Notes under the pieces: generated by a model
The model's database searches: none
The model's input: only the letters and a program-made list of their open reading frames with translations
What the model was told of the DNA's origin: nothing
Part shown: positions 1 to 35,317 of the stretch, piece by piece
Numbering within the stretch: position 1 is the stretch's first letter
Layout: every line of letters begins with the position of its first letter
Position numbers and translations under genes: made by a program
From: Acidimicrobiia bacterium
GTDB lineage: Bacteria > Actinomycetota > Acidimicrobiia > Spongiisociales > UBA11373
Length of the DNA: 35,317 bases
Direction of reading: 5' to 3'
NCBI GenBank assembly: GCA_040878325.1
Contig: JBBDMM010000010.1
Location: 232,658 to 267,974, forward strand

Positions 1-17
1 GCCCGGGCGCTGCCAGA

Positions 18-1376
18 ATGCCCGAGATGGATTTGAACGCAATCTTCAAGGCCTACGACGTGCGGGGGACCGTTCCGGATCAGCTCGACGACGAAGCCGC
101 CCGGCGAATCGGGACAGCTTTCGCCGCTTTCGCCGCATCTGAACGGATCGCGGTGGGGCGTGACGTGCGCACCTCTTCCCCCGTGCTGGCGGCCGCCCTC
201 ATCGAGGGAATCCTCTCGCAGGGCGTCGCCGTCGACGACATCGGGCTGGTGACCACCGACATGGTGTACTTCGCCGCCGGCGACCTGGACGAGCCCGGGG
301 CGATGATCACGGCTTCGCACAACCCCAAGGGTTACAACGGCATCAAGCTGTGCCTGGCGGCGGCGGCGCCGGTGGGCGTGGATACCGGGCTCATCGAGGT
401 CAAGTCGCTCGCTGAGACCGACCTGCCGCCCGCGCTGGAAAGAGGGGAGGTACGGCAGGTCGACATCCTCGGCCGCTATATCGACCATCTTCTCGGGGTC
501 GTCGACGCGGACTCGATCGGGAAGATTCGGGTGGCGGTGGACGGTGGCAACGGGGTGGCGGGGGTGGCGATTCCGAAGCTCTTCGAGCGGATCCCGGCCG
601 AGCTGATCCCCTTGTTTCTCGAACCGGACGGCACGTTCCCCAATCACCACCCCGATCCGCTGCGGCCCGAGAACCTGCGCGACCTGGAGGGCCTGATCGA
701 GCGAGAGAAGGCGGATCTCGGGGTGGCATTCGACGGGGACGCCGACCGCGCATTCTTCATCGACGACCTCGGCAATCCGCTGCCGGGTAGCACTGTCACC
801 GCCATGGTGGCGGCGTGGTTCCTCGGTCGAGAACCGGGGGCGACCATCGTCCACAACCTCATCTGTTCGAAGGCGGTCCCGGAGACCATCGAGGCGCGGG
901 GCGGGGTGCCCGTGCGGACCCGGGTCGGGCACTCATACATCAAGACCGTGATGAAAGAGACCGGCGCCGTGTTCGGGGGCGAGCACTCGGGTCACTACTA
1001 CTTTCGTGACAACTACGGGGCGGATTCGGGAATCCTGGCACTGCTCGTGCTCCTCCGCCTCGTCAGCGAGAGTGGGCGGCGGCTCTCGGAAATCCGCTCC
1101 GACTTCGAACGCTACGCCCAGTCGGGCGAGATCAACATCGAAGTCGGCGACCAGGCGGCGGCGATCGAGGCTGTGGCCGTTGCTTTCGAGGGAGAGCAGG
1201 ACCGGCTCGATGGCCTGACTGTCATGCTGGGCGACCGCTGGTTCAATCTGCGCCCCTCGAACACCGAGCCGGTGTTGCGACTGAATGTCGAGGCGCCGGA
1301 CGAATCGGCGGTGGCGGCGCTGGTCGATCGGGTTGAAAGGCTCCTCGAGGAGGTATCACGTGTCGGTGCCGCGTGA
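18..1376 (+). CDS. manB: Phosphomannomutase / phosphoglucomutase (alpha-D-phosphohexomutase)
   Basis: Cytosolic enzyme that interconverts hexose 1-phosphate and 6-phosphate, feeding GDP-mannose and cell-envelope sugar synthesis. The 452 residues match the usual family length and show the complete signature. The phosphoserine loop TASHNP has the catalytic Ser near residue 100. The metal-binding loop DGDADR lies at 239-244. GGEHSGH is the sugar-binding loop, and the C-terminal phosphate-binding loop RPSNTEP is at 412-418. The start is uncertain because only 17 bases precede it; an in-frame ATG at 27 is an alternative. The next gene begins inside its last codons, so it is the first visible gene of an operon with a Trm112-like protein and a phosphosugar isomerase that acts on the same sugar pool. 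Mannose versus glucose preference cannot be read from the sequence. Confidence 0.93.
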   Translation: MPEMDLNAIFKAYDVRGTVPDQLDDEAARRIGTAFAAFAASERIAVGRDVRTSSPVLAAALIEGILSQGVAVDDIGLVTTDMVYFAAGDLDEPGAMITASHNPKGYNGIKLCLAAAAPVGVDTGLIEVKSLAETDLPPALERGEVRQVDILGRYIDHLLGVVDADSIGKIRVAVDGGNGVAGVAIPKLFERIPAELIPLFLEPDGTFPNHHPDPLRPENLRDLEGLIEREKADLGVAFDGDADRAFFIDDLGNPLPGSTVTAMVAAWFLGREPGATIVHNLICSKAVPETIEARGGVPVRTRVGHSYIKTVMKETGAVFGGEHSGHYYFRDNYGADSGILALLVLLRLVSESGRRLSEIRSDFERYAQSGEINIEVGDQAAAIEAVAVAFEGEQDRLDGLTVMLGDRWFNLRPSNTEPVLRLNVEAPDESAVAALVDRVERLLEEVSRVGAA

Positions 1377-1539
1377 CTTGATGGACATTCTGCAGTGCCC
1401 GGCATGCCGCAGCAGTGTCGAAGAATCGGGCGACACGATCGTCTGCACGGGATGTGGGCTCGCCTACCCGGTGCGCGACGGCATCCCCCACATGCTGGTC
1501 GAGGAAGCGCAGCGCCCGACCGAGGAAGGTTCGAAATGA
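1360..1539 (+). CDS. Trm112-like small zinc-ribbon protein (UPF0434 type)
   Basis: A 59-residue protein of the Trm112/YcaR family. Two Cys pairs (CPAC near residues 13-16 and CTGC further on) should form a zinc ribbon, followed by the family's YPVRDGIPHML ending. Eukaryotic and archaeal Trm112 activates methyltransferases; the role of the bacterial family is poorly known. I chose the GTG at 1360 because GAGGAGG stands a few bases upstream and the start overlaps the end of manB. A longer in-frame reading to 1285 lies wholly inside manB and looks non-native. The stop overlaps the next start (ATGA), so translation is probably coupled to the isomerase gene. Family assignment is firm; function is not. 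Confidence 0.85.
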   Translation: MSVPRDLMDILQCPACRSSVEESGDTIVCTGCGLAYPVRDGIPHMLVEEAQRPTEEGSK

Positions 1540-2516
1540 TGCGGGAGCTGATCGGCCAACTGCCAGAGCAGCTGCGGTGGGCCGCCGAGGTGGACCCCCC
1601 GGTGATGCCTTTCGCGGACGAGGGACTCGTTGTCGGCATGGGAGGCTCCGGCGTCGCGGGAGACATTGCCGCGGTGTTCGCCGAGGCCGCCGGTCGGCGC
1701 ATCTCGGTTCACAAGTCGTACGGGCTACCGGGATGGGCTGCAAGCAGTAGGGCTCTCGTGGTCGCGGTATCCCACAGCGGCAACACCGAGGAGACCCGGT
1801 CGGGGGTCGAAGCGTCGATCGGTGCGGGGCTCCCCATCAGCGCAACCTCGACCGGTGGGGTTCTGGCCGCCCTGGCGGCGGAGTACGGCATCCCCCACCT
1901 GACGATCCCCGCGGGTCCCCAGCCGCGGGCCGCGGTCGGATACCTGGCGGGTTCCGTGTTGCGAATGCTCGAGGCATCCGGGGTGGTCGGCGGTACCGCC
2001 ACCGCCCTGCTCGAGGCCGCCGACGTCGTCGAGGCGCTCCTCAAGGGCGAAGCACAAGAGGAAGCGAAGAAGATCGCGTCCGGACTCAGCGGTCGAGTGG
2101 CCGTCGTATACGGGGGGACCGGTCTACCGGCCACTGCGGCAGGACGCTGGAAGACGCAGATCAACGAGAACTCCAAGGCGCCGGCCTACTGGTCGGCTCT
2201 TCCCGAGCTGGATCACAACGAACTGGTCGGCTGGACCGCCCACCCCGACCTGGGGAAGGACGCAGTGGGTGTCGTGTTCCTCTCCGATCGCGAAGATCAC
2301 GAGCGGATATCACTCCGGGCGCAACTGACGCGCGATCTGATGGACGGCGTCTCGGTGGCCGGTGAGGTCGTCTCCCGCGGCGAAGGGGTCCTCGCCCGGC
2401 TGTTTTCACTCATCGTCATCGGGGACCTGGTGTCGGTAGAGCTCGCCGAGCGCGCCGACATCGACCCGATGCCCGTCGTCGTGATAGAGCAGTTGAAGAA
2501 GAGGTTGGTGGAGTAG
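1536..2516 (+). CDS. Bifunctional phosphoglucose/phosphomannose isomerase (SIS domain)
   Basis: A 326-residue double-SIS protein of the archaeal/actinobacterial PGI/PMI family, which isomerises glucose 6-phosphate or mannose 6-phosphate to fructose 6-phosphate. Visible landmarks are the GMGGSGVAG loop at 34-42, the phosphate-binding SHSGNTEET at 79-87, and the second domain with Glu211 in NENSKAP context and His227 in ELDHNE, matching the catalytic Glu and His of the family. The ATG at 1536 overlaps the upstream stop; the ATG at 1539 is equally possible. Mycobacteria keep a comparable SIS protein beside phosphomannomutase, which supports a role in supplying mannose phosphates for glycans. It could be a monofunctional isomerase. 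Confidence 0.88.
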   Translation: MMRELIGQLPEQLRWAAEVDPPVMPFADEGLVVGMGGSGVAGDIAAVFAEAAGRRISVHKSYGLPGWAASSRALVVAVSHSGNTEETRSGVEASIGAGLPISATSTGGVLAALAAEYGIPHLTIPAGPQPRAAVGYLAGSVLRMLEASGVVGGTATALLEAADVVEALLKGEAQEEAKKIASGLSGRVAVVYGGTGLPATAAGRWKTQINENSKAPAYWSALPELDHNELVGWTAHPDLGKDAVGVVFLSDREDHERISLRAQLTRDLMDGVSVAGEVVSRGEGVLARLFSLIVIGDLVSVELAERADIDPMPVVVIEQLKKRLVE

Positions 2517-2523
2517 GGCCTCG

Positions 2524-2544
2524 CTGCCCGCTGCCCGCTGCCCG
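2524..2544 (+). repeat. Heptamer tandem repeat (CTGCCCG x3)
   Basis: Three exact copies of a 7-bp unit begin 7 bases after the isomerase stop. This is one of seven spacer loci in the window with a strict 7-bp period; the same unit in another register recurs at 3926-3953. Confidence 0.85.
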
Positions 2545-2583
2545 CAAGAGAAGACGCGTTCGAAGGGGGTTCACGCGTTCTGT

Positions 2584-2611
2584 CGAATTGCGAATTGCGA
2601 ATTGCGAATCG
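2584..2611 (+). repeat. Heptamer tandem repeat (CGAATTG x3 plus CGAATCG)
   Basis: Three exact units and one degenerate unit with a 7-bp period, 47 bp before the ahcY start. The spacer 2517-2657 holds this run, the run at 2524-2544 and the putative ahcY promoter, and no gene. Confidence 0.88.
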
Positions 2612-2643
2612 CCCCTGGCGTCGGTGGGCGGTTCCCAGCCCGA

Positions 2644-2649
2644 TAACCT
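2644..2649 (+). promoter_or_regulatory. Putative -10 box of leaderless ahcY transcript
   Basis: TAACCT ends 8 nt before the ATG at 2658. No Shine-Dalgarno sequence is present, so the transcript probably begins at or next to the start codon. The same hexamer sits 7 nt before prfB. Confidence 0.55.
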
Positions 2650-2657
2650 CTGAACCT

Positions 2658-3905
2658 ATGAACCATGACATCGCCGACATCGGGCTCGCCGACGCCGGGG
2701 CGCTTCGGGTCGAGTGGGCTCGCCGACGGATGCCGGTGCTTGCCTCGATCCGGGAGCGGTTCGAGCGGCAGCAGCCCCTCGCCGGAATCCGTATCGCCGC
2801 ATGCCTCCATGTGACTGCCGAGACCGCCAACCTCATGGAGGTCCTCCGCGCCGGGGGGGCAGACGTGGCATTGTGCGCGTCGAATCCGCTGTCCACCCAG
2901 GACGATGTCGCCGCGGCGCTGGTTGCCGACGGCATTCCGGTGTTCGCCATCCGGGGGGAGGATGCCGACTCGTACTACTCGCACATCCGTGCTGTCCTCG
3001 ACCGTGATCCGCATGTGACCATGGACGACGGCGCCGACCTGGTCACGATGCTGCTCAAGGAGCGCAAGGATCAGGAGCCGATCGGGTCGACCGAAGAGAC
3101 GACGACGGGGGTCATCCGGCTGCGGGCGATGGAGAAGCAGGGCGTGCTGCGGTTCCCCGTGGTGGCAGTCAACGACTCGGCGACGAAGCATCTCTTCGAC
3201 AACCGGCATGGCACCGGTCAGTCGGCCCTCGACGGAATCATCCGGGCCACCAACATCCTGTTGGCCGGCAAGACGGTGGTCGTAGTGGGCTTCGGGGACT
3301 GTGGCGCAGGCGTTGCCGCCCGCGCCGACGGTCATGGCGCCCGGGTCGTGGTGGTCGAGATCGATCCGGTGAGGGCGCTGGCTGCCGCCATGGAGGGTTA
3401 CACCGTTGCCGATGCCGACGAAGCCGCCCGGGTCGGCGACATCTTCATCACGGTCACCGGCAACCGTCATGTGATCAGGGGACGGCACTTCGACGTGATG
3501 AAGGATGGGGTGGTGCTGGCCAACGCCGGTCACTTCGACGTCGAGATCGACCTTATCGAGCTCGAGAAGCGGGCGACCGGAAAGCGTCGAATTCGCCACG
3601 AGCTCGACGAGTGGACCATGCCCGACGGGCGACGGATCCACGTCGTGGCCGAGGGCAGATTGGTGAACCTCGGCGCAGCCGAGGGTCACCCCGCCGAGGT
3701 CATGGACATGTCATTCGCCAACCAGGCCCTCGCGGCAGAGTGGTTGGTGACCAGCGGCAAGGCCCTGGGATATGCCGTGCATCGGCTCCCCGAGCACATC
3801 GACGCCGAGGTGGCCACCATCGCCCTCAAGCGGTTGGGAGGCTCACTTGAAGTACTCACGCCCGAACAAGAGCAGTACCTGGCTTCCTGGGAGATAGGGA
3901 CGTAA
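2658..3905 (+). CDS. ahcY: S-adenosylhomocysteine (or S-inosylhomocysteine) hydrolase, archaeal-type
   Basis: A cytosolic NAD-dependent hydrolase that splits S-adenosylhomocysteine into adenosine and homocysteine, relieving inhibition of methyltransferases. The 415 residues show the family motifs: [16 protein letters not shown] with the catalytic Glu, [11 protein letters not shown] with the catalytic Lys and Asp, GTGQS, a Rossmann loop GFGDCGAG, and [10 protein letters not shown]. It lacks the insert and the long tail of the common bacterial and mycobacterial enzyme (about 480 residues). It resembles the shorter archaeal/Thermotoga form, some members of which act on S-inosylhomocysteine. The ATG at 2658 was chosen because a -10-like TAACCT stands just upstream and the in-frame extension is repeat DNA. 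Substrate choice between the two nucleosides is unresolved. Confidence 0.9.
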
Positions 3906-3910
3906 GAGGA

Positions 3911-3925
3911 CCTCGCTGCGCTCGG
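3911..3925 (+). repeat. 15-bp spacer word CCTCGCTGCGCTCGG
   Basis: One of four copies in spacers, with CCTCGCTTCGCTCGG as a variant. The others are at 5998-6012 (reverse), 16002-16016 and 16590-16604. Here it directly precedes a heptamer run. Confidence 0.75.
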
Positions 3926-4014
3926 CCCGCTGCCCGCTGCCCGCTTCCCGCAAGAGCGCGCGAACGCGCCGGGACGCGATCTTGCCGGGGGCGGGCAGCG
4001 GGTAGCGGGCGGCC
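3924..4014. terminator. Large hairpin between convergent genes, built from CCCGCTG heptamers
   Basis: The heptamer run at 3926-3953 (CCCGCTG, CCCGCTG, CCCGCTT, CCCGCAA) supplies the left arm, 3924-3944. The right arm is 3991-4014. They pair over 4 bp, a 3-nt bulge and then 17 bp with one mismatch. An inner CAAGA/TCTTG pairing adds to it. It fills the spacer between ahcY (plus) and the AAA protease gene (minus), so a bidirectional terminator is plausible. There is no U-tract on either side. Confidence 0.55.
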
Positions 4015-4019
4015 TTCCC

Positions 4020-5804
4020 TTACGCGTCCGTCAGATCGAGCACCGCGCCGTGCCTTGCCTTCGCTTCTTCCAACACTTCCGTGATCTCTCTCGTCACCAG
4101 TTCGTTGCGGTCCAGGAGGGCGTCGCGGAGGGCTTCGATCAGGTGGCGGTTGTCGCGCAGCAGGGCGGTGACCACCGCCTTCTGCTCGTCGAGCAGCGAT
4201 TCGACGGCTGCGCGGGCCCGTTCATCACTGAGCACCCGAGAGGTCAGGTCACCGCCCACCAGTCCGGGATCTGCGGCACGGAGCGAGACCAGGGAGCCGC
4301 CCTGCCCCATCGATCCGACCATGTCGGCAGCCATCGTGGTGGCGGCAGCCAGGTCACCGGCCGGGCCGGTCCCCGACTCTCCGTAGAAGAGTTCCTCGGC
4401 GACCATCCCTCCGAGGGCGATCTGGATCAACGCCAGCGACTCTGTCTTGCGGCGGGTGTATCGCTCCTCGGTCTCGCTGTGGGCGAGAAGGCCGAGAGCA
4501 TCCTTGCGCTTGACGATCGACAGCAGGTCGAGCTTCCGGCCGCGGCCCACCAGGTGGGCGACCACGGCATGGCCGGACTCGTGGACCGCGATCGTCTCGC
4601 GCTCCTCAGGGGTGTACTCCGTGGGCTCTGCCAAACCGACCTCGATGTCCATCCGGGCGCGCCGCAAGTCGTCGACACTCAGCCGGGATCGCTCGTCACG
4701 CATGGCGAACAGCAGGGCCTCGTCGAAGAGCCGCTCGAGCGAAGCAGGGGTGTAACCCATCGTCGACGCTGCCAGATCATCTCGGGCAGTGTCATCGAGC
4801 GAGAGATCGTGCGCCTTGCGTGACAAGAAGAAGTCGATCATCTCGCGGCGCTCGGGCCGTGCCGGGAGCCCGAAATGGAGGATCCGGTCGAACCGTCCCG
4901 GCCGCAGCAGCGCCGGGTCGAGCGCATCGGCGCGGTTGGTGGCTCCGATTAGAAGGATGTTGGCGTAGGCCGCGCTCCGCATCTTGATGTGCCGGTGGGG
5001 CGGCAGCAGGCGGTTGGCAAATCGGCGCCATGCATTCGAGAACCGGATCGACCGGGGCGGGTCGTCGAAGCTCTGCATCTGGACCAGCAGCTCGTTGACG
5101 ACGCCTCCGGTGCCTTCGGAAACTGTGGACCGCTCGACCGCAGTGGCGGCAGCGCGGCTCATGCCACCTCGGCGACCGCCGATCGCATCGAACTCCTCGA
5201 TGAAGCCGATCGCTCCGCCCTCCTCTCGGGCGACCTTGCGCAGCTTGCGGAAGTAGGAGCGGATCTTCCGGGCCGTGGCGCCGTACCACATGCTCTGGAA
5301 GGCGGTGGACGAAACGAAGAGGAACGGGACTCCGGCCTCCTTGGCGAGAGCCTTGGCAGTGTGGGTCTTCCCGGTTCCCGGGGGGCCTTCGAAGAGGATT
5401 CCCCGGCGAGGTGCCCCGCCCATCTGATCGCGAAAGTGGCGGTGGTTGAGGAACACCTCGAGCGTGTGCCGCACCTCCACCAGCACCGGGCCGAGGCCCT
5501 TCACCTCATCGAACGAGACGTCGATCTGTTCGGGGAGATAGACCACCTCCGGCGACCTTCCGTTCCCGAGCATCGGCAGCACGATCACGAGGCCGAGTAC
5601 GAAGATCAGCACTACGCCGGGGAGCCAGAACGCCGCGTCCGGGGGGAGGTTGGGCCAACCGGGGGATACCGGGTTGCCGCCGGCGATTCGCAGCCACAGC
5701 CAGGCGACCAGCGGGCCGAGCACCCAGGCGATCCGCCGGAGCCGGCGCCGACGCTGTCGTTCGCGGGTGACCTGGACGTCGACTGCCATGCCTGCCTCGT
5801 TCAT
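4020..5804 (-). CDS. FtsH-like membrane AAA+ metalloprotease, divergent
   Basis: A 594-residue protein with two N-terminal membrane segments (about 25-41 and 59-80), an AAA+ domain and an M41-type peptidase domain. This is the FtsH layout for ATP-driven degradation of membrane or damaged proteins. Walker A GPPGTGKT is at 140-147, sensor Asn at 290, RPGRFDR at 301-307, zinc-binding HESGH at 408-412, and the likely third zinc ligand Asp484 in TGPAGDL. Two oddities stand out: Walker B reads FIEEFDAIG (201-209), with Glu where FtsH has Asp, and about 35 basic/aromatic residues (roughly 247-281) separate the VQMQSFD region from the sensor-1 strand. The pore loop is also altered (MWYG). It stands alone and is transcribed away from comF. 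An active protease is likely because the catalytic residues remain; it is probably a paralogue of true FtsH. Confidence 0.85.
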   Translation of the reverse strand: MNEAGMAVDVQVTRERQRRRRLRRIAWVLGPLVAWLWLRIAGGNPVSPGWPNLPPDAAFWLPGVVLIFVLGLVIVLPMLGNGRSPEVVYLPEQIDVSFDEVKGLGPVLVEVRHTLEVFLNHRHFRDQMGGAPRRGILFEGPPGTGKTHTAKALAKEAGVPFLFVSSTAFQSMWYGATARKIRSYFRKLRKVAREEGGAIGFIEEFDAIGGRRGGMSRAAATAVERSTVSEGTGGVVNELLVQMQSFDDPPRSIRFSNAWRRFANRLLPPHRHIKMRSAAYANILLIGATNRADALDPALLRPGRFDRILHFGLPARPERREMIDFFLSRKAHDLSLDDTARDDLAASTMGYTPASLERLFDEALLFAMRDERSRLSVDDLRRARMDIEVGLAEPTEYTPEERETIAVHESGHAVVAHLVGRGRKLDLLSIVKRKDALGLLAHSETEERYTRRKTESLALIQIALGGMVAEELFYGESGTGPAGDLAAATTMAADMVGSMGQGGSLVSLRAADPGLVGGDLTSRVLSDERARAAVESLLDEQKAVVTALLRDNRHLIEALRDALLDRNELVTREITEVLEEAKARHGAVLDLTDA

Positions 5805-5814
5805 GTGGAATCAC

Positions 5815-5820
5815 ACCCTA
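5815..5820 (-). promoter_or_regulatory. Putative -10 box of the FtsH-like gene
   Basis: On the minus strand TAGGGT lies 10 nt before the ATG at 5804; an overlapping alternative, TAACTT, is at 5820-5825. Either gives a very short leader. No Shine-Dalgarno sequence is seen. Confidence 0.4.
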
Positions 5821-5902
5821 AGTTACCGAGAGTAGTGGCACAACGCTTTGGGTAGTCGCGGTGGGGTCATTGTGATTCCGGGGCGGTGACTAGTTAGGGG
5901 TC

Positions 5903-6042
5903 GGCCGGCTGCGCCGGCCTCCGCGATGGGTCGGGCGTTGCCCGGCCGCGGTGATTGCGACACCCATCGCGGCCGGCCGCAGGCCGGCCTCTCGCGGCCG
6001 AGCGCAGCGAGGCCTATCTAGGGCCGCCCGGAGGGCGGCCCT
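5903..6042. repeat. Cluster of perfect GC-rich palindromes in a divergent spacer
   Basis: This stretch lies between the divergent protease and comF genes and codes for nothing recognisable. It holds three tight hairpins: GGCCGGC/GCCGGCC (5903-5919, TGC loop), GGCCGGCC with itself (5971-5989, GCA loop), and AGGGCCGCCC/GGGCGGCCCT (6020-6042, GGA loop). An outer 11-bp inverted repeat (5921-5931 with 5962-5972) encloses 30 bases. A reverse copy of the 15-bp word CCTCGCTGCGCTCGG is at 5998-6012. No T-tract follows any hairpin. Confidence 0.8.
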
Positions 6043-6070
6043 ATCGCCCATTCGCGTCACACCGTTCGTA

Positions 6071-6076
6071 GATAGT
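6071..6076 (+). promoter_or_regulatory. Putative -10 box of comF
   Basis: GATAGT ends 7 nt before the ATG at 6084. No Shine-Dalgarno sequence is seen, so this fits the leaderless pattern, though the first base departs from T. Confidence 0.45.
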
Positions 6077-6083
6077 GACCGCG

Positions 6084-6632
6084 ATGATCTGTCTCGCCTG
6101 TGCTGAAGTGGCGCGGGGATTGCTGTGCGGTCCGTGTGTCGGGACGCTGGCGCCTTCCCCGGAGCAGCATCTCCGGGGCATCCTCGTGCGCTCGGCGTTC
6201 GCTCATTCGGGGGCGGCTCGTCGGCTGGTGCACCGTCTCAAGTACGAAGGGCTGGTGTCAGCCGCCCGGCCGCTGGCGGCGGCGATGGTGCCCCTTCTCC
6301 CGGCGCACACGACCTGCCTGGTGCCGGTACCGAGGGTCAAGGCGCGAAGGTGGCGGCATGGCGTCGACCCGGCCACCGAGCTAGCCAGTGCGTTGTCGGA
6401 GATGACCGGCCTTCCGGTGGTCGTCGCGCTGCGACCGCTGGTATGGGTTGCCCGACGAGCCGGACCGGCGGGGAGGCGACGGGGCACCCCCCGGTTCACC
6501 GCGACCAACAGACCCCATGCTGGCGGCGTCTTGGTCGACGATGTGGTCACGACCGGCACCACCCTCGGCATCGCCGCATCCGTGACCGGAGCGTGTCACG
6601 CGGTTACGGCGACCGCGGGACTTCGGCCCTGA
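6084..6632 (+). CDS. comF: ComF family protein (phosphoribosyltransferase-like)
   Basis: A 182-residue ComF-type protein. An N-terminal zinc knuckle has Cys3, Cys6, Cys15 and Cys18, and the type I PRTase PRPP-binding loop VDDVVTTGTT is at 151-160. The central KARRWRHGVDPA segment corresponds to the family's K-R-R-G-x-N-Q-A region, although Asn-Gln is replaced by Asp-Pro. In naturally competent bacteria ComF is needed for DNA uptake, but most family members are in species with no known competence. The start is the ATG at 6084; a GTG 9 bases upstream is in frame but overlaps the -10-like box. It is somewhat shorter than typical ComF (about 220-240). Family confident, role unknown. Confidence 0.85.
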   Translation: MICLACAEVARGLLCGPCVGTLAPSPEQHLRGILVRSAFAHSGAARRLVHRLKYEGLVSAARPLAAAMVPLLPAHTTCLVPVPRVKARRWRHGVDPATELASALSEMTGLPVVVALRPLVWVARRAGPAGRRRGTPRFTATNRPHAGGVLVDDVVTTGTTLGIAASVTGACHAVTATAGLRP

Positions 6633-6652
6633 TTCTTCGGCGGTCCGAGGGT

Positions 6653-6658
6653 TACGAT
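6653..6658 (+). promoter_or_regulatory. Putative -10 box giving a long hpf leader
   Basis: TACGAT sits about 140 nt before the hpf GTG. If used, it gives a leader of roughly 130 nt, unlike the leaderless genes nearby. No convincing -35 box is visible. Confidence 0.35.
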
Positions 6659-6798
6659 TGGTGCAGCCCCTGAGGGGGGAGCACGCAACCCGGAGGCCTG
6701 GGTGGCACGCAGACGGCCCCGCCGACGAGCTCGAGACTCGCTCGTGCGGCGCCTGCCCCTCGTTTCCCGTCCGACCATCGCCTCTGAAAGGAGACCCC

Positions 6799-7353
6799 GT
6801 GGATATCCGCGTCCATGCAACGAACATGAGCCTCTCGGACGAATTGCGGGAAATGGCCACCGGGAAGGTGGAGCACGCCACCCGCGTCTTCGATGACGGC
6901 GAGTTCATCGATGTCGAGTTCTCGGTGGAGCGGAATCCGAGGATTTCGGAAGAGAAGTACCGGGTGGAGATCACCTCGAAGGTGGCCGGTCAGGTGGTGC
7001 GCGTCGAGGCTGCCTCGTTCGAGGAGCGTGTCGCGCTCGATCTGGCGATCGACAAGTACGAGCGGCGCCTTCGGAAGCTGAAGGAGAGGATCATCACCCT
7101 CCATCGCCAGCCTCACGAGAAACGACTCAATGACGGCGGGGCGAGCGTCGAAGAACACAACGAAGACGAAAACGAACTTCGGATTGATCGTGTCAAGCGA
7201 TTTGCGGTCAAGCCGATGACAACCGAGGAGGCGGCCCTTCAGATGGAACTGCTTGGACACAGCTTCTATCTATTCCTCAACGCCGATACGGACCGATACG
7301 GGGTCCTGTATCGCCGGCGTGGGGGATCGCTCGGGCTGATTGAACCAGAGTGA
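6799..7353 (+). CDS. hpf: Ribosome hibernation promoting factor, long form
   Basis: A 184-residue long-form HPF/RaiA protein. It binds the small ribosomal subunit in the mRNA/tRNA channel and, through its C-terminal domain, pairs 70S ribosomes into inactive 100S dimers during starvation or stress. Residues 1-100 form the ribosome-binding domain (IRVHATNMSLSDELRE start). A charged linker with an EEHNEDENE stretch follows. Residues 130-184 are the dimerisation domain (KRFAVKPMTTEEAALQMELLGHSFYLFLN). The GTG at 6799 follows AAGGAGA by 5 nt, a clear Shine-Dalgarno. Its stop overlaps the GTG of the response regulator gene by 4 nt, so the two are probably translationally coupled. Confidence 0.93.
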   Translation: MDIRVHATNMSLSDELREMATGKVEHATRVFDDGEFIDVEFSVERNPRISEEKYRVEITSKVAGQVVRVEAASFEERVALDLAIDKYERRLRKLKERIITLHRQPHEKRLNDGGASVEEHNEDENELRIDRVKRFAVKPMTTEEAALQMELLGHSFYLFLNADTDRYGVLYRRRGGSLGLIEPE

Positions 7354-7997
7354 CCAGTGTTCTCGTCGTAGACGACGTCGAGCTGTTTCGAACCGGCCTC
7401 GCGGCCGCGCTCGAGCGCGAAGGCTTCACGGTGGCCGGTGAGGCGAGCAACGCCGAGCGGGCCGTGTCGCAGGCCGAATCGCTGCAGCCCGACCTCGTGC
7501 TTCTCGACATCCTCATGCCGGGCATCTCAGGCCTCGACGTCGTAGAGAAGATCAGAGCCGTGTCGCCCCGCTCGAGCGTGGTCATGCTCAGCGCCAGTGA
7601 ATCCGAGGAGGACCTCCTCGAATGCATCAGGGCTGGTGCCCGCGGCTACCTCGTCAAGGACGCCCCGTTCGGCGAGCTGGCGAGCTCGCTCCACTCCGTG
7701 GCCGCCGGCGGCGCGGCGATCTCCGGTCTCATGACCGGCAAGCTGCTCGACGTGCTGTCGCAACTCCTGCGCCACCAGGACTTCGTCGCCCCGCGCCGTC
7801 CCGCCCTCACCGGCCGCGAGATCGAGGTCCTCCAGCATGTCGCCAAGGGAATGACATCAAAGGAGATCGGGCGCGTGCTATTCATAAGCGAGAACACCGT
7901 GAAGAATCACGTGCGCAACATCCTCGACAAGCTGGGCCTCCATTCCCGCAACGAGGCCGTGCTGTACGCGATTCGCGAGCACCTCGTCGAGCTGTGA
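7350..7997 (+). CDS. NarL/FixJ-type response regulator (REC plus LuxR HTH)
   Basis: A 215-residue two-component regulator. The receiver domain has acidic residues at Asp8-Asp9, the phospho-acceptor Asp53 in LLDILMPG, Ser81 in the switch position and Lys103. A LuxR-type helix-turn-helix (about 148-211, LTGREIEVLQHVAKGMTSKEIG) should bind DNA as a dimer. No sensor kinase gene is adjacent, so it is an orphan within this window. GTG overlaps the hpf stop (GTGA), and the HEAT-repeat gene starts 1 nt after its stop. Operon position suggests that it shares regulation, or function, with the HEAT and HD-GYP proteins. Its targets cannot be deduced. Confidence 0.92.
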   Translation: MTSVLVVDDVELFRTGLAAALEREGFTVAGEASNAERAVSQAESLQPDLVLLDILMPGISGLDVVEKIRAVSPRSSVVMLSASESEEDLLECIRAGARGYLVKDAPFGELASSLHSVAAGGAAISGLMTGKLLDVLSQLLRHQDFVAPRRPALTGREIEVLQHVAKGMTSKEIGRVLFISENTVKNHVRNILDKLGLHSRNEAVLYAIREHLVEL

Positions 7998-7998
7998 A

Positions 7999-9048
7999 AT
8001 GACCGATCAGTCGACCGCCACGACGGCTCCCGACACCACCGTCGATTGGAACGGGCAGCAATTCGAATTGGTTCGGGCAGTCTTCGACTCATCGTCGGCG
8101 GGCTCCACCGACTCCCTACTTCTCGAGCGGGTCCGCGCCGAGTTCCCGGGACGCGGTGACGACCTCCACGCCGGAGTCGGAGTGCTGCGGGATCTCCTTC
8201 GCATCGAGCAGCGCCCCGAACGATTCCGCCGGGTGCTACGGGTCTGGACCAGCAGGATCGCCAACGCGATTCGTCGCGGCGACTTCCACGCTGCCGGCAC
8301 CTGGATGCGGGCGGTAACTGAGTCTCCCGTGTTTCCGAACGACTTTGCGATCTACGTGGTTGAAGCGGTCCGTGAACTGTCGCGCGAGGAACTGCTCGAG
8401 GAGTTGGTCGTGAAGCTCGCCAAGGCCGGCGATCCTCCGGCAGCCGCCCCGTTGCTCATGGCCTGGGGCGAGCCGTTGGTGGAGTACCTCGTCGGTGGCA
8501 TGGCCACCGATTCGCCGCCGGTGAATCGCCGCCACCTGGTGGAGTACCTCGGAATGGCGGGCCGTGCCGACGTCAGGCTGCTCACGCCTCATCTGCGCGA
8601 CCCCCGCTGGTTCATCGTGCGCAACCTTGCCAGCGCGATCGGCCGCACCGGTCGTGAGACCGCAGTCCCGGCCCTCGAAGGGGTCCTCGAACATCCCGAC
8701 GACCGGGTTCGGGTCGAGGTGATACGCGCCTTGACCGTTCTCGGAGGCGAGGACGGCATCGCTCCGGCGCTCAGGGCCCTCGGCGACGAGAGCCCGCGTG
8801 TGCGGCAGGCGGCCGTATCGCTGTTGCGGGCCTCGCCTAGCGACTCAGTGGTCGACGGCGTGGCTTCCGTCCTCGAGTCGGGTTCGCACAGCGCAGATGA
8901 CGCCCGGAGGCTCGTCGACGTGATCGCCGAACGGCGCTCGCCGGCCGCGCGCACCGCACTCGAGCGACTCGCCGGGAAGCGATCCGGGTTCGGCTCGGGG
9001 CGGACCGTGCGCGACGCCGCCAAGGCAGTGCTGGAGCGCATGCGATGA
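7999..9048 (+). CDS. HEAT-repeat protein
   Basis: A 349-residue, largely alpha-helical cytosolic protein. The C-terminal half (about 180-349) contains tandem HEAT-like units with regularly spaced DPRWFIVRNLASAIG, DDRVRVEVIRALTVLG and SPRVRQAAVSLL helices, a scaffold for protein-protein contact. The N-terminal part (about 1-170) has no domain that I recognise. There is no signal peptide and no catalytic motif. The ATG follows the response regulator stop by 1 nt, and its own stop overlaps the HD-GYP start (ATGA). The arrangement suggests that it links the regulator to the HD-GYP protein, but this is inference only. Confidence 0.8.
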   Translation: MTDQSTATTAPDTTVDWNGQQFELVRAVFDSSSAGSTDSLLLERVRAEFPGRGDDLHAGVGVLRDLLRIEQRPERFRRVLRVWTSRIANAIRRGDFHAAGTWMRAVTESPVFPNDFAIYVVEAVRELSREELLEELVVKLAKAGDPPAAAPLLMAWGEPLVEYLVGGMATDSPPVNRRHLVEYLGMAGRADVRLLTPHLRDPRWFIVRNLASAIGRTGRETAVPALEGVLEHPDDRVRVEVIRALTVLGGEDGIAPALRALGDESPRVRQAAVSLLRASPSDSVVDGVASVLESGSHSADDARRLVDVIAERRSPAARTALERLAGKRSGFGSGRTVRDAAKAVLERMR

Positions 9049-10349
9049 GCGAGCTCCTCGGCCACAACTTTCTCCGTGCCCTGTCGCACCTCGGGCAGCG
9101 CATAAACCGCATCGACGATGAAGATCTGCGCGAGGCGGCAATCACCGCGCTCGCCGACGCGGGCGAGGTGCTCACTGCTGGTTCCGGCGAGGCCGTCATC
9201 ACCGTCGCTGCCGACGCGTTCTACCTCGATCGGCGAATGCTCGCCCACGCCTCGACCGAGTTCCACAGCATGCTCCAGTCGATGAAGCAGCGGAGGGTCG
9301 ACTCGATAACGATTCGCAAGGGGGCTACCCGCCGGGATCTCGCCGATCTGGCCGCCCTGGTGACGGGCCACTCGTCGGACTTGCCGGCAGACGGCACGGT
9401 GCGAATCAACGAGCGGGCGATGTCCACCTCCGATCTCGACATCCGTCCGATGTCGGGGCTACGCCGTAGCTATGCCGAGTCCCTCGACGCCCTGCGGGGC
9501 GTGTCCACCACTCGGACCCTCGAGCTCGGCGAGGTGCTGGATGTCGTCGACGGATTCATAGCCGGAGGTGCGACCGATCCGGGTGCCTCGCTGCTGATGG
9601 CAACCGTGCAAAACCACGACGAGATCACTTACTACCACTCGGTGAATGTCTGCCTCTTGTCGATGGCGCTGGGGCGCTTCGCCGGCCTTGGGAAGGAGCA
9701 GGTGCGGCTGCTCGGACTGGGGGCGCTGCTCCATGACATCGGACGCGTCGTGGTGGACGAGGCTGCCCTGTCCCGTGAAGGACGCCTGTCGAACGAGGAC
9801 TGGGCCCAGGTTCGCCTCCACCCGCAGGAGGGTGCCCTGGCGATCCTGACCGCTTCCGGACCCGGTCAGGAACTCGCCGCGGCCGTAGCGCTCGAGCACC
9901 ATGTGCGTGTCGACGGCGGCGGATATCCCGGCCTGAGCGGACGACGCCCCTCGTTGTTCAGCCGCATGGTCGCCATCGCCGACTCCTACGACGCGATCAC
10001 GTCGCATCGGCCCTACCGCCCGGCCCGTACGCCGAACGAGGCGCTCCATGTGCTCCTGGCCGGGGCGGGAACGGCCTACGACGCCGATCTACTCAAGCTC
10101 TTCATCGAGATGATGGGCCACTACCCGCCGGGGTCGCTCCTCCGTCTCAATGGAGGTGAGATCGTGATGATTACGCCCGCCGATGGGCCGGTGGTGGTGC
10201 GGGAGGGCGACGGTGCCCTCGTCGAACGCCCCCGTCCGATCGTCTTCCCTCCGGGCGACGTGGTCGCTCAGCTCCTCCCGGCCGAGGCCGGAGTGGACCC
10301 CAGTTCTCTGCTCGAAATCCTGGAACAGGGCGAGCACGCCGAACGTTGA
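9045..10349 (+). CDS. HD-GYP domain phosphohydrolase (probable cyclic dinucleotide phosphodiesterase)
   Basis: A 434-residue protein with a C-terminal HD-GYP domain. The upstream metal-ligand His198 (YYHSVNVCLL), the HD pair His230-Asp231 in LLHDIGR, His285-His286, GGGYP at 291-295 and ADSYDAITS at 312-320 are all present. Residues 1-160 form an uncharacterised N-terminal domain without REC or membrane segments; about 60 residues follow the catalytic domain. HD-GYP enzymes typically hydrolyse c-di-GMP, and a few act on other cyclic dinucleotides. All key residues are in place, so activity is likely; the substrate is inferred. No GGDEF protein is encoded in the window. Confidence 0.88.
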   Translation: MSELLGHNFLRALSHLGQRINRIDDEDLREAAITALADAGEVLTAGSGEAVITVAADAFYLDRRMLAHASTEFHSMLQSMKQRRVDSITIRKGATRRDLADLAALVTGHSSDLPADGTVRINERAMSTSDLDIRPMSGLRRSYAESLDALRGVSTTRTLELGEVLDVVDGFIAGGATDPGASLLMATVQNHDEITYYHSVNVCLLSMALGRFAGLGKEQVRLLGLGALLHDIGRVVVDEAALSREGRLSNEDWAQVRLHPQEGALAILTASGPGQELAAAVALEHHVRVDGGGYPGLSGRRPSLFSRMVAIADSYDAITSHRPYRPARTPNEALHVLLAGAGTAYDADLLKLFIEMMGHYPPGSLLRLNGGEIVMITPADGPVVVREGDGALVERPRPIVFPPGDVVAQLLPAEAGVDPSSLLEILEQGEHAER

Positions 10350-10356
10350 GCGAGAA

Positions 10357-10398
10357 TCAAGACTCAAGAATCAAGAGCCAAGATTCAAGAACCAAGAA
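10357..10398 (+). repeat. Heptamer tandem repeat (YCAAGAN x6)
   Basis: Six consecutive 7-bp units: TCAAGAC, TCAAGAA, TCAAGAG, CCAAGAT, TCAAGAA, CCAAGAA. The period is strict and the sequence AT-rich for this genome. The units supply the left arm of the hairpin at 10372-10433. Confidence 0.88.
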
Positions 10399-10433
10399 TC
10401 GATTGCTGGGCTCGTCTTGGTTCTTGGCTCTTG
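10372..10433 (+). terminator. Hairpin after the hpf/HD-GYP operon, probable terminator
   Basis: AAGAACCAAGA (10387-10397) pairs with TCTTGGTTCTT (10415-10425), and CAAGAGCC (10372-10379) with GGCTCTTG (10426-10433), leaving a 7-nt bulge. The 19 paired bases lie 22 nt after the HD-GYP stop and before the secA promoter. There is no clear U-tract, so a terminator role is likely but unproven. Confidence 0.5.
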
Positions 10434-10477
10434 CTTCCGGTCCGAGCGACCCTGTTCTCTGACCAACCGCCTCTCTC

Positions 10478-10483
10478 TATCAT
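10478..10483 (+). promoter_or_regulatory. Putative -10 box of leaderless secA transcript
   Basis: TATCAT, close to the TATAAT consensus, ends 9 nt before the secA ATG. No Shine-Dalgarno sequence intervenes. Confidence 0.55.
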
Positions 10484-10492
10484 GAACTCTCA

Positions 10493-13120
10493 ATGGCCTT
10501 TCTGAAGAAGATCCTTCGCGCGGGCGAAGGCAAGTCACTCAAAATCCTCGAGCGCCTCGTCGTCGCGGTGAACGCCTTCGAACCGGCGATCTCCGCGCTG
10601 TCCGATGAGCAGTTGCGTGCCAAGACGGCAGAGTTCAGGCAACGCCTGGCGGACGGGTCGACCCTCGCCGACATTGAGGCCGAGGCGTTCGCCGTCGTCC
10701 GGGAAGCGGCGAAGCGGGTTCTCGGCCAACGGCACTTCGATGTCCAGGTCATCGGCGCTGGCGCGCTCCACGATGGCTCCATCGCCGAGATGAAGACCGG
10801 TGAGGGCAAGACGCTGGTGTCGACCATGCCGGCATACCTCAACGCACTCGAAAGCAAGGGTGTCCACATCGTCACGGTCAACGACTACCTGGCGCGCCGC
10901 GATGCCGAGTGGATGGGGGCGATCCATCGCTTCCTCGGGCTCGAAGTGGGTCTGATTCAGTCGGACATGCAACCCGAAGAACGCCGGCCCCAGTACGCCG
11001 CAGACATCACCTACGGCACGAACAACGAGTTCGGTTTCGACTATCTGCGCGACAACATGGCGATGGATCCCCGCTACATGGTGCAGCGCGGGCACAACTA
11101 CGCGATCGTCGACGAGGTGGACTCGATCCTCGTCGACGAGGCGAGGACGCCACTGATCATCAGCGGACGAGTCGCCGAGACCGCCAAGTGGTATCGCGAC
11201 TTCGCCCGCATCGCCGATCGCCTCAAGGACGAGATCCATTATGAGATCGACGAAGGCAAACGCCAGGTGATCACCACCGAGGGGGGCGTGACCCAGGTGG
11301 AGAAATTCCTCGGGGTCGAGAACATGTACGACCACACGAATGTCGACCTCGTGCATCACCTCGATGTCGCGTTGAAGGCGAAGACGCTCTACAAGCGCGA
11401 CGTCGACTATGTGATCACCAACGGCGAGATCAAGATCGTCGACGAGTTCACCGGACGCATCCTCGAGGGCCGTCGTTACAGCGAGGGTCTCCACCAGGCG
11501 ATCGAGGCAAAGGAGGGCGTGCGGATCAAAGAGGAGAACCAGACTCTGGCGACGATCACCCTCCAGAACTTCTTCCGGCTCTACGACAAGCTGGCGGGAA
11601 TGACCGGCACCGCATCCACCGAAGCCGGCGAGTTCATGGAGATCTACAAACTCGAAGTCGTCGAGGTGCCCACCAATGAGCCCGTTGCGCGCCTCGATCA
11701 ACCCGACCTCGTCTATATGACCGAGGACGCCAAGTTTGAGGCCCTCACCCAGGACATCGTCGAGCGAAACGCCCTCGGGCAGCCGATCTTGATCGGCACG
11801 GTCTCCATCGAGAAGTCGGAGCGGCTCTCCAACGTCCTCAAGAAGCACGGGATCCCCCACGAGGTCCTCAATGCCAAGCAGCATGAGCGGGAGGCCCTGA
11901 TCATCGCTCAGGCGGGGAGGCTGGGGGGAGTCACCGTGGCCACCAACATGGCCGGACGCGGCGTCGACATCAGGCTGGGAGGGAACCCCGAAGAGATGGC
12001 GCGTATCGAGATGCGCAAGCGGGGACTCGAGCCCGACACCCCGGATTGGGACGAAGGGTATGACGAGGCTCACGCGGCGCTCGTTCCCGAAGCCCGTGCG
12101 CAGGAGGAGAAGGTGATCGAACTCGGAGGGCTATACGTGCTCGGCACCGAACGCCACGAGTCACGCCGGATCGACAATCAGCTGCGGGGGCGCTCGGGCC
12201 GGCAGGGTGATCCCGGAGAGTCCCGGTTCTACCTGTCCCTCGAGGATGACCTGATGCGCCGTTTCGCCACCGACCGGGTGCAGTCGATCATGCGGCGGCT
12301 CAAGATTCCCGAGGACGTGCCTATCGAGCACGGGATGGTCACCAAGGCGATCGAGCGCGCCCAGCGCCAGGTCGAGTCGCAGAACTTCGAGATCCGCAAG
12401 AACGTGCTGAAGTACGACGAGGTGATGAACCGCCAGCGCGAGGTCATCTACGGATGGCGGCAGCGGGTCCTCGAGGGCCGAGATACCGAGGAGCTCGTCC
12501 GCGACTGGATCGATGAGGTGGTCGAAGGGACGGTCGCCGCTGCCATCAACGACGACGTGGCGCCATCGAACTGGGACCGCGAGGATCTTCATCAGCGTCT
12601 TGTCGCCGTCTTTCCCACCCGGATGCCGTCCGAGTCGCTCGTCGCCGGAACGTTCACCGTCGATGAAGTAGCTGAGAAAGCGGTCGAAGACGCCCAGGAG
12701 GTGTACACCGCTCGGGCCGAGGAACTGGGGCCGGATCTGCTGCGCTCGCTCGAGCGGACGGTGGTGCTGTCGATCGTCGACAACAAGTGGCGGGAGCACC
12801 TGGCCGAGATGGACTACCTGCGTTCAGGTGTCGGTCTGCGGGCGATGGGTCAACGCGATCCGCTCACCGAGTACCAGCGCGAGGCCTTCGACATGTTCTC
12901 CGACATGGTCGACTCGATCAAAGACGACGCCGTCAAATACCTTTATCACGCCCAGGTCGTCCAACCGAAGGCAAAGCCCGACCCGGTGGTCCAACTGGGT
13001 GGTACCGGCGGTGCCGCTCTCAAGCGCCAGGCGACAGCCGATGGCAAGGTCGGTCGCAACGAACCCTGTCCCTGCGGAAGCGGCAAGAAGTACAAGAAGT
13101 GTCATGGGGCCGCTGCGTAG
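10493..13120 (+). CDS. secA: Preprotein translocase ATPase SecA
   Basis: The motor of the Sec pathway, which pushes unfolded secretory proteins through SecYEG at the membrane using ATP. The 875-residue length is that of a housekeeping SecA1. Walker A lies in MKTGEGKT at 100-107, the DEVDS Walker B at 207-211, [12 protein letters not shown] is the conserved motif VI region, and the C-terminal SEC-C zinc site has Cys859, Cys861, Cys870 and His871 in [14 protein letters not shown]. The ATG follows a -10-like TATCAT without a ribosome-binding site, so the message is probably leaderless. It is separated from the upstream operon by a hairpin and followed closely by prfB. Confidence 0.97.
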
Positions 13121-13131
13121 CGCCGGCCCCC

Positions 13132-13137
13132 TAACCT
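13132..13137 (+). promoter_or_regulatory. Putative -10 box of leaderless prfB transcript
   Basis: TAACCT ends 7 nt before the prfB ATG at 13145, in the 24-nt gap after secA. No Shine-Dalgarno sequence is present. Confidence 0.55.
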
Positions 13138-13144
13138 CTCTGGC

Positions 13145-14252
13145 ATGACCGACGATCCTCGCGCCTCCATCGCCTCGCTTCGTACTCGCCTCGCCGATGC
13201 CCGGAGGTTTCTTTGACGTCGAGGCCAAGCGGGATGGTCTCGCCGACCTGAGGGATCGGGCGGCCGAGCCCAACCTCTGGAGCGACCGCGAGAAAGCCCT
13301 CGAAGTCACCCGGACCCTTGCGCGCAATGAGGGGATCGTCGACCGGTCGGATCGGCTTTCTGCGGCGATCGATGATGCCGAGCTGCTGCTGCAGCTCGCC
13401 GACGAAGAGTCCGATGCCGCCGCCGCCGGCGACGTGGCCCGCGAGCTCGGCGCGATCGATGCCGAGTTGTCGAAGATCGAACGCGAGGCGCTCTACTTCG
13501 GCGAATACGACGACAGCCCGGCAATCCTCAGCGTTCACGCCGGGGCGGGTGGTGTCGACGCATCAGACTGGGCCGAGATGCTCCTGCGGATGTATCTCCG
13601 CTTCCTGGAGCGCTCCGGCTTCGAAGTGGAAGTGGACGAGTACCTCGAAGCCGAGGAGGCCGGAATTCGTTCCGCCACGATCACTGTCCGCGGCGACCGG
13701 CCATACGGAACGCTCGAAGGGGAGCGCGGCGTACATCGTCTCGTCCGGATCAGCCCTTTCGACTCGGCGGCCCGAAGGCACACTTCGTTCGCCGGGGTCG
13801 ACGTGATCCCCGAAGTGGAGGTCGAGGATGTCGAGATCGATCCCGACGACCTCCGGGTGGACACCTTTCGAGCGTCAGGCGCCGGCGGGCAGCACATCAA
13901 CAAGACCGACTCGGCGGTGCGGATCACCCACCTGCCCAGCGGGCTCGTCGTGGCGTGCCAGGCGGAGAGGTCGCAGCTGCAGAATCGCAACAGAGCGATG
14001 GCGCTGCTCGCCGCCCGTCTGGCCGAGCTGGCGCGCCGTGAGCGTGAGGACCATCTCGACGAGATCAGAGGTGAGCAGGGGGAGGCGGCCTGGGGTCGGC
14101 AGATTCGCTCCTATGTCCTCCAGCCGTATCAGATGGCCAAGGATCTCCGCACCGATACAGAGGTGGGCAATGTCACCGGCGTCCTCGATGGCGAACTGGA
14201 GCCATTCGTCGACGCGTATCTGCAGTGGCGTCGCGAGCAAACGGAGAAATAG
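13145..14252 (+). CDS. prfB: Peptide chain release factor 2, with programmed +1 frameshift
   Basis: Release factor 2 reads UGA and UAA stop codons and triggers peptide release. The gene is split: 23 codons from the ATG at 13145 run into an in-frame TGA at 13214, and translation continues in the +1 frame from GAC at 13215. The full protein is 368 residues, normal for RF2. The stop-recognition tripeptide SPF is at 203-205 and the peptidyl-transfer GGQ at 247-249, in SGAGGQHINKTDSA. The shift site is the textbook autoregulatory element, so this is not a sequencing error. The message appears leaderless, from TAACCT 7 nt upstream. ftsE follows after 119 nt. Confidence 0.95.
13203..13217 (+). promoter_or_regulatory. 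prfB programmed +1 frameshift site
   Basis: GGAGG at 13203-13207 acts as an internal Shine-Dalgarno 3 nt before CTT TGA C (13211-13217). When RF2 is scarce the ribosome pauses at TGA and slips forward on CTTT, reading GAC next and making more RF2. The slippery CTT, the TGA stop and the following C all match the known element. Confidence 0.95.
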
Positions 14253-14293
14253 CGCAGCGCCTCACAATCACCGGTGTTGTTTTAGGCCACCGC

Positions 14294-14299
14294 TAACCT
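14294..14299 (+). promoter_or_regulatory. Putative -10 box upstream of ftsE
   Basis: TAACCT lies in the 119-nt prfB-ftsE spacer, about 73 nt before the ftsE ATG. It would give a leader of about 65 nt. GAGAGG near 14357-14362 may serve as the ribosome-binding site. Confidence 0.4.
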
Positions 14300-14371
14300 C
14301 GCCCCGAGCGTCACGGGCGGGTGGGTGCCGACGGCTGACGTCGAGAGCAGCACTCCGAGAGGCGTATTTAC

Positions 14372-15109
14372 ATGATCCGGTTGCAGGATGTAGCAAAGAT
14401 CTACGACGGCGGCACCGTTGCCGTCCGGGATGTAGATCTCGAGATTTCGAAGGGGGAGTTCGTCTTCCTCGTCGGCCCGTCCGGGTCCGGCAAGTCCACC
14501 CTCATCCGCCTGATGCTCCGCCAGGAGCTGCCCACCTCGGGTCGAATCTGGGTCGCCGGGAAGGACATCACCACGCTCCCCGGCTGGAAGGTGCCCCTGC
14601 TCCGCCGCTCGATAGGCACCGTGTTCCAGGACTTCAAGCTGCTGCCGAGCAAGACCGTTCACGAAAACGTCGCCTTCGCCCTCGAAGTCATCGGCCGCCC
14701 GAAGCACGTGATCCGGTCACAAGTGCCGCAGGTGCTGAAGCTGGTCGGTCTCGCCGCCAAGGCGGATCGCCTGCCCAACCAGCTGTCAGGCGGCGAACAG
14801 CAGCGGGTATCGATCGCCCGGGCCTTCGTCAACCGGCCCTTGATCTTGCTGGCGGACGAGCCGACGGGAAACCTAGACCCTGCCACCTCGGTCGGGATCA
14901 TGCGCCTCCTCGACCGGATCAACCGCACCGGGACGACCGTGGTGATGGCTACGCACGACCACGCCATCGTCGACGCGATGCGGAGACGGGTCGTTGCGCT
15001 CGAACGCGGTCGTGTGATTCGCGACCAGAGCCGTGGGGCGTACCAGATGGGGGCCGGGGAATCCGTCACTGCCGGTTTCGCCGACGGTCCCGGCGGCGCC
15101 GAGGCTTGA
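14372..15109 (+). CDS. ftsE: Cell division ATP-binding protein FtsE
   Basis: The ATPase of the FtsEX complex, which works at the septum to activate peptidoglycan hydrolases rather than to transport a substrate. The 245 residues contain Walker [10 protein letters not shown] at 35-43, the ABC signature LSGGEQQR at 138-145, Walker [12 protein letters not shown] and the switch His in MATHDH. The FtsE hallmark [18 protein letters not shown] is also visible. The C-terminal tail after about residue 222 is a short Gly-rich extension. ftsX begins 1 nt after the stop. ftsEX followed by smpB is a common actinobacterial gene order. Confidence 0.96.
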
Positions 15110-15110
15110 C

Positions 15111-15992
15111 GTGAGGTTCCAATACATCCTCGAGCAGGCGATCTCGAACCTCCGTCGCAACGTGCTGGTGGTGTTCGCGGCCGTGGTGGCGGTGCTCGTG
15201 ATGCTCGCCCTGGTGTTCGGGACGATCGTGGTGCGTTGGTCGATCGACAAGGACATCGGCCGCTGGGACGACAACGTAAGGGTGATCGCCTTCCTGAGCG
15301 ACGACCTGAGCATCGAAGAGATCGACGGCATGCAGGCGGAGATCCAGACCTGGGGCGAGGTCGACGAGGTCACCTACTTCACCAAGTCTCAGGCGCTCGA
15401 CGAGTTCCGGGACATCTTCTCCGATCAGCCGTCCCTCATCGACATCGTCGAGGAGGATCCATCGATCCTGCCCGCCTCGTTCCGTATCAAGCCTGCCGAG
15501 GCCGCGGACTACTCGGCGATCCGCGACCGGCTGGTGGTGGTTGACGGCGTCTCGCAGGTGTCGTCGGCCGACGAGGCGATCGATGCGCTGGTCGCGCGGG
15601 CAGGCCATATGCGGGCGTTCGCGCTGTGGATCATGGTCATCCTCGGGGCGGCGGCGGTGGTGCTGATCGCCAACACCATTCGGATAGCCATCTTCGCCCG
15701 CAGGGACGAGATCGGCATCATGAAGCTGGTCGGCGCCGGCAACTGGTTCGTACGGATTCCATTCCTGCTGGAGGGCGTGATCGAAGGGGTGATCGGTGCC
15801 GTGCTCGCCATCGCCCTGGTGTGGTCGGTGGGCGGTTCTATCGCCGCGCTGCTGTCCACCGCCACCGACGGCGGGTCGATCAGCCCCCCCACCGACTTCA
15901 TGCTCCGGCAGGCACTGCTGCTGCTCGGGTTCGGTGCCGGCACAGGGTTGCTCGGCAGCGCCTTCGGGATGTGGGGATTCCTGAGAGACTGA
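15111..15992 (+). CDS. ftsX: Cell division protein FtsX
   Basis: The membrane partner of FtsE, passing ATPase-driven motion to peptidoglycan hydrolases outside the cell. The 293 residues show one N-terminal membrane segment (about 18-40), an extracellular domain of roughly 125 residues, and three C-terminal membrane segments separated by short loops (from about 168 on). The NTIRIAIFARRDEIGIMKLVGAGNWFVR stretch between the second and third segments is the MacB/FtsX-family core. The GTG at 15111 is preferred because it is next to the ftsE stop and gives the usual FtsX start (VRFQYILEQAISNLRRN). A longer in-frame reading inside ftsE is rejected. Confidence 0.94.
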   Translation: MRFQYILEQAISNLRRNVLVVFAAVVAVLVMLALVFGTIVVRWSIDKDIGRWDDNVRVIAFLSDDLSIEEIDGMQAEIQTWGEVDEVTYFTKSQALDEFRDIFSDQPSLIDIVEEDPSILPASFRIKPAEAADYSAIRDRLVVVDGVSQVSSADEAIDALVARAGHMRAFALWIMVILGAAAVVLIANTIRIAIFARRDEIGIMKLVGAGNWFVRIPFLLEGVIEGVIGAVLAIALVWSVGGSIAALLSTATDGGSISPPTDFMLRQALLLLGFGAGTGLLGSAFGMWGFLRD

Positions 15993-16001
15993 TGAGCGAG
16001 C

Positions 16002-16041
16002 CCTCGCTTCGCTCGGGCGGCGATTGGCGATTGGCGATCCG
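16002..16041 (+). repeat. 15-bp word plus CGATTGG heptamer run
   Basis: CCTCGCTTCGCTCGG (16002-16016) is followed after 4 bases by CGATTGG x2 and CGATCCG (16021-16041). GGCGAT and ATCGCC can pair just after the run. The element starts 10 bases after the ftsX stop. Apart from this, the spacer 15993-16129 holds only the smpB ribosome-binding site. Confidence 0.82.
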
Positions 16042-16129
16042 CAAGAATCGCCCGAAATCCTGTGGCGCGTTGCGCATCGCGCCTTGCGAATTGCGGCCTC
16101 CCTGGACGGATGCAGCCTGGAGATCTGAG

Positions 16130-16588
16130 ATGGCAATCAAAACGATCGCTACCAATCGGCGGGCTCGGTTCGACTACGAGATAACCGAGTCGTTCGAAGC
16201 CGGCCTCGTGCTGGTCGGCTCGGAGGTGAAGAGCCTGCGCAACGGCCGCGCCGACCTCAAGGACTCGTATGCCGCGGTGAAGGAGGGCGAGATGTGGCTG
16301 TACGGCCTGAGGATCTCGCCGTACGAATTCGCCGCCGAAGGGGGACACGACCCCGAACGCCCTCGCAAGCTGCTGCTGCACCGGCTGGAGATCTCCCGAA
16401 TCGGAGCGAAGCTCGCCGAGAAGGGCCTCACCCTGATCCCCACCTCGCTCTACTTCAAGGACGGCAAGGCCAAGGTCGAACTGGGCCTCGGCAAGGGCAA
16501 GAGTCGATACGACAAACGAGAAACCGTCAAGCGCCGCGAAGCGGACCGAGAGATGCAGCGTGCGATCCGGCACAAGAGCATCGACTGA
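16130..16588 (+). CDS. smpB: SsrA-binding protein SmpB
   Basis: SmpB binds tmRNA and carries it into the A site of stalled ribosomes for trans-translation. The 152 residues match the family length and include the OB-fold core TNRRARFDYEI, GLVLVGSEVKSLRNGRADLKDSYA, HDPERPRKLLLH, TLIPTSLYFKDGKAKVELGLGKGK and the basic C-terminal tail KRREADREMQRAIRHK, which enters the mRNA channel. The ATG at 16130 follows GGAG by 7 nt. Its partner RNA gene ssrA starts 167 nt downstream. An in-frame reading further upstream runs through ftsX and repeat DNA and is not native. Confidence 0.96.
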   Translation: MAIKTIATNRRARFDYEITESFEAGLVLVGSEVKSLRNGRADLKDSYAAVKEGEMWLYGLRISPYEFAAEGGHDPERPRKLLLHRLEISRIGAKLAEKGLTLIPTSLYFKDGKAKVELGLGKGKSRYDKRETVKRREADREMQRAIRHKSID

Positions 16589-16589
16589 G

Positions 16590-16628
16590 CCTCGCTTCGC
16601 TCGGCCGCGATTGGCGATTGGCGATTGG
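16590..16628 (+). repeat. 15-bp word plus CGATTGG x3 heptamer run
   Basis: CCTCGCTTCGCTCGG (16590-16604) is followed after 3 bases by three exact CGATTGG units (16608-16628). It is the same composite as at 16002-16041, 590 bp away, and begins 1 base after the smpB stop. Confidence 0.85.
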
Positions 16629-16632
16629 CAAC

Positions 16633-16651
16633 GATCCTTCACGGAAGGATC
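16633..16651 (+). terminator. Small hairpin after smpB
   Basis: GATCCTTC pairs with GAAGGATC around an ACG loop: 8 bp, perfect. It may end the ftsEX-smpB transcript, but no U-tract follows. Confidence 0.4.
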
Positions 16652-16720
16652 CTCCGCGACGCCCTCGTGAGGTGAACGGGCAGTGGGCGGCCGGAATCCT
16701 TTTTGGTCGGGGGCGGTTGT

Positions 16721-16726
16721 TACAGT
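16721..16726 (+). promoter_or_regulatory. Putative -10 box of ssrA
   Basis: TACAGT lies 30 nt before the mature tmRNA 5' end. It would start transcription near 16733, leaving a short 5' piece for RNase P to remove. No convincing -35 box is seen. Confidence 0.45.
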
Positions 16727-16755
16727 CGCATAGAGCGCTCCACGCGCGACCCCCT

Positions 16756-17102
16756 GGGGGTGACGTGGTTTCGACTGTGAGGTCGAGGCGCCGGTAGCGA
16801 GCCGAGGTCCCCGGAGTCCTCGTTAAAGAACCGGGACAAACATACGTGCCGAAGACAACTTCGCACAGGCTGCCTAACTAAGCGGCCCGTCCGACCGGAG
16901 GGCTCCCCCCTCACCGGACCCGGGCGTCGCAATGGGGGATGCTCCCGCCGGGATGCCGGGACCGGCGGGTCAAGACAACTCCGGCTCAGGGGGTAGGTCC
17001 GCCCGCCGATAGGGTCCTGCCTTCCAAAAAAATCTATCGGCTGCGCTCGGAGAACCGTCGTCAAAAACTCACAGGACCGGGGTTCGACTCCCCGCACCTC
17101 CA
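16756..17102 (+). ncRNA. ssrA: tmRNA (transfer-messenger RNA)
   Basis: A single-piece tmRNA of about 347 nt that rescues stalled ribosomes and tags their products for proteolysis. The 5' end GGGGGUG (16756-16762) pairs with CACCUCC (17095-17101), followed by discriminator A; the CCA end is not encoded. The D-like GUGGUUUCGAC, the T-arm GGGGTTCGACTCCCC and pseudoknot-forming GC-rich middle segments are present. The tag frame starts at GCC 16848, after ATACGT, which resembles the E. coli ATAGTC upstream element. It encodes AEDNFAQAA before TAA at 16875-16877. With the charged Ala the tag would be A-AEDNFAQAA. The usual ending is LAA, so Gln at this place is unusual. smpB is directly upstream. 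Confidence 0.95.
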
Positions 17103-17117
17103 CTAGATAGCAGACAA

Positions 17118-17147
17118 GACGAGCCCCCCCCCGGAGGCGGGCTCGTC
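17118..17147 (+). terminator. Hairpin after ssrA
   Basis: GACGAGCCC (17118-17126) pairs with GGGCTCGTC (17139-17147), 15 bases after the tmRNA 3' end. It probably ends ssrA transcription. A G-rich run follows instead of a U-tract. Confidence 0.6.
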
Positions 17148-17163
17148 GGTCCCCGGGGGGAGG

Positions 17164-17544
17164 GTGGAGTCGATCATCTACCACCAGGCCGCCGTTCAGA
17201 TCGAGACGGGCGGAGTGATCACGATCCTCCGGGCCGATACCTCCGCCGTTGGTGCCCCCGTTGAATCTCCGCTCGGGGAAGGGGATCGATTCGTGATGTT
17301 CCTCGAGTACGTCGAGGGGGAGTCCGCCCCGGGAATCTCGTCGGTGGAATGCTTCTACGCGGTCCTTGGCGGTGACGATGGGGTGTTTCAGGTCGTCGGC
17401 GACCGGGCCATCGCCCGGGGCCGTGTGCAGGCGCTCCTCGAAGCAGATGTCGACGACGATGTCCCTGACGACGACTCGGTTCCATGGCTGGTCGCCGATC
17501 TTGCCGAGGTCATCGGGGTGGTGGAGTCGGTCCGCCCGGCCTGA
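17164..17544 (+). CDS. Hypothetical protein, possibly an N-terminally truncated secreted-type domain
   Basis: A 126-residue ORF with good codon usage for this genome. The middle (GEGDRFVMFLEYVEG, FYAVLGGDDGVFQVVGDRAI) resembles a beta-rich domain seen in many actinobacterial secreted hypothetical proteins, in which such stretches normally follow a signal peptide and about 40 further residues. Here those are missing: the reading frame is closed by a stop at 17104, immediately beside the tmRNA 3' end, and no properly spaced ribosome-binding site precedes the GTG. An internal GTG at 17218 is another possible start. It may be a remnant left by a rearrangement at ssrA, or a small cytosolic protein. 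The family resemblance is from memory and uncertain. Confidence 0.45.
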   Translation: MESIIYHQAAVQIETGGVITILRADTSAVGAPVESPLGEGDRFVMFLEYVEGESAPGISSVECFYAVLGGDDGVFQVVGDRAIARGRVQALLEADVDDDVPDDDSVPWLVADLAEVIGVVESVRPA

Positions 17545-17618
17545 GATTTCCTCGCGCTGATCGCCAACGCAAGAGACGAAGGCAAGCAGGCCGACTGACG
17601 CGACGGGAGTCCCTCAGG

Positions 17619-17646
17619 AGAGAGCCCGCCTGGTGGCGGGCTCTCT
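17619..17646. terminator. Perfect 12-bp hairpin between convergent genes
   Basis: AGAGAGCCCGCC pairs exactly with GGCGGGCTCTCT around a TGGT loop. It sits between the plus-strand ORF ending at 17544 and the minus-strand lipoprotein gene ending at 17666, so it can serve both directions. Confidence 0.7.
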
Positions 17647-17665
17647 CTCGCTGCTTGGTTGGGGC

Positions 17666-18232
17666 TCAGTCCATGACCGGTTCGCCGTCGGGGGCGACGA
17701 CCCACCAGTTGCCGCCGATGCCCTGACCGCGGGTGGAGCCCGGGGTCACGTCAGGCAGGTAGTAGTACAGCGGCCATCCGTTGTAGGTCACCTGCAGGCT
17801 TCCGTCCGGCCGCGGCGTGGAGCCGAGAAGGGCCGGATCGATACCCGCTCCCGCACCGACCTCGCCATCGTCCTCGAACGGTGGCCAGGTGGTTGCACAG
17901 GTACCGGTGCAGGTAGGAGCCGACTGATTGTCGGGCTGGAACAGATAGAGGGTGAACCCGTCCTGATCGACCAGGATCTCGCCGCGCTCGCCGTCCTCCG
18001 CAGTCGTCAGGAATCGTCCGGTGGTGGCCACACTCGTGGTGGTTGCGGCGTCACTCGTGGTCGTGGTGGCGGCCCCGGTGCTGGTGGTGATCGCCGCGCT
18101 GGTAGTGGTGGTGGCCAGGGTGGTCGTGGTATCCACGGCGGCACTCGTTGTGGTCGATGAAGACGAATCGTCGTCACCGCACGCGACCACCAACAGCAGC
18201 AAGGCCGCGCTGAGCAGGGTCTTGTTACGCAA
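17666..18232 (-). CDS. Lipoprotein with COG4315-type repeats
   Basis: A 188-residue secreted lipoprotein of unknown function. The signal peptide ends at a lipobox VVAC with Cys18, followed by GDDDSSSS and a Thr/Ser/Ala-rich linker to about residue 75. The folded part carries two units typical of COG4315 (secreted repeat of unknown function): TLYLFQPDNQSAPTCTGTCATTWPPF and PLYYYLPD...GQGIGGNWWVVAPDG, with a Cys pair in CTGTC. I chose the TTG at 18232 because AGGAGA precedes it by 6-7 nt and the signal peptide then begins at residue 1; an in-frame extension to 18292 lacks such a site. It diverges from a cupredoxin lipoprotein gene across a 120-bp spacer, hinting at a shared envelope role. Confidence 0.8.
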   Translation of the reverse strand: MRNKTLLSAALLLLVVACGDDDSSSSTTTSAAVDTTTTLATTTTSAAITTSTGAATTTTSDAATTTSVATTGRFLTTAEDGERGEILVDQDGFTLYLFQPDNQSAPTCTGTCATTWPPFEDDGEVGAGAGIDPALLGSTPRPDGSLQVTYNGWPLYYYLPDVTPGSTRGQGIGGNWWVVAPDGEPVMD

Positions 18233-18322
18233 TCTGGTTCTCCTGTTAGAGGATTGGTAGATGACGGTTATCCCCCGATTGCCATCCGTCAACCCTCGGC
18301 GAGAGCAAACATGGGTGCCCGC

Positions 18323-18328
18323 TAACGT
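18323..18328 (+). promoter_or_regulatory. Putative -10 box of the cupredoxin gene
   Basis: TAACGT lies 24 nt before the TTG start. The Shine-Dalgarno GGAGG (18341-18345) falls between them, 7 nt before TTG, so this transcript has a short leader and is not leaderless. Confidence 0.5.
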
Positions 18329-18352
18329 CGGATGACCTCAGGAGGGATCAAC

Positions 18353-18751
18353 TTGAAACACATGATGCGTATGGCGATCGTATCGGCGGCTGTCGTGCTC
18401 GTGGTGGGAGCCTGCGGCGACGACGACACGACCACGACGACCGCCGCACCCGCGACGACCACGACGGCGGCATCGGCGACCACCGCGCCGACAGGGACCG
18501 GCGAGACCGAGGAGGTGTCGATCGAGGGCTTTGCGTTCGTCCCGCAGAACCTCACCGTGTCGGTCGGGACGACCGTTCGGTGGAGCAACACGGACGCGAC
18601 CACCCACACTGCGACTGCCGTCGGCGGCGAGTTCAACGGGTCCATGGCCGGTGGAGCGACCTTCGAGCACACCTTCACCGCTCCCGGGGTGGTCGATTAT
18701 GTGTGTTCCATCCACCCCACCATGACCGGGGAGATCACCGTCGAAGGTTGA
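18353..18751 (+). CDS. Cupredoxin (plastocyanin-like) lipoprotein
   Basis: A 132-residue membrane-anchored copper protein. The lipobox VVGAC gives lipidated Cys21, then GDDD and a Thr/Ala linker to about residue 50. The cupredoxin fold follows, with a full type I copper set: His85 (TTHTAT), Cys118 (YVC), His121 (SIHP) and Met124 (TMTG). Such proteins carry electrons outside the membrane or buffer copper. The start is a TTG at 18353 with GGAGG 7 nt upstream; in-frame ATGs 9 and 12 bases later lack good spacing. The electron-transfer partner is unknown; the divergent COG4315 lipoprotein is the nearest candidate. Confidence 0.88.
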   Translation: MKHMMRMAIVSAAVVLVVGACGDDDTTTTTAAPATTTTAASATTAPTGTGETEEVSIEGFAFVPQNLTVSVGTTVRWSNTDATTHTATAVGGEFNGSMAGGATFEHTFTAPGVVDYVCSIHPTMTGEITVEG

Positions 18752-18775
18752 ACCGGAAATAGAGAGCGATCGATG

Positions 18776-18797
18776 GGGCCGGCCTTCGGGCCGGCCC
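18776..18797. terminator. Bidirectional terminator with TTCG tetraloop
   Basis: GGGCCGGCC pairs with GGCCGGCCC around TTCG: 9 bp, perfect. It lies between the cupredoxin gene and the convergent ABC permease gene, which ends 7 bases away. Confidence 0.75.
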
Positions 18798-18804
18798 TGT
18801 CGTG

Positions 18805-19608
18805 TCAGGAGAGCAGCAGCTTGTCGAGCCGCCGGGCCGTTATCGCGACCCCAACCGCCCCCATCCCTATCAGGAAGCCGAGATGCCCGGCGATGCTCCA
18901 GTCGAACGACCCGAGGGTGCACGCGCGGATGAGCTCGACCCCGTGGTAGAGCGGCGAAAAGCGGGCGATCGTCTGGATCGCTTCCGGATAGACGTCGAGC
19001 GGATAGAAGGTCCCTGAGAAGAGGAACAGCGGCAGCGTGACCATGTTCACCAGGTCGAAGTCCTGCCACGACTTCATGAAGGTGGTGGCAGTCATCCCCA
19101 CCGCGGCGAAGGCGAATCCGATGAGAACCGCGGCCGGGACGGCCATGACCGCCCACGCCGAATGCACATAGCCGAAGGCCGTGATGACGACCAGGAATGC
19201 CACGGCGTAGAGGAGCCCCCGGCCGAGCGACCAGGCGATCTCGCCCACTGCAATGTGGCGGGGGAGCATCGGAGTGGAGAGAATTGCGTCGTACACCTTG
19301 CCGTACCGCAACTTGAAGAAGATGTTGAAGGTCGACTCGTAGACGGCACCGTTCATCGCCGAGGCCGCCAGCAGGGCGGGAGCGACGAACGCCGCGTAGG
19401 CGACCATGGTGCCGTCGGGTCCGGGCACGTCGCCGACGAGCTTGCCGATCCCCACACCGATCGAGAACAGATAGAAGACCGGCTCGAAGAATCCCGAGAA
19501 GACGATGACCCAGATGCGTCGGTAGACGAGGAAGCTCCGTTCGAGCATCCGGAGGGCGCTGCCAGGCATGAACGGCGGAATCACCCGGGGGTGGAGCGTC
19601 GCACTCAT
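18805..19608 (-). CDS. ABC-2 type transporter permease (second of pair)
   Basis: A 267-residue integral membrane protein with about six hydrophobic segments and the ABC-2 family core (LPLFLFSGTFYPLDVYPEAIQTIARFSPLYHGVELIRA), similar to NodJ/DrrB-type exporter subunits. The ATG at 19608 overlaps the stop of the upstream permease (ATGA). The long in-frame extension further upstream lies inside the neighbouring genes and is rejected. Together with the next two genes it forms a three-gene exporter with two different permeases, suggesting a heterodimeric channel. Substrate unknown; lipids, glycans or hydrophobic drugs are typical of the family. Confidence 0.9.
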   Translation of the reverse strand: MSATLHPRVIPPFMPGSALRMLERSFLVYRRIWVIVFSGFFEPVFYLFSIGVGIGKLVGDVPGPDGTMVAYAAFVAPALLAASAMNGAVYESTFNIFFKLRYGKVYDAILSTPMLPRHIAVGEIAWSLGRGLLYAVAFLVVITAFGYVHSAWAVMAVPAAVLIGFAFAAVGMTATTFMKSWQDFDLVNMVTLPLFLFSGTFYPLDVYPEAIQTIARFSPLYHGVELIRACTLGSFDWSIAGHLGFLIGMGAVGVAITARRLDKLLLS

Positions 19609-20393
19609 TTGATCAGCCGCTTCCGCATCATCCTCGTAGCCAGCACCATTCCGAGCAGTATCAGCGCGAGGAGGTACCCGATGCTCACGAGCGGGTCCAC
19701 CTCGAACTCGGTTCCGAGTGCGAGTCCGCGGCATAGCGACACGCCGTGCCAGAGGGGTGTGGCGTAGGCGACCGGCTGCAGCCACCCGGGGAGTTGGGTC
19801 ACTGGAAAGAAGGTCCCCGAGAACAGGAACAACGGGGTGATGCCGAAACGGAAGAGCGAGGACAGGCCCTGCTCGTCCTTGAGTCGGGCGGTGTACGCAG
19901 TCACGATCCCGGCGAAGGCCATCCCGGTGGCCACGGCAGCGGGTATCGCCAGCAGTCCCTCGACCACCGTGGTGGCTCCGAAGACGGTCATCACCGCCGA
20001 GTAGACGAGCGTCACGAAGACCAGCCGGATCCCGACCCATCCGAGATGCCCCACCACCAGATCGGTTACCCCTATCGGGGTTGCCAGCACCGCGTCGTAG
20101 CTCTTGCGCCACTTGATACCGGCCATCACCGGGAAGGCCGAGTCGCTGGCCCCGGTCGTCATTGCAGTGGCCGCCAGCAGGCCGGGTGCGAGGAACGTGA
20201 GGTACGGGATGTCGAGCGTCGCATCGCCCGAACCGCTGTCCACCAGTTTGCCGAGCCCGACGCCCATCGCCAGGAGAAACAGAATGGGATTGAAGAACGT
20301 GCTCACCAGGCTGCCGCGGTAGGTGCGGCGATACACCCGCGCCGAAGCCTCGATGAGACGGGCCGGGTGGGAGAGGTTGATCCCGATCATCAC
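19605..20393 (-). CDS. ABC-2 type transporter permease (first of pair)
   Basis: A 262-residue paralogue of the adjacent permease, with the same fold and signature (ITPLFLFSGTFFPVTQLPGWLQPVAYATPLWHGVSLCRG). About six membrane segments are evident. Translation can start at GTG 20393, which overlaps the ATPase stop, or at the ATG 3 bases later; I cannot decide between them. Both permeases share a PILFLLAMGVGLGKLV / PVFYLFSIGVGIGKLV segment, pointing to a gene duplication within the operon. Confidence 0.9.
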   Translation of the reverse strand: MMIGINLSHPARLIEASARVYRRTYRGSLVSTFFNPILFLLAMGVGLGKLVDSGSGDATLDIPYLTFLAPGLLAATAMTTGASDSAFPVMAGIKWRKSYDAVLATPIGVTDLVVGHLGWVGIRLVFVTLVYSAVMTVFGATTVVEGLLAIPAAVATGMAFAGIVTAYTARLKDEQGLSSLFRFGITPLFLFSGTFFPVTQLPGWLQPVAYATPLWHGVSLCRGLALGTEFEVDPLVSIGYLLALILLGMVLATRMMRKRLIK

Positions 20394-21316
20394 TCGACCA
20401 GGGACCGACCGGTGAGATGGAGGAAAACGTCTTCGAGCGTCGCCCGCCGGCTGACGGTCGACTCGGGGACCAACCCGCGGCCGTGGACCTCGTCGAAGGC
20501 GTGGTCGGCATCGTTGGTGTAGACCAGCACCCGGTCAGGAAGGATCTCGATTCGGGTGCCGAGATCCCGGAGTTTGTCGGCATGCTCTTCCTGGGTGCCG
20601 ACCTCGAATCTCAGCTCGAGGACTTCGCGGGTCGAGTGCTGTTCGATCAGTTCCCGGGGGGATCCCTCGGCAACGATCTTTCCTTTGTCCATGATGACCA
20701 GCCGGTCACAGAGCTGCTCGGCCTCGTCCATGTAGTGGGTGGTGATGATCAGAGTCACTCCCTCCCGCTTGAGGCGGTACAGGCGGTCCCACAGCAGGTG
20801 GCGCGCCTGGGGGTCGAGGCCGGTGGTCGGTTCGTCGAGGAGCAGCAGCTCGGGGGAGTTGATGAGCCCGCGGGCGATCGTCAGCCGCCGCTTCATGCCG
20901 CCCGACAGCGGCTCGACCCGGCTCTTTCTGCGCTCATCGAGCTGGGCGAATTTGAGAAGCTCGTCGATCCGTCCGTCGATCACCTTCTTGGGCAGGCCGA
21001 AGTAGCGACCGTAGATGAGGAGGTTCTCGTAGACGGTGAGTTCCTCGTCGAGGTTGTCTTCCTGGGGGACCACGCCCAGCCGTGCCCGGATTCGGGCCCC
21101 GTCCTGGGCGGGGTCCATCCCGAGGACTCGCAGCTCACCCGAGGTGACCGGCGACACGGAGCCGATCATTCGCATCGTCGACGATTTCCCTGCGCCGTTG
21201 GGGCCGAGAAAGCCAAAGACCTCCCCCGGTCTCACCTCGAAGTCGATCTCGTCGACGGCTACCAGCTCACCGAAGGACTTGCGAAGGTTGCGGGCTGAGA
21301 CGAGTGGTTCCGACAT
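20390..21316 (-). CDS. ABC transporter ATP-binding protein, NodI/DrrA type
   Basis: The 308-residue ATPase of an ABC-2 exporter. Walker A GPNGAGKSS is at 38-46, signature LSGGMKRR at 137-144, Walker B LLLLDEP at 157-163, and D-loop GLDPQARHLLWD and switch His in TTHYMDEAEQLCDR follow. The C-terminal 80 residues form the DrrA/NodI-type accessory domain, ending TLEDVFLHLTGR. It heads a minus-strand operon with two permeases. The closest-looking families export lipochitooligosaccharides or antibiotics, but those functions should not be transferred without more evidence. Confidence 0.92.
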   Translation of the reverse strand: MSEPLVSARNLRKSFGELVAVDEIDFEVRPGEVFGFLGPNGAGKSSTMRMIGSVSPVTSGELRVLGMDPAQDGARIRARLGVVPQEDNLDEELTVYENLLIYGRYFGLPKKVIDGRIDELLKFAQLDERRKSRVEPLSGGMKRRLTIARGLINSPELLLLDEPTTGLDPQARHLLWDRLYRLKREGVTLIITTHYMDEAEQLCDRLVIMDKGKIVAEGSPRELIEQHSTREVLELRFEVGTQEEHADKLRDLGTRIEILPDRVLVYTNDADHAFDEVHGRGLVPESTVSRRATLEDVFLHLTGRSLVE

Positions 21317-21325
21317 GGCGACGGA

Positions 21326-21331
21326 ACGGTA
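21326..21331 (-). promoter_or_regulatory. Putative -10 box of the three-gene ABC operon
   Basis: On the minus strand TACCGT ends 9 nt before the ATG at 21316. No Shine-Dalgarno sequence is present, fitting a leaderless message. Confidence 0.45.
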
Positions 21332-21365
21332 GTAGCCGTCGGTGTCAGGAAAGTGGGGCCGGCGA

Positions 21366-22520
21366 TCAGGTCGTGGAGCCGGGAATCCAGTCGCGGAGAC
21401 GTTGGCGCTTGGCGGTCGTCACTGCCTGGTCGACCAGATCGTCGATCGCAACAGCAATTGAAACGGCCTGTGCCGGCTTGGTGGATACGGTCACCCGACC
21501 GCCTTCGCTGATGTCGCACAGTTCCCGGCTCCTCGCCGATGCCTCGTAGGTGCCGATTTGTTCGGCTCGCGTCCTGATCTCGCTCTTGCTGAGGCCGAGC
21601 AGAGGGCGCAGCACAGGAGTCGGCACCATCCGGTCGAGGCTGGCGAGGTTGTCGAGGGTCTGCGTCGAGACCTGGCCGAGAGATTCGCCAGTCACCAGTG
21701 CCCGGCTGTCGGCGAGGTCGGCGGTGATCCGGTCGGCGGCGAGGTACATCAGTGCCTTCAGGGCCATCTGGCGCATTCGGGGATCGACCCTGCGGGTGAG
21801 TTCTGGGACCAGGGGCTCGATGTCGGCGATAATCCACCAGGGGTCGCTGCCTGCCCCGAATCGCTCGAACAGGTCGTGGGCGATCCCGGCGGCGTGATCT
21901 GCCTGCCCGCATCCGAGGGAGAAGTGGAGGTAGTCGAGAACCACGCCGCGGCGGGCGACCATGTACGCCGCGACCGGGGAGTCGATTCCGCCGCTGAACA
22001 TCGCCAGAGCCCGGCCCTGGGTGCCCAGGGGGAAGCCCCCGACCGCAGGATGACGCTCCACGGTGAGGTCGGCGACCTCATCGACCACCCGGACGACGAC
22101 TGTGACCTCAGGGTTGGTGAGGTCGACTCGACCGCCGGCGTCGACGAGGCGGGAGCCGGCGGCGACGGCGAGATCCTGAGAGGTCCACGAGTGCAAGCCC
22201 ATCCGACGCGGCCTCACCGCGAACGAACGCCCGGCGACGGCGGCGGCAAAACGATCGGCGACGGTGTCGGCGAGGCCCTCCAAGTCGGTGGCGGCAACCC
22301 GTTCGACCTTTTCGACGGCGGCGATACCAAAGATTCGGCTGAGTCGTTCCACCCCTCGAGGGTCGGTGGACTCGACCTGGAGGCGGTGGCCCGCGAGGCG
22401 GGTGACCCGCACCGCACCATCCAGCGCGGTTGCAATGTTCTCGGTCAGGACGCGTTGCATCCGGCGCTGGGTGCGCGGCGACTTCAGGTAGATCTCGGTA
22501 TCGAGGGCGACTACGAGCAT
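21366..22520 (-). CDS. thiI: ThiI-like tRNA 4-thiouridine / thiamine sulfurtransferase
   Basis: A 384-residue protein with an N-terminal ferredoxin-like plus THUMP region (to about 160) and a PP-loop ATPase domain (SGGIDSP at 176-182). This is the ThiI core that adenylates tRNA uridine 8 and inserts sulfur to make 4-thiouridine; some homologues also serve thiazole synthesis. TGESLGQVSTQTLDNL (from about 278) and Cys335 (RELCDISEGG) are characteristic. The C-terminal rhodanese domain of E. coli ThiI is absent, as in many ThiI proteins, so sulfur must come from a partner such as a cysteine desulfurase; none is encoded nearby. The ATG at 22520 gives the standard MLVVALDTEIYLKS start; an in-frame ATG at 22565 adds 15 residues and is less likely. 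Confidence 0.88.
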   Translation of the reverse strand: MLVVALDTEIYLKSPRTQRRMQRVLTENIATALDGAVRVTRLAGHRLQVESTDPRGVERLSRIFGIAAVEKVERVAATDLEGLADTVADRFAAAVAGRSFAVRPRRMGLHSWTSQDLAVAAGSRLVDAGGRVDLTNPEVTVVVRVVDEVADLTVERHPAVGGFPLGTQGRALAMFSGGIDSPVAAYMVARRGVVLDYLHFSLGCGQADHAAGIAHDLFERFGAGSDPWWIIADIEPLVPELTRRVDPRMRQMALKALMYLAADRITADLADSRALVTGESLGQVSTQTLDNLASLDRMVPTPVLRPLLGLSKSEIRTRAEQIGTYEASARSRELCDISEGGRVTVSTKPAQAVSIAVAIDDLVDQAVTTAKRQRLRDWIPGSTT

Positions 22521-22581
22521 TGCACGGCCCGGATGGGGAGGGAGATCCTGAGGATACCGCCTCATCCGCGCGACGAAGGCC

Positions 22582-22587
22582 TATGGT
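22582..22587 (+). promoter_or_regulatory. Putative -10 box, leaderless start of the gene at 22595
   Basis: TATGGT ends 7 nt before the ATG. No Shine-Dalgarno sequence is present. It lies in the divergent gap between the thiI-like gene and the anchored-protein gene. Confidence 0.5.
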
Positions 22588-22594
22588 CGGGACC

Positions 22595-23428
22595 ATGAAC
22601 CTGCGTACTTCCCGCATCCTCATCGTGTTGGCCGCGGTGATCACCGCGTTGTTGCTCGTCCTGATCGCGATCATGGTTGGCGGAGACGGCGGCGGCGATG
22701 CGGCCACGACGTCGTCGATCGACGCCGCCACCACCACGACCGCGGAGGGAGCGACGACTACGACCGTGGATGCCTCCGTCACCACCCAGCCGGCCACCAC
22801 GACGACCGCAGCGCCGGCGACTTCCACCACCGCGGCGGCCGGTACCTGCGCCGGGATGCCCGGCGTGACGACTCCGGAGCTGGACGCGCCAGAGGTGACG
22901 TCGGTTCTCGGCGACTTCGACGGCGTCGGAGGTGCCTTGGACCTGCTGATCGCCTACCAGGATGGGGATGGAGACTGGTTCGTTCAGGTGGCTCTCGACT
23001 ACGGCTACGCCGCTGAGGTGCTGGTGGAAGGGCCGGCGCGGGCGTACGGGGCCCGAGAGTTCGGCGGTGCGCCAGAACAAATCGGGTTCGCCGCGGTCTT
23101 CGCAGGGGCTTCGACAGAATTCGTCGGGTTCTTCCACCTCGACGGCTGCGAACTGCGGTTTGCGGGGCTCGAGGGTGGGGGAGACGCTGTGTTCGGCGTG
23201 GGAGGGTCGGTGACGCACCAGGACGGAATCCGATGCACCGCCGACGGCCTCGAGATCGGATCGGCTACCTCGGGCGACGGGGTCTCCTGGGAATACACCT
23301 CGACGACACTGACCTGGGAACCGGGTCTCGGTGAGTTCCAGACCGTCGCTTCGTCGATCGCCATCCTCACCAGCCCCGACGACGACGACACGATCTTCGT
23401 GGGTCTCGACTGCTTCGCCGGCGGCTGA
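22595..23428 (+). CDS. Membrane-anchored extracytoplasmic protein with Thr-rich linker
   Basis: A 277-residue protein with one N-terminal membrane segment (about 6-28) lacking a lipobox, a Thr/Ala-rich linker to about residue 85, and a beta-rich outer domain. The domain begins with DFDGVGGALDLLIAYQDGDGDWFVQVALDYG, reminiscent of FG-GAP/VCBS-like calcium-binding blades, and ends with DDDDTIFVGLDC; four Cys lie in the outer part and could form disulfides. I do not recognise a family and assign no function. The ATG at 22595 is chosen for its position 7 nt after TATGGT; the longer in-frame reading to 22430 overlaps the divergent thiI-like gene and is rejected. Confidence 0.75.
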   Translation: MNLRTSRILIVLAAVITALLLVLIAIMVGGDGGGDAATTSSIDAATTTTAEGATTTTVDASVTTQPATTTTAAPATSTTAAAGTCAGMPGVTTPELDAPEVTSVLGDFDGVGGALDLLIAYQDGDGDWFVQVALDYGYAAEVLVEGPARAYGAREFGGAPEQIGFAAVFAGASTEFVGFFHLDGCELRFAGLEGGGDAVFGVGGSVTHQDGIRCTADGLEIGSATSGDGVSWEYTSTTLTWEPGLGEFQTVASSIAILTSPDDDDTIFVGLDCFAGG

Positions 23429-23437
23429 GGGTGAGGC

Positions 23438-23465
23438 AGATTGGCGATTGGCGATTGGCGATTGG
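23438..23465 (+). repeat. Heptamer tandem repeat (AGATTGG plus CGATTGG x3)
   Basis: Four 7-bp units, three of them exact copies of the CGATTGG found after ftsX and smpB. It begins 9 bases after the stop of the anchored-protein gene. The 97-bp convergent spacer (23429-23525) holds nothing else recognisable. Confidence 0.87.
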
Positions 23466-23525
23466 GAAGATGTGCCCGGCGCCGTCCGTGCCTGATGGCT
23501 TCCGCGGAGGCGCTCTCTACGGGGG

Positions 23526-23855
23526 TCAGCCGACAGCCTGCAGTATCCACAGCGACCCCATGCCGATGACGATGGTCGCCAGGACGCTCTTGGTCCGCCA
23601 CGCGACGACGCCGGCGATTGCCCCGGCGATGAACCGATCGGTGGCGAGCTCGAATTCGCCGGTGGAGTGGGTCAGGGCAGGCAGTACCAGCGCCGCCAGG
23701 ACGGCAGCGGGGATGAAGCGGAGTATCCGACCCAGCATCGGCGGCATGTGCTCCACCCGGCCGAGGAGCGCCAGGAAGGACAGCCGGATCAGCCAGGTGC
23801 CGAGCCCGATCATCCCGATCAGCGCCCAGATGAGTGCGGGGGAGTGGCTTGTCAT
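23526..23855 (-). CDS. azlD: Branched-chain amino acid exporter small subunit AzlD
   Basis: A 109-residue membrane protein of the AzlD family with about four hydrophobic segments (IWALIGMIGLGTWLIRLSFLALLG at the N-terminus, FIPAAVLAALVLPAL in the middle). It pairs with AzlC to export branched-chain amino acids or related compounds. The ATG at 23855 overlaps the azlC stop (ATGA), the usual arrangement. A longer in-frame extension upstream lies within azlC and is not used. Confidence 0.9.
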   Translation of the reverse strand: MTSHSPALIWALIGMIGLGTWLIRLSFLALLGRVEHMPPMLGRILRFIPAAVLAALVLPALTHSTGEFELATDRFIAGAIAGVVAWRTKSVLATIVIGMGSLWILQAVG

Positions 23856-24544
23856 CGGGTGACCTCGGCGAGGACGCCTGCGGAGATTCCTAGCGCGGCG
23901 GCGGCGAGCAGCCCGAGGTTCAACGGCAGGCCGATCAAGACGACCGCGGCGGTGCCGGCCACCAGCGCGGCTGCCCGGGTTCCCCGATCCTTGACGGCCG
24001 GCAAGAGCAGGGCCATGAAGACGAGAGGGATGGCGAAGTCGAGCGACCACTCCGGGGGTACTCCGGCACCGATCAAGACGCCGACGACCGAAGACACCTG
24101 CCAGGTCACCCACAGCGGTATGGCCGCCCCGAAGAAGAAGGCGGTTCTCAGCCCGAGATCCTGCTGGTCGCGCTCGAAGTGGGTCACGCTGACCGCGAAC
24201 GCCTGATCGGTCAGTAGATAGGCGGCGAGCCCCTTGGCGGCCGGCCGGGTCCCGCGCAGCCAAGGAGCCAGCGCGGCGCTGTACATCCCGAACCGTGCAT
24301 TGATCACCAGGGCTGTGAGGACGATCACCACCGGCGCAGCATCCCGGGCGACCAGGTCGACGGTGGCGAGTTGGGAGGCGCCGGCGAAAATGATCGGAGA
24401 GAGGGCAATCGCCTGCAGGGTGTCGAGGCCGGCTTCGACGGCAGCCACCCCGGCGATCACTCCGAAGGGGAACACCCCGAGAAGGATCGGCAAGATGCTC
24501 CTGACGCCTGCCAGGAACGCGTCCCTGCGGGTGGCGTGGGGCAT
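23852..24544 (-). CDS. azlC: Branched-chain amino acid exporter large subunit AzlC
   Basis: A 230-residue polytopic membrane protein of the AzlC family, the channel-forming partner of AzlD. The signature stretches GVFPFGVIAGVAAVEAGL, IFAGASQLATVDL, INARFGMYSAALAPWL and YLLTDQAFAVS are present. Bacillus AzlCD confers resistance to 4-azaleucine by export; substrate here is inferred. The ATG at 24544 is chosen because the -10-like TAGTCT lies 8 nt upstream. The 11-residue in-frame extension to 24577 would run across that box. Confidence 0.9.
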   Translation of the reverse strand: MPHATRRDAFLAGVRSILPILLGVFPFGVIAGVAAVEAGLDTLQAIALSPIIFAGASQLATVDLVARDAAPVVIVLTALVINARFGMYSAALAPWLRGTRPAAKGLAAYLLTDQAFAVSVTHFERDQQDLGLRTAFFFGAAIPLWVTWQVSSVVGVLIGAGVPPEWSLDFAIPLVFMALLLPAVKDRGTRAAALVAGTAAVVLIGLPLNLGLLAAAALGISAGVLAEVTR

Positions 24545-24552
24545 GGGCGCGG

Positions 24553-24558
24553 AGACTA
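24553..24558 (-). promoter_or_regulatory. Putative -10 box of leaderless azlC transcript
   Basis: On the minus strand TAGTCT ends 8 nt before the azlC ATG. No Shine-Dalgarno sequence is present. Confidence 0.5.
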
Positions 24559-24608
24559 GGTCACCGCCAGGGCGCAAAGTCCGGGGCTTCGGGTCGGTGC
24601 CGTATCGC

Positions 24609-24614
24609 TATCGT
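24609..24614 (+). promoter_or_regulatory. Putative -10 box of the DUF885/propeller/beta-grasp operon
   Basis: TATCGT lies about 58 nt before the GTG at 24672 and would give a leader of about 50 nt. That leader carries a clear Shine-Dalgarno GGAGG at 24659-24663, 8 nt before the start. Confidence 0.4.
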
Positions 24615-24671
24615 CGCCCGGGCCAAGGGGGCGAGCCGATTCGCGCGCCCCCAAGATTGGAGGCGCGGGCA

Positions 24672-26390
24672 GTGTCCGGAGACATCTATCAATTGTGTAG
24701 TGACATCGTCGACGAGACAGTCGCCCGACTTCCCCTCCTGGGCACCTACCTCGGCATCCCGGGCCAGGACGACAAGTGGGACGACTTCTCGCCGATCGGG
24801 CAGCAGGCCGCGGCCGACATGGTGCGCGACCAACTCGCCCGGGTCAACGCGATCGAAGTGCCCGACGACCAGTGGGCGAGAATGGCCCACCGGGTCGCGG
24901 TCCATTCATGTTCCGATTGGGTCAACTGGTTCGATTCGGGCGAGCAGTTCCTCGAACTCAACAGCATCTCGTCGCCCCTGCAGGACATTCGCGAGATCTT
25001 CGACCACATGGACACCTCCACTGCGGAGGGCTGGTCGAACATCGCCGCCCGGTTGGAGGGTCTCGGCGGGGCGCTCGGCGGCTACCAGGAGCTGCTCGAG
25101 GTGGGACGAAGCCAGGGCAAGACCGTGGCGCGGCGTCAGGTGGTGGAGGCGGTTCGCCAGGCGCGCAACCACGCCGGCGACCAGTCCGGCTTCAATCCGC
25201 TGGCTGCAGCGGTGGTCGAGTCGGGAGTAGCCGATGCTCGGACGATCGAGCGGATCGAGGCAGGCATCGGGTCGTCCCGGGCGGCGTACGGGTCGTTGGC
25301 GGACTACCTCGAGAGCCGATATCTGCCGAATGCGATCGCTGCCGACGGGGTCGGCAAAGAGCGGTATGTGCGCCTCGCCCGCAAGTTCCTCGGGTCGGAC
25401 CTGGACCCCAAGGCCACCTACGAATGGGGTTGGGAAGAGGTGGCCCGGATCAGGGCTGCGATGCAGTCGGTGGCCGGCGAGATCCTCCCCAGCGGCGATC
25501 TGCCGGAGGTGCTGCGCGTGCTGCAGACCGATCCTGCCCGGGCCGCCCACAGCCAGGCCGAGTTCCGTGACCTGATGCAGGAGCGCCTCGAGGTCGCGCT
25601 GACCGACCTCGACGGCTCACACTTCGACGTGCCCGCGCAGATCAGGAAGGTCGAGGTGAAGATGGCTCCCCCGGGAGGATCGCTGGGGGCTTACTACGTC
25701 AGCCCCAGCGAAGACTTCTCCCGCCCCGGCTCGGTGTGGTGGTCGAAGGGCGACAAGCAGGTGATCCCTCTATTCGACGAAGTGACCACCGCCTATCACG
25801 AGGGGTTCCCCGGCCACCACCTCCAGAGCGGTATCCAGATGACGGCGGGCGACAAGGTTTCCCGGTTGCAGAAGCTCCTCGTGTGGTACTCGGGCAGTGG
25901 GGAGGGGTGGGCGCTCTACGCCGAGGACCTGATGGACGAGATGGGCTATCTAGAGATGCCCGACTATCGGATGGGCAAGCTGGCGGCAGAGATGCTGCGG
26001 GCGTGCCGGGTCGTCATCGATATCGGATCGCACCTCGATCTGCCGATCCCTCAGGGTCAGCCGTTCAATCCGGGGGAGCGCTGGTCCTTCGATTTCGGTG
26101 TCGAGATGCTCGTTGACTATGCCGCTCAAGATCACGACTCGTCGGTATCCGAGATCAACCGCTATCTGGGGTGGGCGGGGCAGGCCATCTCGTACAAAGT
26201 CGGGCAGCAGGCCATCCACGACATCAGGGCCGCTGAGCGACAGCAGCACGGCTCGGCATTCGACTTGAAATCGTTCCACGCCCGCCTGCTCGAGATCGGC
26301 TCGACCGGTTTGGCGGTGATGCGGGAGCACATGGCGGAAACGGGCACCGTGGCCGATAGGCCAGAAACGGCGGGAGGTGAGCGCAAGTGA
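24672..26390 (+). CDS. DUF885 family zinc-dependent hydrolase / putative peptidase
   Basis: A 572-residue soluble protein of the DUF885 family, relatives of zinc carboxypeptidases. The metal-binding motif HEGFPGHH is at 376-383, and the downstream GEGWALYAE (Glu411) supplies a further ligand. TYEWGWEEVARI and PGSVWWS are other family landmarks. No signal peptide is seen, so a cytosolic location is expected. Natural substrates of the family are mostly unknown. The GTG at 24672 has GGAGG 8 nt upstream. Its stop overlaps the start of the beta-propeller gene, which in turn overlaps a beta-grasp protein gene, so the three are probably made together. Confidence 0.85.
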   Translation: MSGDIYQLCSDIVDETVARLPLLGTYLGIPGQDDKWDDFSPIGQQAAADMVRDQLARVNAIEVPDDQWARMAHRVAVHSCSDWVNWFDSGEQFLELNSISSPLQDIREIFDHMDTSTAEGWSNIAARLEGLGGALGGYQELLEVGRSQGKTVARRQVVEAVRQARNHAGDQSGFNPLAAAVVESGVADARTIERIEAGIGSSRAAYGSLADYLESRYLPNAIAADGVGKERYVRLARKFLGSDLDPKATYEWGWEEVARIRAAMQSVAGEILPSGDLPEVLRVLQTDPARAAHSQAEFRDLMQERLEVALTDLDGSHFDVPAQIRKVEVKMAPPGGSLGAYYVSPSEDFSRPGSVWWSKGDKQVIPLFDEVTTAYHEGFPGHHLQSGIQMTAGDKVSRLQKLLVWYSGSGEGWALYAEDLMDEMGYLEMPDYRMGKLAAEMLRACRVVIDIGSHLDLPIPQGQPFNPGERWSFDFGVEMLVDYAAQDHDSSVSEINRYLGWAGQAISYKVGQQAIHDIRAAERQQHGSAFDLKSFHARLLEIGSTGLAVMREHMAETGTVADRPETAGGERK

Positions 26391-27430
26391 CCACGATCGG
26401 GGTAGGGACAGTCAAGGGGGCGTTTCTGTTTCGGTCGGGGAGCAGGGGCTCGTGGGACTTCGAAGCACCCATCTTCAAGGGGTGGGCCGTCACCGCGTTC
26501 GGGCGCGGTCCGTCGGGGGATCATCTGCTTGCCGTTGGGTCGAACTGGTTCGGCGCGGCGATCCACCGCAGCGCCGACCTCGCCACCTGGGAGCAGATAG
26601 TTGATGGGCCGGCATGGCCGGAAGGTGGCGAGCGCAAGCTGAACAACATCTGGACCATCGCCGGTGTCGGAGACTCGCTGTTTGCCGCGGTGGACGAGGC
26701 CGGTCTCTTCCGCAGCGACGACGACGCGGCTTCGTGGCAGCCCGTGGCGGGCTTCAATGAGCACCCGACTCGTCCCGGGTGGCAGCCTGGATTCGGCGGT
26801 CTTGCCGCCCACCGCATTCTCTCCGATCCCGAGAACCCGGGTCGCATGTGGTTGGCCGTCTCAGCCGTCGGCGTCTTCCGCACCGAGGACGGGGGGGAGT
26901 CATGGGCCCTCAAAAATTCCGGCGTCACCAAGGTGGGCCCGAGCGACGAGGACGACGAGATCGGCTTCTGTGTGCACTGCCTCGCCGCCGATCCGCACGA
27001 TGCGAATGTGATCTGGCGCCAGGACCATTCGGGGGTCTACCGCACCATCGACGGTGGCGACGAGTGGCAGCGCATCGAGGAGGGCTTGCCCGCTCGCTTC
27101 GGGTTCACCATCGTGCGAGATGCCGCCTCGGATGCGCTCTTCGTGGTGCCGCTGGAAAGCGATGAGCATCGGATGCCGGTCGGCGGGGCGTTCCGGGTGT
27201 ACCGATCGACCGACCGGGGTGACTCCTGGCAGGTCTCCGGGGTGGGGCACCCCGAGGGCCCGGTGTACGCCGGCGTCTTGCGCGGAGCCGCGGCGACCGA
27301 TGGAGAGGGCGGCGTGTTCCTGGGTACGACGGCGGGGTCGGTCCATCTGACCACCGACGGCGGAGATCACTGGATCACGCTGCCCCAAGTGCTTCCGAGG
27401 ATCCTGACCGTGTCGGTGCTCGAGGCCTGA
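26387..27430 (+). CDS. BNR/Asp-box beta-propeller protein (sialidase-like fold)
   Basis: A 347-residue protein with six Asp-box motifs of the S-x-D-x-G-x-x-W type, at about 61-68, 109-117, 165-173, 219-227, 273-281 and 321-329 (for example RTEDGGESW and RTIDGGDEW). These mark a six-bladed propeller as in sialidases and Vps10-like proteins. The sialidase Arg triad and FRIP motif are not evident, and there is no signal peptide, so a true sialidase is doubtful. A CVHC motif at 195-198 could bind metal. GTG overlaps the DUF885 stop, with GGGAGG upstream. The next gene overlaps its stop by one base. It may be a binding scaffold; function unknown. Confidence 0.82.
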   Translation: MTTIGVGTVKGAFLFRSGSRGSWDFEAPIFKGWAVTAFGRGPSGDHLLAVGSNWFGAAIHRSADLATWEQIVDGPAWPEGGERKLNNIWTIAGVGDSLFAAVDEAGLFRSDDDAASWQPVAGFNEHPTRPGWQPGFGGLAAHRILSDPENPGRMWLAVSAVGVFRTEDGGESWALKNSGVTKVGPSDEDDEIGFCVHCLAADPHDANVIWRQDHSGVYRTIDGGDEWQRIEEGLPARFGFTIVRDAASDALFVVPLESDEHRMPVGGAFRVYRSTDRGDSWQVSGVGHPEGPVYAGVLRGAAATDGEGGVFLGTTAGSVHLTTDGGDHWITLPQVLPRILTVSVLEA

Positions 27431-27714
27431 TGCCCGCGGCCACCGTCCGGATCCCCTCGCTCCTCGCTGACGTCGGGGACGGGCGACGGGAGATTCCGGT
27501 CGTGGCAGAGACGGTGGGCGGGGCGCTTGCCGACCTGTTTGCACGATTGCCGCACTTGCGCGTCCACGTGTTCGACGAAAGCGGCGCGGTGCGGCCCCAC
27601 GTCTCCGTCTTCTATCAGGGACGGGCGGCCAGGGATCAGGCGGCACTGGGCGGGCCGCTTTCCGAGGGATCGGTGATCACGATTCTTCAGGCCGTGTCGG
27701 GGGGATCCGGCTGA
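27430..27714 (+). CDS. MoaD/ThiS-like beta-grasp (ubiquitin-like) small protein
   Basis: A 94-residue protein with the MoaD/ThiS pattern: an N-terminal beta hairpin, a helix (TVGGALADLFARLPHL), and a PLSEGSVITILQAVSGG ending corresponding to the L-x-x-G-D-x-V-x-x-x-x-x-x-G-G of sulfur carriers. The Gly-Gly is at 91-92 and followed by Ser-Gly. Sulfur carriers and ubiquitin-like modifiers are activated at a C-terminal GG, so this one would need trimming, or it may not be activated. No molybdopterin or thiamine gene is adjacent. It is the last gene of the overlapping trio and overlaps the convergent DUF983 gene by 28 bp. Confidence 0.82.
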   Translation: MPAATVRIPSLLADVGDGRREIPVVAETVGGALADLFARLPHLRVHVFDESGAVRPHVSVFYQGRAARDQAALGGPLSEGSVITILQAVSGGSG

Positions 27715-28064
27715 CGGGATCCTTGTGACGGAGCGAACTTCGACTCCAGCGCCACCCAGAGACTCTTCGAGTAGGGGTAGAAGGCGATGGGAAACACGAT
27801 GCTGGTGGCGATCGTGACCGCCGAGATCACCCCCCACGGGGGGTCTGGCCAGGAACTCACGATCGATCCAACGAACACCAGGATGAAAACGAAGATGGTG
27901 GCCACCGTATTGATCGCGATCGCCCCGAGCCAGTAGCCCTCGTGACTCTCGAACCGGTGCGAGCACCGCGGGCACCTCTCCACCACCGCCGACCACGACA
28001 CGAACATTCCCGGGGAACCACAGATCGGGCAGCGGCGGCGGAGAGCCCTCGCGAGTCGGCGCAC
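27687..28064 (-). CDS. DUF983 family membrane protein
   Basis: A 125-residue protein with a zinc ribbon (CPIC at 12-15, CPRC at 31-34) ahead of two membrane segments (about 46-71 and 77-97), the layout of DUF983. The HEGYWLGAIAINT stretch is typical of the family. Function is unknown. The start is a GTG at 28064, with only a weak GGGAG well upstream, so the exact start is uncertain. Its last 28 bp overlap the end of the beta-grasp gene on the other strand. It diverges from the PilT-like gene. Confidence 0.82.
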   Translation of the reverse strand: MRRLARALRRRCPICGSPGMFVSWSAVVERCPRCSHRFESHEGYWLGAIAINTVATIFVFILVFVGSIVSSWPDPPWGVISAVTIATSIVFPIAFYPYSKSLWVALESKFAPSQGSRQPDPPDTA

Positions 28065-28119
28065 CAGGACATTCTCGCTCCCTATTCAGGTGGCGGCGGA
28101 TTGAGCCGATATACCGGCC

Positions 28120-29226
28120 GTGGATGCCATCGATCTCTCCTCACCCACCCGCCCGCGTCCGACCCTTATCGATGAACTGCTCGACGCGGTGATAGCCCGG
28201 GGTGCATCCGACCTGCATGTCTCGCCGGGCACGGCACCCACGGCTCGGATGGACGGCTCCCTGGTCGCGATAGGCGAGGGGATCTGGGGATCGGAGGCCA
28301 CAGCCGCGTTCTGCCGGTCGCTGTGCTCTGAACCGCAATGGCGACAGGCCGAGGACACCGGAACCGTCGATTTCGGCATCACCCATCGCTCGGCACGTTT
28401 CCGGGTGTCGGTGCTGCGGCAACGGAAGGGGTACGCCGCCGTCCTCCGGCTGATCAACAATTCGTTCCTCTCCTTCGAGGAGATCGGGCTCCCCGAAATC
28501 ACAAGTGGCCTGCTCCGACGGACGCGAGGGTTGATCCTCGTCACCGGCCCCACCGGTGCGGGAAAGACCACGACGCTGGCTTCGATGGTCGATTGGATCA
28601 ATACCAACCTCGATCGCCACATCGTGACCATCGAAGATCCGGTCGAGTATCACCATCACCAAAAACGGAGCCTGGTCACCCAGCGCGAGGTGGGCGAGGA
28701 CATCCCCAGTTTCGCCGAGGCGATGCGCCGCGTGGTGCGGCAGGATCCCGATGTGATCCTCCTTGGCGAGATGCGGGACCTCGAGACCATTTCAGCCGCG
28801 GTCAGCGTCGCAGAGACCGGGCACCTCGTCCTGGGCACCCTTCACACCACCGGGGCAGCGGCCTCCGTCAGCCGGATCATCGACGTGTTCCCGGCGAACC
28901 AGCAGGCACAGATCCGGGTGCAGTTGGCAATGTCGCTGGCGGCGGTCTTCTCCCAGGTCCTGGTGCCGGCCAATGACGGGATAGGCGGGCAGGCGGGCAG
29001 GGCGGCCGCGCTCGAGATCATGGTGATGACACCGGCGATCGCCAACATGATCCGGACCAATGAGATCAATCGGATCAACGATGTGATTCAGACATCTCGC
29101 GATCTGGGGATGATTCGCCTCGACGACGACCTGGCCCGCCTCGTTTCCGAGCGACGGGTATCACGCGACGCCGCCCTGGCGCATGCTCAGGACCCGGTCG
29201 CTCTCGCTGCTCGTTTCCTCGGCTGA
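28120..29226 (+). CDS. PilT-like type IV pilus retraction ATPase
   Basis: A 368-residue secretion/pilus ATPase of the PilT branch. It has an N-terminal domain (ASDLHVSPGTAPTARMDG, about 29-46), Walker A GPTGAGKT at 143-150, Asp box IEDPVEY at 171-177, Walker B DVILLGEMRD at 211-220 and His box ETGHLVLGTLHT at 232-243. PilT depolymerises type IV pili for twitching motility. The AIRNLIRE motif of classical PilT is altered (ANMIRTNEINRINDVIQTS). No pilin or other pilus gene is in the window, so it acts with components encoded elsewhere or has another role. The GTG at 28120 is preceded by a weak -10-like GATATA with 6 nt spacing. Confidence 0.9.
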   Translation: MDAIDLSSPTRPRPTLIDELLDAVIARGASDLHVSPGTAPTARMDGSLVAIGEGIWGSEATAAFCRSLCSEPQWRQAEDTGTVDFGITHRSARFRVSVLRQRKGYAAVLRLINNSFLSFEEIGLPEITSGLLRRTRGLILVTGPTGAGKTTTLASMVDWINTNLDRHIVTIEDPVEYHHHQKRSLVTQREVGEDIPSFAEAMRRVVRQDPDVILLGEMRDLETISAAVSVAETGHLVLGTLHTTGAAASVSRIIDVFPANQQAQIRVQLAMSLAAVFSQVLVPANDGIGGQAGRAAALEIMVMTPAIANMIRTNEINRINDVIQTSRDLGMIRLDDDLARLVSERRVSRDAALAHAQDPVALAARFLG

Positions 29227-29515
29227 TCAGATTCGACGGTTGAGCATCGGCCGAAGCGGGAAGACCCGCGAGATGAATCGACTTCCGCCATCCCGGGTCG
29301 CATTAGGGCCACCGCCAGACGGCACGGGATCGATTGATGCCCCGGTTCCGTGGCATTCGCCGACGCCGCCGCGTGCCTGGTCGTCATCGGAGTTCGTCCT
29401 CACGCCTCCGTGATCGGATGAACCCGGCTACCGCGCATCCGAGGGGTCCGCAATGGGCCCCTCGGATGCATTCCAACGAGCAAGACTGGCTGGCTGACTT
29501 CTTCCAGGTGCTCGC
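29227..29515. other. Gene-free spacer of about 300 bp with one strong hairpin
   Basis: No ORF with convincing codon usage, tRNA or repeat family is seen between the PilT-like gene and the lipoprotein at 29530. The only clear structures are the hairpin at 29435-29469 and the promoter of the downstream gene. It could hold a small RNA or a decayed gene. Confidence 0.5.
29435..29469. repeat. Perfect 15-bp hairpin (with one G-U) in spacer
   Basis: GCATCCGAGGGG (29435-29446) pairs with CCCCTCGGATGC (29458-29469). TCC/GGG extends the stem by three pairs, leaving a GCAAT loop. It is 209 nt after the PilT-like stop and 61 nt before the lipoprotein start. No U-tract follows on the plus strand. Confidence 0.75.
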
Positions 29516-29521
29516 TACTGT
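29516..29521 (+). promoter_or_regulatory. Putative -10 box of leaderless lipoprotein transcript
   Basis: TACTGT ends 8 nt before the ATG at 29530. No Shine-Dalgarno sequence is present. Confidence 0.5.
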
Positions 29522-29529
29522 CGTCGTCG

Positions 29530-29991
29530 ATGCGCAGAATCGCACTCGGGGCCGTGTTCATGGTGGTGATCGTCGCGTGTAGCGATGACGGCGGGGGCAC
29601 CACTTCATCCGTGACCGCCGCCTCGACGACGACAACCCTCGCCCCGACTACTTCGACGGCCGCGAGCACCTCGTTGACAGCAGCCACCACGACCACCTTG
29701 GTCGATGACGGCGTCACGGAGGTCGAGGTGGCGTACGCCGATGGTTCGGCGGAGGTGACGGTCGACGGTGAGCCCGAGTCGGGCCGGGTGCAGGTGGCCC
29801 TGGGTACCGAGGTCCGTCTGACCGTCAGCGCCGACGTCACCAGCGAGGTCCATGTCCACGGCTACGACGAGACCGCCGACGTCAGCCCTGGGTCGCCGGC
29901 GGTCATCGAGTTCACCGCTGACATCCCCGGGATCTTTGAGGTCGAGCTCCACGCTGGTCACACCCTCCTCGTGGAGCTTCAGATTTCGTGA
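29530..29991 (+). CDS. Cupredoxin-like lipoprotein
   Basis: A 153-residue lipoprotein. The signal peptide ends in a lipobox IVAC with Cys17, followed by SDDGGG and a Thr/Ser/Ala linker to about residue 60. The outer domain (VEVAYADGSAEVT ... VHVHGYDETADVSPGSPAVIEFTADIPGIFEVELHAGHTLLVELQIS) has the strand pattern and His residues (HVHGYD, LHAGH) of cupredoxin-like domains, but no Cys copper ligand, so it is not a blue-copper protein. The gene overlaps the next, a polytopic membrane protein, by 4 nt (GTGA), pointing to a joint function. The message appears leaderless from TACTGT. Confidence 0.82.
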   Translation: MRRIALGAVFMVVIVACSDDGGGTTSSVTAASTTTTLAPTTSTAASTSLTAATTTTLVDDGVTEVEVAYADGSAEVTVDGEPESGRVQVALGTEVRLTVSADVTSEVHVHGYDETADVSPGSPAVIEFTADIPGIFEVELHAGHTLLVELQIS

Positions 29992-31340
29992 GGAGGAGAG
30001 CAGGCGTCGTTACGGCGCTGCTGCTGGCGCTGATCGCAGTGCCGGGGGTGGCATCCGCCCACGGGATCGGCGGCCGCAGCGACCTGCCGGTTCCGCTGGA
30101 GTACTTCCTCGTCGGCGCCGCGGTGGTGGTGCTGCTGTCGTTTGGCGCCCTGGCGGTGCTGTGGCCGGCCCCCAGACTGCAGGATGGTCCCCGACCACGG
30201 GGCCGCGGCTTTCTGGTTCCGAGATGGCTGGCGTTCGCGGGGGCCGGGCTCGGGGTCTCCGGTCTGGCGCTGATCGTCACGGCCGGGCTCTTCGGCGACG
30301 AATCGGCCCGGAGCAACATTGCTCCCGTCGGGGTGTGGGTGGTGCTGTGGCTGGTTCTCCCGTTTCTTGCCGCCGGTCTCGGCAACATCTGGGCCGTGCT
30401 GAACCCCTGGCGGGCTCTCGGGCGGATGGCCCGCCTCGACGGACCACCCGGTCCCGGCCGGTGGGGGGTGTGGCCGGCGACCGTGGCCTTCATCGCGATC
30501 GTGTGGCTCGAACTGGTCTACCCACGGTCGGGCGACCCCGGAGCGCTCGGCCTGGCGGCGGCGTTCTACACCGTCGTCATCCTGGGGCTGGCGGTCCGGG
30601 TGGGAATCGACCGGGCGGTCACTTCCACCGAGGCGTTCACCGTCTACCACCGGCTCATCAGTGCGATCGCCCCGTTCGGCCGTCGGGCCGATGGCCGGAT
30701 CGGAAGACGGGGCTGGCTCCGGGCGCTTCCGGTGCTGCCCGCGTGGCCGGGGCTAGTCGCGTTCGTCGCCGCCATGATCGGCACCGTCACCTATGACGGC
30801 CTCTCCGGCACGCCATGGTGGGACGACTTGTCGTTCGCGCTCGTCGGCACTGCCCAGCACTCGATGTGGTTCCAGACCTTGGCGCTGCTCGTGGTCGTCG
30901 GTGTCATCGGCGGGGCCTATCTCGCTGCTTCGTGGTGGGCCAGCCGGATCGCGAGGGCGATGGGGGCGGTCGCGGTCGCCCGGTCCTTTGCCCACACCCT
31001 CGTGCCGATCGCGCTCGCGTATGCGTTCGCCCACTACTTCACGCTCATCGCCTTCGAAGGCCAACTGCTGATCCCCGCGATGAGCGACCCACTCGGCCTC
31101 GGCTGGAACCTGTTCGGGACCCTCGACTACCAACCCAACTACACCTGGATCTCCCCGGTGGTGGTGTGGTGGATCCAGCTGGCCGCCATCGTCGGGGGGC
31201 ACGTCGTCGGGGTGGTGCTGGCCCATGACCGTGCCCTGGCGGTGTTCGCCGGCCCCAGGGCGGTCCGCACTCAGTACGCGATGCTGACCCTGATGGTCGC
31301 GCTCACCGCCCTCGGCCTCACCGTGCTGGCAGCCGGGTGA
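29988..31340 (+). CDS. Polytopic membrane protein, partner of cupredoxin-like lipoprotein
   Basis: A 450-residue integral membrane protein with a cleavable-looking signal (ALIAVPGVASAHG) and roughly ten further hydrophobic segments. After processing, the N-terminus would begin near AHGIGGRSDLPVP. His-rich positions within membrane segments (GTAQHSMWFQT, FAHTLVPIALAYAFAHYF, GGHVVGVVLAHD) could bind metal or heme. I recall similar actinobacterial proteins carrying the label fenitrothion hydrolase in databases; that name is unverified and unlikely to reflect a native role. The GTG at 29988 overlaps the lipoprotein stop. Function unknown; metal or redox handling in the envelope is a guess from its partner. 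Confidence 0.75.
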   Translation: MRRRAGVVTALLLALIAVPGVASAHGIGGRSDLPVPLEYFLVGAAVVVLLSFGALAVLWPAPRLQDGPRPRGRGFLVPRWLAFAGAGLGVSGLALIVTAGLFGDESARSNIAPVGVWVVLWLVLPFLAAGLGNIWAVLNPWRALGRMARLDGPPGPGRWGVWPATVAFIAIVWLELVYPRSGDPGALGLAAAFYTVVILGLAVRVGIDRAVTSTEAFTVYHRLISAIAPFGRRADGRIGRRGWLRALPVLPAWPGLVAFVAAMIGTVTYDGLSGTPWWDDLSFALVGTAQHSMWFQTLALLVVVGVIGGAYLAASWWASRIARAMGAVAVARSFAHTLVPIALAYAFAHYFTLIAFEGQLLIPAMSDPLGLGWNLFGTLDYQPNYTWISPVVVWWIQLAAIVGGHVVGVVLAHDRALAVFAGPRAVRTQYAMLTLMVALTALGLTVLAAG

Positions 31341-31351
31341 AGCCCTACCGG

Positions 31352-31357
31352 TAGGCT
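31352..31357 (+). promoter_or_regulatory. Putative -10 box of leaderless DrrAB-type operon
   Basis: TAGGCT ends 7 nt before the GTG at 31365. No Shine-Dalgarno sequence is present. Confidence 0.5.
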
Positions 31358-31364
31358 GGCCCTC

Positions 31365-32363
31365 GTGGCGCTCATCGAGGTCGACCGTCTCGTCAAGGTC
31401 TATCCGGGAGGAGTCACTGCCGTCGATGGCATCTCGTTCTCCGTCGGCGAAGGCGAGATCTTCGGCTTCCTCGGCCCCAACGGCGCGGGGAAGACGACGA
31501 CCATTCGAGTGATCGTGACGCTGCTCGGGCCGACTTCGGGCACGGTCACGGTGCGCGGCGTCGATGTCGTCGCGAATCCGGAGATGGTGCGGCGTCAGAT
31601 CGGGTACGCCGCCCAGTTCATCGGGGTCGATGACGATCTGACCGCCTGGGAGAACCTCACCATGCAGGCGCGTCTCCATGGTCTCGATCGGGCCGAAGCC
31701 GAACGGCGCAGCGGCGAACTCCTCGAGGTGCTGGAGCTCTCCGGCGTCGCCGGGCGGCGAGCGGGCACTTTCAGTGGCGGCATGCGACGGCGGCTCGACC
31801 TCGGCCAGGCGTTGGTCCATGGCCCGCGGGTACTGTTCCTCGACGAGCCCACCACCGGCCTCGACCCGCAGACCCGGCGAGCATTGTGGGAGTACCTGCG
31901 CGAGTTGAACGGTGGCGGGGTGACGATCTTTCTGACCACCCAGTACCTCGAGGAGGCGGATGCGCTCGCATCCCGCCTCGCCATCATCGACCAGGGAGTG
32001 ATCGCAGTCGAAGGAACGCCATCAGCGCTCAAGCGGGCGTTGGGAGGCGACGCGATCACAGTGACCCTGACGGATGATTCGACACCAGCGGGTATCGACC
32101 AGGCGGCAGACGTGCTCCAGCGGTTCTCGGATGCCGGCAACGCCGCCCGCTACGACCGTTCCATCAAGATCTTCACCAGCGCCGCGTCGAGCCGGCTGGC
32201 CGAGGTGGTGAGGGCGCTGGATGCAGCCTCGATCAAGGTGGCGCGACTGGAACTGTCGGAGCCCACGATGGACGACGTCTTCCTCCGCCACACCGGGAGC
32301 AGGATGCGGGTGGAGGAGTCGAAGCCCCCGAGCCGGTTGCGAATGGTGGGGCGGCGCCGATGA
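31365..32363 (+). CDS. ABC transporter ATP-binding protein, DrrA type
   Basis: A 332-residue ATPase of the daunorubicin-resistance type. Walker A GPNGAGKTT is at 37-45, signature FSGGMRRR at 136-143, Walker B and D-loop LFLDEPTTGLD at 157-167, and TTQYLEEADALASR follows, where DrrA-type proteins have Gln in place of the switch His. The C-terminal DUF4162-like domain (about 225-315) ends ELSEPTMDDVFLRHTG, as in DrrA. The permease gene overlaps its stop. Family members export antibiotics, lipids or other hydrophobic compounds. No biosynthetic cluster is nearby, so the substrate is unknown. Confidence 0.92.
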   Translation: MALIEVDRLVKVYPGGVTAVDGISFSVGEGEIFGFLGPNGAGKTTTIRVIVTLLGPTSGTVTVRGVDVVANPEMVRRQIGYAAQFIGVDDDLTAWENLTMQARLHGLDRAEAERRSGELLEVLELSGVAGRRAGTFSGGMRRRLDLGQALVHGPRVLFLDEPTTGLDPQTRRALWEYLRELNGGGVTIFLTTQYLEEADALASRLAIIDQGVIAVEGTPSALKRALGGDAITVTLTDDSTPAGIDQAADVLQRFSDAGNAARYDRSIKIFTSAASSRLAEVVRALDAASIKVARLELSEPTMDDVFLRHTGSRMRVEESKPPSRLRMVGRRR

Positions 32364-33130
32364 GGAGGAGCATCCGGGAGTCCGCCATCCTCTGGGCCCG
32401 CCAGATGAAGAAGCTGGTGCGGATTCCGCTGCTGCTGTTCTTTGCGCTCGCTCAGCCGTTGATCTTTCTGATCCTGTTCAGTCAGGTGTTCGGCAATCTC
32501 GATCGGCTGCCGGGCTTCGCCTACGACTCGTATCTGCAGTTCCTGGTGCCGAGCATCGTCGCCCTCACCGCGCTTAATTCGGCGTTTCAGTCGGGAATCG
32601 GCATGGTCGGCGACATCGAAGACGGCATGCTCGACAAGTTCCTGATCGCCCCGATCAAGCGGTCGAGCATCCTGCTGGGCAAGGTATTCGCCGATGCCAC
32701 TCGCGCCGCGGCTCAGGCGACCGTGATCGTGCTGGTCTCACTGCTGATGGGGGCGCGTTTCGCCACCGGAATCGGCGGAGTCGCCGCGATGGTGGTGCTG
32801 GCCGCCCTGTTCGGCATCGCCTGGGCGGGGCTGTCCAACATCATCGCCCTTCGCACCCGCAACGGTGAGCTGACGATGATCGTCGGTATCCTCATCACTT
32901 TCCCGGTGTTGTTCCTGTCCACCGCCTTCATGCCGGCGATCCTGTTGCCCGACTGGCTCGACACCGTGTCTGCCTTCAATCCGATCACATACATCGTCGA
33001 GGCATTGCGGGCCTTGGTGAACACGGGGTGGGATTGGGGCGCCATTGGCGAAGCCCTGGCGGTCACTGGAGGATTGGCGGTGGTGACCTTCACGGGTGCG
33101 ACCATGGCCTTTCGCAAGGCGATCGGCTGA
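32360..33130 (+). CDS. ABC-2 type permease, DrrB type
   Basis: The 256-residue membrane partner of the preceding ATPase, with about six hydrophobic segments. The family signatures PLIFLILFSQVFG, GIGMVGDIEDGMLDKFLIAPIKRSSILLGK and FNPITYIVEALRALVNTG are typical of DrrB. The ATG at 32360 overlaps the DrrA-type stop (ATGA). Unlike the minus-strand exporter at 18805-21316, there is a single permease, which would work as a homodimer. Confidence 0.92.
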   Translation: MRRSIRESAILWARQMKKLVRIPLLLFFALAQPLIFLILFSQVFGNLDRLPGFAYDSYLQFLVPSIVALTALNSAFQSGIGMVGDIEDGMLDKFLIAPIKRSSILLGKVFADATRAAAQATVIVLVSLLMGARFATGIGGVAAMVVLAALFGIAWAGLSNIIALRTRNGELTMIVGILITFPVLFLSTAFMPAILLPDWLDTVSAFNPITYIVEALRALVNTGWDWGAIGEALAVTGGLAVVTFTGATMAFRKAIG

Positions 33131-33152
33131 GCCCGCCCGTCCTCGGCAGACC

Positions 33153-33158
33153 TAGCCT
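33153..33158 (+). promoter_or_regulatory. Putative -10 box of leaderless MBL-rph-rdgB operon
   Basis: TAGCCT ends 7 nt before the GTG at 33166. No Shine-Dalgarno sequence is present. Confidence 0.5.
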
Positions 33159-33165
33159 CTCGGTC

Positions 33166-33909
33166 GTGCGTCTCTCGGTACTCGGTTCGAACGGCACCTA
33201 TCCCACCGCGGGGCGCCCTGCGTCCGGATACCTGATCACTGCGGCCGGAACCACGTTGGCCCTCGACCTTGGTCACGGGGTCTTCATGGCCCTGGTCGAG
33301 AAGACCGCGAGGCCCGACGCCGTCGTGCTCAGCCATGGGCATCCCGACCACTGTGCCGACCTGTTCGCCCTCTTCAATTCCCTGCGGTTCGGTGATCCGT
33401 CGGGATGGGGCGTTCCGGTGTGGGCACCGCCCGGGCTTGCCGAACGATTCGCTGGCTTCCTCGGCGTGGGACGGGATCACCCGCTGTTCTCGGTCTTCGC
33501 CTTCGAGGCCGTCAGGCCCGGTGACCGTCGCCGGGTCGGGTCGATCGAGGTGGAGTTCGGGGCCGCGGTGCATTCGGCTCCCGCGCTGGTGACCGCCGTC
33601 GTCGCCGACGGAAGGCGTCTGGTCTACAGCGGTGACACCGGCCCCGGAGGCGACCTCGAGCGCCTGGCGGAGGGGTGCGACCTTCTGCTCGTCGAGGCTT
33701 CGATGCAGGGCGAGCCGGGAACCGGGCGTTACCCCTTTCACCTGTTTGCGTCCGAGGCCGGCGAGGTGGCGACGCGGGCCGCGGTCCGCCGCCTGATCGT
33801 GACGCACCTCGCCCCTACGCTGGATCCCCAGGTGTCGGTTCGAGAAGCCGCCGCCCGGTTCGACGGACCGGTGGACCATGCGGTCCCGGGGATGGAGGTG
33901 GAGCTTTGA
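33166..33909 (+). CDS. Metallo-beta-lactamase-fold phosphodiesterase, Rv1339-like
   Basis: A 247-residue MBL-fold hydrolase with the HGHPDH metal site (His57, His59, Asp61, His62), a GDTGPG loop carrying the bridging Asp, and a late His in VTHLAP. Its place before rph and rdgB is the same as that of mycobacterial Rv1339, reported as an atypical cAMP phosphodiesterase. Similarity and synteny make cyclic-nucleotide hydrolysis the best guess; an RNase Z-like role is an alternative. The GTG at 33166 follows TAGCCT by 7 nt. Its stop overlaps the TTG of rph, so all three genes are coupled. Confidence 0.88.
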
Positions 33910-34607
33910 CCGATCGGAAGCCCGACGAGTTGCGCCCGGTGCGCTTGACGCGCGGTTACACCGAGATGACTCCGGGTTCAGTGCTGGTGGAAATGGGCCG
34001 CACCAGGGTCCTGTGCACCGCATCCTTCGACACCGACGTCCCGCCGTGGATGCGGCACCAGGGCAAGGGCTGGATGACCGCCGAGTATTCGATGCTTCCC
34101 GGATCCACTCCAGAACGGGTCCCCCGGTCTTCGCTGAGCGGGGGCCGGACGAAAGAGATTCAGCGACTGATCGGGCGTTCGCTCCGGGCGGTGGTCGACC
34201 TCTCGAGGATGGGCGAAGCCGTCATTCGGGTCGACTGTGACGTGCTTCAGGCTGACGGTGGCACCCGCACCGCATCCATCACCGGAGCCTGGGTCGCCGT
34301 CAAGGACGCAGTGGCCGCCGGCCTGGCTGCCGGGGTGCTCATCGCCGATCCGGTCATCGACCATTGCGCGGCGATCAGTGTGGGGGTGGTCGACGGTGTT
34401 CCCATACTCGACCTCGACTATGAATTGGACGTCGCGGCCGACGTCGACATGAACGTGGTGATGACTGGCAGCGGCGGGATCATCGAGATCCAGGGAACCG
34501 CCGAGCGGTCGCCCTTCGACCGGCCGAAACTCGACCGTCTCCTCGACCTGGCCGCCGGAGGCATCGAACAGCTCCTGGCAGCCCAACGCCTCGCCCTGGC
34601 GCCGTGA
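33906..34607 (+). CDS. rph: Ribonuclease PH
   Basis: A 233-residue phosphorolytic 3' exoribonuclease that trims tRNA precursors and other RNA 3' ends, acting as a hexamer. Core family stretches are all present: [82 protein letters not shown], and [20 protein letters not shown] with metal-binding acidic residues. The start is a TTG at 33906, which overlaps the upstream stop and has GGAGG about 8 nt before it. Conserved neighbours rdgB and the MBL protein support the call. Confidence 0.96.
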
Positions 34608-35197
34608 TCAGGCGCGTCGTCGTCGCCACCAAGAACCCTCACAAGGCAGCCGAGGTCGCCGCGGTGTTGGCGCGGGTGCTCCCCGGTCTCGGGCTGGTGG
34701 ATGGCCTCGAGTGGCCCGACGTCGACGAGACCGGCGCGACGCTCGAAGAGAACGCCATCCTCAAGGCTCGGGCGGTGGCGCGAGCGACCGGACACGACGC
34801 CATTGCCGACGACACCGGACTCGAGGTCGACGCCCTCGGGGGCGCGCCCGGCGTCCGCTCCTCGCGCTACGCCGGCGAGAGCGCTTCGTACGCGGAGAAC
34901 CGGGCTGCGCTCCTCGATGCGATGAGAGGGCGTTCGGATCGCCAGGCCCGCTTTCGTACCGTGGTCGCACTGGTGACCGCCGGGGGAGAGACCATCACCG
35001 CTTCGGGGACGCTGGAGGGCCGGATCACCGAAGCACCCCGCGGCGAGGGCGGCTTCGGCTACGACCCTGTCTTCGAGGTCGACCGCCGCACGCTGGCAGA
35101 GTTGGGCGAGGCGGAGAAGAACCAGATGAGCCATCGCGCCCGAGCGCTGGAGGCGCTGGCCGGGATCCTTGTGGAGCGGGGGTGGTCGAGCGACTGA
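34604..35197 (+). CDS. rdgB: XTP/dITP pyrophosphatase (HAM1/RdgB)
   Basis: A 197-residue house-cleaning enzyme that hydrolyses dITP, ITP and XTP to monophosphates, keeping deaminated purines out of DNA and RNA. The TKNPHKAAE loop near the N-terminus, the [11 protein letters not shown] metal-binding loop, the FGYDPVF specificity motif and the SHRARAL ending are all present. The GTG at 34604 overlaps the rph stop (GTGA). It is the last gene of the operon seen here; no terminator is visible before the direct repeat that follows. Confidence 0.95.
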
Positions 35198-35218
35198 TAT
35201 TGGGATCCAGGGTGCCCG

Positions 35219-35317
35219 ATTTGGTGGAGGAGGGCCGACCGGCGTCTGTTCGGCCCGAGAACCGGTACGGCCGCCATGGGGTTGGGGCCCCATTTGGTGG
35301 AGGAGGGCCGACCGGCG
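35219..35317. repeat. 26-bp direct repeat, two copies, running off the window end
   Basis: An identical 26-bp sequence starting ATTTGGTGGAGGAGG is at 35219-35244 and 35292-35317, with starts 73 bp apart. The 47 bp between are GC-rich with no gene. The second copy ends exactly at the window edge, so the true length and number of copies are unknown. Confidence 0.85.

Follow-up and report, generated by a model that had tools for sequence, protein, structure and literature searches.

A conserved gene pair encoding an Asp-box beta-propeller and a ubiquitin-like protein, a candidate sulfur carrier for its neighbor

In the genome of an Acidimicrobiia bacterium, a gene encoding an Asp-box beta-propeller and a gene encoding a small ubiquitin-like beta-grasp protein (UBL) form a conserved module, the linkage of which across genomes lies far beyond chance. 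We propose, at a probability of roughly 0.45, that the UBL is a sulfur carrier of the CysO/SAMP1 kind dedicated to a cytosolic propeller enzyme. This proposal has its observed basis in the coupling of the two genes, the conservation of a Gly-Gly motif in the UBL, the presence of E1-like and JAB metallopeptidase genes in the same genome, a near-invariant cysteine of the propeller (Cys195), and the occurrence of TGA at the Cys195 codon in some relatives.

The Three-Gene Locus

The window, by which is meant the entire 35,317-nucleotide stretch of DNA analyzed, is part of contig C10; the genome measures 2.2 Mb and is 98.9% complete. On its + strand lie a DUF885 gene (24672-26390; GTG start, 572 aa), the propeller gene (26387-27430; GTG start, 347 aa) and the UBL gene (27430-27714; ATG start, 94 aa), and the open reading frame coordinates confirm the overlaps of 4 nt and 1 nt described in the original prediction. 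At the propeller/UBL junction (27428-27432, + strand), the propeller stop codon (27428-27430) shares a single nucleotide with the UBL start codon (27430-27432), an overlap that constitutes translational coupling. The identities initially assigned to the outer genes also hold: the first product contains HEGFPGHH and matches Pfam DUF885 at 452 bits (E 9e-135), while the last, a MoaD/ThiS-like protein ending AVSGGSG (QAVSGG-SG), scores 22.7 bits against Pfam ThiS (PF02597), just above the cut-off of 22.5. As had been noted, neither the open reading frames nor family scans of the window place a thiamine or molybdopterin gene beside the trio. The closest sulfur gene, 2.1 kb away, is of the ThiI family (21366-22565, - strand); its product carries THUMP and ThiI domains, scores below the equivalog cut-off for tRNA 4-thiouridylase, and yielded no rhodanese domain.

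Conservation of the Propeller-UBL Pair

A search for the UBL among 99 genomes of the order showed that the propeller is present in 17 loci, including that of the window, and that the UBL follows it at distances of -4 to +13 nt in 17/17, stopping directly after Gly-Gly in 13 of them. More broadly, a propeller scan of 84,980 species recovered 155 relatives, the best 80 of which were analyzed. In every one of these 80, the UBL is the next gene downstream on the same strand, at a distance of 120 nt or less in 78 and of about 960 nt in two. Gly-Gly is likewise present in 80/80 of the UBLs in this best-80 set, and since 73 of them end exactly there, trimming would rarely be needed. The expectations that the two genes would stay together in other genomes and that homologs would conserve the Gly-Gly were thus borne out, and across approximately eight phyla: the best 80 relatives derive from Actinomycetota, Planctomycetota, Gemmatimonadota, Rhodothermota, records named Bacteroidetes, Rokubacteria, Nitrospinota, and one deltaproteobacterial (Myxococcota) genome.

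A scan of the phylum Actinomycetota contributed 29 further loci, 27 of which have a downstream UBL, many of these belonging to a more divergent type that ends in GA(I/M)AGG. Among plasmid records, the UBL lies downstream of the propeller in Arthrobacter and Nonomuraea and upstream of it in Mitsuaria, P. aeruginosa, Cupriavidus, and Burkholderia, a reversed order that occurs in some Beta- and Gammaproteobacteria; because the partnership is the same despite differing gene order, the link between the two genes appears to be functional. Propellers with no adjacent UBL were encountered in plasmid records of three Rhodobacterales and one Streptomyces.

Of the trio as originally proposed, therefore, the propeller and UBL are kept together, whereas the DUF885 gene adjoins the pair in only two genomes among all pair loci examined, namely that of the window and RBG_16_68_21, in which the three genes are also close together. 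Given this distribution, the DUF885 gene is a lineage-specific operon neighbor lying outside of the conserved unit, and it was ruled out as a component of the system.

Among the loci examined, no third gene recurs generally beside the pair, and no substrate or sulfur-metabolism gene is seen consistently beside it. Recurrent neighbors were seen in planctomycetes alone, and comprise ECF sigma-like genes, MoaA, and DinB-like domains. Specifically, an ECF sigma-like gene of planctomycete type, its product characterized by MFPTT(V/T/L)W, lies upstream of the propeller in seven loci (L070, L071, L083, L086, L091, L096, L101), and a MoaA-like radical SAM gene lies directly 3' of the UBL in L077, L087, and L091, and more weakly in L070, L074, and L076. 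In one further planctomycete locus (L067:8071-8935), the UBL runs past Gly-Gly into a DinB-like domain, recognized by eye.

The Ubiquitin-Like Protein and its Relatives

By prediction, the window UBL is a ubiquitin-like beta-grasp protein with the sulfur-carrier fold of CysO and SAMP1. The closest solved structures are CysO-type carriers and SAMP1, with CysO the better match. Similarities to CysO of the CysO-CysM-Mec+ system of M. tuberculosis (PDB 3dwg, 4n6e) include the fold, a Gly-Gly tail resembling PAVAGG, an adjacent candidate acceptor gene, and the presence of E1-rhodanese and JAB genes in the genome. The pair UBL differs from CysO in that it adjoins a propeller rather than a cysteine synthase, and the window UBL, which has no adjacent CysM, Mec+, or E1 gene, branches apart from it. 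Within the tree, a supported branch (96/86) splits the core pair UBLs, including that of the window, from CysO; type-2 pair UBLs are in part placed on the same side as CysO, and the data do not reject monophyly of the pair UBLs as a whole (p-AU 0.40). SAMP1, the small archaeal modifier of Haloferax (PDB 3po0), shares with the window UBL a VSGG end and sequence similarity, and differs in that the window protein is bacterial, has an obligate propeller neighbor, and, at 44.2 bits, falls below the cut-off of 60 for the NCBIfam SAMP1 equivalog (NF041918).

Near relatives of the pair UBLs include proteins fused to MoeA and others encoded beside an aldehyde ferredoxin oxidoreductase-like gene. In L022 (1489-3003), L027, and L028, a ubiquitin-like domain forms the N-terminus of MoeA, which begins directly after Gly-Gly, and in L019 and L021, a UBL ending VDGG adjoins the oxidoreductase-like gene, an assignment made from motifs.

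The genome of the window encodes one other member of the ThiS family, in which a membrane protein is linked to a MoaD-like domain. Such fusions, in which a MoaD-like domain with an internal VSGG is attached to a multi-pass membrane protein (L001:1489-2469, L195, L197), recur in Acidimicrobiia and related genomes, and might depend on a JAB peptidase for release of the Gly-Gly. The number of ThiS-family genes in 20 pair genomes ranges from one to eight, with MoaD-MoaE fusions and CysO-like proteins represented; since most pair genomes checked have further genes of the ThiS/MoaD family, the pair UBL appears to be an extra, specialized carrier.

Candidate activation genes are found elsewhere in the window genome. 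On contig C4 is a gene for a fusion of an E1-like enzyme with a rhodanese domain, and the gene directly upstream of it encodes a JAB metallopeptidase. A UBL, an E1-rhodanese, and a JAB peptidase make up a known three-part sulfur-transfer set (Iyer 2006, PMC1779556). The original prediction had seen no E1-like gene, which is accurate for the locus but not for the genome, and had reasoned that any activation would occur in trans; the E1-rhodanese and JAB genes on this other contig support that reasoning, and their products could activate the window UBL. The presence of an E1 is not specific to pair genomes, being observed in 38/40 of these vs. 35/40 others.

The Propeller Family

For the propeller, AlphaFold2 returns a model of high confidence (mean pLDDT 88.2, pTM 0.89), and the sole close solved structure is 3b7f (TM 0.90; E 5.5e-71 in an almost full-length sequence match). 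In both sequence and predicted fold, the propeller thus belongs to the 3b7f-type family of Asp-box propellers. The entry itself, Reut_B4987 of Cupriavidus, annotated "glycosyl hydrolase, BNR repeat," is an uncharacterized product of structural genomics that differs from the window protein in having Asp in place of Cys195, and in related Cupriavidus and Burkholderia loci of this type the UBL is upstream, vs. downstream in the window. GH74 xyloglucanases, sialidases, and Ycf48 share Asp-box propeller repeats with the window protein and match it weakly and partially; they have different catalytic sites and are mostly exported. No signal peptide is apparent from the sequence of the window propeller, which starts directly with its first strand.

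In public records, members of the family are annotated as "exo-alpha-sialidase" or "sialidase family protein." Pfam returns only a sub-threshold Sortilin-Vps10 match for the propeller, the NCBIfam model glycosyl_F510_1955 scores 57.6 bits against a cut-off of 175, and no sialidase family in either collection matches at E 0.001. Labeling these proteins as sialidases is probably a mistake.

Outside of the Asp-box glycines and tryptophans, the residues that are near-invariant over 117 members include K10 and a core consisting of W89, W132, H142, S159, C195, H197, Q212, H214, and R299 (gene at 26387-27430, + strand). W89, H142, H197, and F240 each occupy the second position of a blade's first strand (these strands begin at 88, 141, 196, and 239 in the AlphaFold2 model) and would be expected to line the central channel, as first blade strands do in propellers. 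Conservation of inner-strand residues suggests that the propeller is an enzyme or ligand-binding protein rather than a conjugation target or scaffold. Moreover, the core is retained in propellers with no adjacent UBL, which argues that the pocket serves an activity of the propeller itself; the only residues kept in paired and lost in unpaired propellers are V102 and G267, which are not telling.

A Candidate Selenocysteine at Position 195

The codon for Cys195 occupies positions 26969-26971 (+ strand), as computed from the start of the open reading frame at 26387. In two Rokubacteria loci, L085 (propeller gene 6720-7775) and L117 (1955-3010), the propeller gene contains a single in-frame stop, which is TGA and which falls exactly at Cys195, such that the sequence reads DVGY[TGA]VHA where other members have GYCVHG. 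Both frames are otherwise intact and both are followed by a UBL. At the DNA level the genes share 94.5% identity, with zero differences from just before the TGA to codon +39. Downstream of the TGA is a hairpin whose loop contains GGA, spaced from the TGA as is usual for SECIS elements in bacteria. This hairpin, at -17.9 as compared to a mean of -11.3 (sd 3.4) in the Cys genes, exceeds most of these in stability, but is unexceptional relative to shuffled sequences (z -1.3), and the region has no SECIS match in Rfam.

The genome containing L085 also encodes SelD (TIGR00476, 341 bits; L284:6843-7919, - strand), whose gene has a TGA at the well-known selenocysteine site of that protein. A tRNA-Sec was not found in 1.97 Mb of this genome, relaxed settings producing noise only, nor were SelA and SelB found in the ~68% of it examined. 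Replacement of Cys195 by selenocysteine in the two Rokubacteria propellers is probable. Exchange of cysteine for selenocysteine usually marks a catalytic thiol, and because TGA occurs at Cys195 in both loci and in the selD gene of one of the genomes, Cys195 is probably a catalytic residue.

A Proposed Mechanism

The propeller and UBL may constitute a two-component module in which the UBL serves as a dedicated sulfur carrier of the same kind as CysO, SAMP1, and MoaD. First, the JAB peptidase would trim the tail of the UBL where one exists. The E1-rhodanese would then adenylate the Gly-Gly and convert the C-terminus to a thiocarboxylate, and the charged UBL would in turn pass its sulfur either to a small substrate or to Cys195 (Sec195 in the two Rokubacteria) within the central pocket of the propeller. 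The folds of both partners rest on prediction, and we infer from the observations above a physical complex, thiocarboxylate formation, sulfur transfer, and a substrate. Such an arrangement would follow a usual pattern in which the gene for a carrier lies beside that for its acceptor enzyme, as in ThiS-ThiG, MoaD-MoaE, and CysO-CysM (Iyer 2006, PMC1779556).

Several findings weaken this reading. Firstly, either Cys195 or the adjacent UBL can occur in the absence of the other: in proteobacterial members resembling 3b7f, the UBL is retained and position 195 is Asp, and Rhodobacterales propellers keep Cys195 with no adjacent UBL. Secondly, prediction of a propeller/beta-grasp complex, a step that the original prediction had recommended, gave no placement. 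In the joined AlphaFold2 model, for which the L069 propeller and UBL were connected by reading the intervening stops as Gly (a modeling device), both domains are folded and there is no sign of docking (pTM 0.73, tail pLDDT <50, from a shallow alignment of 11 paired rows). Additionally, E1 is not pair-specific, and at the loci examined no sulfur or substrate gene is a consistent neighbor.

Alternative Roles for the Pair

A stable complex would also be expected to display strict 1:1 gene coupling, and the UBL could thus be a non-covalent regulatory or stabilizing subunit, the Gly-Gly of which is kept mainly for its fit to the pocket and takes no part in sulfur chemistry; that a few propeller relatives manage with no adjacent UBL also speaks for such a role. 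An invariant Gly-Gly that in most cases forms the last two residues is, however, the mark of proteins activated by E1 enzymes, and the genome encodes both E1 and JAB. These features, together with the failure of the joined model to dock, make a purely non-covalent role unlikely.

The pair may instead participate in molybdenum or tungsten cofactor chemistry, in which case the UBL would be a variant of MoaD and the propeller would serve as an acceptor or as a factor in maturation. The MoeA fusions and the oxidoreductase-like neighbors of near UBL relatives point in this direction, as do the MoaA genes that follow the UBL in several planctomycete loci and the presence of MoaE in 39/40 pair genomes vs. 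22/40 others. A control with ThiG nevertheless reveals a similar bias (31/40 vs. 13/40), indicating that the MoaE bias largely reflects taxon and genome size, and MoaE co-occurrence was accordingly rejected as a specific link to the cofactor. Given also that canonical MoaD-MoaE fusions occur in genomes that have the pair UBL as well, that one pair genome (G115, 98% complete) has no MoaE, and that neighbors of molybdenum type are not general, we consider such a role quite improbable.

Equally hard to sustain is the notion that the UBL is a SAMP-like modifier attached to lysines, for which the propeller acts as adaptor, ligase-like factor, or chief target. SAMP1 is the best NCBIfam model for the UBL, albeit at about 44 bits and under its cut-off, SAMP1 structures rank among the top PDB matches, and the genome encodes a JAB peptidase. 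Yet CysO, a sulfur carrier, outscores SAMP1 as a match, the inner-strand conservation of the propeller resembles an active or binding site, and a ligase-like gene is never a recurrent neighbor at the loci examined. Lastly, the role for DUF885 put forward in the original prediction, that of trimming the UBL tail or removing the UBL, for which the propeller would be a scaffold or the target, may be set aside as highly improbable despite the proximity of the three genes here and in RBG_16_68_21, as DUF885 is missing beside every other pair locus examined, the majority of UBLs lack a tail that would need trimming, and the JAB peptidase encoded next to E1 is the more natural candidate for trimming tailed UBLs, the SG of the window protein included.

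Implications

No published account of the propeller/UBL pair, and no interpretation of their adjacency, was found in the literature searched, a body that missed most subscription journals. Neighborhoods of ThiS/MoaD genes are listed by Iyer 2006 (PMC1779556), the text of which does not contain propeller, BNR, or sialidase. Public records already show a "MoaD/ThiS family protein" beside an "exo-alpha-sialidase."

The carrier and acceptor pairs ThiS-ThiG, MoaD-MoaE, and CysO-CysM make sulfur-containing metabolites or cofactors. A further pair of this type, conserved in about eight phyla and in which the partner folds quite differently, points to a thio-metabolite or protein modification yet to be described. 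Whether it represents a new class of sulfur- or selenium-handling enzyme, in which a cytosolic propeller with a catalytic Cys or Sec in its pocket is served by its own UBL carrier in many phyla, is a more doubtful matter. For annotation, the finding matters in that the sialidase name of the propeller family is probably a misnomer, and within this sialidase-labeled family the exchange of Cys for TGA singles out a probable catalytic center that offers a direct target for mutagenesis.
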